Assembly: GCA_034521975.1 (NCBI GenBank)
Contig: JAXHLR010000003.1
Coordinates: 124,001-188,000, forward strand
Origin: Acidimicrobiales bacterium
GTDB lineage: Bacteria; Actinomycetota; Acidimicrobiia; Acidimicrobiales; SKKL01
Reading direction: 5' to 3'
DNA length: 64,000 nucleotides
In this document: positions 1 through 64,000 of the stretch, in pieces
Layout: every line of letters begins with the position of its first letter
Position numbering within the stretch: the first letter of the stretch is position 1
The notes under the pieces: model-generated
What the model was told of the DNA's origin: nothing
The model's database searches: none
The model's input: the letters and a program-made list of their open reading frames with translations, nothing else
Translations under genes and position numbers: made by a program

Positions 1-43
1 GCTGGTCGCGGAGCTCGGCCTGGGCCACCACCGCGGCGGTCAC
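1..43 (-). CDS. Start of a probable ABC permease (partial)
   Basis: A GTG codon at 43-41 overlaps the TGA stop of the upstream ATP-binding gene (GTGA) and opens a frame running off the window edge, beginning M-T-A-A-V-V-A-Q-A-E-L. Translational coupling to a glycine-betaine type ATPase makes the membrane permease of the same importer the likely product. Only 14 codons are visible, so this is inferred from position, not from a domain. Confidence 0.45.
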   Translation of the reverse strand, partial: MTAAVVAQAELRDQ

Positions 44-1170
44 CGGACTCCCTCGCTGAGCTGGTCGATGGTGATCATGCCCAGATAGCGATCGGTGTCG
101 TCGACCACCACCGCCACCCGCGTCCGGGAGGTCACGATCCCCTCCAGCACCTGGCGCAACGGCGTCGACGGCCCCACCTGGGCGTTGAAGCTCTGCAACG
201 GGGCATCGCCGACGGTGCCCACGTGATCGAGATCGTGGCTCCACACCCACCCGAGCAGGTGGTCGCCGCTGGTCACCCCCACCCAATCGACCGCGCCGGC
301 GGACATGACCGCCAGCGCCTGCGACGGCGGGGCAGCGGCATCGACCATCAGACCAGGAGCGACGTCGATGTCGGCCACCGTCATCAGCGCCAGGCGCTTG
401 AGACCCCGCTCGTTGCCGAGGAACGACTCGACGAACGCCGACGCCGGCTTGGCCAGCAGCTCGTCGGGAGCACCGGCCTGGGCCACGACCCCGCCAGTTT
501 CGAAGATGACGACCTCGTCGCCCAGCTTGATGGCCTCGTCGATGTCGTGGGTGACCAACACGATCGTCTTGTGCACCCGCTGTTGCAGCAACAGCAGCTC
601 GTCCTGCAACCGGGCCCGCACGATGGGATCGACCGCGCTGTAGGGCTCGTCCATCAACAGGATCGGTGGGTCGGCCGCCAGGGCCCTGGCCACCCCGACC
701 CGCTGCTGCTGGCCGCCCGACAGCTCGGCCGGGTACCGGCGCAGCATCTCCGGGTCGAGGCCCACCAGATCGACCAGCTCGTCGACCCGGTCGCTGACCC
801 GCTGGCGGTCCCATCTCAGCAGGCGGGGAACGGTGGCGATGTTGTCGGCGACGGTCTTGTGGGGGAACAGGCCGATCTGTTGAATGACGTAGCCGATCTG
901 GCGCCGCAACTGTGGCCGCTTCATCGAACCGATCTCGGTGCCGAGCACGTGGATCTCACCGGCGCTGGGCTCGATCAGCCGGTTGATCATCTTCAACGTC
1001 GTGGTCTTGCCGCACCCCGACGGGCCGACGAACACACAGAGCTGGCCCTCGGCGATGTCGAGGTCGAGGTCGGTGACCGCGGGCGCGGCCGCGTTGGGGA
1101 ACCGCTTCTCGACCCCCACCAGACGGATCGCCGACGTCCTGTCGTTCCCTGCGACAGGTCTGGTCGTCAC
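40..1170 (-). CDS. Glycine betaine/choline-type ABC transporter ATP-binding protein (OpuCA/ProV-like)
   Basis: This 376-residue protein is the ATPase of a quaternary-amine (osmoprotectant) importer on the cytoplasmic face of the membrane. Walker A (GPSGCGKTT) lies at about residues 49-57, the signature LSGGQQQR near 150 and Walker B with the D-loop (LLMDEPYSAVDP) just after it. The Q-loop region (QQIGLFPH) matches the OpuA/OpuC/ProV subfamily. The C-terminal hundred residues look like a CBS-type regulatory region, which in this family senses ionic strength or c-di-AMP. The start at 1170 gives a normal N-terminus. The stop overlaps the next gene, so this heads an operon leaving the window. The exact substrate cannot be read from the sequence. 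Confidence 0.85.
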   Translation of the reverse strand: MTTRPVAGNDRTSAIRLVGVEKRFPNAAAPAVTDLDLDIAEGQLCVFVGPSGCGKTTTLKMINRLIEPSAGEIHVLGTEIGSMKRPQLRRQIGYVIQQIGLFPHKTVADNIATVPRLLRWDRQRVSDRVDELVDLVGLDPEMLRRYPAELSGGQQQRVGVARALAADPPILLMDEPYSAVDPIVRARLQDELLLLQQRVHKTIVLVTHDIDEAIKLGDEVVIFETGGVVAQAGAPDELLAKPASAFVESFLGNERGLKRLALMTVADIDVAPGLMVDAAAPPSQALAVMSAGAVDWVGVTSGDHLLGWVWSHDLDHVGTVGDAPLQSFNAQVGPSTPLRQVLEGIVTSRTRVAVVVDDTDRYLGMITIDQLSEGVR

Positions 1171-1347
1171 CTCAACGACCCGAAGACGCTCGTGTCGGTC
1201 GGTCGACTCGCCTGGCCTGTGAGCTCACGATGCCTCCCCACGTCCTCGACGTGGCCCCGGTGGCGTGACGCGCCTCGTGGCGCTGGGTAACGACACCCGA
1301 GGGTAGCCACCGGGGCGGCAATAACAAACCGCGGGCCGGTTTCGGCC

Positions 1348-2637
1348 TCAGCGGGCCCCGATGACCTCGGCGCCCCCCATGTAGGGCCGCAGCACCTCGG
1401 GAACGGCGATGCTGGCGTCGGGACGGCGGTGGGTCTCGACCAGCGCGGCCCAGGTGCGGGGCCACCCCATGGCCGAGCCGTTGACCGTGTGGGCCACCAA
1501 GGGCGCTCCGCCGTCGGTTGGCCGGTAGCGGGTGTTCGCCCGGCGCGCCTGGTAGTCGGCGAACCACGACACCGACGACACCTCGAGCCACAGGTCGCAG
1601 CCGGGAGCGTAGGCCTCGAGGTCCCAGGTGCGCGCCGCCGAGCCTCCGAGGTCGCCGGCGCACAGGTCGACGACCCGGTAAGCCAGGCCCAGGTCGGTCA
1701 GGATCGACTCGCTGCGGGCCAGCACATCCTCCTGGCAGGCCTTGCCCTGCTCCTCGCCCGCGGCGTAGGCCAACAACTCGACCTTGTCGAACTCGTGCGA
1801 GCGCAGCAGGCCCCGCGTGTCGCGACCAGCCGAGCCGGCCTCACGGCGGAAGCAGGAGGTGTAGGCCATGAACCGCATCGGAAGCTCGGCCTCGTCGAGG
1901 ATCTCGTCGCGACCGAGACTGGTGAGGGGCACCTCGGCGGTGGGAATGGCCCACAGGTCGTCACGTTCGATGTGGTAGGCGTCGTCGGCGAACTTGGGCA
2001 GGTGACCGGTGGAGACCATGGTGTCGGTGCGAACCAGGGTCGGTGGCCGGATCTCCTCGTACGCGTCGCTGTTGCGGTCGAGCGACAGCTGCACCAGCGC
2101 ACGGAGCAGGCGCGCCCCTTGGCCGCGGTACATGGAGAACATCGCCCCGGAGATGCGGGTGGCCCGGTCGGGGTCGAGCAGACCCAGCTCTTCACCGATG
2201 TCCCAGTGCGGCACCCGCTGGTGCTCTCCATAGGCGTCGGGGTCGTAGCCCTCGGTGCGCAGGATGACGTTGTCGTCCTCGCTTGCGCCGTCGGGCGCCT
2301 CGGGACTCGGCAGGTTGGGGATCCGCAGGAGCCGGTCGCGGATGACCGCGTCGAGCTCGCTCACCTCGGCATCGAGCACCTTCTCGCGCTCGCCCGCGGC
2401 CTTGCTCTGCTCCTTGAGCGCCTCCGCCTCCTCGGTGCGGCCGTCGCGGAACATCGCGCCGACCTCCTTGGACAGCGAGTTGACCTCGGCCCGCAGGTCG
2501 TCGCGCTCGGCGGTCATGGTCCGCCTCCGTGCATCCACCTCGAGCAGCTCGTCGATCGACGACGTGTCCTCGCCCCGGCGAGCCAGCGCGGCCTTGGTGG
2601 CCTCGGGTTCGGTGCGGATCTGGCGAATGTCGAGCAT
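1348..2637 (-). CDS. serS: Serine--tRNA ligase
   Basis: This class II aminoacyl-tRNA synthetase charges tRNA-Ser and, in the family, selenocysteine tRNA. The 429-residue protein begins MLDIRQIRTEPEA, the standard SerS N-terminus, so the ATG at 2637 is chosen over an in-frame ATG 54 bases upstream. The N-terminal third is the tRNA-binding helical arm (SSIDELLEVD, then a charged coiled coil to about residue 100). Motif 2 (FRREAGSAGRDTRG) and motif 3 (NGSAMGWPRTWAALVETH) are intact, as is the family motif EVSSVSWFADYQARR. The gene is monocistronic; its upstream region is shared divergently with an ABC transporter and contains a 49-bp palindromic element. No T-box was seen. Confidence 0.97.
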   Translation of the reverse strand: MLDIRQIRTEPEATKAALARRGEDTSSIDELLEVDARRRTMTAERDDLRAEVNSLSKEVGAMFRDGRTEEAEALKEQSKAAGEREKVLDAEVSELDAVIRDRLLRIPNLPSPEAPDGASEDDNVILRTEGYDPDAYGEHQRVPHWDIGEELGLLDPDRATRISGAMFSMYRGQGARLLRALVQLSLDRNSDAYEEIRPPTLVRTDTMVSTGHLPKFADDAYHIERDDLWAIPTAEVPLTSLGRDEILDEAELPMRFMAYTSCFRREAGSAGRDTRGLLRSHEFDKVELLAYAAGEEQGKACQEDVLARSESILTDLGLAYRVVDLCAGDLGGSAARTWDLEAYAPGCDLWLEVSSVSWFADYQARRANTRYRPTDGGAPLVAHTVNGSAMGWPRTWAALVETHRRPDASIAVPEVLRPYMGGAEVIGAR

Positions 2638-2693
2638 CCGGCAACGGTAGCGTCCGAGCCCCAGCGTCTCTGCCCTCCCCACCCCGCCCACAC

Positions 2694-2742
2694 GAACTGT
2701 GAACGCTTTCGCACCGATGCGGTTGGAAAGTCTTCACAGTTC
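2694..2742. repeat. 49-bp palindromic element, copy 1
   Basis: Perfect 10-base arms GAACTGTGAA (2694-2703) and TTCACAGTTC (2733-2742) flank a 29-base interior. The same element with identical arms, the same interior length and a shared core (CCGATG.GG.TG) occurs at 21906-21954. This copy also has inner complementarity (CTTTC/GAAAG). It lies between divergent serS and an ABC transporter operon. Confidence 0.7.
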
Positions 2743-2831
2743 CGGGCGGGGGCAAGCAGGTTCGGGCGCGTGGGAGCGGGCGGAGGCGGGCGCTGGGGTG
2801 AGGGAGCGGTGGCCCACTAGGTTCGGCGCCT

Positions 2832-3767
2832 GTGACTGGTGCTGCGATCGAGGTCGACGACCTGGTGATCCGCTACGGCGAGCTGGTCGCGGTCGACCAC
2901 GTGTCCTTCGACGCCCCCACCGGTGCGGTCACCGCCGTGCTCGGGCCCAACGGGGCAGGCAAGACCTCGACCATCGAGACGCTCGAGGGCTACCGGCGTC
3001 CCGACGGGGGCCGTGCCCGGGTGCTGGGGCTCGACCCGATCGCCGACCACCGGGCCCTGGTCGCCCGAGTCGGGGTCATGCTCCAGTCCGGCGGCGTCTA
3101 CCGGGCGATCCGGGTGGCCGAGGCGGTCCGGCTGTTCGCCGCCTACTACGACGCTCCACTCGACCCCGACGATCTGATCGCCCGGGTGGGTCTGGCCGAC
3201 CGTCGCCGAGCGCCGTGGCGAACGCTGTCGGGAGGCGAGCAGCAACGCCTCTCACTGGCCCTCGCCCTCGTCGGCCGGCCGGACCTGGTGTTCCTCGACG
3301 AACCCACCGCCGGACTCGATGTCTCCGGCCGTCGCCTGGTGCACGACCTCGTCCGCGAGCTGCGAAGCAGCGGGGTCACGGTCCTGCTCACCACCCACGA
3401 CCTGGGCGAAGCCGAGGCACTGGCCGACCACCTCGTCATCATCGACCACGGACGGGTGGTCGCCGACGGCACCCCCGTCGAGCTGACCGACGCCGGTGGC
3501 CCACCCGAGCTCCGCTTCGGTGCCGCACCCGGCCTCGACACCGCGACCCTGGCCGGCCACCTCGGTGCCGCGGTCCACGAACCGACACCAGGCGAGTACC
3601 TGGTCGAGCACCCGGGCGATCCGACCACCGTCGCCCGTCTCACCGCGTGGCTGGCCGAGCGCGACCTGCCGCTGGCCGACCTGCGGGCGGGACGGCAGCG
3701 ACTCGAGGACGTGTTCGTCCGCCTCACCGACGACACCGCAACACCCGGCGCCGGGGATCAGCCGTGA
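2832..3767 (+). CDS. ABC transporter ATP-binding protein (exporter type)
   Basis: The 311-residue ATPase has Walker A GPNGAGKT (38-45), signature LSGGEQQRLSLA near 137, Walker B LVFLDEPTAGLD near 157 and the H-loop TTHD near 190. The C-terminal hundred residues are the extension typical of DrrA/ABC-2 exporters. The start is a GTG at 2832. Its stop overlaps the GTG start of the permease gene by four bases (GTGA), so the two subunits are translationally coupled. Such pairs commonly neighbour heme-copper oxidase or heme-synthesis genes in Actinobacteria, as here, but the substrate (drug, heme-related compound or other) is not evident. Confidence 0.88.
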   Translation: MTGAAIEVDDLVIRYGELVAVDHVSFDAPTGAVTAVLGPNGAGKTSTIETLEGYRRPDGGRARVLGLDPIADHRALVARVGVMLQSGGVYRAIRVAEAVRLFAAYYDAPLDPDDLIARVGLADRRRAPWRTLSGGEQQRLSLALALVGRPDLVFLDEPTAGLDVSGRRLVHDLVRELRSSGVTVLLTTHDLGEAEALADHLVIIDHGRVVADGTPVELTDAGGPPELRFGAAPGLDTATLAGHLGAAVHEPTPGEYLVEHPGDPTTVARLTAWLAERDLPLADLRAGRQRLEDVFVRLTDDTATPGAGDQP

Positions 3768-4492
3768 AGGCCCTCGCCGCCCAGACCCGGATCGAGCTGG
3801 CCCTCACCCTGCGCAACGGCGAACAGCTCCTGCTCACCCTCGCCATCCCGGTGCTCATCCTCGCCTTCTTCTCGCTGGTCGAGGTCCTGCCCGTCCCCGC
3901 GGGCACCGACGAGCCGATCGACTTCCTCGCCCCCGGGGTGCTCGCCCTCGCCGTGCTGTCCACCGCGTTCACCAGCCTCGCGATCGCCACCGGGTTCGAC
4001 CGCCAGTACGGGGTGCTCAAGCGCCTCGGCGCCACCCCGCTGGGACGTCCCCGACTCCTCGCCGCCAAGACCACCGCCGTGCTGGCGGTGATGGCGATCC
4101 AGTTCGTGGCACTGGTGGGTGTGGCGGTGGCGCTCGGTTGGCGACCCGACGCCGACCCCGTCGCGCTGCTCGGAGGGCTGGGACTGGCCACCATCGCCTT
4201 CGCCGGGCTCGGTCTGGCGATGGCCGGCACCCTTCCCGGCCTGGTCACCCTCGCCGCCGCCAACGGGGTCTACGTGGTGCTGTTGCTCTTCGGCGATCTG
4301 GTGATCCCGCTCGAGTCGCTTCCCGATCCACTCGCGGCCACGGCCGCGCTGTTGCCCACCGCCGCCCTGGCCGAACTGCTGAGGGCAGGGTTCGACACCG
4401 GGACGGCTGCGAGCGCCTCGGCGTGGGTGGTGCTGGCGGTGTGGGCCGTCGTGGCGCCCGCCGCCGCCGCCCGCTGGTTCCGCTGGGAGTGA
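3764..4492 (+). CDS. ABC-2 type transporter permease
   Basis: A GTG at 3764 opens a 242-residue very hydrophobic protein with about six membrane segments (for example ILAFFSLVEVLPV, TAVLAVMAIQFVALVGVAVAL, GLATIAFAGLGLAMAG, GVYVVLLLFGDLVIPL, SAWVVLAVWAVVAPAAAA). The pattern IDFLAPGVLALAVLSTAF is the ABC-2 membrane-domain signature region. It is coupled to the preceding ATPase by a four-base overlap and forms the membrane half of the same exporter. Substrate unknown. It converges on the oxidase operon, which ends 18 bases downstream on the other strand. Confidence 0.85.
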   Translation: MKALAAQTRIELALTLRNGEQLLLTLAIPVLILAFFSLVEVLPVPAGTDEPIDFLAPGVLALAVLSTAFTSLAIATGFDRQYGVLKRLGATPLGRPRLLAAKTTAVLAVMAIQFVALVGVAVALGWRPDADPVALLGGLGLATIAFAGLGLAMAGTLPGLVTLAAANGVYVVLLLFGDLVIPLESLPDPLAATAALLPTAALAELLRAGFDTGTAASASAWVVLAVWAVVAPAAAARWFRWE

Positions 4493-4510
4493 GCCGTCGG
4501 GCTCAGGCCC

Positions 4511-4846
4511 TCAGACGAAGAAGTGGAACGTGAGCAGGGTCACGACATAGACCGCGACCGCGAACACGATCCCGGACACGAACATCCAGCTGAACATGCG
4601 GGTGTCGAACTTGAGGTGCATGAAGAACGCGGCCACGTACCAGAACTTGACCACCATCAGCACGAGGAGGATCGGGATGACCGCCGAGCCGAGCGCGTCC
4701 TCGGCCGGATAGGTGGCGATCTCGGCCGCGGTCAGGATGGCCAGGATGATGGCGATCTTGACGTAGGTCTTGTCGGAGGGATGGTCGTGTCCCTCGTGCT
4801 CGGTGTCGTGGACCTCGTCCGGTGCGGGGGCGTCGACGGCAGACAT
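4511..4846 (-). CDS. Cytochrome c oxidase subunit IV family protein (CoxD/COX4-prokaryotic type)
   Basis: The last gene of the caa3 operon encodes 111 residues with a His/Asp-rich N-terminus and three membrane helices (IAIILAILTAAEIATY, AVIPILLVLMVVKFWYVAAFFMHL, MFSWMFVSGIVFAVAVYVVTLLTF). The WYVAAFFMHLKFD stretch is characteristic of the prokaryotic CoxD/CyoD-like small subunit that stabilises oxidase assembly. The ATG at 4846 is preferred over one 48 bases upstream because AGGAGC lies directly before it and it sits eight bases after the ctaE stop. The operon contains a second, unrelated subunit-IV-like gene (8720-9574). Confidence 0.85.
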   Translation of the reverse strand: MSAVDAPAPDEVHDTEHEGHDHPSDKTYVKIAIILAILTAAEIATYPAEDALGSAVIPILLVLMVVKFWYVAAFFMHLKFDTRMFSWMFVSGIVFAVAVYVVTLLTFHFFV

Positions 4847-4854
4847 CGGGGCTC

Positions 4855-5493
4855 CTAAGGGATGAGGTAGACGATCGTGAAGATGAGGATCCACACGATG
4901 TCGACGAAGTGCCAGTACAGGCCGACGATCTCGACGGCCTCGGCTCGTGAGGACGCGAGGCGACCGCGGATGGAGAGCACGAACAGCGACAGCAACATGA
5001 CGATGCCGACGGTGACGTGCACACCGTGGAACCCGGTGAGGGTGTAGAAGGCCGAGCTGAAGATGCTGGTGGTGAAGCCGAGACCCTCGCGGTAGAAGGC
5101 GGTGAACTCATAGACCTGACCGGCGATGAAGGTCGACCCGAGCAGTGCCGTGGTGAGCACCCAGGTCCGAAACGCCCGGTGGTCGGCCCGCTGGATGGCC
5201 GACAGGGCCAGCACCATGGTGAGCGAGCTCATCAACAGCACGAACGAGCTGATCGAGGTGAACGGGATGTCGAACACGCCGTTCTCGCCCCGCCCGGTGA
5301 TGCCGCCCTCGGGGACCCGATCCTTGTAGAGCAGGTAGGTGGAGATCAGCCCGCCGAAGAGCATGCACTCGGAGCCGAGGAACACCCACATCGCCAACTT
5401 GTTGTTGGAGATGCCGGTGGTGGTGGCGTGCTCGCCCATGTGGTGATCGGGGTCGTAGCCCGCCTCGGGGGCGGTGAGGGTCGTATCAGCCAA
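4855..5493 (-). CDS. ctaE: Cytochrome c oxidase subunit III
   Basis: A 212-residue membrane protein with five helices, the short bacterial form of subunit III, which binds against subunit I and stabilises proton uptake. Landmarks are KLAMWVFLGSECMLFGGL (conserved Glu in the first helix), VYEFTAFYREGLGF, the histidine pair in TLTGFHGVHVTVG and the final GLYWHFVDIVWI. All are intact, unlike in the paralog at 9583-10200. The start overlaps the end of ctaD by eight bases, so the genes are co-translated. Confidence 0.95.
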   Translation of the reverse strand: MADTTLTAPEAGYDPDHHMGEHATTTGISNNKLAMWVFLGSECMLFGGLISTYLLYKDRVPEGGITGRGENGVFDIPFTSISSFVLLMSSLTMVLALSAIQRADHRAFRTWVLTTALLGSTFIAGQVYEFTAFYREGLGFTTSIFSSAFYTLTGFHGVHVTVGIVMLLSLFVLSIRGRLASSRAEAVEIVGLYWHFVDIVWILIFTIVYLIP

Positions 5494-7552
5494 CGGGGGC
5501 CTCCTCGGACTCAGTGGCCTCGTCGCTGGTGGCGTCGTCGGCCTCCTCGGTGTCGTCCTCGGCGCCGTCGGTGCCGGCCTGGTCGGATGCCTCGGCAGCG
5601 GTGGGCTCGTCGTCGTCGTGATCGTCGTCGGGGCCGTGGGGCTGGTCGATGTCGTCGGGCGGTTCGATGACCCAGCCGTAGAGACCGACCAGGAGGATGA
5701 TCACACCCACCAGGGTGAGCCACAGCGTGTAGAGGAGGCCGTAGCCGATGATCGGGAACGACACGGTGACGACCAGCGGCCAGTACGACGGCGACGGCAG
5801 GTGCACCCCGGTGCCGTCACCGGACTGGGCGACCTCCTCACCGGTGGCGACCCGGCGGACCCGACCGTCGTCGTCCTCGGCGTACTTGCGGTGCCAGAAC
5901 TCGTCGAGCTGGGTCACGGTGGGGACCTCGTCGAAGTTGTGCTCGGGGGTGGGCGACGGCACCATCCACTCGATGGTGCGCGAATCCCACGGATCGGGCC
6001 CGACCGGCGGCAGGCTCGACGCCTTCTTCTTGCTGTAGAAGACGTTGATCACAAAGCTCAGCACCGACAGGGCGATGATGAACGCACCGATGGTGGCGAC
6101 CATGTTCCAGAAGCTGAACCCGTAGCCGCTGTCGTAGGTATACACCCGGCGGCTCATGCCCTGCAGGCCCAGGATGTGCATCGGACCGAACGTGACGTTG
6201 AAGCCGATGAGCAGGGTCCAGAAGTTGAACTTGCCCCACGCCTCGCTGAGCCGGTAGCCGAACACCTTGGGCCACCAGTAGTAGAAGCCGCCCATGAACC
6301 CGAAGAAGGCGCCGCCGAAGAGCACGTAGTGGAAGTGGGCGACGATGTAGTAGGTGTCGGTCTGCTGGGTGTCGGCGGGGGCGACCGCGTGGGTGACACC
6401 CGAGAGGCCACCGATGGTGAACATGGTGACCAGGCCGATGGCGAACAGCATGGGGGTGTCGAAGCGCAGCTTTCCGCCCCACATGGTGGCGGTCCAGTTG
6501 AGGATCTTCACGCCCGTCGGCACAGCGATGAACATGGTGGACAGCGAGAAGGCGGCGACCGACAGCGGGCCGATACCGGCGGAGAACATGTGGTGGGCCC
6601 ACACGCCGAAGCCCATGAACCCGATGGCGATGCCCGAGAACACGATGAACGGATAGCCGAAGATCGGCTTGCGGGAGAACACCGGCAGGATCTCGGACAC
6701 GATGCCGAACGCGGGGAGGATCATCAGGTAGACCTCGGGATGCCCGAAGATCCAGAACAGGTGCTGCCACAGCAACGGATCGGCGCCGGCCTCGACGTTG
6801 AAGAAGTTGGCGTCGTAGAGCCGATCCATGGCCAACAGCACCTGGGCCACGGTGAGCACCGGGATGGCGAACAGCAACAGGAACTGGGTGACCAGCGCCA
6901 TCCACGTGAAGATCGGCATCTTCATCAACGACATGCCCGGCGCCCGCATGTTGATCACGGTGGTGATGAGGTTGACCGCACCGGCCAGCGACGCGAAGCC
7001 GGCGATGATGAGCCCGAGGTTCCAGAAGTCGATCCCGTTGGTGGGCGAGAAGATCACGCCGGAGTTGGGGGCGTAGTTGAACCAGCCTCCGTCGGGAGCC
7101 CCCCCGAGGAACCACGAGGTGTTCAAGAAGATGCCGCCCATCAGGAACGACCAGAAGCTGAAGGCGTTGATGCGGGGGAACGCGACGTCGCGGGCGCCGA
7201 TCTGCAACGGGATGAGGTAGTTGGCGAACGCCGCGCCGATGGGCATCACCGTGAGGAAGATCATGGTGGTGCCGTGCATGGTGAACAGCTGGTTGTAGGC
7301 GTCAGCCGACAGGAACGTGCCGTTGGGCGCCGCGAGCTGGATCCGGATGAGCAGCGCCTCGATGCCGCCGACGATCAGGAAGAACAGCGCTGCCGCGCCG
7401 TACATGATGCCGATCTTCTTGTGGTCGACCGTGGTCAGCCAGCTTCGCCAGCCGGTGGTGGTCGTGGGACGGCGGAACACGCCGAGGACCGGCTCGGGCC
7501 GGACCTGACCACCGGAAGGCAGCGCCAGGGGTCGTTCCTCGGTGATGGCCAT
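5486..7552 (-). CDS. ctaD: Cytochrome c oxidase subunit I (caa3 type)
   Basis: The catalytic subunit reduces O2 to water with proton pumping. The ATG at 7552 (MAITEERPLAL) follows the ctaC stop by ten bases and gives 688 residues. All ligands are visible: His93 (FTMHGTT) and His408 for heme a, His406 for heme a3 (VAHFHYV), and His271, His320 and His321 for CuB (FGHPEVY, WAHHMF), with Tyr275 as the cross-linked tyrosine and Glu273 in the D-channel position. After the twelve core helices comes a further segment with two helices and an acidic hydrophilic tail (DDDHDDDEPT...), an extension beyond the usual core. This is a complete, active-looking oxidase. Confidence 0.96.
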   Translation of the reverse strand: MAITEERPLALPSGGQVRPEPVLGVFRRPTTTTGWRSWLTTVDHKKIGIMYGAAALFFLIVGGIEALLIRIQLAAPNGTFLSADAYNQLFTMHGTTMIFLTVMPIGAAFANYLIPLQIGARDVAFPRINAFSFWSFLMGGIFLNTSWFLGGAPDGGWFNYAPNSGVIFSPTNGIDFWNLGLIIAGFASLAGAVNLITTVINMRAPGMSLMKMPIFTWMALVTQFLLLFAIPVLTVAQVLLAMDRLYDANFFNVEAGADPLLWQHLFWIFGHPEVYLMILPAFGIVSEILPVFSRKPIFGYPFIVFSGIAIGFMGFGVWAHHMFSAGIGPLSVAAFSLSTMFIAVPTGVKILNWTATMWGGKLRFDTPMLFAIGLVTMFTIGGLSGVTHAVAPADTQQTDTYYIVAHFHYVLFGGAFFGFMGGFYYWWPKVFGYRLSEAWGKFNFWTLLIGFNVTFGPMHILGLQGMSRRVYTYDSGYGFSFWNMVATIGAFIIALSVLSFVINVFYSKKKASSLPPVGPDPWDSRTIEWMVPSPTPEHNFDEVPTVTQLDEFWHRKYAEDDDGRVRRVATGEEVAQSGDGTGVHLPSPSYWPLVVTVSFPIIGYGLLYTLWLTLVGVIILLVGLYGWVIEPPDDIDQPHGPDDDHDDDEPTAAEASDQAGTDGAEDDTEEADDATSDEATESEEAPVG

Positions 7553-7562
7553 GCAGACTCCG

Positions 7563-8723
7563 TCAGTCGTTGCGCGGACCGGTCCAGACCGGTCCGTCGG
7601 GGGAGGTGGACAGCAGGTAGTCGACGAGATCGTCGATCTGGGGCTCGGTGAGGCCCAGGTTCGGCATGCCGCGGTTGTCGCCCGGCGCCATGGCCTTCTC
7701 GGCTGGAGGGTTGCGCAGCCATGCCTCGAGCTGGCCACGGTTCACGGTCATGTCGTCGTTGTAGAGCTCGAAGATGCCCCCGGCGTAGGCCCGCCGCGAG
7801 GCGAAGTGGGTGAGGTCGGGGGCGACCCCGGCCACCAGCGGGTGATCGTCCTCGGACGGCTGGGCGTCCTCGGGAAGTCCCGCGTTCCGATGACAGCTCG
7901 AGCACAGCTGGGCGAACAGATCACGGCCCCGCGCTTCGCTCGCGGTCTGGGGCTCGGGAGCGGGTTGCATCTGGGACTGGACCCACTCGTCGTACTGGTC
8001 GGGAGGCAGGGCGACGACCCGCATGCGCATCTCGGCGTGGCTCAACCCGCAGAACTCGGTGCACTGGCCCCAGTAGTATCCCGGTTCGTCGGCCTCGATG
8101 CTCCAGGTGTGGGTCCGGCCGGGGACCGCGTCGCGCTTGCCGTTGAGGCGTGGGATCCAGAAGCTGTGGACCACGTCGTTGGAGGTGATGGACAGGTCGA
8201 TCTGGCGACCGGCCGGCACGACCATCTCGGTGGCGGTGACGATGTCGGGCTCACCGTCCTCGTCGATGTCGTAGTTGAACTGCCACCACCACTGGTTGCC
8301 GACGACCTCGACGGGCACGGCGTCGGCGTCGCGCTCCTCGAGGTCGAAGATGGTGAGGACGGTGAGCACCGCGATCGGGGCGAGGATGACAGCGGGCAGG
8401 ACGGTCCAGCCGACCTCGAGGCGGGTGTTGCCGTGCACCTGGGGCGGGAGCCCGTCGGGGTCGTCGTCGTTCTTGCGCTGCCGGAACTTCCACATGATGA
8501 CCACGATGGCGCCCTCGACCAGGACGAACACGACCGCGGCCACGAGGAACACCGGGAGGACGAGGTCCATGATGGTGCGGGCTTCGGGCCCCTCGGGTGC
8601 GAAGGTGTCGAGCGGCGCGTTCGAGGCACAGCCGGCCAGCACCAGCACGAGTCCGGCGAGTCCGAGCACGAACCATGGCGACCGCCGGGAACGGGCAGTG
8701 GTATCAGCGCTGCGCAGGCTCAT
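7563..8723 (-). CDS. ctaC: Cytochrome c oxidase subunit II with fused cytochrome c domain (caa3 type)
   Basis: A 386-residue lipoprotein-like subunit: signal segment with lipobox LAGC near residue 32, two membrane helices, then the CuA domain. CuA ligands are visible as His in NDVVHSFW and the C-x3-C-x3-H-x2-M cluster in QCTEFCGLSHAEM, and the aromatic electron-entry patch QWWWQFNY is present. The C-terminal hundred residues are a class I cytochrome c with the heme motif CSSCH and a likely axial Met in GMPNLG. The fusion defines a caa3-type oxidase able to take electrons without a separate soluble cytochrome c. The start overlaps the preceding gene by four bases. Confidence 0.96.
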   Translation of the reverse strand: MSLRSADTTARSRRSPWFVLGLAGLVLVLAGCASNAPLDTFAPEGPEARTIMDLVLPVFLVAAVVFVLVEGAIVVIMWKFRQRKNDDDPDGLPPQVHGNTRLEVGWTVLPAVILAPIAVLTVLTIFDLEERDADAVPVEVVGNQWWWQFNYDIDEDGEPDIVTATEMVVPAGRQIDLSITSNDVVHSFWIPRLNGKRDAVPGRTHTWSIEADEPGYYWGQCTEFCGLSHAEMRMRVVALPPDQYDEWVQSQMQPAPEPQTASEARGRDLFAQLCSSCHRNAGLPEDAQPSEDDHPLVAGVAPDLTHFASRRAYAGGIFELYNDDMTVNRGQLEAWLRNPPAEKAMAPGDNRGMPNLGLTEPQIDDLVDYLLSTSPDGPVWTGPRND

Positions 8724-9574
8724 TCCTCGGTGTCTCCAGCGGTGGTGTCGTCGTCAGCGGGGTCGGTCTCGGCGTCGTCGGTCTCGGTGTCGTCGGTCTC
8801 GGTGACGTGCCCATTCTCGCCCTCGGAGCCGAGATCGTGAAATTCTCGCTCCCCGGCCGCCAGACCGGCGATGCCGCCACCGATGAGCAGCAGCCCTCCC
8901 ACCAGCAGCGCCCCGGTGACCAGCGAACGGTCGAGGCTCGGGCGGGTGGCCACGAACGCGGCGACCGCCAGGATGACCACCGCCGAGGCGCCGAAGACGC
9001 CGACGGCACCCCACTTGGAGACCGACAGCAGCAGCCGCGAAGCAAAGAACACGAAGAGGAACACCCCGAACACCGAAGCGGCGGGGGTCTCGATCGGCGC
9101 CATGAGCCGGTTGCGCAACGCCCGGTTGGCGTCGGGGTCACCGGTGGCCCGATCCGACCAGGCGCCGACGGTCCACTCGATGGCGGCTGCGGCCAGCAAC
9201 ACGATGCCGATGCCGGCCAGCACGAGGTCGACCACCAGGCCGACCAGCAGCGTGGCCACACCGAACGCGGCGACGATCGGCCAGGGTGACAGGTGGGCGG
9301 GCGGCACGACCTCGGGCAGGGTCTCGGTTCCGGCCACCTCGGCCACCGCTTCGGCGTCGGCGTCGCGGAACGCCACGATCACGATCGCGAGGAAGAACGA
9401 GATGGCGGCGAGACCGACCAGAACGGTGTAGCCGAACTGGTCGCCCACCGGGCCGGACCACGCGAAGCTGATGACCCCCAGCGGCGTACCCCCGCTGGCG
9501 AGCCCGAGCACGAAGGCGGCGACGACGGCGGCGGCGGCGAGTCCGAAGTAGAGCTTGGCTCCGAGTGTGATCAT
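8720..9574 (-). CDS. Actinobacterial CtaF-like oxidase subunit IV with extra C-terminal membrane domain
   Basis: The ATG at 9574 (MITLGAKLYFGLAAAAVV) gives 284 residues. The first ~140 residues resemble mycobacterial CtaF: an N-terminal helix, a second helix ending in charged residues, and a segment like CtaF's PHSWWPIMVAL (here PAHLSPWPIVAAF) leading into two more helices. About 100 further residues contain three or four additional helices (ASVFGVFLFVFFASRLLL, WGAVGVFGASAVVILAVAAF, LVTGALLVGGLLLIGGGIAGLA) and an acidic tail, not expected in CtaF. It lies between the oxidase-like paralogs and ctaC, overlapping ctaC by four bases. The family match is by eye; the extension is unexplained. Confidence 0.65.
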   Translation of the reverse strand: MITLGAKLYFGLAAAAVVAAFVLGLASGGTPLGVISFAWSGPVGDQFGYTVLVGLAAISFFLAIVIVAFRDADAEAVAEVAGTETLPEVVPPAHLSPWPIVAAFGVATLLVGLVVDLVLAGIGIVLLAAAAIEWTVGAWSDRATGDPDANRALRNRLMAPIETPAASVFGVFLFVFFASRLLLSVSKWGAVGVFGASAVVILAVAAFVATRPSLDRSLVTGALLVGGLLLIGGGIAGLAAGEREFHDLGSEGENGHVTETDDTETDDAETDPADDDTTAGDTEE

Positions 9575-9582
9575 CGTGTGCC

Positions 9583-10200
9583 TTACTTGATCTGGTAGAT
9601 GGCGGTCCAGACGACCGCATAGGCGACGACGGCGGCGTGCCAGAACAGCGATGCGGCGACCAGACCCTCGCTGTCGCGAGACGAGTAGCCGCCGGCCATG
9701 GCCCGCACCGCCATGAGGGCCAGGAAGACCATGGCCACCACCAACATGAGGATCTGAGCCCCGGTGATGGCGTAGATGAGCACCGCTTGCACCGCGAGGT
9801 CGCCCGCGATCTCCCATCCCATCTGGCCGTACAGGAACGCCGCCTGGTTCAAGAACGCGGCGGAGAGCATGAGGGTGAGGCCGAGGGCCAGCCAGGTGTT
9901 GGCGCGATCGTCGCGGCTGATGGCCCACACCGCCCAGTGCACGGTGATCGAGGTCATGACCAGGGTGACGAACATGACCGACGCCGGCGCGAGCGGGATG
10001 GTGCCGGCACCGCCGGGAACCCAGTCGCCGCCACCGGCGATGGTGTCGCTGCGCATGGTGAAGTACACGGCGAACAGGCCGACGAACATCGCCGCGATGG
10101 CGGCGATGGACAGTGCGGTGCCGATGAGCACCACCCGGGGGCGGGCCCTCGGCGCCTCTGGCAGGTCGGCCGGAACGATGTCGGTGACGAAGGCGGTCAT
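9583..10200 (-). CDS. Cytochrome oxidase subunit III-like paralog
   Basis: A 205-residue membrane protein whose helices align with the true CtaE of this operon: FVGLFAVYFTMRS with FGGLISTYLLYKD, FVTLVMTSITVHWAVWAI with the second helix pair, and a final SLFWHAAVVAYAVVW matching GLYWHFVDIVWI. The conserved TLTGFHGVHV of CtaE is replaced by AITGAQILML, so both histidines are gone. The start at 10200 overlaps the upstream subunit I-like gene by four bases (ATGA). It probably pairs with that protein. Function unknown; a shared regulatory or assembly role with the main oxidase is only an inference. Confidence 0.75.
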   Translation of the reverse strand: MTAFVTDIVPADLPEAPRARPRVVLIGTALSIAAIAAMFVGLFAVYFTMRSDTIAGGGDWVPGGAGTIPLAPASVMFVTLVMTSITVHWAVWAISRDDRANTWLALGLTLMLSAAFLNQAAFLYGQMGWEIAGDLAVQAVLIYAITGAQILMLVVAMVFLALMAVRAMAGGYSSRDSEGLVAASLFWHAAVVAYAVVWTAIYQIK

Positions 10201-11789
10201 GGCGACGCATCCTCCTCGGCGGCTTCGGTGAACAGGGGACGCTCGTCCTCCACGACCGGTGCCTCGGCGAAGTTGCCGATCGGCGGGGGCGAGGTGGTGG
10301 CCCACTCGAGGGTGTGGCCGCCCCACGGGTCGTCGGGGGTGTCGGCACTCCCGCGGCCCCGCAGCATCGCCGCGGTCAGCGCGAGCACGGCGAGCAGGAC
10401 GACGACCGTGCCGGCGGCGGCCGCCGAGTTGAGCGCGGTGATCGGATCGTCGACCTCACCGGGGGGCACCACGTCGAGCTGGTCGAGCGCGCCGGCGACC
10501 ATCAGCGGGACCGTGGACACGAACGCCCCGATGAACAGCAACGGGCCGAGGAGCTTGGCCGCTCCATCGGTGAGCACCCGCCCGTAGAGCTTGGGAGCCC
10601 AGTACCAGACACCGGAGAACACCGCCAGGGCGACGGCGAAGACGGTGAGCTGCATCTGGCCCACCTGCCAGGTGGTTCCGAAGAGCTCGAGGGGTTCGAT
10701 CACCGCCAGGGCCCCGGCGACGGTGGCGCCGAGCAGCACGAGCCCGGCGCACAGCGCCATGATCAGCGAACCCGCGGGGCGGGCCTTGCCCTGCTGCATC
10801 GTGTCGCCGCCGAGGGCCAGCACCATCAGCACCGGCAGGATCGCCAGGATCCCGAACCCGACATAGAGCGGCTCGTCGAAGAGGTCGGTGGGCAACAGCA
10901 TCGGCTGGGCCCACGCACCGATCGACAGCACCCCGAACAGGCCGAGGGCGACGAAGAGCACGTCGATGAAACGCTGCCGGGCCTGGGCGAACACCGGGAT
11001 CTGTTCGGCGGCGATGCCCAGCACCGGGATGGCCACGGCATAGATCTGGGGCTGGCTCATCACCCAGCTGAGCTGGCCGAGGATGGCGTCGTTGGCGCCC
11101 CACAGCACCTGGGCGTGACGATGGTCGAGGTAGATGAGGGCCAGGTTGGCGACCGCCACCGGCAGGGTGAGCAGCCAGATCGAGCCGGCAACCAGCATCG
11201 AGAACGTGAACGCGGGTACCCGGCGCAGCGTCATGCCGGTGGTGCGCAGGCCGAGGATGGTGGTGAGCACACAGATCGTGGCCAGCAGCAGCGAGACGAT
11301 GAGCAGGCCGGTGGCCAGGATCCACAGGTCGGTGCCCGCCAGATCGGAACCGCCGGGCCCTCCGCCGACGAGATAGCCGGCGATCCACAACCCGGCGCCG
11401 AGCACCCATCCCCACAGCGAGAGCGCGGCGGCCCGGCCGAAGGCGAGGGTGGACGCACCCACCTGGAGGGGGACGACCACCATGGCCAGACCCAACAGGG
11501 CGGGCAGGGCGAACAAGAGCAGCAGGCCCAACCGGTGAAAGCCCATGACCTGGGCGACCGAGTTGGCGGTGACGATCTCGAACGAGGTGGCCGAGATGCG
11601 TTCGAGGTCGATCACCAGGCCGGTGACGAGGGTGGCGACCAGCCCGAGGAGCGACACCCCGAGAAACATCCGGCCGATGCGCTTGTGATCACCGGTGGCG
11701 ACGACCGACGCCAGGTCGCTGTCGGGGCGTGCCTGGCCTGCTGCGGCCTCGGTCGCCTCGGCCTCTGGTGCGGTCTCGGTGATCGTCAT
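10197..11789 (-). CDS. Cytochrome oxidase subunit I-like paralog lacking most metal ligands
   Basis: The first gene of the operon encodes 530 residues that follow the CtaD fold: HKRIGRMFLG (like VDHKKIGIMY), VVVPLQVGASTLAFGR (like YLIPLQIGARDVAFPR), PQIYAVAIPVLGIAAEQIPVFA (like PEVYLMILPAFGIVSEILPVFS) and VWYWAPKLYG (like FYYWWPKVFG). Only His85 of the six ligand histidines remains. The CuB ligands become Gln246 (SQPQIY), Gln295 and Pro296 (WAQPM); the helix-X histidines become Gln378 and Gln380 (GQMQ). Tyr250 is kept. It therefore cannot bind CuB or the heme pair in the normal way. Length and reading frame are intact, so it looks maintained rather than decaying. Confidence 0.8.
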   Translation of the reverse strand: MTITETAPEAEATEAAAGQARPDSDLASVVATGDHKRIGRMFLGVSLLGLVATLVTGLVIDLERISATSFEIVTANSVAQVMGFHRLGLLLLFALPALLGLAMVVVPLQVGASTLAFGRAAALSLWGWVLGAGLWIAGYLVGGGPGGSDLAGTDLWILATGLLIVSLLLATICVLTTILGLRTTGMTLRRVPAFTFSMLVAGSIWLLTLPVAVANLALIYLDHRHAQVLWGANDAILGQLSWVMSQPQIYAVAIPVLGIAAEQIPVFAQARQRFIDVLFVALGLFGVLSIGAWAQPMLLPTDLFDEPLYVGFGILAILPVLMVLALGGDTMQQGKARPAGSLIMALCAGLVLLGATVAGALAVIEPLELFGTTWQVGQMQLTVFAVALAVFSGVWYWAPKLYGRVLTDGAAKLLGPLLFIGAFVSTVPLMVAGALDQLDVVPPGEVDDPITALNSAAAAGTVVVLLAVLALTAAMLRGRGSADTPDDPWGGHTLEWATTSPPPIGNFAEAPVVEDERPLFTEAAEEDASP

Positions 11790-11911
11790 TGATGCGCGTG
11801 CCTCGACGGGGTGAGCGGTGCTCCACCGGCCACGCGGCTCGCAGGACCGACCCGCGACCCCCGCGACGAACAGAGCACCTCGTCAGAGTGGGAACAACTA
11901 CGGAGCCGGAC

Positions 11912-11940
11912 ATTACACAGGACCGCTCCCCCGCTTCGAA
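11912..11940 (-). promoter_or_regulatory. Candidate promoter of the oxidase operon
   Basis: On the minus strand TTCGAA (11940-11935) and TGTAAT (11917-11912) are separated by 17 bases, about 120 bases before the first gene of the operon. The match to the sigma-70-type consensus is moderate and was found by eye; no other better pair is visible in this 175-base gap. Confidence 0.3.
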
Positions 11941-11964
11941 CTGACACCCCGCGAACCGCTCCGA

Positions 11965-12864
11965 TCACGTGGGGACCACCACGAAGACGTCGAGGGTCAT
12001 GGCGCCGAACAGCAACATGACATAGGTGATCGACCAGCCGAAGAGCCGCATGGCGTTGCGGGTGTCGGGCCGGCGGTACAGCTCGACGGCGAACCAGGTG
12101 AAGGCCCCGCCGAGCACCACGGCGCTGCCTCCGTAGATCAAGCCCATGTCCGCCACCGGCCAGAACAGCAACGTGAGCGCCCAGAGCACCAGGGTGTAGC
12201 CGATGATGCGGATCGAGGTGGTCCGCAGGCTGGCCACCGACGGCAGCATGGGAACGTTGGCCGCGCTGTAGTCGTCCTTGTACTTGACCGCCAGGGCCCA
12301 GAAGTGAGGAGGGGTCCAGTAGAAGATGACGGCGAAGAGCACCACCGGGGGCCAGTCGAGCGAGTTGGTGACCGCCGACCAACCGACCAGGACCGGCACC
12401 GCGCCCGCCGCGCCACCGATGACGATGTTGCGCTCGGAGCTGCGCTTGAGCCACAGCGTGTACACGAAGACATAGAACAGGCAGGCACTGACCGCGAGCA
12501 CGGCGCTCAGCAGGTTCACGAGCGCCCACAGCCACACGAACGCCACGATCTCGATGCCCACGGCGAACACGAGGGCGCTGCGGGGAGCGATGATGCCGGT
12601 GACGAGCGGACGGTTCTTGGTCCGCTCCATGACCGCATCGATGTCGCGATCGACGTACATGTTGATGGCGTTCGCCCCACCCGCGGCCAGGGTGCCGCCG
12701 ACGACGGTGGCGACGACGAGCCACAGCGACGGCAGACCGCGCTGGGCGACCACCATCGTCGGGACCGTGGTCACGAGCAGCAGCTCGATGATCCTGGGCT
12801 TGGTGAGCGCCACGTAGGCAGCGAGCCGTGCGCGGAGCGATGGGGACGCGGTCCGGAGCACCAC
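11965..12864 (-). CDS. ctaB: Protoheme IX farnesyltransferase (heme O synthase)
   Basis: This UbiA-family membrane prenyltransferase of 299 residues adds the farnesyl tail to heme B, giving heme O. The first Asp-rich motif is clear (NMYVDRDIDAVMERTKNRPLVTG, residues ~68-90), preceded by LTKPRIIELL, the family N-terminal signature. Eight or nine membrane segments follow, with the second conserved region (YFYWTPPHFWALAVKYKDDY-like) around residue 180. It is divergent from ctaA across a 76-base gap and upstream of the oxidase operon on the same strand, consistent with heme A supply to the enzyme. Confidence 0.96.
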   Translation of the reverse strand: MVLRTASPSLRARLAAYVALTKPRIIELLLVTTVPTMVVAQRGLPSLWLVVATVVGGTLAAGGANAINMYVDRDIDAVMERTKNRPLVTGIIAPRSALVFAVGIEIVAFVWLWALVNLLSAVLAVSACLFYVFVYTLWLKRSSERNIVIGGAAGAVPVLVGWSAVTNSLDWPPVVLFAVIFYWTPPHFWALAVKYKDDYSAANVPMLPSVASLRTTSIRIIGYTLVLWALTLLFWPVADMGLIYGGSAVVLGGAFTWFAVELYRRPDTRNAMRLFGWSITYVMLLFGAMTLDVFVVVPT

Positions 12865-12940
12865 CGCAGGCTACGGCGGCGCCTCTCCCGGGGCCAAGCC
12901 GGCCTGGCTCACCGGGGCCGCCGGCCCGTAGCATCGGGGG

Positions 12941-13930
12941 GTGGCTCGCGACCCGAACTCGGCTCCGCGCCAGGTGTCTCCGATCTCGTTCCGCAAGATC
13001 ACCCTGGCCGCCCTCGCCGCTCAGATCCTGATCGTCTTGTCGGGTGCAGCCGTGCGCCTCACCGGCTCCGGTCTCGGCTGCTCGGACTGGCCGAGGTGCG
13101 AGCAGGACCGTCTGGTGGCACCGCTCGAGCTGCACCCGATGATCGAGTTCATCAACCGGTGCGTCTCGTTCGTGGTGGTCGCCACGGTGGTGCTGGCGAT
13201 CTGGGGCGCGCTGCGACGCGTTCCCTACCGACGAGACCTGCTCGACCTGGTGTGGTGGATCACCGCGGTCACCGCGGCACAGATCGTGCTCGGTGGCATC
13301 ACCGTGCGGACCGACCTGTGGCCCCCGGTGGTCATGGCCCACTTCCTGTTGTCGATGGTGCTGATCTGGATCGCGGTGACCCTCCACCACCGGGCGACCG
13401 TCGCCACCCGCGACGATCCTGTTCAGTCGACGGCGGTGTCGGCCACCAGCGCCCGCCTCAACGTCGCCCTGGCCTGGGGGCTGGCCGCGGTCCTGCTCAC
13501 CGGCACCGTGGTCACCGCCTCGGGCCCCCACGGCGGCGACGCACAGGTCGAACGGCTCGGCTTCTACGTCCCCACCGTCGCCCGCATCCACGCCGTCACG
13601 TCGCTGGTGTTCCTCGCGCTGCTGCTCGCGACGATCCAGGCGGTGCGCAAGAACCCGGGCGCCCACCGACTCCTGCGCGCGGCAACCTCCACCCTGCAGG
13701 CGGTGATCGTCCAGGGCGCGATCGGCTACTACCAGTACCTCAACGGCGTGCCGGAGCTGGCCGTGTTCCTGCACGTGGCCGGGTCGATGGCGGTGCTCGG
13801 CACCACCGTCTGGTTCGTGCTCGAACACCGCCGACACGAGCGACGCGACGAGCACCCGACAGCGCGCCCCATCGCCGATGAGACACTGGATGCGTCCGTC
13901 GATCCCTTCACCCCGCCGATCGCACCATGA
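12941..13930 (+). CDS. ctaA: Heme A synthase
   Basis: A COX15/CtaA protein of 329 residues converts heme O to heme A in the membrane. It begins at a GTG (12941) after a G-rich ribosome site. Eight helices are apparent in two four-helix halves. The cysteine pair in [13 protein letters not shown] (loop after the first helix) is the conserved extracytoplasmic pair of the bacterial family. Heme-binding histidines are visible in [19 protein letters not shown] and VFLHVAGSM. The stop overlaps the clpS start by four bases, an unusual coupling of heme synthesis to proteolysis genes. Confidence 0.94.
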
Positions 13931-14217
13931 GCTCCACCGCCCCCGTCGAGCTGGACGACCCGGTCACCAGCGGCGACACCGAACTGGACCCACCGTGGGT
14001 CGTCATCGTCTGGAACGACCCGATCAACCTCATGTCGTATGTGACCTTCGTGTTCCAGAAGCTCTTCGGCTACAGCCGCGAGAAGGCCACCCGGCTCATG
14101 ATGCAGGTGCATCACGACGGCAGGGCGGTGGTCTCCAACGGCACCCGCGAAGAAGCCGAGATCGACGTCTTCCGCCTCCACGAGCACGGCCTCTGGGCCA
14201 CGATGCAGCAGGACTGA
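13927..14217 (+). CDS. clpS: ATP-dependent Clp protease adaptor ClpS
   Basis: A 96-residue adaptor that delivers N-degron substrates to ClpAP/ClpCP. The family core is intact: [14 protein letters not shown] (substrate pocket Asn-Asp-Pro-x-Asn), [23 protein letters not shown] and an [21 protein letters not shown]-terminus. It overlaps ctaA by four bases and is followed three bases later by a DUF2017 gene, the usual actinobacterial arrangement. Confidence 0.95.
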
Positions 14218-14220
14218 GCG

Positions 14221-14694
14221 ATGCGCCGACTCTTCCGCACACCCTGGGTCGCGCGCGACCGCAAGGGACGGTTCACCCTCGACCTGCCCGACGGTGTCCG
14301 CCAGGCGCTGCTGCACCTGGGCGATGAGCTGCGAGACCTGCTGACGAGCGACCACGATGCGGTCCGCCGGGTCTTTCCCGTCGCCTACCCCGACGACCCC
14401 GACCGCGAGGCCGGCTATCAGGCGCTGATCCGCGGCGAACTCGTCGATCGCCACCAGGCGGGGATCGACCTCATCGCCGACACCATCGACGCCGACGAGC
14501 TGACCGAGGAGCAGCTCGGAGCCTGGCTGACCACCGTCAACGCGCTGCGGCTCGTGCTCGGGACCTCACTGGGGCTCGACGAGGAGGACGACCTCGACAT
14601 CGACGAAGCCGACCCACGGTTCCCGGTCGCTCAGCTCTACCAGGTGCTCACCATCTTGTTGGACGACATCGTCGGTGCCCTGGGCGGCGCCTGA
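14221..14694 (+). CDS. DUF2017 family protein
   Basis: A 157-residue soluble acidic protein resembling the DUF2017 proteins regularly found directly downstream of clpS in Actinobacteria. It contains a helical N-terminal half (LPDGVRQALLHLGDELRDLL, then VFPVAYPDDPDREAGYQ) and a helical C-terminal half (WLTTVNALRLVLGTSLGL). No catalytic motif is visible. Three-base spacing from clpS supports co-transcription and possibly a role linked to ClpS. Biochemical function is not established. Confidence 0.8.
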   Translation: MRRLFRTPWVARDRKGRFTLDLPDGVRQALLHLGDELRDLLTSDHDAVRRVFPVAYPDDPDREAGYQALIRGELVDRHQAGIDLIADTIDADELTEEQLGAWLTTVNALRLVLGTSLGLDEEDDLDIDEADPRFPVAQLYQVLTILLDDIVGALGGA

Positions 14695-14703
14695 ACCCAC
14701 GCC

Positions 14704-16161
14704 CTACCGCCGGCGGCAAGCCCGCAGCGAGTCCCGCAGCAACACATCGAAACGATCACCGCCCTCGTCGTCGCCGTCGTCATCGTCGGGGGTCAGCAGC
14801 GCCAGACCGTCCAGCGCCAGATCGGCGACGCACTCGGCCTCGGCGCGGGTGGCGTCGTCGAAGCGCAGCTCGGCCAGCAGCCGCGTGCGGATCACCGGCA
14901 CCGACGCGGCGACACCGGGATCGACCACCAACCCGGGGTCGACGCCCGACTCCACCTCGCAGGACCGCAACGTGACGACCCGGTCCTCGCGTTCGACCGA
15001 CGCGTCCGCGTCCGACGGCGCCTCTGCCGCCCACGCCTCCAGCTGCTCCTCGAACAGGTCCGAACCGATCCCGTCGCGCCCGACCACCGAGAGCATCACG
15101 CAGCGTCGGCCGTCGGGTTCGCGGGTCACGACATGGGTGTCGCCGGCCCACTCGCCGGCGGCTTCCAACGCGTCGAGGGCATCGACGCGCAGCGCCATGA
15201 GCACATAGAGGGTCGCGGCTCCGATGTGGCCCTCGGCGAGCACCTCGGCGTCCTCGGGCACCGGTGGTGCCGGCACCCCGACCCGCTCGAACCCCTCGAA
15301 CCCGATCCAGGGGTCGAGCAGCTCCAGCTCGGTGCGGGGCGGTTCGGTGAGCAGCGCGTCGACCACGCTCCAGTTCAGGTCGCGCTCGTCGTCGTCGGCG
15401 CTGGCATCGGCCAGCGCCAGCTCCAGCAGCGGGCCACCCAACGTCTCGGGCAGCGTGGCCAGCGTGGCGACCAGGTCCACCGGACCATCCCCTCCCGGGT
15501 CGTCCGCATGGGCGTCCCACTCCGCCGCGTCGTCGGCATCGAGCTCGGCGACATAGCGCAGGGCCATGACATCGCCGGCTCCGACAGCCACCCCCAGGGC
15601 CCCAGCCGCACTCCGCGACCGATCGAAGATCGACGCGTCAGAGAGCCCGATGCGTTGGTCGGACAGCGCCATCCCGAGGGCGGCGACCAGTTCGACCTCG
15701 GTCACCAGGTCGAACCCGTCACCGCCCGTGTCGCGCACGACGATCCGCTCCTCGCCCGGCAGATAGCGCGCCATCCGGTCATCGGCCAATACCTCGGTCG
15801 CGACCTCGGCCACCGCCGCATCAACGTCGGCGACATCGGTGACGAGTGCGAGCGAGCGCACCAGGTCGAGCATGGCCTCGATGCCGGTCCGCTCGTCCTC
15901 GGTGAGCCCGTCGGAATCCGCGCCCACCGCGGCGGCGAACCCGGCGTCGGAGACCACGTCGATCCGGACCGGGTGGGCGAAGCCGCGACCACGCTCGGAC
16001 TCGACGAAGTCGACCAGGTCGACCACCGCCGGGTCCCACGCGTCGGGATGATCCGGTCCCCGGTCGACCACGACGAACCACACAACCGCGCCGATCACGG
16101 CGACGACCACCACCAGGGCCAGGGCGATCACCCGCGGCGAACGGGCGGGAAGGATGTCCAT
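14704..16161 (-). CDS. Membrane-anchored hypothetical protein
   Basis: A 485-residue protein with one N-terminal helix (VIALALVVVVAVIGAVVWFVVV, residues ~10-32) after a short cytoplasmic tail, so most of it lies outside the membrane. The remainder is acidic (many Asp/Glu), with a basic C-terminus (RACRRR). A region of alternating helices carries few cysteines (RRCVMLS, LRSCEVES, EAECVAD, RACRR). I do not recognise a family; a sentence such as 'peptidase-like' cannot be supported because no HExxH or catalytic Ser motif is seen. It converges on the DUF2017 gene and is divergent from the tRNA cluster. Codon use is like its neighbours. Confidence 0.75.
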   Translation of the reverse strand: MDILPARSPRVIALALVVVVAVIGAVVWFVVVDRGPDHPDAWDPAVVDLVDFVESERGRGFAHPVRIDVVSDAGFAAAVGADSDGLTEDERTGIEAMLDLVRSLALVTDVADVDAAVAEVATEVLADDRMARYLPGEERIVVRDTGGDGFDLVTEVELVAALGMALSDQRIGLSDASIFDRSRSAAGALGVAVGAGDVMALRYVAELDADDAAEWDAHADDPGGDGPVDLVATLATLPETLGGPLLELALADASADDDERDLNWSVVDALLTEPPRTELELLDPWIGFEGFERVGVPAPPVPEDAEVLAEGHIGAATLYVLMALRVDALDALEAAGEWAGDTHVVTREPDGRRCVMLSVVGRDGIGSDLFEEQLEAWAAEAPSDADASVEREDRVVTLRSCEVESGVDPGLVVDPGVAASVPVIRTRLLAELRFDDATRAEAECVADLALDGLALLTPDDDDGDDEGGDRFDVLLRDSLRACRRR

Positions 16162-16234
16162 GCTCTGAATCCTGCCGCATTGGCAGGCCGACGCGGGCGC
16201 ACTGCTAGAGTGACGGAGCCCTCATCGAGAGCGA

Positions 16235-16307
16235 GCCCCCATCGTCCAGCGGCCTAGGACGCCTCCCTTTCAAGGAGGTAACACGGGTTCAAATCCCGTT
16301 GGGGGTA
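16235..16307 (+). tRNA. tRNA-Glu(UUC)
   Basis: Acceptor GCCCCCA (16235-16241) pairs with TGGGGGT (16300-16306), allowing a G-U closing pair, with discriminator A. The anticodon stem CCTCC/GGAGG encloses loop CTTTCAA, giving anticodon UUC. The T-arm GGGTTCAAATCCC is standard. CCA is not encoded. First of a Glu-Asp-Phe cluster. Confidence 0.95.
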
Positions 16308-16335
16308 CTGTTCCCTCGCTGGTCGGGGGAACCGA

Positions 16336-16410
16336 GGTCCCGTGGTGCAGTTTGGAGTGCACGCTGGCCTGTCAAGCCAGAGGTCGCGGGTTCAAATCCC
16401 GTCGGGACCG
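16336..16410 (+). tRNA. tRNA-Asp(GUC)
   Basis: Acceptor GGTCCCG (16336-16342) pairs with CGGGACC (16403-16409), discriminator G. The anticodon stem CTGGC/GCCAG encloses CTGTCAA, giving GUC. CCA follows directly at 16411-16413, so the 3' end may be encoded in this gene alone among the three. Confidence 0.95.
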
Positions 16411-16451
16411 CCACCCTCGCCGCCCCCACCAGGGGGCAGCGGGGACAACAG

Positions 16452-16524
16452 GGTCGAGTAGCTCAGTAGGCAGAGCGTCCGCCTGAAAAGCGGAAGGTCC
16501 CCGGATCGACGCCGGGCTCGACCA
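16452..16524 (+). tRNA. tRNA-Phe(GAA)
   Basis: Acceptor GGTCGAG (16452-16458) pairs with CTCGACC (16517-16523), discriminator A. The anticodon stem TCCGC/GCGGA encloses CTGAAAA, giving GAA. The T-loop reads ATCGACG, departing from the usual TTC start. CCA is not encoded. Confidence 0.95.
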
Positions 16525-16534
16525 CGTCGAGAGC

Positions 16535-16574
16535 GCCGGGCCAGCTCCCCACCGAGCTGGCCCGGCAGCGTTTT
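16535..16574 (+). terminator. Intrinsic terminator after the tRNA cluster
   Basis: A perfect 12-bp stem (GCCGGGCCAGCT, 16535-16546, with AGCTGGCCCGGC, 16555-16566) and 8-base loop is followed by GCGTTTT. It ends ten bases past tRNA-Phe, so it probably terminates the cluster transcript. Its right arm is echoed at 16890-16902. Confidence 0.8.
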
Positions 16575-16617
16575 CAGCGGCGGTTTCGGTGGGCCGTGCA
16601 ACAGGGACGCCGGTACC

Positions 16618-16806
16618 ATGGCCGGCTTCGTCTGGACGTTCCTCGACGAGGCCCGATCGCCCGACCTCATAGTGCCCGGGGCCCTCCTCGTCACCGGTGA
16701 CGAGGACTCTCCTGCGGTCGCACAGGTCGTCGACCTCGTCGCGAAGGCGAACGGCACCATCGAGGAGTACCAGGCCCTCGTCGAGCGCACCGTGCTCGCC
16801 TCCTGA
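16618..16806 (+). CDS. Small hypothetical protein (62 aa)
   Basis: A short frame, MAGFVWTFLDEARSPDL and onward, ending ...LVERTVLAS. Nearly every codon ends in G or C, like neighbouring real genes, and the residue mix is that of a small acidic soluble protein, which favours genuine coding. No clear ribosome site precedes the ATG, and I do not recognise a family. It lies just after the tRNA terminator, between two 13-base direct repeats (16554-16566 and 16890-16902). Confidence 0.45.
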   Translation: MAGFVWTFLDEARSPDLIVPGALLVTGDEDSPAVAQVVDLVAKANGTIEEYQALVERTVLAS

Positions 16807-16987
16807 CCGGCCGCGTGCAACATACGCGCAACACCGGGCGGGGAACTGCGGTCAACGGCGGCTACTCCTGATCAACGAAAATGACCGCTGAGCTGGCCCG
16901 GCGTCGTCTTCGGGAGCACTCCCCCGGCCATCACGGCGCTGCATGTGCGACACTGGCAAAAGTCCGAACAAGACCAAGGAGCCTCAG

Positions 16988-17488
16988 ATGAACCAAGTGC
17001 TGAAGATGGCTGTCGCAGTCGTCCTCGGGTCGTTTCTGGTCGCATGTGGCGGAGACGACGAGGCCGGGGACGACGCGACCAACGCGATCGAGGTGACCGG
17101 CACCGTGGACCTGAGCTTCGAGCCCGACGAGTTCGTCGTACCGGCGGGTGAGGTGGTCACGGTCGAGCTGAGCGCGGAGGGCGTCGAGCACGACTTCAAC
17201 ATCGTGGATGCCGCCGATGCCGGCGAGGCCCACGATGAGATGGACATGGATTCAGGTGACGACGACCACGCTGATGACGACGACCACGCTGATGACGACG
17301 ACCACGGTGACGGAGAGGAAACGCCTCCGTCGGAGGACCTGCACATCGTCCACTCCGATGCCGACACAGCCGAGACGGGATCGTTCACGATCAACGAGCC
17401 TGGGACCTACACCGTGTACTGCTCGGTTCCCGGTCACCGGGAGGCCGGCATGGAAGCGTCGCTCGAGGTCGTCTCCACGAGCGCGTGA
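16988..17488 (+). CDS. Cupredoxin-domain lipoprotein with His/Asp repeat
   Basis: The ATG at 16988 has AAGGAGC eight bases upstream and gives 166 residues. Signal peptide plus lipobox (LVACGG, ~18-22) predict a lipid-anchored extracytoplasmic protein. The rest is a plastocyanin/azurin-like fold with all type 1 copper ligands visible: His in GVEHDFNIV and Cys, His and Met in YCSVPGHREAGM (C-x4-H-x4-M). Inserted in the middle is an acidic loop with repeated DDDHA units, a plausible metal-binding segment. A CopZ-like chaperone gene lies 206 bases downstream. Role in copper binding or electron transfer to the caa3 oxidase is inference. Confidence 0.85.
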   Translation: MNQVLKMAVAVVLGSFLVACGGDDEAGDDATNAIEVTGTVDLSFEPDEFVVPAGEVVTVELSAEGVEHDFNIVDAADAGEAHDEMDMDSGDDDHADDDDHADDDDHGDGEETPPSEDLHIVHSDADTAETGSFTINEPGTYTVYCSVPGHREAGMEASLEVVSTSA

Positions 17489-17579
17489 GACGCCCTCACG
17501 GAGACGACCAGCAGGATTCCCGCTTCGAGGAGAAGCTCGTCGACGTCGTTGGGCTCTCTCTGAACCCGGCGCAGCTTAC

Positions 17580-17607
17580 GAACGAGCGGCTCCGCACGGG
17601 CTCGTTC
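17580..17607 (+). terminator. Hairpin after the cupredoxin gene
   Basis: GAACGAGC (17580-17587) and GCTCGTTC (17600-17607) form an 8-bp stem with a 12-base loop, about 90 bases past the cupredoxin stop. No T-run follows, so it may be a weak or factor-dependent terminator. Confidence 0.4.
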
Positions 17608-17664
17608 AACCGCGTCGCCGCCCCTGACTCACCACACAAGATCCGCCCTCGGTCCGCTAGGTTG

Positions 17665-17683
17665 GATACCCCTACCAGGTATC
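17665..17683 (+). promoter_or_regulatory. CsoR-like operator palindrome
   Basis: GATACC (17665-17670) and GGTATC (17678-17683) are separated by seven bases (CCTACCA). TACCCCT-type palindromes of this kind are the known binding sites of CsoR copper-sensing repressors. It sits just before the ribosome site (GAGGAGG) of a CopZ-like gene, where bound repressor would block transcription. No csoR gene is in this window. Confidence 0.5.
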
Positions 17684-17694
17684 GAGGAGGACCG

Positions 17695-17898
17695 ATGGCA
17701 GATCTGACCGTCACCGTGCAGGGGATGACCTGCGACCATTGCGTCCGCGCCGTGACCGACGCCGTCACCGAGCTCGACGGGGTCGACGACGTCGCGGTCG
17801 ACCTCGACCAGGGTCGGGTCGATGTCACCGGGCCGAACGTCGACGAGCCCGCCGTGCGCGACGCCATCGTCGAGGCCGGCTACGAGCCCGTCGCCTGA
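17695..17898 (+). CDS. copZ: CopZ-like heavy-metal-associated domain protein
   Basis: A 67-residue ferredoxin-like HMA domain that carries Cu(I) in the cytosol. The metal site GMTCDHC is at residues 10-16 and the fold ends with the usual IVEAGYEPV strand. The ATG at 17695 is preceded by GAGGAGG at ideal spacing. A CsoR-type palindrome lies directly upstream, so copper induction is likely. No CopA ATPase gene is adjacent within the window; in most genomes copZ is next to one. Length is normal for the family. Confidence 0.9.
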   Translation: MADLTVTVQGMTCDHCVRAVTDAVTELDGVDDVAVDLDQGRVDVTGPNVDEPAVRDAIVEAGYEPVA

Positions 17899-17985
17899 CC
17901 GCCACCCACTCGACACCGGTTGCGGCTCCCGGCCGGCGCCGCCACACTGTCCCTGCGCACACGAGCGTGCATCCCGTCGTCGACC

Positions 17986-18123
17986 GGTGGAGGAGGTGAG
18001 CCAGACACCCGTGGAGAACCCGCCCCAACCCCAGGGCGCGATGCGCCCCGCCCCGTGTCCGACCTCGCCTCGGTGGGCGCGCCCGACTCCTTGACCTGGC
18101 ACGCTCGCTGGTAGGCCTCCACC
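17986..18123 (+). ncRNA. Structured 5' leader of mgtE (candidate riboswitch)
   Basis: GGTGGAGG (17986-17993) is perfectly complementary to CCTCCACC (18116-18123), closing a domain of about 120 bases right against the AGGAG ribosome site (18124-18128). Inside, GAGGTGAG (17993-18000) pairs with CTCGCCTC (18064-18071), GACAC (18004-18008) with GTGTC (18055-18059) and GGGCGC (18034-18039) with GCGCCC (18043-18048). The AGGTGAG after the first stem recalls the M-box start, but the rest of the M-box core is not seen. The two outer stems share base 17993, so they may be alternatives. Confidence 0.45.
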
Positions 18124-18136
18124 AGGAGACACCGCC

Positions 18137-19468
18137 ATGACCCCACCCGCGCTCGACGAACTCGTCGAAGCTGACGACACCGCGGCCATCGCCGCGTGGT
18201 TGAACGAGAACGGCACGCTCGACATCGCCGACGAGCTCACCCGGCTCGACCCGGCCCACGTGGGCATCACCTTCCGCCTGCTCCCCCGCAATCGGGCGCT
18301 CGAGGTCTTCGAGGCGCTCGACCCCCACCACCAGCAGCTCGTCCTCGACGGGTTGCTCGACCACCGGGTCCGGCACCTGCTGGAAGAGCTCGACCCCGAC
18401 GACCGGGTCCGGCTGCTCGACGAGATGCCGGCCAAGGTGGCCAAGCGGCTCCTCACCCAGCTCAGCTCGGACGAGCGCTCGCTCACCACCGTGCTCATGG
18501 GCTACCCCGAGGAGTCGGCCGGCCGGCACATGAGCCCCGAGTTCGTGTCGCTGCGGGCCAGCATGTCGGTCGGCGATGCCATGGCCAAGATCCGCCGCGA
18601 GGGCCCCGACGCCGAGACCATCTACGCCCTGCCCGTGCTCGACGACGAGCGGCATCTCATCGGCGTCACCGGGCTGCGGTCCCTGGTGCTCGCCTCACCC
18701 ACCGTCGAGGTGGGCGAGCTCATGAACACCGACGTGCACATGGTCACCACCGACACCGATCGGGAGGAAGCCGCCCGGCTCATGCGCGAGGTCGGCGCCA
18801 TCGCCCTCCCCGTCGTCGACTCCGAGGCTCGCCTCGTCGGGGTGATCACCGTCGACGATGCCATGACCATCCTCGAGACCGAGGACACCGAGGACTTCGC
18901 CCTCACCGCCGGACACAGCCCCCTGCGCAAGCCCTATCTCGCGGTGTCGGCGTTCGGTCTGGCCCGGGTCCGCGCCGCCTGGCTCCTGGTGCTGATCCTC
19001 GGCGCCGGGCTCACCGTCACCGTGCTCGAGCGCTTCGAGGGAACCCTCGAACAGGTCACCGTGCTGGCCCTGTTCGTCCCCCTCCTGATCGGCACCGGGG
19101 GAAACTCCGGTGCCCAGGCGTCCACCGCGGTCATCCGCGCCATGGCGGTCGGCGAGGTCCGGTGGTCCGACCTTCCCCGGATCGTCTGGCGCGAGACACG
19201 GGTCGGCGTCATGCTCGGCGCCATGCTCGGCGGCGCGGCGTTCGTCCCCGTCGCCCTGCTGTGGGAGCCCGACATCGCCACGATCGTCTCGCTCACCCTG
19301 GTCACCATCTGCACCTGGGCCACCCTCGCCGGCTCCGCGCTCCCGCTCTTCGCCAAGCAGGCGGGCGTCGACCCTGCGGTCGTGTCCGCCCCGTTCATCA
19401 CGACCCTCGTCGACGCCACCGGGCTGATCATCTACTTCCTCATCGCCCGGGCGGTGCTGGGGCTCTGA
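18137..19468 (+). CDS. mgtE: Magnesium transporter MgtE
   Basis: A 443-residue Mg2+ channel/transporter. Residues ~1-130 are the helical MgtE-N superhelix (LDPAHVGITFRLLPRNRALEVFEALDP), ~135-255 a pair of CBS domains (YALPVLDDERHLIGVTG, IALPVVDSEARLVGVITVDDAMTIL) and ~280-443 the five-helix pore domain with the conserved GTGGNSGAQAS and a C-terminal DATGLIIYFLIA. The acidic N and CBS domains sense cytosolic Mg2+ in the family. It is monocistronic. The leader folds strongly and could add RNA-level control. Confidence 0.96.
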   Translation: MTPPALDELVEADDTAAIAAWLNENGTLDIADELTRLDPAHVGITFRLLPRNRALEVFEALDPHHQQLVLDGLLDHRVRHLLEELDPDDRVRLLDEMPAKVAKRLLTQLSSDERSLTTVLMGYPEESAGRHMSPEFVSLRASMSVGDAMAKIRREGPDAETIYALPVLDDERHLIGVTGLRSLVLASPTVEVGELMNTDVHMVTTDTDREEAARLMREVGAIALPVVDSEARLVGVITVDDAMTILETEDTEDFALTAGHSPLRKPYLAVSAFGLARVRAAWLLVLILGAGLTVTVLERFEGTLEQVTVLALFVPLLIGTGGNSGAQASTAVIRAMAVGEVRWSDLPRIVWRETRVGVMLGAMLGGAAFVPVALLWEPDIATIVSLTLVTICTWATLAGSALPLFAKQAGVDPAVVSAPFITTLVDATGLIIYFLIARAVLGL

Positions 19469-19616
19469 GCCCGAGACCGTGGGTGCTGCGCACGGCGTGC
19501 ACCACCGCGGCCATTGGGCCCAGCAGTTCCCCGACCGGGCAGGGCTGGAGACAGCAGTTCTCGGTCAACATCATCGAGTTCGACCGTTGCCGCTCCCGCT
19601 GCGCCGCTGACGGCGC

Positions 19617-20879
19617 TCAGGGGACGGTGGCGATGACCGCCTTCAGATAGGCCCCCTCGGCGAAGCCGACGGGGTGGTCCACGGCGTGCCCGGTGCGGGT
19701 GATCCCGGTCAGGGTGCGACCCCGTTGAGCCACCGCCTCCGCGATCGTCTCGGCATGCTCGTCGGCACCGATGCGACTGGAGCAGGAGGCCGCCACCAGC
19801 GTGCCACCAGGTTCGACCAGGTCGGTGGCCAGCTCGCCCAGGCGACGGTACGCACCGAGCGCCGCCGCCCGCTGTGGCCCTCGCGACGCCAACGAGGGCG
19901 GGTCGAGCACCACCAGCCCATAGCGCTCACCCGAGCGGGCGAGGGCCACCATCTGGTCAGCGGCGTCGCCGACGAGGGTCTCGTGGCGGCACCGGGCCAC
20001 GGCCGTAACACCGCTGTTGGCGTCCATGTTCCGGGTGGCAGCCTCGATCGCGCCGGGGCTGATGTCCACGCTGTGAACCTCGGCGGCTCCACCCGCGGCG
20101 GCGTGCACGGAGAACCCACCGGTGCAACAGAACAGGTCGAGGACCCGTCGACCCCGAGCCAGCTCCCCCACACGTGCCCGGTTGTCCCGCTGGTCGAGGA
20201 AGAATCCGGTCTTCTGCCCCCGCACCACATCGGCCTCGAACGCCAAGCCGTGCTCCAAGAAGCGGACGGGGTGCTCCGGCAGTGAGCCGACCAGGGCGGA
20301 CCCGTCGGCCAGGTCACCTCGACCGTCGTCCGGGGGCGTCACGTTGCGGGCGAGGCGCAGCACCACCGACTCGGTCTCGACCAGCTCGGCGAGCGACTCG
20401 ACCACCACCGGCAGGTGCGGGAACCACGCCGCGCTGTAGAGCTTCACCACCGACGTGGGGCCGTAGCGATCGACCACCAGCCCCGGCAAGGCGTCGTTCT
20501 CGCCGTGGACCCAGCGGTAGCCGGTGGTGTCGGCCGACGCAACCAGCTCGGCCCGCCGGTCGAGTGCGTCGCGCAGACGGGCGTGCCACCACTCGCGGTC
20601 GATCGGCGTCGGTTCGCCCTGGTGAAGGACCCGGACCCGGATCGGCGACGACGGGTCGTACAAGCCGATGGCCAGGAACCGGCGCTTGGCGTCGAAGACC
20701 ACCGCCAGATCGCCGGGGACACCGCCATCGGTCACCGAGGTGATCGACCGGTCGAAGACCCAGGGGTGACCACCCCGGAGCTGGCGTTCGGCGTCCTTGG
20801 TGACCCGAACCGCCAGGCGACGCCGCCCCGCGGTGCCCGCCTGGGGGGTCACACCCCCGGGAGCCGACCCTGCTCGCAT
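19617..20879 (-). CDS. Class I SAM-dependent rRNA methyltransferase (RlmI-like)
   Basis: A 420-residue enzyme with an N-terminal PUA-like domain (RQLRGGHPWVFDRSIT, GDLAVVFDAKRRFLAIGLYDP), a middle domain and a C-terminal Rossmann methyltransferase. SAM motif I is VLDLFCCTGGFSVHAA, with the acidic ribose binder in VHSVDISPGAIEAA and motif IV LVVLDPPSLASRG. This architecture is that of the RlmI/YccW family, which makes 5-methylcytosine in 23S rRNA; the FCCTGG and ASCSS cysteines fit. Exact target base is inferred. It is divergent from the pirin gene. Confidence 0.85.
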   Translation of the reverse strand: MRAGSAPGGVTPQAGTAGRRRLAVRVTKDAERQLRGGHPWVFDRSITSVTDGGVPGDLAVVFDAKRRFLAIGLYDPSSPIRVRVLHQGEPTPIDREWWHARLRDALDRRAELVASADTTGYRWVHGENDALPGLVVDRYGPTSVVKLYSAAWFPHLPVVVESLAELVETESVVLRLARNVTPPDDGRGDLADGSALVGSLPEHPVRFLEHGLAFEADVVRGQKTGFFLDQRDNRARVGELARGRRVLDLFCCTGGFSVHAAAGGAAEVHSVDISPGAIEAATRNMDANSGVTAVARCRHETLVGDAADQMVALARSGERYGLVVLDPPSLASRGPQRAAALGAYRRLGELATDLVEPGGTLVAASCSSRIGADEHAETIAEAVAQRGRTLTGITRTGHAVDHPVGFAEGAYLKAVIATVP

Positions 20880-20963
20880 GGACGAAGCCTACGACCGAAC
20901 CCGGTGGAGGTGGCACCGTCGGCTGCGATACTGCGGTGGCATTCCGCATCGAGGAGCACCCGC

Positions 20964-21914
20964 ATGAGCGGACCGGTCAGCACCGACGACACCGACATCG
21001 ACACTCCCCACGACGGGGCCCGCCCACCCTGTGTCGAGGTCATCGAAGGGCGCGTCACCGAGGTCGGCGGGCTCCCGGTCTCCCGGGTGCTTCCCCGCCG
21101 TGCCCGCCGAACCGTCGGTTCCTGGTGCTTCGCCGACCACTTCGGACCGACCGACGTCGAGGTCGCCTCCATGTCGGTCGGGCCCCATCCACACATCGGT
21201 CTCCAGACCGTGACCTGGATCATCGATGGCGAGGTGCTCCACCGCGACAGTCTCGGCACCGAACAGCTCATCCGACCCGGCCAGCTCAACCTCATGACCG
21301 CCGGGCGGGGCGTGTCCCACGCCGAGGAGACCCCCGACGACGTGTTCGGCGAGCTCCACGGGGTGCAGTTGTGGATCGCCCAGCCCGACAGCTCCCGCTT
21401 CGCCGAGCCCGACTTCGAGCACCACGCCTCATTGCCACAGGCCGAGCTCGGCGGCGGTGGGCGAGCCACGGTGCTCATGGGCTCGTTCGCCGGTGCGACC
21501 TCGCCCGCCCGGTCCGACACGCCGCTCGTGGGCGCCGACCTCGTGTTCGAGTCGGCGGTCGCGGCCGAGCTCGACCCCGGCTTCGAACACGCCGTCATCG
21601 TGGTCGAGGGGTCCATCACCATCGACCACGACGAGGTCATGGCGGGGGCGCTCGCCTATCTGGGCCAAGGGCGCGACGAGCTCGAGCTCACCACCGACGA
21701 GCACGCCCGGGTCATCCTCATCGGGGGCCCGCCACTCGACGACGACCTGTTGATGTGGTGGAACTTCGTCGCCCGCACCCGCGACGAGATCGACGACGCC
21801 CGCCAGGACTGGCAGGCCTCGACCGAGCGGTTCGGCCACGTCGCCTCGTCGCTCGACCGCATCGACGCGCCCACGCCACACTGGCACCCGCCCCGGTCCC
21901 CTCACGAACTGTGA
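20964..21914 (+). CDS. Pirin family protein
   Basis: A 316-residue bicupin. The ATG at 20964 has GAGGAG eight bases upstream. The N-terminal cupin carries the metal site HPHIGLQTVTW plus GRGVSHAEE, as in pirins with Fe or quercetinase activity; the C-terminal cupin (IVVEGSITIDHD, GGPPLDDDLLMWWNFVARTRDEI) is the pirin-C domain. Function in bacteria ranges from quercetin dioxygenase to regulation. It is shifted slightly from neighbouring housekeeping genes and its stop codon lies inside the left arm of a palindromic repeat (21906-21954). Confidence 0.92.
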   Translation: MSGPVSTDDTDIDTPHDGARPPCVEVIEGRVTEVGGLPVSRVLPRRARRTVGSWCFADHFGPTDVEVASMSVGPHPHIGLQTVTWIIDGEVLHRDSLGTEQLIRPGQLNLMTAGRGVSHAEETPDDVFGELHGVQLWIAQPDSSRFAEPDFEHHASLPQAELGGGGRATVLMGSFAGATSPARSDTPLVGADLVFESAVAAELDPGFEHAVIVVEGSITIDHDEVMAGALAYLGQGRDELELTTDEHARVILIGGPPLDDDLLMWWNFVARTRDEIDDARQDWQASTERFGHVASSLDRIDAPTPHWHPPRSPHEL

Positions 21915-21954
21915 ATGGATTCTGGCCGATGTGGCTGCCTCACATTCACAGTTC
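21906..21954. repeat. 49-bp palindromic element, copy 2
   Basis: Arms GAACTGTGAA (21906-21915) and TTCACAGTTC (21945-21954) with a 29-base interior, identical in arms and spacing to 2694-2742; about half of the interior positions match, including CCGATG.GG.TG. The pirin TGA (21912-21914) is part of the left arm. Placement just after a gene here and between divergent genes in copy 1 does not by itself distinguish terminator, operator or mobile repeat. Confidence 0.7.
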
Positions 21955-22047
21955 TGGCCAGGGCATGCCAGGCTGGTCGGACGGCCCCGCGAGCGGTACG
22001 GTCACCCCCATCCACTCCCCCTGCATCGTGCGAACAGGGGGATCCCG

Positions 22048-22983
22048 ATGTCCCAGATCGATGCGGCGGTGGCCAAGCTCGCCCGCCGGCAACACGGCGT
22101 GTTCACGCTCCGCCAGCTTCTCAGCGTCGGTGGTACCAAGCAGATGGCGCGACGGCGCTGCGAGCGAGGCGTCTGGCGGTCACCAGCGCGCGGCGTGCTC
22201 GCGATCACCGGGGTGCCCGGGAGCTTCGAACAACGGGTGATGATCGCCATCCTCGCCTGTGGCGACGGGGCGATCGCCTCCCACCGCACCGCGGCACAGC
22301 TGCTCGGCATCTCGTCCCGCACGACCGCTCCCATCGAGGTCAGCGTCCCCTATGAACGCAACCCCAAGCAGAGAAGCGTCAGGTGCCACCGCAGCCGCGA
22401 TCTGGAGCTGGCCGAGGTCCAGGTCCGCAACGGGATCCCCACCACCGGCCCCGCCCGCACCATCCTCGACCTGGGCGCGGTCGCACCCGCCCTGGCGAAG
22501 GCGGCGATGTGGCGGGCCATGCGCACCGACAGCCTGCGCTGGGAGGACCTGCTCCGCACGCTGCTCGACCACAGCCGCCGGGGACGCCCCGGGCTCGGTG
22601 TGCTCCGGGCACTGATCCACGAGCACTACGGCACCATCGCCGGCGACAGCGACACCGAGGAGCTCGCCTACCAGATCCTCCTCGACTCGGGTCGGGTGCC
22701 CATCCCCGAGCGGCTCGTTCCCGTCGTGTGCGCCGACGGCGTCGAGGTGACCGTCGACTTCGGATGGCCCGACCAGAACGCGCTGGTCGAGGTCTACGGC
22801 GTCGACCATCTGCGCAACGAGTCGAAGATCCAGATCGATCTGCACCGGGCGAACCAGATCATCCTGGCGGGGTACGAGCTGCTCATCTACACGGGCAAGA
22901 TGCTGGCTCGGCCCGACCAGTTCGTGTTCGACGTCGAGACCATGCTCCACCGCCGGGGGTGGACACCCGGCGCCGCCGCCTGA
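22048..22983 (+). CDS. AbiEi-like / DUF559 domain protein
   Basis: The ATG at 22048 gives 311 residues. The N-terminal region (LARRQHGVFTLRQLLSVGGTKQMARRRCERGVWRSPARGVLAI) is the winged-helix AbiEi antitoxin-like domain that senses a promoter or partner. The C-terminal region (VEVTVDFGWPDQNALVEVYGVDHLRNESKIQIDLHRANQIILAGYELLIYTG) looks like the DUF559 / very-short-patch endonuclease fold (D...E...Q-like residues). Such fused proteins recur in many Acidimicrobiia, often without a visible AbiEii toxin; none is seen here. Function is therefore unknown. Confidence 0.75.
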   Translation: MSQIDAAVAKLARRQHGVFTLRQLLSVGGTKQMARRRCERGVWRSPARGVLAITGVPGSFEQRVMIAILACGDGAIASHRTAAQLLGISSRTTAPIEVSVPYERNPKQRSVRCHRSRDLELAEVQVRNGIPTTGPARTILDLGAVAPALAKAAMWRAMRTDSLRWEDLLRTLLDHSRRGRPGLGVLRALIHEHYGTIAGDSDTEELAYQILLDSGRVPIPERLVPVVCADGVEVTVDFGWPDQNALVEVYGVDHLRNESKIQIDLHRANQIILAGYELLIYTGKMLARPDQFVFDVETMLHRRGWTPGAAA

Positions 22984-23005
22984 TCAGGTGGAGGCGACGG
23001 CGGGG

Positions 23006-25283
23006 TCAGCGGGCAGCGATGGCGATGGCGCGCCACACACGTTCGGGGGTGGTGGGCATGTCGATGTGGCCGACACCGAGGTGGGACACGGCGTCGACGA
23101 CGGCGTTCTGGATCGCGGGCGGGGCGCCGATGGTGCCCGACTCGGCGATGCCCTTGAACCCCAGCGGGTTGTTGGGCGAAGGCGTCTCGGTGAGCTGTGA
23201 CTCGAACCAGGGGAGGTCGGCCGCGGTGGGGATGCCGTAGTCGGCGAAGTTGGTGGTGAGGGGGTTGCCGTCGTCGTCGTAGGTGAACTCCTCGAACAGC
23301 GCCTGGGCGATCCCCTGGGCGATCCCGCCGTGCACCTGACCCAACGCCAGCATGGGGTTGAGCACGGTACCCGCGTCGTCGACGGTGACCAGCCGTCGCA
23401 GATCGACCCGGCCGGTCTCGGTGTCGACCTCGACCACGGCCGCGTAGACCCCGAACGGGAACGTGGGTCCCTCGCCGGTGAAGTCGGACTCGCACCGCAG
23501 CGGGTCGGGCTCGGGGTCGGCGGCGATGGCGTCGGCGACGTCGGTCCAGGCGACCGAGCGGGCGCCGGGGGCACCGCTCACGTGGAAGCTGCCGGTGGTG
23601 GCGTCGAGCACCACATCGGCGGCGGCGGCCTCCAACAGGTCGGCTGCGCGCCGGCGGGCCTGGTCGACCAGCTCGTCGGTGGCCTCGGCGACGGCCATGC
23701 CGGCCTTCTGGGCGGACCGGGAGCCCCCGGTGATCCCGCCTCGGGGCACGACATCGGTGTCGCCGTGCACCACCTCGATGCGGTCGAGGGACACGCCGGT
23801 CCGGTCGGCCACCAGCATCGCCCAGGCCGTGTGGTGGCCCTGCCCGTAAGGTGACGATCCGGTGAGCACGAGGAAGCTGCCGTCGGGGCGCAGCTCGACC
23901 GAGCCGTACTCGCTGCCCTTGACCCCTGCGGTGCGGTCGACGAAGACCGACCACCCGACACCCAGGGCCCGGCGGTCGCCGGCCTCGCGTCGGCGCGCCT
24001 GCTCGGAGCGCAGCGCGTCGTAGCCGACCTCGGCCCGCACCAGGTCGAGGGCCTGCTGGTAGTCGCCGGAGTCGTAGGTGAGGCCGGTGGGACTCGACCA
24101 CGGGAACTCGTCGGGTCGCAACAGGTTCCGCTCGCGCACCTCGACGGCGTCCATGCCGATCTCGGCGGCGAATCGATCGACCGCCCGGTCCACCAGGGCA
24201 CCGGATTCGGGACGGCCGGCCCCGCGGTAGGCGACCACCGGGGTGGTGTTGGTGACGACGCAGTCGGCCCGGTACCGCACGTGCTCGACCCGGTAGGGGC
24301 CCGGCATCAGCACGCCCGTGTTGTTCATCATGTTGGGAGCGACCACGGGATAGGCACCGGCGTCGGAGAGGATGTGGGCGTCGAGGCAACGGATGGTGCC
24401 GTCGCGGTCGCCGCCGATGCGAACCGTCTGGCGCTGGGCCCGCGAGTGGCCGAGCCCGACCATGTCGGCCGACCGATCGGGCACGAACCGCACCGGACGG
24501 CGGGCGCGGCGAGCCAGCAGCGGCAGCAGCAGCTCCTCGGGGTAGGCCCTGGCCTTGGCCCCGAAGCTGCCCCCGACGTCGCGGGTGACGACCCTGATCT
24601 CGGATGGATCGAGCCCGTAGGTGGAGGCGAGCTGGGCCCGGATCGGATGGGCCCCCTGGCAGGCCGCGTGGTAGAGCAGACGCCCGTCAGCGGTCCACTC
24701 GGCGGCCGCGACCCTGGTCTCGATCGGACACGGGGCCAGGCGCTGGTTCTCGAAGACGGCCTCGACCACGACCTCGCAGTCGTCGAAGGGCAGCTCCTCG
24801 TCGGCGCCACCGCTGCGCCGGCCGGCGAGGTTGGTCCCGGCGGCGGGGAACAGGACCACCTCATCGGTGAGCGCGTCGGCCGCGCTGACCACCGCCGGCA
24901 GCGGCTCGATGTCGACCACGACCGCTTCGGCGGCATCGGCCACCGCGGCCGCCGACTCGCCGACGATGGCCACCACCGGCTCGCCGGCGTAGCGGACGGT
25001 GTCGGTGGCCAGCAGGGGGCGGACCATGGTGTCGGGGACGAACGGGAACAGCGGGGGCAAGCGGCTCGAGGTCGAGGTCGGCGCCGGTGACCACGTCGAC
25101 CACCCCCGGAGCCGACCGGGCGTCGTCGACGTCGATCTCGACGATGCGCCCGTGGGCGACGGTGGAGGTGACGTAGCCGACGGTGAGGACACCGGGAAGG
25201 TCGAGGTCGGCGACGAAGGCACCCTGACCGGTGAGCAGGTGCGGGTCCTCGACTCGGTGGACGGCGGTTCCGAGCAGCGGCAT
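23006..25283 (-). pseudogene. Xanthine dehydrogenase-family molybdopterin-binding subunit with frameshift
   Basis: The large Mo-binding subunit of a CO-dehydrogenase/xanthine-oxidase type enzyme. Translation from the ATG at 25283 (MPLLGTAVHRVEDPHLLTGQ) is correct up to about 25063; the matching continuation (PLFPFVPDTMVRPLLATDTV) is then in another frame down to the stop at 23006, so one base is in excess around 25055-25066. Joined, ~758 residues cover the family. The active-site loop reads AYRGAGR, as in form II CoxL-like enzymes, and the catalytic Glu is in KGIAESG. No FAD or 2Fe-2S subunit gene is adjacent. A true pseudogene or a sequencing error are both possible. Confidence 0.8.
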
Positions 25284-25301
25284 GGACCCGACGGTACCGG
25301 G

Positions 25302-25871
25302 TCAGCGCAGGGCGTCGACGAGCAACAGCAGCCCGAACACCGCGAAGAGCCCGGCGGCGATCCGCTTGGTGGTCCGCTCGGGCAGCCGGGTGCCGAGCAT
25401 GGCGCCGACCACGACCCCCAGCCCCGACGATGCGGTGGCTCCCACCGTGCCACCGAGCCAGGTCAGGAGCGGGTCGCCATCGGCGGCAAGGGTGGTGGTG
25501 GCCAGCATGGTCTTGTCGCCCATCTCGGCCACGGTCATGGCGACGATGATCGTGACCAGGGCCCGCAACCCGGGTCCGGTGCCGGTGCCGAGGAGCTCGT
25601 CGTCATCGTCGTCGATGTCGCGCCAGGTCCAGACGGCGAACCCGAAGAAGATGATCGCGGCGCCGATGCCGATGGCGGTCTCGGGCAGGGCGGCACCGAG
25701 GAGCCCGCCGGCGAGCGCGGCGAAGCCCTGGGTGATGGCGAACACCACGGCGATGCCGCCCAGCACCAGCAGCGGCGGATGGCGGGTGGCGAGACTGGCT
25801 GCCACGAGCTGGGTCTTGTCCCCCAACTCGGCCAGGAACACCACGGCGGCGGCGATGACGACTGCTTCCAC
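25302..25871 (-). CDS. TMEM165/GDT1 family putative cation transporter
   Basis: A 189-residue membrane protein with two internal repeats, each carrying the family signature: AELGDKTQLVA (residues ~14-24) and AEMGDKTMLAT (~114-124). Six helices are evident around a charged central loop (DIDDDDDELLG). GDT1 proteins carry Mn2+ or Ca2+, often in exchange for protons. It lies six bases after a CDF transporter gene, so the two metal transporters are probably co-transcribed; no metal-specific switch was recognised upstream. Confidence 0.92.
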   Translation of the reverse strand: MEAVVIAAAVVFLAELGDKTQLVAASLATRHPPLLVLGGIAVVFAITQGFAALAGGLLGAALPETAIGIGAAIIFFGFAVWTWRDIDDDDDELLGTGTGPGLRALVTIIVAMTVAEMGDKTMLATTTLAADGDPLLTWLGGTVGATASSGLGVVVGAMLGTRLPERTTKRIAAGLFAVFGLLLLVDALR

Positions 25872-25877
25872 GTACCT

Positions 25878-26894
25878 CTATCGGTGATCGGAGCCACCGG
25901 TCGAGGTGGGCTGCTCGTCCTTCTCGGACACGGTACCGCTGTCGGGGGTCTCGCCGTGCACGAGATCGTCGCAGGGGTGACACTCGACCTCGAAGGTGGT
26001 GTGGTCGATCCCGTGGCGGTCGTGGAGGCGCCGGCGAACCTCGTCGAGCAGGGTCTGGGACTCGTGCACCTCCATGGTCCCCTCCACCTCGAGGTGGGCC
26101 GAGAGCGAGAGGTCACCGGGCACGTGCTCCCACAGGTGCAGGTGGTGGGCCGCGGTCACCCCCTCGACCGATTCGAGGGTGTCGGCGACGTCGGCGGTCT
26201 CGACCTCGGGAGGCACGACATGCATGAGCACCCGCGTGGAGGACCGCAGCAGCTGCCAGCCGCTCCAGGCCACCCACAGGGCGATGGCGACAGCAACCGC
26301 GGGGTCGACCCAGGCGGCGTCGGCCACCAGCACCGCCGCACCGGCCACCAGCACACCGGCCGAGCCGGCGGCGTCGCCCACCAGGTGAACGACCGCGGCG
26401 CGGGTGGCGAGGCCTCCCGAGACCCGGGCGAGGAGCATCGCCGACGACGAGTTCACCACCAGGCCGACGACCGCCAGGACGATGACCCCCCAACCGTGGA
26501 CCTCGGCGGGTTCCAGCAGGCGCCGGGTCGCCTCGATCACGATCCACACCGACGAACCCAACAGCAACACCGCGCTGAACAGGGCGCCGAGCACGTCGGC
26601 TCGTCCCCAGCCCCACGTGTTGCGGCGGGTGACCCCCCATGCGGCGAGGCGGATGGCGACCAGCGCGATGCCCAGGCCGACCACGTCGGTGATCTGGTGG
26701 ACGCTGTCGGCGATCAGGGCGATCGATCCGAGCAGCAGCCCGAAGACGACCTGGGCCACCGCCAGCACGGTGTTGGCGGCGAGCGCGATCAGCACCGCCC
26801 CGGCGGGGGCGAGCCGGGCCGTGGTCGAAGGTGAGGGGTGCGCGTGGTCGTTTCCCACGTGTCCAGCCTGCGCCGGGCTCGTCGCGATGCGCAA
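25878..26894 (-). CDS. Cation diffusion facilitator family transporter
   Basis: A 338-residue CDF exporter with six helices and a cytoplasmic C-terminal domain. The metal-binding motifs are visible: DSVHQITD in helix II and HLVGD in helix V, that is the H-x3-D pairs used for Zn2+ or similar divalent ions. The C-terminal domain (ADVADTLESVEGVTAAHHLHLWEHV) is the standard dimerising regulator. The final part has His, Cys and acidic residues (ECHPCDDLVHGE) that could bind metal. The start at 26894 is the track ATG; a later GTG at 26858 is also possible. It precedes a GDT1 gene. Confidence 0.92.
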   Translation of the reverse strand: MRIATSPAQAGHVGNDHAHPSPSTTARLAPAGAVLIALAANTVLAVAQVVFGLLLGSIALIADSVHQITDVVGLGIALVAIRLAAWGVTRRNTWGWGRADVLGALFSAVLLLGSSVWIVIEATRRLLEPAEVHGWGVIVLAVVGLVVNSSSAMLLARVSGGLATRAAVVHLVGDAAGSAGVLVAGAAVLVADAAWVDPAVAVAIALWVAWSGWQLLRSSTRVLMHVVPPEVETADVADTLESVEGVTAAHHLHLWEHVPGDLSLSAHLEVEGTMEVHESQTLLDEVRRRLHDRHGIDHTTFEVECHPCDDLVHGETPDSGTVSEKDEQPTSTGGSDHR

Positions 26895-26937
26895 CGAGAG
26901 AGCGAGTCTGAGTCCCGCTCTCGCTCCCGGCCGGCGA

Positions 26938-28335
26938 CTACTTGCGGACGACGTCCTCGTCGATCGCGGCCGCGGCCACGGCGCGGGCGACCTCGACGGC
27001 GACGGTGCGGTCGAACACCGACGGCACGATCATCTCGGTGTCGAGCTCGTCGTCGCTGACCGACTCGGCGATGGCCTTGGCCGCCGCCAGCTTCATGCCC
27101 TCGGTGATCGAGTGGGCGTGGGCGTCGAGGGCGCCGCGGAAGATGCCGGGGAACGCCAGCACGTTGTTGATCTGGTTGGGGTAGTCGCTGCGCCCCGTGG
27201 CGATGACCCGGGCCAGACCGTCGGCGGCCTCGGGACGGATCTCGGGTTCGGGGTTGGCCAGGGCGAACACGATCGGGTCGGGGGCCATGGTCCGCAGGTC
27301 GGCGGCGGTGATCAGTCCCGGACCGCTGACCCCGACGAAGACGTCGGTGCCCTCCATGATCTCGCCGAGGGTGCCGGTACGACGGTCGGGGTTGGTGTTC
27401 TCGGCGAACCACTGCTTGGCCACGTTGAGGTTGTCGCGACCCTCCCAGATGGCCCCTTGGCGGTCGGTGCCGATCACCTCGGCGACCCCGGCCGACAGCA
27501 GGATCTTGCCGATGGCGACCCCGGCGGCGCCGACACCGGCGATGACCACCCGCAGGTCCTCCATCCTGTTGCCGGTGAGCCGCAGGGCGTTCTCGAGCGC
27601 GGCGAGCACCACCACCGCGGTGCCGTGCTGGTCGTCGTGGAAGACCGGGATGTCGAGGCTGGCCTTGAGCCGGTCCTCGACCTCGAAGCAGCGCGGCGCG
27701 GCGATGTCTTCGAGGTTGATGCCACCGAAGGTCGGCGCGAGCCGCTCGACCGTCTCGACCAGCTCGTCGGCGTCGTCGATGTCGAGGCAGATGGGGAAGC
27801 CGTCGACCCCGGCGAAGGCCTTGAACAGCAGCGCCTTGCCCTCCATGACCGGCATGGCGGCGGCGGGCCCGATGTCGCCGAGGCCGAGCACCGCGGTGCC
27901 GTCGGTGACGATGGCGACCGTGTTCTGACGGATGGTGAGGTCGTGGGAGCGACGGGGGTCGTCGTGGATGGCGGTGCAGACCCGGGCCACGCCCGGCGTG
28001 TAGGCCATCGACAGGTCCTCGTTGTCGAGCACCGGGGCGAGGGGCAGCACCTCGATCTTGCCGCCCTCGTGCATGGCGAAGGTGCGGTCCTCCCACGCCA
28101 TCAGCTCGATGTTGTCGAGCCCGCGGATGGCGTCGAGCACCTTCCCCTGATGGGTCTCGTCACCGCAGTTGACCACGATGTCCTCGACCAGGTGCCTGGC
28201 CTTGGCCTCGAAGCCCTCGAGGCCGACGATGTTGGCTCCCGCTGCGCCGATCGCGGTGGCGAGCTCACCCAGCGCGCCGGGCCGGTTGTTGAGCCGGACG
28301 CGGATCTTCAGCGAGTACGCAGCGGTGTTGGCCAT
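26938..28335 (-). CDS. NAD-dependent malic enzyme with N-terminal ACT domain
   Basis: A 465-residue protein. The ATG at 28335 (MANTAAYSLKIRV) starts the ACT domain and is preferred to a frame extension with no ribosome site. Residues ~5-80 form the ACT regulatory fold (NRPGALGELATAIGAAGANIVGLEG). The rest is malic enzyme: AYTPGVARVC, the Mn2+ site (PVFHDDQHGTA) and a Rossmann motif VIAGVGAAGVAIGKILL. It oxidatively decarboxylates malate to pyruvate, and ACT control is common in Actinobacteria. It precedes pyrE on the same strand by 52 bases and closes the purine and pyrimidine region. Confidence 0.93.
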   Translation of the reverse strand: MANTAAYSLKIRVRLNNRPGALGELATAIGAAGANIVGLEGFEAKARHLVEDIVVNCGDETHQGKVLDAIRGLDNIELMAWEDRTFAMHEGGKIEVLPLAPVLDNEDLSMAYTPGVARVCTAIHDDPRRSHDLTIRQNTVAIVTDGTAVLGLGDIGPAAAMPVMEGKALLFKAFAGVDGFPICLDIDDADELVETVERLAPTFGGINLEDIAAPRCFEVEDRLKASLDIPVFHDDQHGTAVVVLAALENALRLTGNRMEDLRVVIAGVGAAGVAIGKILLSAGVAEVIGTDRQGAIWEGRDNLNVAKQWFAENTNPDRRTGTLGEIMEGTDVFVGVSGPGLITAADLRTMAPDPIVFALANPEPEIRPEAADGLARVIATGRSDYPNQINNVLAFPGIFRGALDAHAHSITEGMKLAAAKAIAESVSDDELDTEMIVPSVFDRTVAVEVARAVAAAAIDEDVVRK

Positions 28336-28386
28336 GGCGTGCAACGGTACCGGCCGCGCCGCCTCCGGCCCCAACCGATAGCGGTG

Positions 28387-28956
28387 TCAGTCCTCGTAGG
28401 AGAACCCGAGGTCGGGAGCGGTCACCAGCGGGAGGAACTCGATCCCCTCGGCGGCGGCCAGGTCGCCACAGGTGCCGCCCCGGTCGACGATCGGCATGAT
28501 GAGGACGGGTTCGGCTCCCAGCTCTCGCACGACCCGGGCCGCCTCCAGCGGCGACGAGCCGCGGGTGACGGTGTCCTCGACGATGACGACGTGGTCGCCG
28601 GGTTCGAGCGCTCCCGCCAGCCGTCCGGTGACACCGTGGTCCTTGTCCTCCTTGCGGATGCTGAACGACCGCAGCTCGCGCCCCTTGGTGGCGGCCACCG
28701 CGGCCACGCCGAAGGCCACAGGATCGGCGCCCGCGGTGAGGCCGCCGATGGCGGTGATGCTCTGTGGCAACAAGGCGAGCACGGCGTCGGCGACCAGGAG
28801 GATGCCGTCGGGGCGACACGCAGTCTGTTTGGAATCGATGAACCAGCTGGTGGCCTTGCCCGACTTGAGGACGAAGTCGCCACGCCGGACCGAGTGCTCG
28901 AGCAGGTGCTCGATCAGTGCTGCTCGGGGATCGGTTTCACCAGTGGAGTCGGCCAT
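28387..28956 (-). CDS. pyrE: Orotate phosphoribosyltransferase
   Basis: A 189-residue type I PRTase of de novo pyrimidine synthesis that makes OMP from orotate and PRPP. The PRPP-binding motif is VVIVEDTVTRGSSPLEA, and the catalytic lysine region is FSIRKEDKDHGVTG. Choosing the ATG at 28956 (MADSTGETD) trims eight residues from the longest frame. It sits between purM and the malic enzyme on the same strand, so pyrimidine and purine genes may be co-expressed. Confidence 0.93.
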   Translation of the reverse strand: MADSTGETDPRAALIEHLLEHSVRRGDFVLKSGKATSWFIDSKQTACRPDGILLVADAVLALLPQSITAIGGLTAGADPVAFGVAAVAATKGRELRSFSIRKEDKDHGVTGRLAGALEPGDHVVIVEDTVTRGSSPLEAARVVRELGAEPVLIMPIVDRGGTCGDLAAAEGIEFLPLVTAPDLGFSYED

Positions 28957-28998
28957 GAACCCGAACCTACCCCCCGCCACCTGCCGTTGCCGAGAGGT

Positions 28999-30069
28999 TC
29001 AGACGAACCTGACCTGACCGTCGCCGTGCTCGACGTCGCCGATCTCGACCGCGCGATGGCCGGCGGTGCGCAACACGTCGAGGGTCTTGTGCGCGTCGTC
29101 GGCGGGGACGGCGACCACCATGCCGAGGCCCATGTTGAAGGTCCGCACCATCTCGTCGGGAGCAACGCGGCCGGCGCGCTGGATCTCGCCGAAGATCGGG
29201 GGCGTCTCCCACGTGGAGCGGTCGATCACCGCGTCGTTGTCGGTGCCCAGCGCTCGGGGCAGGTTGCCGGTGATGCCGCCTCCGGTGATGTGGGCAACAC
29301 CGCGGACGTCGACCACACGCAGCAGGTCGCGGATGGCGGGGGCGTAGATGACCGACGGGGCGAGCAGCTCGTCGCCGAGACTGTGGTGCGCGCCGTCCCA
29401 CGCGGGCTCGTCGAGGGACCGACCCTGGTGCTCGAGCAGCACCCGACGGGCGAGCGAGTAGCCGTTGGAGCGCAGGTTGGGCGACGGGATGCCGATGAGA
29501 CGGTCGCCGGGAGCGACGTGGTCGCCGGTGATGATCTGGTCTCGCTCGGCCACACCGACGGCGAAGCCGACGAGGTCGAACTCGCCCGGTTCCATGGCTC
29601 CGGGGTGCTCGGCCATCTCGCCGCCGATGAGCGCGCACCCGGCGGTGCGGCACCCCTCGGCCACACCTTCGACGAGCGACTCGATGTGATCGGGATCGAG
29701 TCGCCCCACCGCGATGTAGTCGAGGAAGAACAGGGGCTCGGCGCCTTGGCAGACGATGTCGTCGACGCACATGGCCACCAGGTCGACGCCGATGCTGTCG
29801 AAGCGGCCGAGCTGTTGGGCGATGAGCGCCTTGGTGCCCACGCCGTCGGTGGCCGAGACCATGACCGGGTGGCGGAACCGGTGTTGGGGGAACTCGAAGA
29901 GCCCGCCGAAGCCGCCGATGTCGCCGACGACCTCGGGGCGGAAGGTGGAGCGGACCTTGTCCTTGATGCGCTCGACCGCCAGCTCGCCGGCCGCGATGTC
30001 GACCCCGGCCCCGGCGTAGGTCTCGCCCGGTTCGACGGGAGGTTCGGTTGGTGGGGTGCTGGTGCTCAA
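28999..30069 (-). CDS. purM: Phosphoribosylformylglycinamidine cyclo-ligase
   Basis: AIR synthetase, fifth step of purine synthesis. The likely start is a TTG at 30069-30067 whose last two bases overlap the purF stop (TTGA), giving 356 residues beginning M-STSTPPTEPP; no ATG is available in frame near this point. Core motifs: GETYAGAGVDIAAGE, the FDSIGVDLVAMCVDDIVCQGAEPLFFLDYIA signature and GGGITGNLPRAL. The arrangement indicates translational coupling to purF. Confidence 0.94.
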   Translation of the reverse strand: MSTSTPPTEPPVEPGETYAGAGVDIAAGELAVERIKDKVRSTFRPEVVGDIGGFGGLFEFPQHRFRHPVMVSATDGVGTKALIAQQLGRFDSIGVDLVAMCVDDIVCQGAEPLFFLDYIAVGRLDPDHIESLVEGVAEGCRTAGCALIGGEMAEHPGAMEPGEFDLVGFAVGVAERDQIITGDHVAPGDRLIGIPSPNLRSNGYSLARRVLLEHQGRSLDEPAWDGAHHSLGDELLAPSVIYAPAIRDLLRVVDVRGVAHITGGGITGNLPRALGTDNDAVIDRSTWETPPIFGEIQRAGRVAPDEMVRTFNMGLGMVVAVPADDAHKTLDVLRTAGHRAVEIGDVEHGDGQVRFV

Positions 30070-31646
30070 CTCGCGGTCCTGCCCAGGCGTGCGCTGGCGG
30101 CCCCGGCCTCGTCGGCGGGCAGGATGTGGTCGTCGCGGTGGAGCTTGCCCCGAGTGTCGGCGGGGACGTCGAGGTTGCCTTCGAGCACGGCCTTGCCGAG
30201 GTCGACGGGGATCTCGGTGGGGTAGTCGCCGGTGACGCAGGCGTCGCAGAAGCCGGCTTGGGCCGGTCCGGCGTCGTTGATGGCGGTGATCAGACGGTCG
30301 AGCGACAGGTAGGCGAGGGTGTCGGCGTCGAGATAGTCGCGGATCTCCTCCACGGTCAGGTTGGCCGCCAGCAGCTCGCCGCGAGTGCCGGTGTCCATGC
30401 CGTAGAAACACGGCCAGCGATACGGCGGCGACGAGATGCGCAGGTGGACCTCGGTGGCGCCGGCCTCGCGCAGCATCTTGACGATGGCGCGGGTGGTGGT
30501 GCCCCGCACGACCGAGTCGTCGATGACGACCACGCGCTTGCCCTCGATGTTCTCGCGCAGCGGGTTGAGCTTCATGCGCACCGCCTGGGCCCGCATCTCC
30601 TGGCTGGGGGCGATGAAGGTCCGGCCGATGTAGCGGTTCTTGACCAGGCCCTGGCCATAGGGGATCCCGGCCCGCAGGGCATATCCCTCGGCGGCAGGCA
30701 GCGCGGTCTCGGGCACGCCCATGACCATGTCGGCCTCGACCGGCAGCTGGTCGGCGAGCTGCTGGCCCATGTGGACCCTGGTCTGGTGGACGCTGCGACC
30801 GTAGAGCCGGGCATCGGGGCGCGAGAAGTACACGAACTCGAACAGACAGAGCTTGGGGTCGACGCGCTCGGCCCCGAACGGGTGGACCGAACGGGGTCCG
30901 GTCTCATCGATGACGACCAGCTCGCCGGGGTCGAGCTCGCGGATGAACGCGGCTCCGATGATGTCGAGCGCGGGGCTCTCGGAGGCGAGCACCCACCCCC
31001 CGTCGTCGAGGCGACCGAGGCACAGCGGGCGGAAGCCGTGGGGGTCGCGGACGCCGTAGATCCGGCTGGCGTCGCTCAGGGTGAGCGAGAACGCGCCCTC
31101 GAGGCGGGGCAGGACCTCGGCCAGCGCGGTCTCGAGCGACGCGGAGGCGCCCTCCTTGCCGAGCTCGATGGCGAGCAGCTCGGCGATGACGTCGGTGTCG
31201 CTGGCCACCGCTCCGGGCAACATGCCGGCCTCGTCGGCCAGCTCGCGGGTGTTGACCAGGTTGCCGTTGTGGCCCAGCGCGAAGCTGAGGCTGCCGACGT
31301 CGCGGAACGACGGCTGGGAGTTGCGCCAGGTGCTCGAGCCGGTGGTGGAGTAGCGGGTGTGTCCGATCGCCAGGTCGCCGGAGAGCGCGGCCAGGGTGCG
31401 TTCGTCGAAGGCGTTGGAGACCAGACCCATCTCCTTGACCACGGTGATCGTGTCGCGGTCCGACACCGCCATGCCCGCCGACTCCTGGCCACGGTGCTGC
31501 AGGGCGAACAAGCCGAGGTAGGTCAGGTGGGCGACGGGTTGTCCGGGGGCGTACACCCCGAAGACCCCGCATGCCTCCTTCGGCGAGTCGTCGTCGACGT
31601 CCGCAGCGGCGTCGAGGTCGGCGTCGGGGTCGGCCACATCCCCCAT
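30066..31646 (-). CDS. purF: Amidophosphoribosyltransferase
   Basis: PurF commits PRPP to purine synthesis, using glutamine. The ATG at 31646 gives 526 residues. A 24-residue propeptide precedes the catalytic Cys (KEA|CGVFGVYAPG), cleaved in this family. The PRPP motif VVVIDDSVVRGTTTRAIV is intact. Cysteines at KLCLFEF, PPYRWPCFYG and GFCDACV match the Bacillus-type [4Fe-4S] oxygen-sensitive form. Overlap with purM, and purL immediately upstream, form the purL-purF-purM operon. Confidence 0.96.
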   Translation of the reverse strand: MGDVADPDADLDAAADVDDDSPKEACGVFGVYAPGQPVAHLTYLGLFALQHRGQESAGMAVSDRDTITVVKEMGLVSNAFDERTLAALSGDLAIGHTRYSTTGSSTWRNSQPSFRDVGSLSFALGHNGNLVNTRELADEAGMLPGAVASDTDVIAELLAIELGKEGASASLETALAEVLPRLEGAFSLTLSDASRIYGVRDPHGFRPLCLGRLDDGGWVLASESPALDIIGAAFIRELDPGELVVIDETGPRSVHPFGAERVDPKLCLFEFVYFSRPDARLYGRSVHQTRVHMGQQLADQLPVEADMVMGVPETALPAAEGYALRAGIPYGQGLVKNRYIGRTFIAPSQEMRAQAVRMKLNPLRENIEGKRVVVIDDSVVRGTTTRAIVKMLREAGATEVHLRISSPPYRWPCFYGMDTGTRGELLAANLTVEEIRDYLDADTLAYLSLDRLITAINDAGPAQAGFCDACVTGDYPTEIPVDLGKAVLEGNLDVPADTRGKLHRDDHILPADEAGAASARLGRTAS

Positions 31647-31684
31647 CGTAGGGGTCCGGAGCCCCAACCGGTGAACCCGGGCGA

Positions 31685-33910
31685 TCAGCCCTGGGTGGTG
31701 CCCGATCCGAGCGCCTCGGGGAGCCGGTCGTGCCAGGCGCGGGTGGCGTCGTCGAGGCCGACGTCGAGCAGATCCTTGACCTTGAGACGGTCGCCGGTGG
31801 CGACACCGAGACGGCTGATCGGGACCCCCGCCGTGTTCGCCGCGGACTCGACGGTGGTGAGGTCCTCGGCGGCGACACAGAGCACCGCTCGTGACGGTGC
31901 CTCCGAGAACAGCTCGGCGTGATCGGCGATGCGGGCGACGTTGAACCCGACCCCCGACGACACCGCCATCTCGGTCAGGGCCACGCCCAACCCGCCGGTG
32001 GACACGTCGTGGCCGCCGAGCACCAGGCCCCCGGCGACGAGGTCGTGCACGAGCGATGCCAGCGTGGCGTGGGCGCCGGTGTGGACCGCAGCGAGGGTGC
32101 CGCCGTGGTGGCCGCGATCGAAGGCCCAGCGGGAGCCGGCCAGCTCGGACGATGGTTCGCCGAGCATGACGATCCGTCCGCCCTCGACCAGGCCCACGCC
32201 CGGCGGTCGGGCGTCGAGCAGGTCGATGATGCCGAGCACGCCGAGGATGGGGGTGGGATCGATGTTGGTGCCGCTGGACTCGTTGTAGAGGCTGACGTTG
32301 CCGCCCACCACCGGGATCCCGAAGGCACCGCAGGCCTCGGCCATCCCGTCGACGGCTTCGGAGAGCTGCCACATGACCTCGGGGTGCTCGGGGTTGCCGA
32401 AGTTGAGGCAGTTGACCAGCGCCAGCGGTCGCGCCCCCACCATGGCCAGGTTGAGCACCGATTCGGCCACGGTGTTGGCCGTGCCCGCCCGGGGGTCGAC
32501 GGCGCACCAGCGGTGGTTGCCGTCGGTGGTGAGGGCGAGGCCCCGACCGGTGTCGTCGCCGCTGGTGGGGTGCTTGAGCCGGAGCACCGCGGCATCGCCG
32601 CCGGGGGCGACCACGGTGTTGAGGAACAGCTGGTGGTCGTACTGGGACCACACCCACGAGGTGTCGGCCAGCATGGCGAGCAGGTCGGTGCCCACGTCGT
32701 CGGGTGGCGGCACGCGGCTCGGGCTGTCGGCCCGGCGCTGGTCGAGGTCGGCGGGCGGAGCGAGGGGCCGGTGGTACTTGGGGGCGGCGTCGTGCAGCGA
32801 GGAGGCGGGGATCTTCGCCAGCTCGGGACCCTCGAAGCCGTCGAGGATCCGGAGCCACCCGGTGCCGCCGCTGTCGGGGTCGGGGTCGGTGACCCGGCCG
32901 ATGACGCTCGACTGGATCTCCCACCGGGTGCAGATCGCCATCACCCGATCGGCGTTGGCCGGTTCGACGATGGCCAGCATGCGCTCCTGGGACTCGCTGG
33001 TCATGATCTCGAAGGGCTCCATGTCGGCCTCTCGGATCGGGATGGCCGACAGGTCGACGTCCATTCCCATCCCTCCACGGGAGGCGGTCTCGGAGGTCGC
33101 GCCCGACAGGCCGGCCGCGCCGAGATCCTGGATGCCGACGACCAGTCCCGAGTCGAGCAGTTCGAGGCAGGCCTCGATGAGGCGCTTCTCCTCGAACGGG
33201 TCGCCGACCTGCACGCTGGGCCGCTTGTCGGCGTCGGTGTCGGAGAACCCGGCCGAGGCCAGCACGCTGGCTCCGCCGATCCCGTCGCGGCCGGTGGAGT
33301 TCCCGAGCAGGATCGCCAGGTTGCCGGCCCCGGTGGCCTGGCCGAGCACGAGTCGCTCGACGGGGAGGATGCCCAGGCACAGCACGTTGACGAGGGGGTT
33401 GCCGGTGTAGGTGGGGTCGAAGACGGTCTCGCCGCCGACGGTGGGGACCCCGACCGAGTTGCCGTAGCCGGAGATGCCGCTGACCACACCTTCGGCGATC
33501 CAGCGGCTGCGGGCGTCGTCGAGGGGACCGAACCGGAGCGGGTCCATCAAGGCGATGGGGCGCGCCCCCATGGTGAAGATGTCGCGCAGGATGCCGCCGA
33601 CACCGGTGGCCGCACCCTGGTAGGGCTCGATGGCCGACGGGTGGTTGTGGCTCTCGATGCGGAACGCCACCGCGATGCCGTCGCCGACATCGACGACACC
33701 GGCGTTCTCGCCGGGGCCCACCAGCACCGCCTCGCCCTCGCTGGGGAGACGCCCGAGATGGACCCGGGACGACTTGTACGAGCAGTGCTCGGACCACATC
33801 ACGGCGTACATGGCCAGCTCGAGCGAGTTGGGGACCCGACCGAGGATGCGCTCGATCTCGGCCGCTTCGTCGTCGGTCAACCCGAGTGATCGGTGAAGGG
33901 GCTCGCTCAT
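31685..33910 (-). CDS. purL: Phosphoribosylformylglycinamidine synthase subunit PurL
   Basis: The 741-residue small-type PurL, which works as a complex with PurS and PurQ (both encoded at 34505-35442) to make FGAM from FGAR, ATP and glutamine-derived ammonia. Two AIRS-like halves are visible: WSEHCSYKSSRVHLG, AFRIESHNHPSAIEPYQGAATGVGG and GIQDLGAAGLSGATSE in the first, VNCLNFGNPEHPEVMWQ and GGNVSLYNESSGTNI in the second. It heads purL-purF-purM; its upstream gap is 135 bases and no riboswitch is evident. Confidence 0.96.
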   Translation of the reverse strand: MSEPLHRSLGLTDDEAAEIERILGRVPNSLELAMYAVMWSEHCSYKSSRVHLGRLPSEGEAVLVGPGENAGVVDVGDGIAVAFRIESHNHPSAIEPYQGAATGVGGILRDIFTMGARPIALMDPLRFGPLDDARSRWIAEGVVSGISGYGNSVGVPTVGGETVFDPTYTGNPLVNVLCLGILPVERLVLGQATGAGNLAILLGNSTGRDGIGGASVLASAGFSDTDADKRPSVQVGDPFEEKRLIEACLELLDSGLVVGIQDLGAAGLSGATSETASRGGMGMDVDLSAIPIREADMEPFEIMTSESQERMLAIVEPANADRVMAICTRWEIQSSVIGRVTDPDPDSGGTGWLRILDGFEGPELAKIPASSLHDAAPKYHRPLAPPADLDQRRADSPSRVPPPDDVGTDLLAMLADTSWVWSQYDHQLFLNTVVAPGGDAAVLRLKHPTSGDDTGRGLALTTDGNHRWCAVDPRAGTANTVAESVLNLAMVGARPLALVNCLNFGNPEHPEVMWQLSEAVDGMAEACGAFGIPVVGGNVSLYNESSGTNIDPTPILGVLGIIDLLDARPPGVGLVEGGRIVMLGEPSSELAGSRWAFDRGHHGGTLAAVHTGAHATLASLVHDLVAGGLVLGGHDVSTGGLGVALTEMAVSSGVGFNVARIADHAELFSEAPSRAVLCVAAEDLTTVESAANTAGVPISRLGVATGDRLKVKDLLDVGLDDATRAWHDRLPEALGSGTTQG

Positions 33911-34045
33911 GTCCTGAACGGTACCCGCGACCGCCCGGGCCGGTGGACGCCGACAATGGCCCGGCGCCTACCTGCAGCTCATCGCTCTATGGCCGTGGAA
34001 TCGGTGGCTTGAACATCGCACGGTTTCGTGGTCTTCTATCGGGTG

Positions 34046-34465
34046 ATGCCTACCAACAAGAAGCGCAAGATGGAGATGACCGACGAGCACAAAGCTGCTC
34101 TCGCAGAAGGACGAGCACAGGGGCGCGCAGTTCGTCGCTATCTGGAGGCGCTGGAAGCTCACAAACCCAAGAGAGGGCGCAAGCGCACCCCCGAATCCAT
34201 CAAGAAGCGTCTCGAACGCATCGATGTGGAGCTGGCCGATGCCGATCCGGTCAAGCGTCTCGAACTGACCCAGGAACGGATGAATCTGCAGTCCGAGCTC
34301 GATGCCGGAACCAACAAGGTCGACCTCACCGAGCTCGAATCCGAGTTCGTGAAGGCGGCCAAGCCCTATGCCGAACGCAAGGCAATCTCCTATGAGGCGT
34401 TCCGCGCCGTCGGTGTGCCGGCGGCGACCTTGCGCGACGCCGGGATCACCCGCGGCCGCACCTGA
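34046..34465 (+). CDS. Small basic coiled-coil hypothetical protein
   Basis: The ATG at 34046 (MPTNKKRKMEMTDEHKAAL) gives 139 residues; a start at 34070 is also possible. Basic N-terminus, an RGRKRTPESIKKRLERIDVELADADPVKRLELTQERMNLQSELDAG helical hairpin rich in charge, and a C-terminal helix ending ISYEAFRAVGVPAATLRDAGITRGR, which has the look of a helix-turn-helix. I do not recognise a named family; proteins of this look occur widely in Actinobacteria. Codons are less GC-biased than in neighbours. It interrupts the purine cluster on the opposite strand, so is not part of the pur operon. Confidence 0.75.
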   Translation: MPTNKKRKMEMTDEHKAALAEGRAQGRAVRRYLEALEAHKPKRGRKRTPESIKKRLERIDVELADADPVKRLELTQERMNLQSELDAGTNKVDLTELESEFVKAAKPYAERKAISYEAFRAVGVPAATLRDAGITRGRT

Positions 34466-34504
34466 CCCGCATCCGCTGTCCGGTCCGGTCGCGGGTCGGC
34501 TGTC

Positions 34505-35185
34505 TCAGGCGGCTCGGGGGTGGGCAGCGGCGTCGAGCAGCGACGCGAACAGCCGCCGACCGTCGACCGAGCCGAGGATCTCGAGCATGGCTCGCTCCGG
34601 GTGTGGCATGAGACCGACCACGTTGCGGCCGGCCGAGCAGATCCCCGCGATGTCGTCGACCGACCCGTTGGGGTTGTCGACATAGCGCAGCACCACTCGG
34701 TCATCGCCGTGCAGCTCGGCCAGGGTTTCGGGTGAACAGGTGTAGTTTCCCTCGAAGTGGTTGATGGGAACGACCAGCTCGGTGCCCGGCTCGATTCCGC
34801 TCGTGAGCACCGAGTCGCTCGAGTCGACCCGAAGCCGTGACGGTCCGCACAGAAACTTGAGACCTCGGTTCTTCTGCAACGCACCGGGCAGCATTCCGGC
34901 CTCGGTGAGGACCTGAAACCCGTTGCAGACCCCGACGACGGGTCCACCGTCGCGGGCGAAGTTCGATACTGCATCCATGATGGGCGAGAAGCGGGCGATG
35001 GCGCCGGGGCGCAGGTAGTCGCCATGGGCAAACCCGCCGGGGACCACCACGGCATCGACCCCGCCGAGGGAGCGGTCGCCGTGCCAGAGGATCTCGCCGC
35101 TGCCACCGAGCATCCCGACCGCTTCGACGACGTCGAGCTCGCAGTTCGAGCCCGGGAACAGCACGACCCCGACCCGTGCACTCAT
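34505..35185 (-). CDS. purQ: Phosphoribosylformylglycinamidine synthase subunit PurQ
   Basis: The glutaminase subunit of the PurLQS complex, 226 residues. The nucleophile is in GVCNGFQVL, and the His/Glu pair in MPHPERA completes the class I glutamine amidotransferase triad. The ATG at 35185 gives the standard N-terminus (MSARVGVVLFPGSNCELD). The start overlaps the purS stop by four bases. Confidence 0.96.
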   Translation of the reverse strand: MSARVGVVLFPGSNCELDVVEAVGMLGGSGEILWHGDRSLGGVDAVVVPGGFAHGDYLRPGAIARFSPIMDAVSNFARDGGPVVGVCNGFQVLTEAGMLPGALQKNRGLKFLCGPSRLRVDSSDSVLTSGIEPGTELVVPINHFEGNYTCSPETLAELHGDDRVVLRYVDNPNGSVDDIAGICSAGRNVVGLMPHPERAMLEILGSVDGRRLFASLLDAAAHPRAA

Positions 35186-35442
35186 GCGGTGGCCGCGGCG
35201 GTGACGGTGATGTTGGCGTCCTCGATCACCGGGTTGGTGAGGAACCGGTTGCACATGTCGGTGACCTCGGCCCTGGCCGATGCTTCATCGACGGCGTCGA
35301 GGGTGAAGCGGATGCTCTTGCCCACGTGGACCCCGGACACACCCTCGAACCCCAGGGCCGGGAGCGAACGCTCGATGGTGGCCCCTTCGGGGTCGGCCAC
35401 ACCGGCACGGAGACGGACCTCGATCTGCACGTCGAACGTCAT
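35182..35442 (-). CDS. purS: Phosphoribosylformylglycinamidine synthase subunit PurS
   Basis: The 86-residue dimeric bridging subunit between PurL and PurQ. Sequence MTFDVQIEVRLRAGVADPEGATIERSLPALGF with a following VSGVHVGKSIRFTLD matches the PurS fold (two beta-alpha-beta units). The ATG at 35442 is four bases past the purC stop and the end overlaps purQ by four bases. Length is normal. Confidence 0.93.
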   Translation of the reverse strand: MTFDVQIEVRLRAGVADPEGATIERSLPALGFEGVSGVHVGKSIRFTLDAVDEASARAEVTDMCNRFLTNPVIEDANITVTAAATA

Positions 35443-35446
35443 GGTT

Positions 35447-36358
35447 TCATCGTCCCACATCGGTCGATGCACCGGGCCAGTCGGCGAGGGAGCGGCCGCT
35501 GATGCGCTCGTAGGCCTCGACGTAGCGGGTGCGGGTGGCGGCGACGATCTCGGGGGGGAGCGACGGCGGGGGCGGGGTCTTGTCCCAGTCGAGGGTCTCG
35601 AGCCAGTCGCGCAGGGGCTGTTTGTCGAACGCAGGTGGGGTGGTGCCGGGCTGCCACTGGTCGGCCGGCCAGAAGCGCGACGAGTCGGGGGTGAGCACCT
35701 CGTCGGCCACGACCAGCTCGCCCCTGACCACGCCCAGCTCGAACTTGGTGTCGGCGATGATGATGCCCCGCTCGGCCGCGAGGGCGGCGCCACGCTCGTA
35801 GAGGGCGAGCGAGATGGCCCGCGCCGCCTCGGCCCGTTCGGCGCCGACGAGGCCGATCGCCTGGTCGAAGCTGATGTTCTCGTCGTGGTCGCCGAGCTCG
35901 GCCTTGGTGGAAGGGGTGAAGATCGGCTCGGGCAACCGGTCGGACTCGCGGAGCCCGGCGGGGAGTCGGCGTCCGTGGACGGTGCCCCGCCGCTGGTACT
36001 CCTTCCAGGCCGAGCCGGCCAGGTAGCCGCGCACGATGCACTCGATCGGCAACATGTCGGCCCGCCGGCACAGCATCGACCGGCCGGCCAGCTCCGGTCG
36101 CTGCGCCTCGGCGGGGAAGTCGTCGATCGAGGTGCTCACCAGGTGGCTGGGCGCGACGTCGGCGAGCTCGTCGAACCAGAAGACCGACATGGCGGTCAGC
36201 ACCCTCCCCTTGTCGGGGATCGGTTCGGCCATGACGACGTCGAAGGCCGAGATGCGGTCGGAGGCGACCAGCAACAGGTTCCGGTCACCCGCGTCGTACA
36301 CCGACCGGACCTTGCCCGCGTGCAACAGCGGCAGCGGCAGGTCGGGGAGCGACGGCAT
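35447..36358 (-). CDS. purC: Phosphoribosylaminoimidazole-succinocarboxamide synthase
   Basis: SAICAR synthetase joins CAIR with aspartate. The ATG at 36358 (MPSLPDLPLPLLHAGKVRSVYD) gives 303 residues; a GTG at 36367 overlapping the purB stop (GTGA) is an alternative start. KVRSVYDAGDRNLLLVASDRISAFD is the ATP-binding beta hairpin, IECIVRGYLAGSAWKEY the substrate-binding signature and DTKFELG the second. It follows purB directly. Confidence 0.95.
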   Translation of the reverse strand: MPSLPDLPLPLLHAGKVRSVYDAGDRNLLLVASDRISAFDVVMAEPIPDKGRVLTAMSVFWFDELADVAPSHLVSTSIDDFPAEAQRPELAGRSMLCRRADMLPIECIVRGYLAGSAWKEYQRRGTVHGRRLPAGLRESDRLPEPIFTPSTKAELGDHDENISFDQAIGLVGAERAEAARAISLALYERGAALAAERGIIIADTKFELGVVRGELVVADEVLTPDSSRFWPADQWQPGTTPPAFDKQPLRDWLETLDWDKTPPPPSLPPEIVAATRTRYVEAYERISGRSLADWPGASTDVGR

Positions 36359-36363
36359 CGTGG

Positions 36364-37788
36364 TCACCGGATCGGTGCCGGGCGGTAGGCCGCGGCCTCG
36401 GGGTGGGCGGCGGCGAGGCGGGCGGCTCGATCGGCGACGGCGTCGACCTGGGTCCCGGCGGCACCGGTGAACGACAACGGGTCGGCGACGAGCTTGGCGA
36501 CGGTGCTGGCGTCGAGCCCGAGCCGGTCGTCGGCGGCGAGGCGGTCGAGCAGGTCGGCGGCCTCGGTGGGGCGCTCGCGCCGGTCGAGGGCGGCGGCCAC
36601 CGCGTGCTCCTTGACGATCTCGTGGGCGTGCTCGCGCCCGACCCCGGCGTCGACGGCGGCGGTGAGGACTCGGGTGGTGGCGAGGAACGGCAGGTTGCGG
36701 GCCAGTTCGGCCTCGATGACCGCCGGGTAGGCGCCGAAGTCGTCGAGCACGGTGAGGAAGGTCTCGAACAGCCCGTCGAGGGCGTAGAAGGAGTCGGGGA
36801 GCGCCACCCGCCGCACGACCGAGCACGACACGTCGCCCTCGTTCCACTGGTCGCCGGCCAGGGCCGAGACCATGGTGAGGTGGCCCGAGAGGATGGCGGC
36901 CAGGCCGTTGACCCGTTCGGAGGACCGGGTGTTCATCTTGTGCGGCATGGCCGACGAGCCCACCTGACCGGCGGCGAAGCCCTCGGTGACCAGGTCGTGG
37001 CCGGCCATGAGCCGGATCGAGGTGGCGAACGACGACGGTCCGGCGGCAGCCTGGACCAGCGCCGAGACCACGTCGAGATCGAGCGAACGGGGATAGACCT
37101 GGCCGACGGCGGTGAGCACCTGTTCGAACCCCAGATGGGTGGCGACCCGCGACTCGAGGTCGACGGCCAGGCCGGGGTCGCCGAGCACGTCGATCTGGTC
37201 CTGTTGGGTGCCGACCGGGCCCTTGATGCCCCGCAACGGGTAGCGGGCCAGCAGGTCGGTGACCCGGTCGAGCGCGGCGAGGGTCTCCTCGGCGGCGTTG
37301 GCGAACCGCTTGCCCAGGGTGGTGGCCTGGGCGGGCACGTTGTGGCTGCGGCCGGTGATGACGGTGTCGCGGTGCTCGGTCGCCCGCTCGGCCAGACGCA
37401 CGGCGGTGGTGACCAGGCGGTCGCGCACCAGGGTGAGCGCGTGGCGCACCTGGAGCTGCTCGACGTTCTCGGTGAGGTCGCGCGAGGTCATGCCCCGGTG
37501 GATGTGCTCGTGGCCGGCCAGCGCGCAGAACTCCTCGATGCGCGCCTTCACGTCGTGTCTGGTCACCGACTCGCGCCGGTCGATCGAGTCGAGGTCGACC
37601 TGGTCGACCACGGCCTCGTAGTCCTCGATGACCCCGTCGGGCACCTCGACGCCGAGGTCGCGCTGGGCCCGCAGCACGGCGATCCACAAGCGGCGCTCGA
37701 GCACCACCTTGTTGCGCGGCGACCAGATGGCGCGCATGGCCTCGGAGGCGTAGCGCTCGGCCAACACGTTGGGGATCACCTCGTCCAC
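36364..37788 (-). CDS. purB: Adenylosuccinate lyase
   Basis: Catalyses two fumarate-releasing steps in purine synthesis. A GTG at 37788 with AGGAG upstream (spacing seven) is preferred over the longest frame's ATG at 37890, giving 474 residues from VDEVIPNVLAERYAS. The fumarase/aspartase signature is SSAMPHKMNTRSSERV, with MTSRDLTENVEQLQ and TGRSHNVPAQATTLGKR as the other active-site regions. It heads the purB-purC-purS-purQ operon. Confidence 0.95.
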   Translation of the reverse strand: MDEVIPNVLAERYASEAMRAIWSPRNKVVLERRLWIAVLRAQRDLGVEVPDGVIEDYEAVVDQVDLDSIDRRESVTRHDVKARIEEFCALAGHEHIHRGMTSRDLTENVEQLQVRHALTLVRDRLVTTAVRLAERATEHRDTVITGRSHNVPAQATTLGKRFANAAEETLAALDRVTDLLARYPLRGIKGPVGTQQDQIDVLGDPGLAVDLESRVATHLGFEQVLTAVGQVYPRSLDLDVVSALVQAAAGPSSFATSIRLMAGHDLVTEGFAAGQVGSSAMPHKMNTRSSERVNGLAAILSGHLTMVSALAGDQWNEGDVSCSVVRRVALPDSFYALDGLFETFLTVLDDFGAYPAVIEAELARNLPFLATTRVLTAAVDAGVGREHAHEIVKEHAVAAALDRRERPTEAADLLDRLAADDRLGLDASTVAKLVADPLSFTGAAGTQVDAVADRAARLAAAHPEAAAYRPAPIR

Positions 37789-37925
37789 CTGGTCGCTCCT
37801 GTCGTGGGTCGCTCCGATTGTGCCATTCGGCCCATCAAGAGCGCTGGGGGCCCCGCCGACAACAGAAGAGAAGGCGAGCGTCGTCGACATGGCGCTCCAC
37901 CCGACCGATCTGAGGTTCCAGCACC

Positions 37926-38327
37926 ATGGACGGACACTGCGACAAGCATGTCTTCGAGGCCAAGGACGCCACCTGCCGCAACTGCGGAGGCGACTTCTGC
38001 GCCGACTGTCTCGTGTACGCCCACGGACCGAAGAAGCCGCCGCTGTGTGTGAACTGTGCGCTGACCGCGGCGGGGATCCGATCGACCGCAGCCCGCCCGG
38101 TCGTGCGGACCAAGCGCGAGATCAAGCGCGAGGAGAAGGCCAAGAAGCGGGCCGAGAAGCTGGCCGCCAAGGCCCGCAGCTCGGTCGCCACCGACGCGCT
38201 GTACGACGCCAGGCCGGTCAGCGACTCGCCGAACACAGGGGCGCCGGGCGGCCCCGGGGTCGAGTTCGAGTTCACCATCAACGACGACGGGTCGATCGAG
38301 CGCCCCGCGGAGCGCCAGGCCAGCTGA
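37926..38327 (+). CDS. Small zinc-finger (B-box-like) hypothetical protein
   Basis: A 133-residue protein with a compact N-terminal metal-binding region: CDKH, CRNCGGDFCADCLVYAHG and LCVNCA give eight Cys/His ligands resembling a B-box type zinc finger. A highly basic helical stretch follows (TKREIKREEKAKKRAEKLAAKARSS) and then an acidic tail (VEFEFTINDDGSIERP). This composition suits protein or nucleic-acid binding, but the role is unknown. It lies on the opposite strand between purB and purD. Confidence 0.7.
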   Translation: MDGHCDKHVFEAKDATCRNCGGDFCADCLVYAHGPKKPPLCVNCALTAAGIRSTAARPVVRTKREIKREEKAKKRAEKLAAKARSSVATDALYDARPVSDSPNTGAPGGPGVEFEFTINDDGSIERPAERQAS

Positions 38328-38355
38328 GCCGGGCCGCTCGGCCAGGCTCACCGCG

Positions 38356-39600
38356 TCACCCATCGCTCGCCACGACCGCCCCGGCAACGGCGCCGAGGGC
38401 GATGTCGCGGCGAGCGTGCTTTCCGGGCCAGGAGATGGCGTCGGCCGCGTCGTAGGCTCGGGCCCGCGCCTCGGTGAGGGTCGGCGCCAGCGCGGTGACC
38501 GACAGGACCCGGCCGCCGGCGGTGATCAGGTGCCCATCGTCGTCGCGAGCGACCCCGGCACCGTAGATCGAGATGCCGTCCATGGCCCCGGCCTGGTCGA
38601 TCCCCTCGATGCGGTCACCGGTGCGGGGTGAGGTGGGATAGCCCTCGGTGGCGGCGACCACGGTGACCGCGGCGTCGTCGACGAAGGCGGGTTCGGTCGC
38701 CAGCTCGCCCGACGCCGCCTCGGCCAGCAGGGCGGCGAGGTCCCCGGCGTAGCGGGGCAGCACCACCTGGGCCTCGGGGTCACCGAAGCGCACGTTGTAC
38801 TCGACCAGCTTGGGTCCCTCGGGGGTGAGCATGAGCCCCGCGTAGAGCACGCCCCGGTAGTCGATGCCACGGTCGCGGAGCACGGCGAGGGTCGGTTCGA
38901 CGAAGCGATCCATGATGGTGCCGACCAGGTCGTCGTCGACGATCGGCACCGGTGAGTAGGCGCCCATGCCGCCGGTGTTGGGCCCCCGGTCGTCGTCGAA
39001 GGCCCGCTTGTAGTCCTGGGCGGGAGCGAGAGGTACCGCGCGCCGGCCGTCGCAGACGGCGAGCAGCGACAGCTCGGGGCCGGTCATGCCCTCCTCGATG
39101 ACCACGGTGCGCCCGGCGTCGCCGAAGCGGTCGCCCGACAGGTAGCCGGCAACGGCCTCGGACGCCTCGGCCCGGTCGGCGGTGACGAGCACGCCCTTGC
39201 CGGCGGCGAGCCCGTCGGTCTTGATGACATAGAGGTCGCCGAGGGTGTCGAGGAACGCCTCGGCCCCGGCCCGGTCGGCGAAGGTGCGGTGACGGGCGGT
39301 GGGGACGTCGGCGCCGGCGACCAGCTCCTTCATCCACGCCTTGGAGCCCTCGAGGTGGGCGCCGTCGGCGCCGGGCCCGAACACCAGCTTGCCCTGGGCC
39401 CGCAACCGGTCGGCCAGGCCGTCGACCAGCGGTGCTTCGGGGCCGACGACGAACAGGTCGGCGTCGATCGACTCGGGCGGGGCGTCGGTGGACCCGGGGA
39501 CGAGCGGGTTGCCGGGGGTGACCACGACCTCGGCGGTGCGGCCCAGCACGTCGGCCAGCACGTGCTCGCGAGCACCGTTGCCGACGACACAGACCTTCAT
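38356..39600 (-). CDS. purD: Phosphoribosylamine--glycine ligase
   Basis: GAR synthetase, second step of purine synthesis, 414 residues. It starts [16 protein letters not shown], the typical N-terminus, and has the ATP-grasp core with [14 protein letters not shown] and [16 protein letters not shown], plus [33 protein letters not shown] at the C-terminus. It is 12 bases from purA on the same strand, a purA-purD operon. Confidence 0.95.
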
Positions 39601-39612
39601 GGGACCTCCTGG

Positions 39613-42299
<2,687 letters not shown>

Positions 42300-42302
42300 G
42301 TT

Positions 42303-42427
42303 CCGGTCTCCTCGTGCTCGACCGGGCACCTCACGAACGCGACGGACCCGGCCAGTGCTTGCGTGGCATACGGGCCGGGTTCGCTCTGGCTCCCCCACCG
42401 ACTGTGTGCGACCAAAGAGTCGGTGGG
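42303..42427 (-). ncRNA. LPxTG leader RNA, copy A (cis-regulatory candidate)
   Basis: Coding-strand order: hairpin CCCACCGACT (42427-42418) with AGTCGGTGGG (42403-42394), loop containing TGGTCGC; then the junction AGAGCGAACCCGGCC; then helix CCCGGCC (42379-42373) with GGCCGGG (42353-42347); then a hairpin CCGGTC (42325-42320) with GACCGG (42308-42303) whose loop holds the GAGGAGA ribosome site, next to the ATG at 42299. The stem sequence of the first hairpin differs from copies B and C while loop and junction are shared. No match to a named riboswitch is recognised. Confidence 0.6.
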
Positions 42428-42567
42428 ATCGCTGCCTCCCGCTCTGGTCAGACCGCAGTTCCGGCCTGACCACGCTGCGCAGTATCCGTGCCACCGAGTG
42501 CGTCCGCATGAGCCGGGAGTCCCAATCTGCGCGAAATGGGCCATCGGACCCACGCCGTCGCACGCGA

Positions 42568-42600
42568 CGAGCGGAGGGCCCCATGGGGACCCTCCGCTCG
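42568..42600 (-). terminator. Hairpin after the second LPxTG gene (copy B)
   Basis: CGAGCGGAGGG (42568-42578) and CCCTCCGCTCG (42590-42600) form an 11-bp stem extended by GC pairs, 28 bases past the stop of copy B. It is nearly the same as the hairpin after copy C. No T-run on the minus side, so the mechanism is uncertain. The remaining gap to copy A's leader (42428-42567) shows no gene. Confidence 0.5.
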
Positions 42601-42627
42601 TGCTCGTCCAGATGATCGGTTGCTAGA

Positions 42628-44313
42628 TCACCGGAGCCGGCGGCTGGCGGCACGCAGGGTGGCGCCGAAGCCCATGGTCAGCGCGGCGACCATGGCCAGG
42701 ATGCCGGCGGAGATGCCGGTGCGGGGCAGCGAGGCGGGAGCCGACGCCGGAGGCTCCTCCTCGGTGCCCTCGACCACGGTCTCCTCACCGGGAGCTTCCT
42801 CACCGATGCCCCCGACCTCACCGTCGTCGCAGGCCTCGAACACGACGTCCTCGTTGACCAAGACGACGCCGTCGGCCCGAACGATGACGCTGGTGGTGCC
42901 CTCGATCGTGAGCGGGAGGGTCTCCTCGCCCTCGAGCGACTGGTCGTAGACGACCGAGCCGTCCACCTCGACCACGAAGTCCGAAGCACCATCGGTGCTC
43001 GAGAACGTCACGGTGCCGTCGGCATCACAGACATAGGACAGCGACGCCGAGGTCACCGGATCGTCCTCCGGGGGCGGAGGCGGCGGAGGGCAGTCCTCGG
43101 CCGCAGCGATGTCGATCTCCATCGGGAAGGCATCGTCGCCCACCAGGACGTGGCCTTCCTGGGCCTCGACCGACAGGGTGCCGCTGATCGGACCGGTGAG
43201 CTCACCCACGACCTTCTCGGGTCCCTCGCCGGTGTCGAGCAGATAGAACACCCCTCCGACATCAGGGATCACCAGCGTGCCCTCGACCTCGCACTGCTCG
43301 GACTGGTTCACCTCAGGATCAACCGGGGTGACCTCCTCGGGGCAGGGATCACCGACTCCGAGGTCGAAGGGGTAGCTCCACTCCTCGGTCAGCTCGTACC
43401 CCTCGTCCGCCTCGGCGGTCAGAGTGCCGGACAGCGGACCCTCCAGGGTCTCACCGCTCACGTCATCACCATCGAGGAGATAGATCACGCCCTCGGTATT
43501 GGGGACGTGCAGCTTGTCGGGGACCTCGCACTCCTTCGAAAGCGTCACCTCGGGATCCTCAGGGGTGACCTCCTCGGGGCAAGGATCACCGACTCCGAGA
43601 TCGAAGGGATAGCTCCACTCCTCGGTGAGCTCGTACCCCTCGTCCGCCTCGGCGGTCAGAGTGCCGGACAGCGGACCCTCCAGGGTCTCACCGCTCACGT
43701 CATCACCATCGAGCAAGTAGGTCACACCCTCGGTATTGGGGACGTGCAGCTTGTCCGGGACCTCGCACTCCTTCGAAAGCGTCACCTCGGGATCCTCAGG
43801 GATGACCTCTTGGTCGCAGTCGCCGTCGAGCTCGACCTTGGCGCTCTCGGTGCGATAGTGGCCCGAAACCGGGTAGTAGTCCTGATCGCCAAAGTCGCGC
43901 TCTTCCCACTCCCAGTGCACATCCACGTCGAGTTCCTGCCAGCCGCTGGTCGAACCGGCCAGCTGTTGGGTCGCGGTTGCCGACTCGCCAGGGGCAAGGG
44001 TTGTCGAGCTGAACGAGACGGTCGGATCGGTGCTATCGATCACCATGTCCTTGGCGGTCGCGCGAGGCGGCCAACCGGAGTAGGAGGACTCGACGGGATC
44101 GTTCCACGACTCGTCGGGGTGATGGATCGTCCAGGTGACGACGTACTCACCCGTGTCCGTGTCGCACTGCCAGCTGCCACTCAGGTTGGCGTGGTGTGCA
44201 AATGCCGCGGGGGCGAACGCAATCAGGCTGGCGAGCAGGGCCAGGACGAGCCCGACTCCGCTCAGGATCTTGCTCCGGGGTCGCGTGGACCCGGGGGCGC
44301 GGAACGTACTCAT
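42628..44313 (-). CDS. LPxTG-motif surface protein with tandem modules (copy B)
   Basis: A 561-residue sortase substrate. A classic signal peptide ends near residue 39 (AFA|HHANLSG). It has a distinct N-terminal domain (~40-170), then three 79-residue modules, two nearly identical (CEVPDKLHVPNTEGV...GYELTEEWSYPFDL), each bounded by single Cys residues, a Pro run (PPPPPPP), a conserved domain (VTSASLSYVCDADG...FEACDDGE) and the sorting signal LPRTG at ~529 with hydrophobic tail and RRLR end. The last 130 residues match copy C almost exactly. It is probably a wall-anchored stalk-like adhesin; ligand unknown. Confidence 0.87.
   Translation of the reverse strand: MSTFRAPGSTRPRSKILSGVGLVLALLASLIAFAPAAFAHHANLSGSWQCDTDTGEYVVTWTIHHPDESWNDPVESSYSGWPPRATAKDMVIDSTDPTVSFSSTTLAPGESATATQQLAGSTSGWQELDVDVHWEWEERDFGDQDYYPVSGHYRTESAKVELDGDCDQEVIPEDPEVTLSKECEVPDKLHVPNTEGVTYLLDGDDVSGETLEGPLSGTLTAEADEGYELTEEWSYPFDLGVGDPCPEEVTPEDPEVTLSKECEVPDKLHVPNTEGVIYLLDGDDVSGETLEGPLSGTLTAEADEGYELTEEWSYPFDLGVGDPCPEEVTPVDPEVNQSEQCEVEGTLVIPDVGGVFYLLDTGEGPEKVVGELTGPISGTLSVEAQEGHVLVGDDAFPMEIDIAAAEDCPPPPPPPEDDPVTSASLSYVCDADGTVTFSSTDGASDFVVEVDGSVVYDQSLEGEETLPLTIEGTTSVIVRADGVVLVNEDVVFEACDDGEVGGIGEEAPGEETVVEGTEEEPPASAPASLPRTGISAGILAMVAALTMGFGATLRAASRRLR
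43325..43798 (-). repeat. Two tandem 237-bp modules in LPxTG copy B
   Basis: Segments 43325-43561 and 43562-43798 are almost the same base by base (starting GGGGTGACCTCCTCGGGGCA on the plus strand). The period of 237 bases equals 79 codons and is the same as the repeat in copy C. This is the DNA basis of module number change. Confidence 0.85.
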
Positions 44314-44660
44314 GAACGTGGCCTCCTCTGTAGCGTGGCGTCAGAGGAGCCGAGCCGCCTCAGGGATGCACCGGCTCCTCGAAAGAAGGGGCCGGGTTCG
44401 CTCTAGCTCCCCGCGGGCCTCAGCGACCAGAACTACCGGCCCACGGATCGACACTTCCCCTGTCACCGCTATGTCGTGGCGCGGTGACGTGGCACTCAGG
44501 TAACCACGCTACGTGGCAGATGTCCAGAGAATCTGTGGATCTGAGTCGTCCGACCCATCAAGTTCTCACAATCGGTGGTCGAGAAGCCGCCCTTCGCGTC
44601 GAGACTGGACTCACGCCGCCACCCAGCGTGGACCCCACCCGCCTCACGGGCCGCAGCGAA
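44314..44660 (-). repeat. Upstream region duplicated between LPxTG copies B and C (B side)
   Basis: This stretch of roughly 340 bases before copy B is near-identical to 46697-47035 before copy C, including a hairpin (GTCACCGC/GCGGTGAC), CCACG repeats and a TTGATG box. It shows that the leader and promoter were duplicated together with the gene. The gap holds no gene. Confidence 0.75.
44322..44446 (-). ncRNA. LPxTG leader RNA, copy B (cis-regulatory candidate)
   Basis: First hairpin: CCGTGGGCC (44446-44438) with GGCCCGCGG (44419-44411), loop containing TGGTCGC; junction AGAGCGAACCCGGCC. Then a switch region: P2 pairs GGGGCCGG (44388-44395, plus) with CCGGCTCC (44371-44378); P3 pairs GGCTCCTC (44373-44380) with GAGGAGCC (44344-44351); P4 pairs CAGAGGA (44342-44348) with TCCTCTG (44324-44330), which covers the ribosome site (44322-44328). 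P2 and P3, and P3 and P4, are mutually exclusive. Further upstream a GTCACCGC/GCGGTGAC hairpin and candidate promoter lie within 44461-44580; the rest of 44600-44750 shows no gene. Confidence 0.65.
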
Positions 44661-44753
44661 CCTTGCGGCACTGGCATGACCGAACGCGTCTGCATGAGCC
44701 GGGAGTCCCAATCCATGCGAAATGGGCCGTCGGACCCAGGCCGTCGCACGCGA

Positions 44754-44786
44754 CGAGCGGAGGGCCCCAAGGGGACCCTCCGCTCG
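44754..44786 (-). terminator. Hairpin after the third LPxTG gene (copy C)
   Basis: CGAGCGGAGGG (44754-44764) and CCCTCCGCTCG (44776-44786) form an 11-bp stem, 26 bases past the stop of copy C, matching the hairpin after copy B (42568-42600). The arms are identical; only the loop differs. Confidence 0.5.
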
Positions 44787-44812
44787 TGCCGTTCAGATGA
44801 TCGGTTGCTAGA

Positions 44813-46696
44813 TCACCGGAGCCGGCGGCTGGCGGCACGCAGGGTGGCGCCGAAGCCCATGGTCAGCGCGGCGACCATGGCCAGGATGCCGGCGGAGATG
44901 CCGGTGCGGGGCAGCGAGGCGGGAGCCGGTGCCGGGGGCTCCTCGTCGGTGCCCTCGACCACGGTCTCATCCTCGGGAGCTTCCTCTTCGATGCCCCCGA
45001 CCTCACCGTCGTCGCAGGCCTCGAACACGACGTCCTCGTTGACCAGGACGACGCCGTCGGCCCGGACGATGACGCTGGTGGTGCCCTCGATCGTGAGCGG
45101 GAGGGTCTCCTCGCCCTCGAGCGACTGGTCGTAGACGACCGAGCCGTCCACCTCGACGACGAAGTCCGAAGCACCATCGGTGCTCGAGAACGTCACGGAG
45201 CCGTCGGCGTCACAGACGTAGTCGACCGAAGCCGCGGTCACCGGATCGTCCTCCGGGGGCGGGGGCGGCGGGGGGCAATCCTCGGCGGCAGGAAGATCGA
45301 CCTCCTCGCTCCACTCGGCCTCGGTGAGCTCGTAGCCCTCGTCCGCCACGGCGGTCAGAGTGCCGGAGCGTGGACCGTCATAGGTCCCGGGAGCGATCTC
45401 GTCGCCATTGAGGAAGTAGGTCACACCTTCGGTGTCGTCGATCACCAGCGTGCCCTCGACCTCACACGCCTCCGACAGGTTCACAACCGGTGCCACCGGA
45501 GCCGCGTCGTCGCACGGCTCGGCGGCAGGAAGATCGACCTCCTCGCTCCACTCGTCCTCGGTGAGCTCGTAGCCCTCGTCCGCCACGGCGGTCAGAGTGC
45601 CGGAGCGTGGACCGTCATAGGTCCCGGGAGCGATCTCGTCGCCATCGAGGAAGTAGGTCACACCTTCGGTGTCGTCGATCACCAGCGTGCCCTCGACCTC
45701 ACACGCCTCCGACAGGTTCACAACCGGTGCCACCGGAGCCGCGTCGTCGCACGGCTCGACGCCGGCGACGTCGATTTCGTAGCTCCAGCTCTCGTCCTCG
45801 AGCACGAAGCCCTCGTCCGCCACGGCGGTCAGAGTTCCCGAGATCGGCCCGTCATGGGTGCCAGCCTCGATCGGCTCACCGTCGAGCAGGTAGGTGACGC
45901 CCTGCGAGGAGAGGATGTGCACCTGTCCGGGGAGGTCGCATCGGGGCGCATCGCTCACCTGCGGATCGACCGGGGTCGCCTCGGTGCAGTCGATGGCCGC
46001 GGGCAGGACCACCGGGAACGACCACTGCGAATTCGTCAGCTCGTAGCCCGCCTCGGCCTCGGCGGTGAGGGTGCCCGATTCGGGACCGTCGTAGATGCCC
46101 GCCTCGATCGGATCACCGTCGAGCAGGTACTGCACGCCCTCGGTATCGGGGATCTCGAAGGTCCCCTCCACGCCGCACTGCTGGGACGGGGTCACGGTCG
46201 GCTCGACCGGAGCGGTCTCCTGCTTGCAGTCACCGTCCAGGGACACCTCGGTGATGCGGATGTCGTCGCCTCCACTTCCGCTGGCCCACGAGCCGACGGC
46301 GACAGACCGGATCCGCAGGTGGGTCGTGTCGCCAGGCACTGTGAACGAATCACCGAAGGAAGTAACCTCCTCGGTGAACTCGCCCTCGAACGCAGGACTG
46401 GACCAGCCGCTCAGGCTGTTCCAGTTCGTACCGGCGCCGGGATCGGTGGTGTACCTCGGCCGGATGTCGTCGTGGATTCCGGAGGGCTCACCGGGGTTCC
46501 ACGACGAGGTCTCCCAGTCAACGATGTAGTCGCCCGTAGCGGGGTCGCACTCGGCCGAGCCAGTGATCTCTGCATGGTGGGCGAATGCGCTGGGCGCGAA
46601 CGCGATCAGGCTGGCAAGCAGGGCCAGGACGAGCCCGACTCCGCTCAGGATCTTGCTCCGGGGTCGCGTGGACCCAGGGGCGCGGGACGTACTCAT
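44813..46696 (-). CDS. LPxTG-motif surface protein with tandem modules (copy C)
   Basis: A 627-residue sortase substrate. The ATG at 46696 has GGAGG about nine bases upstream. The signal peptide is almost the same as in copy B (AFA|HHAEITG). The N-terminal domain (~40-180) differs from copy B's, then come four ~79-residue modules (two almost identical, APVVNLSEACEVEGTLVIDD...DLPAAE), the PPPPPPP run, and the same C-terminal domain and LPRTG tail (~595) as copy B. Duplication followed by exchange or divergence of the N-terminus fits best. Ligand unknown. Confidence 0.87.
   Translation of the reverse strand: MSTSRAPGSTRPRSKILSGVGLVLALLASLIAFAPSAFAHHAEITGSAECDPATGDYIVDWETSSWNPGEPSGIHDDIRPRYTTDPGAGTNWNSLSGWSSPAFEGEFTEEVTSFGDSFTVPGDTTHLRIRSVAVGSWASGSGGDDIRITEVSLDGDCKQETAPVEPTVTPSQQCGVEGTFEIPDTEGVQYLLDGDPIEAGIYDGPESGTLTAEAEAGYELTNSQWSFPVVLPAAIDCTEATPVDPQVSDAPRCDLPGQVHILSSQGVTYLLDGEPIEAGTHDGPISGTLTAVADEGFVLEDESWSYEIDVAGVEPCDDAAPVAPVVNLSEACEVEGTLVIDDTEGVTYFLDGDEIAPGTYDGPRSGTLTAVADEGYELTEDEWSEEVDLPAAEPCDDAAPVAPVVNLSEACEVEGTLVIDDTEGVTYFLNGDEIAPGTYDGPRSGTLTAVADEGYELTEAEWSEEVDLPAAEDCPPPPPPPEDDPVTAASVDYVCDADGSVTFSSTDGASDFVVEVDGSVVYDQSLEGEETLPLTIEGTTSVIVRADGVVLVNEDVVFEACDDGEVGGIEEEAPEDETVVEGTDEEPPAPAPASLPRTGISAGILAMVAALTMGFGATLRAASRRLR
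45281..45754 (-). repeat. Two tandem 237-bp modules in LPxTG copy C
   Basis: Segments 45281-45517 and 45518-45754 are nearly identical (starting CTCGGCGGCAGGAAGATCG on the plus strand), with only a few base changes. The 237-base period matches that in copy B. Confidence 0.85.
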
Positions 46697-47035
46697 TGAA
46701 CGTGGCCTCCTCTGTTTCGTGGCGTCAGAGGAACCGGTCCGCCTCGGGGGATGCACCGGCTCCTCGAAAGAAGGGGCCGGGTTCGCTCTAGCTCCCCGTG
46801 GGCCTCAGCGACCAGAACTACCGGCCCACGGATCGTCACTTCCCCAATCACCGCTATGTCGTGGCGCGGTGACGTGGCCCTCAGGTAACCACGCTACGTG
46901 GCAGATGTCCAGCGGAACTATGGATATGAGCCGTCCGACCCATCAAGTTTTCACCTTCGGTGGTTGATACGCCGCCCTCCTCGTCGAGGCTGGGCTCACG
47001 CCGCCACCCAACGTGGACCTCACCCACTCCACCCC
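46697..47035 (-). repeat. Upstream region duplicated between LPxTG copies B and C (C side)
   Basis: Near-identical to 44314-44660. It carries a TTGATG box and CATAGT about 18 bases apart on the minus strand (plus 46946-46917 region), a plausible promoter that would give a leader of about 220 bases. Otherwise this 411-base gap before the divergent CorC gene shows no coding frame. Confidence 0.75.
46705..46831 (-). ncRNA. LPxTG leader RNA, copy C (cis-regulatory candidate)
   Basis: First hairpin CCGTGGGCC (46831-46823) with GGCCCACGG (46804-46796), a perfect 9 bp; loop contains TGGTCGC; junction AGAGCGAACCCGGCC. Switch helices: P2 GGGGCCGG (46773-46780, plus) with CCGGCTCC (46756-46763); P3 ACCGGCTCCTC (46755-46765) with GAGGAACCGGT (46728-46738); P4 CAGAGGA (46726-46732) with TCCTCTG (46708-46714) covering the ribosome site. 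Compared with copy B, P3 keeps pairing although several bases differ, which supports a real structure. Confidence 0.65.
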
Positions 47036-47107
47036 TCCCCGCCCATATCGTGAGCCGCCAGGCCGGGCAGCGACCGCCACCACCGACCGGCCGGAAAGGA
47101 ACGACCC

Positions 47108-48415
47108 GTGAACGGCTACTGGCTCCAGCTCGGCCTGGTCGGGGTGCTCGTGCTCGTCAACGCGGTGTTCGCCGGATCCGAGCTGGCCCTCGTGTCGCTG
47201 CGCGAAGGCCAGCTGCAGCGCCTGGAGACCAGCTCGGCCCGGGGCGCGGCCCTGGCCCGACTGGCGCGGGACCCCAACCGGTTCCTGGCCACGATCCAGA
47301 TCGGCATCACCCTCGCCGGCTTCCTCGCCTCGGCCTCGGCCGCGGTTGCCCTCGCAGCACCCATCGAGGACCTGCTCGGTCCCCTCGGCGATGTGGCGCG
47401 TCCCACCTCGATCGTGGTCGTGACGGTCATCCTCTCCTACGCCACCCTCGTGGTCGGCGAGCTCGCCCCCAAGCGCCTCGCCATGCAGCGGGCCGAGCGG
47501 TGGGGCCTGCTCGTGGCCCGGCCCCTCGCCGGGCTCGCCAAGCTGACCCGACCGGTCATCTGGCTGCTGTCGCACTCGACCAACCTCGTCGTCCGCGTCC
47601 TCGGCGGCGACCCCCACAGCGAGCGCGAGGAGATCACCGAGGCGGAGCTGCGCGACCTGGTGGCGTCGCAGGTGGACTTCTCGCCCCAGCACCGCCGGAT
47701 CATCTCCGGGGCCTTCGAGATCGCCGACCGCAGACTGGCCGAGATCCTCAAGCCCCGCACCGAGGTGTTCGTCCTCGACGCCGACGCGCCGTGCCGCGAC
47801 GCGCTCGGTGCGCTCGCCGCGTCCGGGCACGCACGCGCCCCGGTCGGCCGCGGCGGCGCGCTCGACGAGGTCACCGGCATCGTCCACATCCGCGACCTGC
47901 TCGTCGACGACGACCGCAGCGTCGAATCGGTCGCCTACACCCCGCTCGCCCTGCCTGAATCGGCCCTCGCCCTCGACGCGCTGCGCGAGATGCAGCAACG
48001 CCACCTCCAGATGGCGATCGTGATCAACGAGCACGGCGGCACCGAGGGCATCGTCACCGTCGAGGACCTCGTCGAAGAGCTCGTCGGCGAGATCTACGAC
48101 GAGACCGACCGCGACGTGCTCTCGGTGCGTCGCCGGCCCGGTGGGGTGGTGGTGGTGCCCGGCCGCTTCCCGATCCACGACCTCGGCGACCTGGGGATCG
48201 ACGTGCCCGACGGCGACTACACCACCGTGGCGGGGCTCGTCCTCGCCCACCTCCAGCGCCTGCCGGACCAACCCGGCGACACGGTGGAGATCGGCAACTG
48301 GCGCTTCGAGGTGACCCGCGTTGGCGCCCGTGCGATCACCGAGATCGCCATCACCGCCACCGACACGTCGCCGCCCGACGCACCCGAGCGGCCCGAAAGA
48401 CCCGAGCCCGGCTGA
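47108..48415 (+). CDS. CNNM/CorC-HlyC family transporter
   Basis: A 435-residue membrane protein: an N-terminal CNNM domain of about four helices (LVLVNAVFAGSELALVSLREGQL, ATIQIGITLAGFLASASAAVAL, SIVVVTVILSYATLVVGELAPKRLAM), a CBS pair (~200-330; INEHGGTEGIVTVEDLVEELVGEI) and a C-terminal CorC/HlyC domain (RFPIHDLGDLGIDVPDGDYTTVAGLVLAHLQRLP). CNNM/CorC proteins export Mg2+ or related ions in some species. Start is a GTG with AAAGGA upstream. It is divergent from the duplicated LPxTG region. Confidence 0.9.
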   Translation: MNGYWLQLGLVGVLVLVNAVFAGSELALVSLREGQLQRLETSSARGAALARLARDPNRFLATIQIGITLAGFLASASAAVALAAPIEDLLGPLGDVARPTSIVVVTVILSYATLVVGELAPKRLAMQRAERWGLLVARPLAGLAKLTRPVIWLLSHSTNLVVRVLGGDPHSEREEITEAELRDLVASQVDFSPQHRRIISGAFEIADRRLAEILKPRTEVFVLDADAPCRDALGALAASGHARAPVGRGGALDEVTGIVHIRDLLVDDDRSVESVAYTPLALPESALALDALREMQQRHLQMAIVINEHGGTEGIVTVEDLVEELVGEIYDETDRDVLSVRRRPGGVVVVPGRFPIHDLGDLGIDVPDGDYTTVAGLVLAHLQRLPDQPGDTVEIGNWRFEVTRVGARAITEIAITATDTSPPDAPERPERPEPG

Positions 48416-48427
48416 CAGCAGCCGGGC

Positions 48428-49762
48428 TCAGAGCGCCTCGGGGCGGGGGAGCTTCACCGCTCGGGCCTCGTCGGCGTACACCAGACGCTCGTCGACGCTC
48501 ACCAGCGACGTGTCCTCCACCTCGTCGACGCCCGGGATCACGAGCGCGGGCCGTTCGTCGACCGTCGGCGACCACAGCTCCTGGGTGACCACCCGGGCAA
48601 GGCGGTCTGCGCCCTCGACGAGATCGGCCTCGGAGACGGTGGCGAAGGAGAGGCGCATGCTCGAGCCCAGCTCGCGCTCGACCGCGAACGCACCGCCGGG
48701 GACGAACGCCACGTTCTCCGCCAACGCCGGGGCCAGCAGGGTGCGCGTGTCGACCCCAGCGCCTTCGGGCAACGTGGCCCAGAGGAACATGCCCCCCTCG
48801 GCAGGAGCACAGTCGATGGTGTCACCCCACCGGCCGACCAGCGCACCGTGCAGAGTCGCCGCCCGCTGGTGGTAGATCGCGGCGACGTGGTCGATGTGGG
48901 CGACGAACCACCCCGGTGTGGTCACCAGCTCGGCGACGATGGCCTGCCCGACGCTCGAGGTGTGCAGGTCGAGGGCCTGCTTGGCCTTGGACAGCACCGG
49001 GGCCAGCGTGGGAGGAGCGATCAGCCAACCCACCCGCAGACCAGGAGCGATCGTCTTGGAGAACGATCCGATCGACACGACCCGGTCGGTGAACGCGCCC
49101 AACGGCGGAGGGGCCGAACCGGCGAAGCTCAGCTCGTCGTAGGGGTCGTCCTCGACGAGGACGAAGCCATGGTGCTCGGCCAGCTCGCCCAGCGCGCGGC
49201 GCCGTTCGGCGGACAGCGTCGTCCCGGTGGGGTTCTGGAACGTGGGCACGGTGTAGACGAACTGCGGTGCCATGCCGTTGGCGAGCCGATAGGCGAGATG
49301 GTCCACATCGAGCCCCCCGGCGTCGACGGGGATGCCCGCGAGCTCGAGCTCGGCACCGCAGAACGCCTGGAGCGCACCGATGTAGCCGGGATCGTCGACC
49401 GCCACCAGATCGCCGGCATCGGCGAGCACGCGGGCGACCAGGTCGAGTGCCTGCTGCGAACCGGCGGTGACGATCACCTGGTTGGCGTCGGTCGGGTAAC
49501 CGGTCCGGCGGGTGTGGCGCTCGGCGATCCACTCTCGCAACCGATCGTCGCCCTCGGTCGGGCCGTACTGGAACCGGCCAGGGTCGAGCGCGACCGTGGC
49601 CGAGGCCCGGGCGATCGCCTCGGTGGGAAACAGATCGGGGTCGGGAAGCCCGCCCGCGAGAGAGATGATCTCCGATCCCTGGGTGAGACGCAGCAGCTCG
49701 CGAATCTCCGACGACGCGATCATGCGGCTGCGGCGGGAGCCATTCAGGTCGGTGAGGGACAC
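48428..49762 (-). CDS. PLP-dependent aminotransferase (2-aminoadipate/class I-II type)
   Basis: A 444-residue fold-type I aminotransferase without an N-terminal GntR domain. A GTG at 49762 (VSLTDLNGSRRSRM) with GAGGAGGG upstream is preferred to a much longer frame. Core: ISLAGGLPDPDLFP, TAGSQQALDLVARVL, YTVPTFQNPTGTTLS, VLVEDDPYDELSF (Asp/Tyr cofactor site) and SIGSFSKTIAPGLRVGW with the PLP lysine. This resembles LysN or kynurenine/2-aminoadipate aminotransferases; the substrate cannot be set. The C-terminus has an extra hydrophilic tail. It has an unusual 300-base leader. Confidence 0.88.
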   Translation of the reverse strand: MSLTDLNGSRRSRMIASSEIRELLRLTQGSEIISLAGGLPDPDLFPTEAIARASATVALDPGRFQYGPTEGDDRLREWIAERHTRRTGYPTDANQVIVTAGSQQALDLVARVLADAGDLVAVDDPGYIGALQAFCGAELELAGIPVDAGGLDVDHLAYRLANGMAPQFVYTVPTFQNPTGTTLSAERRRALGELAEHHGFVLVEDDPYDELSFAGSAPPPLGAFTDRVVSIGSFSKTIAPGLRVGWLIAPPTLAPVLSKAKQALDLHTSSVGQAIVAELVTTPGWFVAHIDHVAAIYHQRAATLHGALVGRWGDTIDCAPAEGGMFLWATLPEGAGVDTRTLLAPALAENVAFVPGGAFAVERELGSSMRLSFATVSEADLVEGADRLARVVTQELWSPTVDERPALVIPGVDEVEDTSLVSVDERLVYADEARAVKLPRPEAL

Positions 49763-50062
49763 AGCAACCCTCCTCGCACTCGAAAAAGAGCCAAGCGGCC
49801 AACGACTGCGGTGCCCGATTGGCTGGTGGTTGTGACCTGGGTCGGCGTCGCCCCAGTCAGGCTGAGGACGGGAGGCCGAATGCGGTTGCGGCCCGGCACT
49901 GACGGTGCCGGGCAAATGCCCGATCGGGCAGCTCCGCCAGCAACTGGGGGAGCATGGTGACTGGACGGGGACCCTGACGACAGAGGATCCGGTTCGGAAG
50001 GTACGGCTCAGAGCCCCCAGCCGGGAGTCTCCTGCACCCAAGACCCTATCAGTCGGGGGGAC
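49763..50062 (-). ncRNA. Long 5' leader of the aminotransferase with attenuator-like end
   Basis: Near the gene, GCCAA or AGCCAA copies on the plus strand at 49798-49802 and 49789-49794 both pair with TTGGC(T) at 49819-49824, so two hairpins compete; one is followed on the minus strand by five T (49787-49783), an intrinsic-terminator layout. Further upstream a 9-bp hairpin (49891-49899 with 49905-49913) and a 32-codon frame starting MLPQLLAELPDR (minus strand) are seen. No known riboswitch core is recognised in this 300-base gap. Confidence 0.4.
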
Positions 50063-52540
50063 CTAGGCAAGGGTCAGGGTGCCACCGTCGACATCGACCT
50101 TGACGGTGTCGCCGTCGTTGAACCGGCCCTCGAGCAACGCCATGGCCAGACGGTCGCCCAGCTCACGCTGGATGACCCGCTTGAGCGGTCGGGCACCGAA
50201 GGCCGGGTCGTAGCCCTCGCGGGCGATGAGACCGGCGGCCGCGGGGGTGACCTCGAGCTCGATGCGGCGCTCGGCGAGGCGCTTGCGCAACCGCTCGAGC
50301 TGGATCTCGACGATGTGGCCCAGGTCGTCCTCGGTGAGCTCGCGGAACCGCACGATGTCGTCGACCCGGTTGATGAACTCGGGCTTGAAGAAGTCGCGGG
50401 GATCGCCGGGCAGGTTGGACGTCATGATCAGCACGACGTTGGAGAAGTCGACCGTGCGACCCTGACCGTCGGTGAGGCGACCGTCGTCGAGCAGCTGCAA
50501 CAACACGTTGAACACGTCGGAGTGGGCCTTCTCGATCTCGTCGAGCAGCACCACCGCATAGGGCCGGCGCCGCACCACCTCGGTGAGCTGGCCGCCCTCG
50601 TCGTAGCCGACGTAGCCGGGGGGCGCCCCGATGAGGCGGCTCACCGAGTGCTTCTCCATGTACTCGGACATGTCGATGCGGACCATCGCCCGCTCGTCGT
50701 CGAAGAGGAAGTCGGCCAGGCTGCGGGCCAGCTCGGTCTTGCCGACACCGGTGGGGCCGAGGAACAGGAACGACCCGATGGGCCGGTCGGGGTCGGAGAT
50801 GCCGGCGCGACTGCGGCGGATCGCGTTGGCCACCAGGTGCACGGCGTCGTCCTGGCCGACGACCCGCTGCTGCAGCACCTCCTCGAGGCGCACCAGCTTG
50901 GCGAGCTCGCCCTCCATCAGCCGGGTGACGGGGACGCCGGTCCAGTTGCTGACGACCTCGGCGATGTCCTCCTCGTCGACCTCCTCCTTGAGCATCTTCT
51001 GCTCGGTCTGCAGTGCGGTGAGCGCGGCGGTGGCCTCCTCGACCTGGCGCTCGAGCTCGGGGAGCTGGCCGTAGCGGATCTCGGCCGCCTTCTCGAGGTC
51101 GGACTCGCGCTCGACCTCGGAGCGCCGGGACTCGAGCTGCTCCTTGAGGTCGCGGATGCGGTCGATGGCGTCCTTCTCGGACTGCCAGTGGGCCACCATG
51201 CCCGACTTCTGCTCGCGCAGGTCGGCCAGCTCGGCATCGAGCGATGCCAGCCGCTCGGCCGAGGCCTCGTCGGTCTCCTTCGCGAGGGCGACCCGCTCGA
51301 TCTCGAGCTGGCGGATGCGACGGTCGACGACGTCGATCTCGGTGGGCATCGAGTCGATCTCGATGCGCAGCTTGGAGGCGGACTCGTCGACGAGGTCGAT
51401 GGCCTTGTCGGGTAGGAAGCGCCCGGTGAGGTAGCGGTCGGAGAGCACACCGGCGGCCACGAGCGCCGCGTCCTGGATGCGAACGCCGTGGTGGACCTCG
51501 TAGCGCTCCTTGAGGCCACGGAGGATGGCGATGGTGGCCTCGACCGACGGCTCGCCGACGAACACCTGCTGGAAGCGGCGCTCGAGCGCGGCGTCCTTCT
51601 CGATGTGCTTGCGGAACTCGTCGAGGGTGGTGGCACCGATCATGCGCAGCTCGCCGCGGGCCAGCATGGGCTTGATCATGTTGCCGGCGTCCATGGCACC
51701 TTCGGCCGCGCCGGCACCGACGATGGTGTGCAGCTCGTCGATGAAGGTGATGACCTGGCCGTCGGCGTCGGCGATCTCCTTGAGCACCGCCTTGAGCCGC
51801 TCCTCGAACTCGCCGCGGTACTTGGCGCCGGCGACCATCGACGACAGGTCGAGCGACACCAGCTGCTTGTTCTTCAGGCTCTCGGGGACGTCGCCCTCGA
51901 CGATGCGGCCGGCCAGACCCTCGACGATGGCGGTCTTGCCGACACCGGGCTCGCCGATGAGCACGGGGTTGTTCTTGGTGCGCCGCGACAGCACCTGGAT
52001 GGTGCGGCGGATCTCCTCGTCGCGGCCGATGACGGGGTCGAGCTTGCCCTGGCGGGCCAGCTCGGTGAGGTCGCGCCCGTACTTCTCGAGCGCCTGGTAC
52101 TGGTCCTCGGGGTTCTGGGAGGTGACCTGGTGGCTGCCGCGGACGTCGCGCAGCGCGCCGAGCAGCTCCTCGCGGGACACCTCGATGCGGTCGGCCAGCG
52201 CCAACAGGAGGTGCTCGGTGGAGATGTACTCGTCGCCGAGCTCGCTGCGAGCCTGGTCGGCGACGGTGAGCACCTCGTTGAACGTGCGCGAGATGCGGGC
52301 CTCGCTGCCGTAGGCCTTGGGGAGCTTGGCCACCGCATCGTTGGCCTGGTTGCGCACCGACAGCGGGGCCTTGCCCACCTTGGACAGGATGGGCATGACC
52401 ACCCCTTCCTCCTGCTGCAGCAGCGCGACCAGCAGATGCTCGGGGGTGACCTCGGGGTTGGAGTTGGAGCGGGCGGCATTGATGGCGGCGTTGACCGCCT
52501 CCTGGGTCTTGAGCGTCCAACGGTTGGGATCGAGTGACAT
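50063..52540 (-). CDS. clpB: ATP-dependent chaperone ClpB
   Basis: An 825-residue Hsp104-type disaggregase working with DnaK. N-domain ~1-145, first AAA+ domain with Walker [14 protein letters not shown] and Walker [10 protein letters not shown], a coiled-coil middle domain (~400-525) and second AAA+ with [12 protein letters not shown] and [11 protein letters not shown]. Between IMTSNLP and FFKPEFINR only nine residues are present, against about 20-30 in better known ClpBs. The gene lies downstream of the hspR operon, with a 71-base gap containing a GTTGTCAAC box, so HspR control is plausible. Confidence 0.95.
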
Positions 52541-52583
52541 GTCCTCAGCCTATCTGCGAGGCGAACAAAAACCTATCAATGAT

Positions 52584-52592
52584 GTTGTCAAC
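52584..52592. promoter_or_regulatory. GTTGTCAAC box upstream of clpB
   Basis: A 9-base near-palindrome, 44 bases before clpB. The same type of site (GTTGACAAC) precedes dnaK at 56737-56745. The classical HAIR sequence (CTTGAGT-N7-ACTCAAG) is not seen at either gene, so this could be a local HspR box. It may also be the -35 element (TTGACA on the minus strand). Confidence 0.3.
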
Positions 52593-52611
52593 TTTGGACC
52601 ATCTCCCCTGG

Positions 52612-53049
52612 TCAGCGGCCTGGCCCGCGGCGTCGACGAGCCGCCCGCCCCTTGTCGTAGAGCACGACCGCCTGGTTCACCGGAACCAGGTCGCGCCGGT
52701 ACTGGCGGTGGGCGGCGGCGATGGCGTCCTCGGCCTCACGGCGGACCCGGTCGAGCTCGTCTCGCAACCCGGCGACCTCGGCCTCCATCTCCAGCACCCG
52801 CTTGACCCCCGCCAGGTTGAGGCCCTCGTTGGTGAGGTCCTGGATGCGGCGCAACATGGCGACGTCGTCGTCGCTGTAGCGGCGACTCCCGCCACCGGTG
52901 CGGGCCGGCTCGACCAGACCCTTGCGCTCGTAGATGCGCAGGGTCTGGGGGTGGACCCCGGCGAGCTCGGCCGCGACCGAGATGACATACACGGCGTGAT
53001 CGCGGGCCACACGAGAGCGGCGAGCCGGATCGTCAGCACGCGACGCCAT
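52612..53049 (-). CDS. hspR: Heat-shock repressor HspR (MerR family)
   Basis: A 145-residue MerR-type regulator: HTH YVISVAAELAGVHPQTLRIYERKGLVEPARTGGGSRRYSDDDVAMLRRIQDLTNEG is the family signature, then a coiled coil. It is the last gene of dnaK-grpE-dnaJ-hspR, seven bases after dnaJ, the standard actinobacterial layout in which HspR with DnaK represses its own operon and clpB. Length is normal; the basic tail (RAARRRRGPGR) is longer than usual. Confidence 0.94.
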   Translation of the reverse strand: MASRADDPARRSRVARDHAVYVISVAAELAGVHPQTLRIYERKGLVEPARTGGGSRRYSDDDVAMLRRIQDLTNEGLNLAGVKRVLEMEAEVAGLRDELDRVRREAEDAIAAAHRQYRRDLVPVNQAVVLYDKGRAARRRRGPGR

Positions 53050-53055
53050 TGGTCG

Positions 53056-54183
53056 TCACACTCCCAGGTGGGCGCGGGGGGAGACCTCGGGTTCGACCTC
53101 GGCCAGCTGCTCGACGAGCTTGCGCTCGGCGGCCGACAGCTTGGACGGCACCGCCACCTCGACGGTGACCAGCAGGTCGCCAGGAGCGCCCGACGCCGGG
53201 ATGACACCACGGCCACGCACCCGGAACGTGCGACCCGATCGGGTGCCGGGCGGGATCCGGACCGTGACCGGGTCGCCGTCGAGGGTGGGGACCCGGATAT
53301 CGGCACCGAGCACCGCTTCGGGATAGGTGATGGGGACGGTGATGGTGAGGTGCTTGGCGGACCGCCCGAAGATCGGGTGCTCGGCCACCGACACCACCAC
53401 GTAGAGATCGCCCGGCGGCCCGCCGTTGCGGCCGGCACCGCCGCGGCCCTTGAGCCGGATGCGCTGACCGTCGTCGACGCCGGCGGGGATGCGGACCTTG
53501 ACCTGGCGGGGACGGCGCTCGACCCCGGTGCCGCGGCAGGTGCCGCACGGCTCCTCGACGACCTGGCCCCGGCCGGCGCAGCTCGGGCACGGCTGGCTGA
53601 ACGAGAAGAAGCCCTGATTGTCGTCGAGCAGGCCCCGCCCGCCACACCGTGGACAGGTGACCGGGGCCGTACCCGGCTTGGCGCCGCTGCCGGCACAGGT
53701 GGAACAGGGGGCGTCGGAGGTGAGATGGACCTCGGTGGTGACACCCTTGACCGCGTCGGTGAAGCTGAGGTGCAGCGCGGCCTCGAGGTCGGTGCCTCGC
53801 TGGGGACCGGCGCCACGTGCGCCCCGACCGCCACCACCGCGCCCGCCGCGGGTGAACAACCCGCCGAACAGGTCGCCGAGATCGTCGGCGGTGAAGGTGA
53901 ACGACCCACCTGGCCCGCCGGCGCCGCCCATACCGCCGGCCATGGGGCCCAGGCGCCGGAACTCGTCGTACTCCTTGCGCTTCTCGGGGTCGCCGACGAT
54001 CTGGTAGGCCGCCGAGACCTCCTTGAAGCGGTCCTCGGCCTTGGGGTCGTCGGGGTTGGCGTCGGGGTGCAGGTCTCGGGCCAGCTTGCGGTAGGCGGAG
54101 GTGATCTCCTTCTGGCTCGCGGTCTCGGACACGCCGAGCACCTTGTAGTAGTCCTTGTCGAGCCATTCGCTCTGCGCGGTCAC
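53056..54183 (-). CDS. dnaJ: Molecular chaperone DnaJ
   Basis: A 375-residue Hsp40. J-domain residues ~8-75 carry the HPD motif (DLHPDANPDD); a G/F-rich region (GGMGGAGGPGGSF) follows, and the zinc region has all four Cys-x2-Cys-x-Gly-x-Gly repeats (CSTCAGSG, CPRCGGRG, CPSCAGRG, CGTCRGTG). Substrate-binding C-terminal domains follow. It stimulates DnaK. Located between grpE and hspR. Confidence 0.95.
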   Translation of the reverse strand: MTAQSEWLDKDYYKVLGVSETASQKEITSAYRKLARDLHPDANPDDPKAEDRFKEVSAAYQIVGDPEKRKEYDEFRRLGPMAGGMGGAGGPGGSFTFTADDLGDLFGGLFTRGGRGGGGRGARGAGPQRGTDLEAALHLSFTDAVKGVTTEVHLTSDAPCSTCAGSGAKPGTAPVTCPRCGGRGLLDDNQGFFSFSQPCPSCAGRGQVVEEPCGTCRGTGVERRPRQVKVRIPAGVDDGQRIRLKGRGGAGRNGGPPGDLYVVVSVAEHPIFGRSAKHLTITVPITYPEAVLGADIRVPTLDGDPVTVRIPPGTRSGRTFRVRGRGVIPASGAPGDLLVTVEVAVPSKLSAAERKLVEQLAEVEPEVSPRAHLGV

Positions 54184-54232
54184 CTCTCACCTCCTCTCTG
54201 GGTCGGCGGTGCCACCGGCACCGGCCGGGGGC

Positions 54233-54828
54233 TCACCCCTTGACCTTCACCATCGCCGGTCGCAGCACCTTGTGCTTCCACACGTAACCGGGACGCAGCA
54301 CCTCGACCACGGTGGGGGCCTCGGCCTCGTCGTCGTGCTCGTGGAGCACGGCCTCGTGGTGTTCGGGATCGAAGGGAAGGTCGAGCGGATCGAGCCGCTG
54401 GAGACCTTCCTTCTCGAGCACGCCGAGCAGCGAGGCGAAGATCGGCTCGACCGCGGTGGCGCCGTGCACCAGCGCCGCGTCGCAGGAGTCGAGCACCGGG
54501 AGCAGCGACTCGGCCAGCCGGGCGGTGGCGCGCTCGCCGGCCTCCTTGTGCTCCTTGGTGCTGCGCTTCTTGTAGTTCTCGAAGTCGGCCTGGAGACGGC
54601 GGAGACGGTCGAGGTAGTCGTCGCGCTCGGCGACGACGCCGTCGAGCCGGTCGAAGGTCTCGGTGGCCAGCGACTCGAGGTCGTCGGGGGCGAGCCCCCC
54701 GAGATCGGGTCGGGTGGACGCCTCGGTGGGCGGGTCGGGATCGGCGCCGGCGGCATCGGGTTCGGATGCCGCCGGCGCCTCGTCCCCGGACGGGTCGGGT
54801 CGGTGCTCGTCGGGCGGGTGGGCCCCGG

Positions 54829-54832
<4 letters not shown>
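54233..54832 (-). CDS. grpE: Nucleotide exchange factor GrpE
   Basis: A 199-residue GrpE. An acidic, disordered N-terminus (~1-70) precedes the long helix ([25 protein letters not shown]), with the beta domain at the end ([23 protein letters not shown]). It exchanges ADP on DnaK. The start overlaps the dnaK stop by four bases, indicating coupled translation. Confidence 0.95.
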
Positions 54833-56682
<1,850 letters not shown>

Positions 56683-56736
56683 GGGACTCTCTCCCTGAGG
56701 GTTGCGGACAGTGCTGCGTTCGTGTTCGGGGGGAAC

Positions 56737-56745
56737 GTTGACAAC
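56737..56745. promoter_or_regulatory. GTTGACAAC box upstream of dnaK
   Basis: A 9-base near-palindrome 55 bases before dnaK, the counterpart of the box before clpB. Two TTGAG copies in direct orientation also lie further upstream (56794-56808). No classical HAIR or CIRCE element is seen in the 178-base gap to gpmA. Confidence 0.3.
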
Positions 56746-56860
56746 GATGCTAGCAACCCATCACGGCGGTCACCACACCGGCAACGCAGATTGTTGAGAA
56801 AAGTTGAGTGCCTCGTTGTCAGCTACCGGGGAGCCCTCGGGTCCCCTACCATCGGGGCCC

Positions 56861-57619
56861 ATGGCACACACCTTGGTCCTGCTCCGCCACGGCCAGAGCA
56901 CCTGGAACGAAGAGAACCTGTTCACCGGCTGGCACGACGTCGACCTCACCGTGGCCGGCGAAGCCGAGGCGGTGGCCGCGGGCCCGGCCATGGTCGAGGC
57001 CGGAGTCCTGCCCGACATCGTGCACACCTCGGTGCAGAAGCGGGCCATCCGCACCGCCAACCTCACCCTCGACGCCATGGATCGGGCCTGGATCCCGGTG
57101 CGGCGAAGCTGGCGGCTCAACGAGCGCCACTACGGCGACCTCACCGGCAAGAACAAGAAGGAGACCGCCGAGCAGTTCGGCGACGAGCAGGTGCACATCT
57201 GGCGGCGCAGCTACGACACGCCACCCCCGCCGCTCGACCCCTCCAACCCGTACCAGCCCACCGACGACCCCCGCTACCGCAAGCTCGCTCCCGACGTGCT
57301 GCCGGCCACCGAGTGCCTCGCCGACGTGGTCGAACGGATGCTGCCCTGGTGGTACGACGCCATCGTCGCCGACCTGCGGGCCGGCAACGTCGTGCTGGTC
57401 GTGGCCCACGGCAACAGCCTGCGAGCCCTGGTGAAGCACCTCGACCACATCTCCGACGACGACATCTCCGAGCTCAACATCCCCACCGGGATCCCGGTGC
57501 GCTACCAGCTCGACGCCGACATGGCACCCGACCCCGTCGAGCACTTCCACCAGCGCTACCTGGGCGACGTCGAGGCCGCACGCGCCGCGGCGGAGGCGGT
57601 CGCCAAACAGACCGGCTGA
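56861..57619 (+). CDS. gpmA: 2,3-bisphosphoglycerate-dependent phosphoglycerate mutase
   Basis: A 252-residue glycolytic enzyme that interconverts 3- and 2-phosphoglycerate. The phospho-histidine motif is [10 protein letters not shown] (residues ~7-16), with [16 protein letters not shown] and the second histidine in [17 protein letters not shown] at 56861 is chosen from the motif position. It is divergent from dnaK and convergent with an antiporter gene. Confidence 0.95.
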
Positions 57620-57687
57620 CCCGCACCACTCTCCCTCCCCCTCCCGCTCCCGCAGGGGACGGGTGGTGGCAGGGGACGGGGGCGGGG

Positions 57688-59475
57688 TCAGTCCGACGAC
57701 GACCCCGGGCCCGACGGCGCCTCGACCGGCGACCGGAAGCCGATCACCCACCTCGCGCTCGACGGGACACTGCCCCTCACGACCGCGGCATCCCCGTCGG
57801 TGGCGGTGAGGAGGGGGAAGAACGTCTCGCGCTGGTCGTCGAGCGTCGACCGGTCGATGACCTCAACGGTGGCACCCGACTCCAGCAACGCCGCCAGATC
57901 GGTCCCCACCAGCCCGTCGCCCAGCTCGCGGACCTCGCCGCCACCGACACCGCCGTGGCTCTCGGTCCGCTCCTCGGCGCTGCGCGGCAGACCGTAGACG
58001 TTGGCCCCGCCGATCAGCTCCACGAACCGTTCAGCCCCGAAGGCGTTGAGCTCCTCCTTGTCCGACACCGCGAGCGCCAGACCGACACCCAGCGCCTCGA
58101 CGGTGTCGGCCAGGTCGCGGTGGGCAAGTCGCCCGTTGTAGACGAGGAGGTCGGCTTGCTGGGCCTCGCGGATCTCGGACTCGTCGGTGGTCACCACCAG
58201 CACGGGAACCTCGACGCTGAGCAGGCACCGGCCGAGCTGCACCGCCCAGGACGGCGCCCCCACCAGCGCCACACCGGTCGGTTCGGGGACGCTCAGCCGC
58301 AACCGGTGCGACAGGGGAACAGCCCCCAGCCCGTAGACGACGACCGAGCCCGCCACCACCACGAAGGTCAGGGCCGTGAGGTCGCTCGCGCCGTCGACCC
58401 CCGCGTCCTGCAGCCTCAGCGCGAACAACGCCGACACCGCGGCCGCGACGATCCCCCGGGGCGCCACCCCGGCCAGATACAGCCGCTCGCTTCGACTCAG
58501 GCTCGACCGCCACGTCGACACCCACACTGCAACCGGGCGGGCGACGGCCACCAGCACGACCAGCACCAACAGGCCGGGAACGAGGTTGTCACGCAGGTCG
58601 GCGGCCTCGACCCGGGCACCGAGCACGATGAAGATCCCCCCGATGAGCAGCACCCCGAGGCTCTCCTGGAAGGCCAGCACGTGACGGACCGGTGCCCGTC
58701 GCTGGTTGGCCAGCGCGATCCCGAGCACCGTGGCCGCGAACAGCCCCGCCTCCTCGCGCAGGTGGTTGGCGACGGCGAAGGCGACGAGCACCGTCGCGAT
58801 GATCGCCGGGTTCTGGATGTGGTCGGGAACCAGGCGGTGGCCGAGCACCCACGCGAGCGCCAACGCACCCAGGAGGCCGAGAAGGGTGCCGACCCCAGCG
58901 GTGAGGAGCACCTCGCCGGCGATCTGCACCGGCCCGTCCCCGGCGACGACCACCACCTCCAGCATGACGATGGCGAGCGTTGCGCCGATGGCATCGATCC
59001 AGATCGCCTCCCAGCGCAGCACCCGGGCCACACGGGGTCGCAAGCGCGACTGGCGCAGCAGCGGGATGATCACCGTGGGTCCGGTGACGGTCATGATCGC
59101 CCCGAACACCACCGCCACCTCGAGCGGCAGACCCCCCACTGTCACCGCGGCCACGGCCGCGATGACGCCGGTGACCGCCACCCCCACGGTCAGGAGACGG
59201 ACCAGGACACCGCCCCAGGACCCCAGCTCGGAGCGGTGCAACCCGAGACCGCCCTCGAACAGGAGCAGGCCGACCCCCATCGACACGATCGGGAACAGCA
59301 GGTCGCCCAGCAGCTCGTCGGGATCGATGAGCCCGAACCACGGACCCGCCGCCAACCCGGCGGCGACCAGGAGCAGGATCGCCGGGATCCGCAGGCGCGT
59401 GGCGATCAGCTGGGCGCCGACACCGAGTAGCACAACGGTCGCGATGGCGGCCGTGGGATCGTCCATCGTCTCCAT
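57688..59475 (-). CDS. Cation/proton antiporter with C-terminal TrkA-N/RCK-like domain
   Basis: A 595-residue CPA-family membrane protein. About twelve helices cover residues ~10-400 (for example AQLIATRLRIPAILLLVAAGLAAGP and SMGVGLLLFEGGLGLHRSEL), with the family's TVTGPTVIIPLLRQSRL stretch. Residues ~415-510 look like a Rossmann nucleotide-binding RCK/TrkA-N domain (VALVGAPSWAVQLGRCLL) and the rest a further regulatory domain. K+ or Na+ exchange is likely, with ligand control. Start at 59475 or 59466 (ATG...ATG, three codons apart). Confidence 0.85.
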   Translation of the reverse strand: METMDDPTAAIATVVLLGVGAQLIATRLRIPAILLLVAAGLAAGPWFGLIDPDELLGDLLFPIVSMGVGLLLFEGGLGLHRSELGSWGGVLVRLLTVGVAVTGVIAAVAAVTVGGLPLEVAVVFGAIMTVTGPTVIIPLLRQSRLRPRVARVLRWEAIWIDAIGATLAIVMLEVVVVAGDGPVQIAGEVLLTAGVGTLLGLLGALALAWVLGHRLVPDHIQNPAIIATVLVAFAVANHLREEAGLFAATVLGIALANQRRAPVRHVLAFQESLGVLLIGGIFIVLGARVEAADLRDNLVPGLLVLVVLVAVARPVAVWVSTWRSSLSRSERLYLAGVAPRGIVAAAVSALFALRLQDAGVDGASDLTALTFVVVAGSVVVYGLGAVPLSHRLRLSVPEPTGVALVGAPSWAVQLGRCLLSVEVPVLVVTTDESEIREAQQADLLVYNGRLAHRDLADTVEALGVGLALAVSDKEELNAFGAERFVELIGGANVYGLPRSAEERTESHGGVGGGEVRELGDGLVGTDLAALLESGATVEVIDRSTLDDQRETFFPLLTATDGDAAVVRGSVPSSARWVIGFRSPVEAPSGPGSSSD

Positions 59476-59717
59476 CGGGGGGCTCGAACCGGGGGGTTCA
59501 CCGAAGGCTACGCGGCGCCGGGTCGGTTCCGGGCGATCCTGGCGGGGAGGGTTCTGGGGAGCCACCGTGTAGGGTGCTGCGGTCCCGCCACATCGGCGGG
59601 GCGACGCCGGCTCCTGCCGGTGGGTCACGTTCGGGAGTCCCCGGCCGAGGCCACCCTTCCCCCGCAGGCGAAGCGGACCGGTCGCCACCTGGCCACCATC
59701 GGGAAGGTGCCCCTGGG

Positions 59718-61151
59718 ATGTCGCACCCCAACCAGACCCCTGCCGCCGCCCGGCGGCCCCCCGATCTCTGGAGTCATCTGTTGTCCTCCCCCGCCGTCGC
59801 GCCCACAGGCGCGGCCACCACCTTTGCCGAGCTCGGCGTCCCCGACGCCATCGCCGGCCGCCTCACCCAGCGAGGCATCACCGACGCCTTCCCCATCCAG
59901 GTCGCGACCCTCGCCGACGCCCTCGCCGGGCGCGACATCTGTGGCCGGGCCCCCACCGGGTCGGGCAAGACCATCGCCTTCGGCATCCCGCTGGTGGCCG
60001 GCGTGTCCCAGGCCAAGCCCCGCCACCCCCGCGGCCTCGTGCTGGTCCCCACCCGCGAGCTGGCCACCCAGGTGGCCGAGGAGCTCACGGCCCTGGCCGG
60101 CCCGAAGGGCCCGTCGGTGGCCACCTTCTTCGGCGGTGTCGGCTTCGGCAAGCAGCTCAAGGCCCTCGCCCACGGCGTCGACATCGCCGTCGCCTGCCCC
60201 GGTCGCCTCGCCGACCTGGTGCAACAGGGCGAGATCCATCTCGATGCCGCCACCATGGTGGTGCTCGACGAGGCCGACCGCATGGCCGACATGGGGTTCC
60301 TCCCCGAGGTCAAGCGCCTCCTCGACCGCACCCCCGACGACCGCCAGACCCTCTTGTTCTCGGCCACTCTCGACGGCGACGTCAACGTGTTGATCAAGCG
60401 CTACCAGCACAACCCCGCCCGCCACGAGCACGTCGTCGCCGACGACGCCCCGTCGAACCGCCACGAGTTCTGGAAGGTCGAACGCCCCGAACGCCTCGGG
60501 GTCACCGCCCGGGTCGTCACCGCCGAGTGGCCGACGATCGTGTTCTGCCGCACCCGGCGCGGCGCCGACCGCCTGGCCAAGCAGCTCGCCCGCGAAGGCG
60601 TCTCCGCGGCCGCCATCCACGGCGATCGGTCACAGGGCCAGCGCGAGCGGGCCCTGGCCCAGTTCACCTCCGGCAAGGTGCAGGCGCTGGTCGCCACCGA
60701 CGTCGCCGCCCGCGGCATCCACGTCGACGAAGTGGCCTGTGTGGTGCACTTCGACGTCCCTGCCGACCAGAAGGACTACGTCCACCGCTCGGGCCGCACC
60801 GGCCGCGCCGGGCGGACCGGGCTGGTCGTGTCACTGGTCCCCGCAGAGCAGGTGAACGACGTGCGCAAGATCCAGCGCAGCCTCGGCCTGCGCCAAGGCG
60901 TCGGTGCCCCCGACCTCGACGTGCTCGGCCCGGTCCGGGCCGCGCCCAAGCCCGCACCCGAACGCACCGACGACCGTCCCCAGCGCAACCGCCAAGGCGG
61001 CAGAGGCTCGGCCAACAAGGGCCAGGGCGGAAACGGTGGCGGGCGCGGTGGCAACGGCGGCGGTCAGCGCGGCAACGGGCAAGGTCGCGGCGGCAAGCGG
61101 CCCGGACAGTCGGCCAGGGCCCGGGCCGCCAAGCGCGCCAAGCAGGGCTGA
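59718..61151 (+). CDS. DEAD/DEAH-box RNA helicase
   Basis: A 477-residue helicase. Q-motif ATTFAELGVPDAIAGRLTQRGITDAFPIQ, motif I APTGSGKT, II DEAD (VVLDEADRMADMGF), III SAT, IV-VI as IVFCRTRRGADRLAKQLAREG, VATDVAARGIHVD and HRSGRTGRAG are complete. The C-terminal ~80 residues are a Gly/Arg/Asn-rich tail (RQGGRGSANKG, GGNGGGRGGN) for RNA binding. ATG at 59718 follows a roughly 140-base GC-rich leader with small inverted repeats and no recognised riboswitch. Such enzymes assist RNA folding and cold adaptation. Confidence 0.93.
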   Translation: MSHPNQTPAAARRPPDLWSHLLSSPAVAPTGAATTFAELGVPDAIAGRLTQRGITDAFPIQVATLADALAGRDICGRAPTGSGKTIAFGIPLVAGVSQAKPRHPRGLVLVPTRELATQVAEELTALAGPKGPSVATFFGGVGFGKQLKALAHGVDIAVACPGRLADLVQQGEIHLDAATMVVLDEADRMADMGFLPEVKRLLDRTPDDRQTLLFSATLDGDVNVLIKRYQHNPARHEHVVADDAPSNRHEFWKVERPERLGVTARVVTAEWPTIVFCRTRRGADRLAKQLAREGVSAAAIHGDRSQGQRERALAQFTSGKVQALVATDVAARGIHVDEVACVVHFDVPADQKDYVHRSGRTGRAGRTGLVVSLVPAEQVNDVRKIQRSLGLRQGVGAPDLDVLGPVRAAPKPAPERTDDRPQRNRQGGRGSANKGQGGNGGGRGGNGGGQRGNGQGRGGKRPGQSARARAAKRAKQG

Positions 61152-61192
61152 CCCGTTCCGTTCCGGGCGGCACCCGTCGCCGCCCGGACCGC

Positions 61193-63910
61193 TCAGCCGG
61201 CGACCACGTCGATGATCTCGACGGTGATCTGCGCGTCGGCCTCGTCGTAGGTCAAGGTGACCGGCCCCGCGAGGAGCTCGTCAAGGGGCACCTCCTGGCG
61301 GAGCGTGACCGCCACGTAGCCGTCGTCGAGCCCGCAGTCGCGGCCGTCGCCAGCACCGGCCACCTGCAGGTACACCGTGACCGGGTCCCTCCAGGTGATG
61401 GGCACACCACCGTCGCTGGGAACGGTGTTGGTCTGGCGGCCGCGATCGACGTCGGTCTGGCACCTCGGCTCACGACCGGGTGCGGCGAAGGCACCGATCG
61501 ACACCCCGCCGACGGTCCCGCCGATGCTCTGGGGTCTGATCCCGTCGCCCAGGCGGTCGATGGTCACACCGACGGTGAACTCCTCGATCGTGAAGCCCGG
61601 CAGCACCACGTACCCCCATCCGACGTCACCGGTGGGGGTCCCGTCGACCTCGGCGCGCAGGTCGAGCTCGTTGCCCTCCTCGTCGACGGCGAGCAGGCCG
61701 ACCGAGTACGCGCCGCCCCAGCACAGCTCCTCCCAGAACATCTGCACCGAGGAGCGGAAGTCGTCGGTCGTCTGGGTCTCCCCGGCACCACAATCGCCCA
61801 CGAAGTTCATGTGGGGCGTGGCCTCCACCCGGACGGGCCGGTCGAACTCCAGGCGCATGGTCATTCCCGGCGCCTCGCCCGGTTCGCCGGGACGGGTCCG
61901 GAGGAAGGACCGGTGCCCGTCGATGCGGGGGAGCTCCGCTGATCCCTCCGGCTCGGCGGGATCGAAGTCGCCTTGCGACCTCACCTGCCATCCGTCCTCG
62001 AGCGGGTTCCCGTCGGGTGGACCACCGGGCCCCGCGTAGCGTTCCACCACCAGGCTCAGACGACCGTCCATGAGCGGGATCGGGACCCGGTACTCGTCGG
62101 ATCCGGGGGTGGGGCACTCGAAGAAGCCGAGCATCGGACAGCGGGTCGGCGTCGGCACGTCGATCGTGCTGGTCCACCCCGACGGGCCGGTGATCTCCAA
62201 CAGGGTGGTCGCCGGGACCTTGCTCGATCCGCTGCCGGTCATCAGCACCCGTTCGTCGAAGGTGAAGGGGCCGGAGGGGAGATCATCGTCGGGGAACGTT
62301 CTTCCGGGCCCGTAGCCGTCGCGCCAGTTGGTCGCGGCCACACGGACGCTGTAGGCGTCGAGCGGTCCGATGGCGAACCCGCCCGTCGCCCAGATCCGCA
62401 CCCGCAGGGCCCGCGGCGCCCGCACGGTGAACGACTCCCGCTCGATCACGGTCGGACGGTCGAACGACCGCGGGCCGGGCACCGTGATCCACACGCACAG
62501 GTCATAGGTGGTGCCCTCCTCGGGGAAGACCCGTCCGACCGCCACCCGGTCGAAGTCGGGGTCGGAGTCGTCGCCTGGCCGACGGGCGAGCGTGCCGTCG
62601 CGGACGTCGACGAGGCTGAGGTCGCTGCGGTGCCGCCCGTCGAGCATGTCGGCCTCGATGTCGGTGCAGGACCGTTCGGAGCCCCGCGGCCCGTTCTTGG
62701 GGATCGATGCCATGTACACCGACTCGCTGTCGCTCTTGTACGGGGCGGCGAGGATGCCGTGGACCGGGTCGCGACGCGGGGTGAAGGTGACCGTGCGGGG
62801 CGTCTCGCCCGAGCCGCCACGCGGTGGGGTGAAGAAGATCCGCGCCGTGTCCTCGGTGCCGAAGTCATCGACGCCGTGGATCTCGACGGTGGTGTGACGG
62901 TGAGCCAGACCCGGTATCTCCGGGCAGTTCTGCACGCCACCGTGGGGGTTCGCCCACGTGGGCTCCCCCGCGAGGTGGCGCTCGGCCCACCAGTCGCGCT
63001 CGGAGTCCGGGGTGCGGTAGCTGAGCTCCTGCGCCTCGTCAGGCGAGCCGCTCGGCCAGTGACGAATCGTGAAGTCGGCGGGGTTGTTGCTGGCGAACAC
63101 CGCCCGGTAGATGCCGTCGTCGCCCATGCCGAGGTCGTCGCAGCGCAGGACCCCGCTCACGCTCAGGGTCTCGTACAACTGAGCGCTGATCGACAGCGGA
63201 TCAGGCGTTCCCTCGCCGTGGTCGAGCAGGGTGATCGTGCCGCCCATCCCGGCCGGGCAGGCGTCCTCGTCGGCGTCGGCCGCGGCACACGGATCGCTGA
63301 ACCGGGGCTCTTCGAGCCGCGGGCGGGGCAGGTCCACCGGCCACTCCTCGGCGAGCAACTCCTCGAGGTCGACCCCGACGAGATCGCCGTCGGAGCCGTC
63401 CCCAGCGCCCTCGGCGTCGCCGGGATCGGCACCGTCGCCGTCGGGGTCGGCGTCGTCGGCGTCCGCCATCTCCGATGGCGTGGTCGGGGGCTCGTAGATC
63501 TCACCTTCCCCGTCGCTGTCGATGCCGCGCTCGGGGCCGTAGATCCGCTCGGCCAGGGCCGACGGCTCGCCCTCCTCGGTGCCTGCCGCGTCGGGGGACC
63601 CGGTGGACGGGCCGGCGGTGGAGGCGTCCGCCGGCCCGTCGGGATCGCCGCCTGTCGAAGGGAGATCGAGCGGGATCTGGTGGCCCGAGCGCTGGTACGG
63701 GCTCACTGGGTCGGGGGCGGCTTCGGTGGCGCCCGGGGAGGTGCCGGCCAGCACGGGAGCGGCGGTCGCGATCGGCACGGTGTTCGGCGACGCCGGGTCC
63801 TCACCGGCGTCGCTGCGCACCACGTTGCCGAGCACCAGCCCGCCCGAGAAGAGCGCAAGCCCGGCAACGACCGAGAGAAGAATGAGCGTGCGTTGGTTCA
63901 TCGTCATCAC
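61193..63910 (-). CDS. Large secreted/anchored hypothetical protein
   Basis: A 905-residue protein with an N-terminal membrane segment (LILLSVVAGLALFSGGLVLGN, residues ~7-28), a disordered acidic Pro/Gly/Asp linker to ~215, then a large region of beta-rich sequence up to the C-terminus, with paired Cys residues (SDPCAAADADEDACP, GVLRCDDLG, CPMLGFFECPTPG, GDCGAGE...ELCWGG) suggesting disulfide domains. I recognise no catalytic family or sorting signal. Start is uncertain: GTG at 63910, ATG at 63907 or 63901. Codon use is like its neighbours. It may be a surface or periplasm-like protein. Confidence 0.75.
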   Translation of the reverse strand: MMTMNQRTLILLSVVAGLALFSGGLVLGNVVRSDAGEDPASPNTVPIATAAPVLAGTSPGATEAAPDPVSPYQRSGHQIPLDLPSTGGDPDGPADASTAGPSTGSPDAAGTEEGEPSALAERIYGPERGIDSDGEGEIYEPPTTPSEMADADDADPDGDGADPGDAEGAGDGSDGDLVGVDLEELLAEEWPVDLPRPRLEEPRFSDPCAAADADEDACPAGMGGTITLLDHGEGTPDPLSISAQLYETLSVSGVLRCDDLGMGDDGIYRAVFASNNPADFTIRHWPSGSPDEAQELSYRTPDSERDWWAERHLAGEPTWANPHGGVQNCPEIPGLAHRHTTVEIHGVDDFGTEDTARIFFTPPRGGSGETPRTVTFTPRRDPVHGILAAPYKSDSESVYMASIPKNGPRGSERSCTDIEADMLDGRHRSDLSLVDVRDGTLARRPGDDSDPDFDRVAVGRVFPEEGTTYDLCVWITVPGPRSFDRPTVIERESFTVRAPRALRVRIWATGGFAIGPLDAYSVRVAATNWRDGYGPGRTFPDDDLPSGPFTFDERVLMTGSGSSKVPATTLLEITGPSGWTSTIDVPTPTRCPMLGFFECPTPGSDEYRVPIPLMDGRLSLVVERYAGPGGPPDGNPLEDGWQVRSQGDFDPAEPEGSAELPRIDGHRSFLRTRPGEPGEAPGMTMRLEFDRPVRVEATPHMNFVGDCGAGETQTTDDFRSSVQMFWEELCWGGAYSVGLLAVDEEGNELDLRAEVDGTPTGDVGWGYVVLPGFTIEEFTVGVTIDRLGDGIRPQSIGGTVGGVSIGAFAAPGREPRCQTDVDRGRQTNTVPSDGGVPITWRDPVTVYLQVAGAGDGRDCGLDDGYVAVTLRQEVPLDELLAGPVTLTYDEADAQITVEIIDVVAG

Positions 63911-64000
63911 CCGAAGGGCAGTCGTCGAGTGGAGAAGCTGGACGCTGGTTTGGGCCGTGTCGGTTCCACCCGGCCCCGAGATCTCGATCGTGACCTGAAT

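Follow-up and report, generated by a model that had tools for sequence, protein, structure and literature searches.

Three genes for LPxTG surface proteins in an Acidimicrobiales genome are preceded by RNA leaders of the c-di-GMP-II riboswitch clan, in a pocket subtype here named ACG; quite likely they act as c-di-GMP-II-type switches, together with a BldD-type control of transcription. The leaders lie on the minus strand of a 64,000-nucleotide stretch of DNA, referred to below as the window (Table 1). Sequence comparison with relatives shows how the leaders fold, which class they belong to, that their pocket letters are conserved and with which genes they are associated, in a genome rich in GGDEF and EAL matches.

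Three leaders in the window

The initial annotation had proposed a shared structured leader before three LPxTG genes, and indeed the three minus-strand leaders fold alike. What is more, an LPxTG sorting signal is found at the end of only three genes in the window, and these are the three that bear an aptamer; sortases are represented by three matches in the genome. The junction AGAGCGAACCCGGCC occurs at three sites in the window, all on the minus strand, with no other site at up to two mismatches (0.45 expected), and the distance from aptamer to ATG is approximately 64, 67 and 69 nt for copies A, B and C (ATGs at 42299, 44313 and 46696). A hairpin had also been described whose stem differs between copy A and copies B and C, with TGGTCGC in each loop. 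The differing stems and the loops stand (CCCACCGACT/AGTCGGTGGG in copy A; 5' arm CCGTGGGCC in copies B and C), but the 3' arm given as identical in B and C has to be corrected: that of copy B is GGCCCGCGG, with a G-U pair, and GGCCCACGG belongs to copy C alone. The pseudoknot drawn between GGUCGC and GCGA(A)CC was borne out, with 99.7% of its pairs kept in 45 relatives, and three elements can be added to that description, namely an outer helix P1, a 3-bp P2 and the DNA upstream of the RNA. While copy A is divergent, copies B and C are paralogues of almost the same sequence; consequently, the window itself offers two independent stems, not three, and it is the relatives that supply the rest of the evidence.

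Table 1. Features of the three leaders and their surroundings (positions in the window; numbering of pocket positions as in structure 3Q3Z; SD, Shine-Dalgarno).
Feature	Positions	Strand	Details
LPxTG surface-protein gene A, 408 aa	41073..42299	-	Pfam Gram_pos_anchor 16.9 bits, under cut-off 20
Copy A expression platform	42300..42363	-	ACCCGGCC (aptamer):GGCCGGGU competes with P1 and pseudoknot; CCGGUC:GACCGG encloses SD region; free-energy fold, putative switching
Copy A aptamer, c-di-GMP-II-type, ACG subtype	42364..42448	-	before gene A; R1 model 55.8 bits, E 6.2e-13
Copy A 3' pseudoknot strand AGAGCGAACCCGGCC	42373..42387	-	bulge AC, CC, G = positions 69, 70, (71, 72), 73
Copy A pseudoknot loop UGGUCGC	42408..42414	-	first U = position 37; sequence and pair counts
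BldD-like box, copy A, ACTGCGCAGCGTGGT	42469..42483	-	12.8 bits, matrix trained without this genus
LPxTG surface-protein gene B, 561 aa	42628..44313	-	LPRTG tail, signal peptide
Copy B expression platform	44314..44380	-	GAGGAGCCG:CGGCUCCUC vs GGCUCCUCUG:CAGAGGAGGCC, the latter hiding SD AGGAGG; free-energy fold, putative switching
Copy B aptamer, c-di-GMP-II-type, ACG subtype	44381..44467	-	before gene B; R1 model 66.6 bits, E 6.4e-16
Copy B 3' pseudoknot strand AGAGCGAACCCGGCC	44390..44404	-	pattern search
Copy B pseudoknot loop UGGUCGC	44423..44429	-	basis as for copy A
BldD-like box 1, copy B, CCAC-N5-GTGG	44504..44516	.	17.6 bits, held-out
BldD-like box 2, copy B	44566..44578	.	pattern YCACNNWNNGTGR
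BldD-like box 3, copy B	44619..44631	.	pattern search
LPxTG surface-protein gene C, 627 aa	44813..46696	-	InlB-B-like repeats, LPRTG tail
Copy C expression platform	46697..46765	-	GAGGAGCCGGU:ACCGGUUCCUC vs UUCCUCUG:CAGAGGAG (SD); free-energy fold, putative switching
Copy C aptamer, c-di-GMP-II-type, ACG subtype	46766..46852	-	before gene C; R1 model 65.8 bits, E 1e-15
Copy C 3' pseudoknot strand AGAGCGAACCCGGCC	46775..46789	-	pattern search
Copy C pseudoknot loop UGGUCGC	46808..46814	-	basis as for copy A
BldD-like box 1, copy C, CCAC-N5-GTGG	46889..46901	.	17.6 bits, held-out
BldD-like box 2, copy C	46951..46963	.	pattern search
BldD-like box 3, copy C	47004..47016	.	pattern search

Riboswitch class

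At curated gathering thresholds, a search of the whole window with Rfam recovers tRNAs only, and since these cut-offs alone would leave the RNA unclassified, it is the permissive search that was decisive. Copies C and B match RF03170 (c-di-GMP-II-GCG) at 42.1 bits (E 2.9e-5) and 41.5 bits (E 3.9e-5), with a cut-off of 47.9 bits, while RF01786 (c-di-GMP-II; cut-off 53.5 bits) fits copy A better than RF03170 does, at 31.3 bits (E 1.9e-5). All three window copies score under the cut-off of their best model; two sister copies in the same genome (C3:16105 and C3:24741) reach 51 and 48.4 bits, over the RF03170 cut-off, and another copy reaches 37.4.

A covariance model of our own (R1) was built from 45 relatives, mostly with U37 and A69, leaving out the genus of the window. 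It finds exactly the three leaders in the window, the next match having an E-value of 0.013, and exactly six copies in the genome, with E-values down to 3.2e-11 and the next match at 0.023. The 45 relatives give 203 double-change cells, as opposed to 91 in shuffles and at most 69 in slid controls, with double changes at 22 pairs, and the covariation score is 0.396 versus 0.11 at best in slid controls. This support covers the inner part of P1, P2, P3 and the pseudoknot, whose outermost pair alone has 14 double changes. The structural elements of the clan CL00127, i.e. P1, P2, P3 and a pseudoknot from the loop to the 3' strand, are all present. Judged by sequence and covariation, the leaders are members of this clan, that of the c-di-GMP-II riboswitches in Rfam, and the pocket variant seen in Acidimicrobiia-type bacteria is a variant of this known clan. 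The Rfam matches and the covariance model thereby overturn the earlier statement that the RNA matches no known class. The accompanying idea of a riboswitch-type RNA with covarying stems fared better, as the pseudoknot, the junction and compensatory changes are confirmed in relatives, and the covariance-model search suggested in the initial annotation did return many relatives, compensatory changes and copies before surface-protein genes. As for the choice offered there between a riboswitch and a protein-bound leader, the former is supported and the RNA does not call for the latter, though a BldD-type protein may bind the DNA upstream.

The ligand pocket

Ligand contacts in 3Q3Z include U37, A69, A70, C71, C72 and G73 (PMC7288161). 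We read the pocket from the pseudoknot strand as pairs, a two-base bulge, CC and G, which makes the canonical class AAG, and the same reading would explain the Rfam names GAG and GCG (G69-C70-G73 for RF03170). It agrees with the Rfam assignment of our sample, where A70 forms fall under RF03169 and C70 forms mostly under RF03170, the exceptions being one C70 form assigned to RF01786 (L050) and one to RF03169 (L096). All six genome copies, including the three in the window, read A69-C70-G73, i.e. ACG, which differs from the canonical AAG and from the Rfam variants GAG and GCG. Namely, none of the six has the full G69, C70 and G73 of RF03170, as all carry A69, and of the A69 and A70 of RF01786 they keep the former and replace the latter by C70. 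Among 145 relatives we count 60 GAG, 39 AAG, 37 ACG and 3 GCG. Positions 37 and 69 covary: of 143 sequences, 75 combine U with A and 61 combine C with G (136 in all), which leaves seven exceptions. ACG occurs in 26 of the 88 genomes examined, in several of them alongside AAG or GAG, and in one genome AAG and ACG aptamers stand in tandem before a single gene.

The closest Rfam model overall, and the best for copies B and C, is RF03170, with which they share P1-P2-P3 and the pseudoknot, the GGUCGC loop, C70 and G73; they differ from it at positions 69 and 37, where they have A and U and the model has G and C, and they lack one nucleotide ahead of the pseudoknot strand (AGA-GCG as against AGUGGCG). 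With RF01786 and 3Q3Z they have in common the topology, U37, A69, CC at 71-72, G73, the GGA and P2 junction, and the placement before surface-anchor proteins, which c-di-GMP-II switches control in Paraclostridium (PMC9481103), whereas C70 replaces A70 and the pseudoknot is GGUCGC/GCGAACC, not GGGCAC/GUGCAACC. The third model, RF03169 (c-di-GMP-II-GAG), belongs to the same clan and is the commonest relative in this bacterial class, where it stands before LPFTG-type surface proteins; it differs in G69, A70, C37 and a pseudoknot GGUCACC/GGUGA.

Downstream genes and c-di-GMP in the host

Of the 110 relatives for which the start and the Shine-Dalgarno sequence are clear, 95 have a signal-peptide-like N terminus encoded downstream, many with LPxTG tails, the rough background being 10 of 44 genes in the window. 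The sixth genome copy lies 43 nt upstream of a gene for an EAL phosphodiesterase, whose 297-residue product carries the usual catalytic residues, those of EALLRW and DDFGTG among them. With 33 matches to GGDEF and about 20 to EAL in its genome, the host would both make and degrade c-di-GMP. Five ACG copies in one family precede MoaA-like genes (one HMM-confirmed); among the subtypes sampled here, moaA follows ACG copies only.

Expression platform and direction of switching

In each of the three leaders the Shine-Dalgarno sequence is part of competing hairpins, and the search for a terminator there was negative, from which we infer control of translation. A scan for promoters and terminators gave nothing above chance, the simple scan used finding no sigma-70-like promoter. 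In copies B and C the strand by which the Shine-Dalgarno sequence would otherwise be masked has an alternative partner in the arm just after the aptamer, and in the computed folds the layouts of copy A and of copies B and C both favour ON with ligand. Binding would close P1 and the pseudoknot, the 3' strand of the aptamer would be withdrawn from the expression platform, and the Shine-Dalgarno sequence would become free; an ON switch is our reading of the direction, somewhat more likely than not. Reading the direction from computed Shine-Dalgarno accessibility was tried and rejected. Of 107 AAG, ACG and GAG cases, 54 become more accessible in the bound state and 7 less so, but as shuffled linkers give a nearly equal bias, this outcome mostly reflects the forcing of the aptamer strand. 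For the ACG subtype, accessibility exceeds the shuffled-linker control in 13 of 28 cases, which does not separate ON from OFF.

Dyads upstream of the aptamers and the BldD of the genome

The 110 bp upstream of the aptamers contain a dyad, R-YCAC-N5-GTGR-Y. Its matrix was cross-validated, with training on half of the genomes and testing on the other half, and at a threshold of 10 bits the dyad is found in 63 of 144 upstream regions (44%), as compared with 18 of 1440 shuffles (1.25%) and 0 of 137 coding stretches. Paired boxes are mostly 20-22 bp apart, i.e. two helical turns, and it is the sequence of the arms that is conserved, rather than mere pairing; both features point to a DNA operator. 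The pattern YCACNNWNNGTGR has eight matches in the window, of which six fall between genes, in the stretches that precede copies B and C; each stretch has three, with matching spacing, and as B and C are duplicates, the two triplets count once. The strict pattern CCACNNAGNGTGG shows no enrichment genome-wide (9 matches versus 20 for the reversed pattern), and three of its nine matches lie upstream of copies B and C. The exact BldD consensus with two mismatches allowed, which gave a weak 49 matches versus 26 in shuffles, was set aside, the dyad matrix being the better description.

The published BldD box is TNAC-N5-GTNA, and in Streptomyces BldD with c-di-GMP represses (PMC4151990). The dyad shares with this box the AC-N5-GT core and the spacing, while the outer T/A are mostly C/G. 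The genome has a single BldD homologue (L230). Its DNA-binding part resembles 2EWT (E 1.3e-19), its C-terminal part resembles the c-di-GMP-bound BldD domain 4OAZ (E 4.5e-11) and also matches 5KHD, and its RQD-x8-RNDD fits the published c-di-GMP-binding signature RXD-X8-RXXD; with the NCBIfam model TransRegBldD it scores 148 bits, under the model cut-off of 250. A 12-bit box lies upstream of the bldD gene. The likeness to the Streptomyces BldD regulon (PMC4151990) thus comprises a BldD with RXD-X8-RXXD, the core of the dyad and a box before bldD; the differences are the outer letters and the place of the candidate boxes, before riboswitch-bearing surface-protein genes. The one to three YCAC-N5-GTGR dyads are putative operators, and we put it at slightly better than even that they serve the genome's single c-di-GMP-dependent BldD.

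Proposed mechanism and its alternatives

In the explanation that we prefer, the leaders would set the translation of LPxTG cell-wall proteins by the cellular level of c-di-GMP, which is itself the likely ligand. With the BldD-like operators, if these are real, one second messenger would be read twice by the same adhesin-type genes, at the promoter and in the mRNA; we found no description of such two-level control in the literature searched. One may speculate that, should BldD act as a repressor here too and ligand turn the switch ON, the two controls would work against each other, and the genes would respond only within an interval of c-di-GMP concentration. Several observations count against the preferred explanation: the copies score under the Rfam cut-offs, positions 69-70 are AC instead of AA, the computed accessibility fails to tell ON from OFF for ACG, several ACG copies are found before moaA, the simple scan shows no sigma-70-like promoter, and the boxes are YCAC-N5-GTGR instead of TNAC-N5-GTNA.

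One alternative, which bears on the BldD half alone, is that the dyads are 5'-terminal RNA hairpins or the sites of another factor, to which we give somewhat less than an even chance: the outer letters depart from the published box, some dyads may lie within the transcript, and the strict pattern is unenriched across the genome. The conservation of arm sequence over mere pairing speaks against this, as do a spacer of exactly five, just as in the published box (PMC4151990), the pairing of boxes at two helical turns and the box of the bldD gene itself.

In riboswitches, altered pocket letters can mean another ligand, and c-di-GMP-II variants of this kind were reportedly described in two papers from 2017. 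It is conceivable, if unlikely, that the ACG pocket with its C70 keeps the fold and recognises a different nucleotide, e.g. a mixed or linear guanine dinucleotide, signalling to the same genes. Position 70 is, after all, a listed ligand contact of 3Q3Z (PMC7288161), Rfam separates C70 from A70 forms as a variant of its own, and the moaA context is unseen with the other subtypes here. However, ACG and AAG occur before the same kinds of genes and in the same genomes, once in tandem at one gene, one ACG copy precedes the EAL phosphodiesterase gene, and the canonical U37 and A69 are retained. A combination of the two ideas, in which ACG with C70 would sense a guanine dinucleotide other than c-di-GMP, the BldD-like boxes would read c-di-GMP, and the leader would integrate two related second messengers, strikes us as more doubtful still. 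Literature searches found c-di-GMP-II-GCG named as an Rfam class only, and a ligand test was not found there. Since sibling aptamers with canonical letters share genomes with C70 forms, ligand specificity is directly testable by comparison.

That the leader is protein-bound or simply a structured 5' UTR sensing no small molecule is very improbable. GC-rich leaders do fold easily, and the hairpin z-scores are only -1.3 to -3.6, but the pseudoknot, the junction and the pocket letters follow a clan of proven ligand binding, and the ligand contacts 37 and 69 covary as U-A or C-G, as given above. A recent, functionless duplication of the upstream region, suggested by the near-identity of B and C, is practically negligible and already contradicted by covariation, given that fold and letters are kept, with compensatory change, in copy A, in three more genome copies and in those of 93 of the 395 genomes from the class.

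Distribution across genomes

The count of 93 of 395 genomes in the class refers to RF03170 matches; for the R1 model, a sample of 396 genomes from across the phylum gives 113 with matches. With the present copies the C70 form gains hosts and a gene context, namely sortase-anchored surface proteins, a phosphodiesterase and moaA. The exact short-ACG pattern is found in 15 stretches among 84,980 species genomes. By title, nine are from Acidimicrobiia, Acidimicrobiales or Acidimicrobiaceae and three from Microthrixaceae or Aquihabitans, two are titled only Actinomycetes or Actinomycetota, and one is a Streptosporangiaceae bin.

Discussion

Across 145 relatives, positions 37 and 69 of the aptamer, both of which contact the ligand, covary as U-A or C-G, and this joint change is of use in modelling the pockets of the Rfam GAG and GCG subtypes (named, it seems, by the letters at positions 69-70-73, as AAG and ACG are).

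As for the genes behind the aptamers, those downstream in L096, L115, L050, L060, L137 and others encode small secreted proteins whose N termini resemble AYW/AYF-STGGSGTGTA; the ones tested have no Pfam match, and together they perhaps constitute a biofilm-matrix family. In L085 and L109, type IV pilin-like genes (GFTLVELLIVIVILGILAA) lie approximately 280-310 nt downstream of GAG aptamers. ACG aptamers, the subtype present in the window, also precede MoaA-like genes in relatives of one family (L131, L139, L169, L073, L135). The L131 gene matches TIGR02666 with 358 bits; molybdenum cofactor synthesis has no obvious c-di-GMP connection.

Coordinates of the features discussed
Feature	Location
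Repeat, gene B	window 42510-42640
Repeat, gene C	window 44690-44820
Tandem aptamers L050 and L145	G286:C32:86073-86475
BldD homologue L230	G000:C2:77053-77247

One relative's contig carries two aptamers in tandem (AAG, then ACG; spacing approximately 320 bp) before a single secreted-protein gene, an arrangement that would either sharpen the response to a single ligand or let two ligands be sensed.

In the window, near-identical repeats, containing an inverted repeat of the GGAGGGYCCC/GGGGACCCTCC type, each span the 3' end of an LPxTG gene (B or C) and the adjoining downstream stretch; the two genes, together with their leaders, seem to have arisen by tandem duplication.

Finally, the sole BldD homologue of the window's genome, that of a non-Streptomyces actinobacterium, bears the c-di-GMP signature, and its gene is itself preceded by a candidate BldD-like box (YCAC-N5-GTGR).
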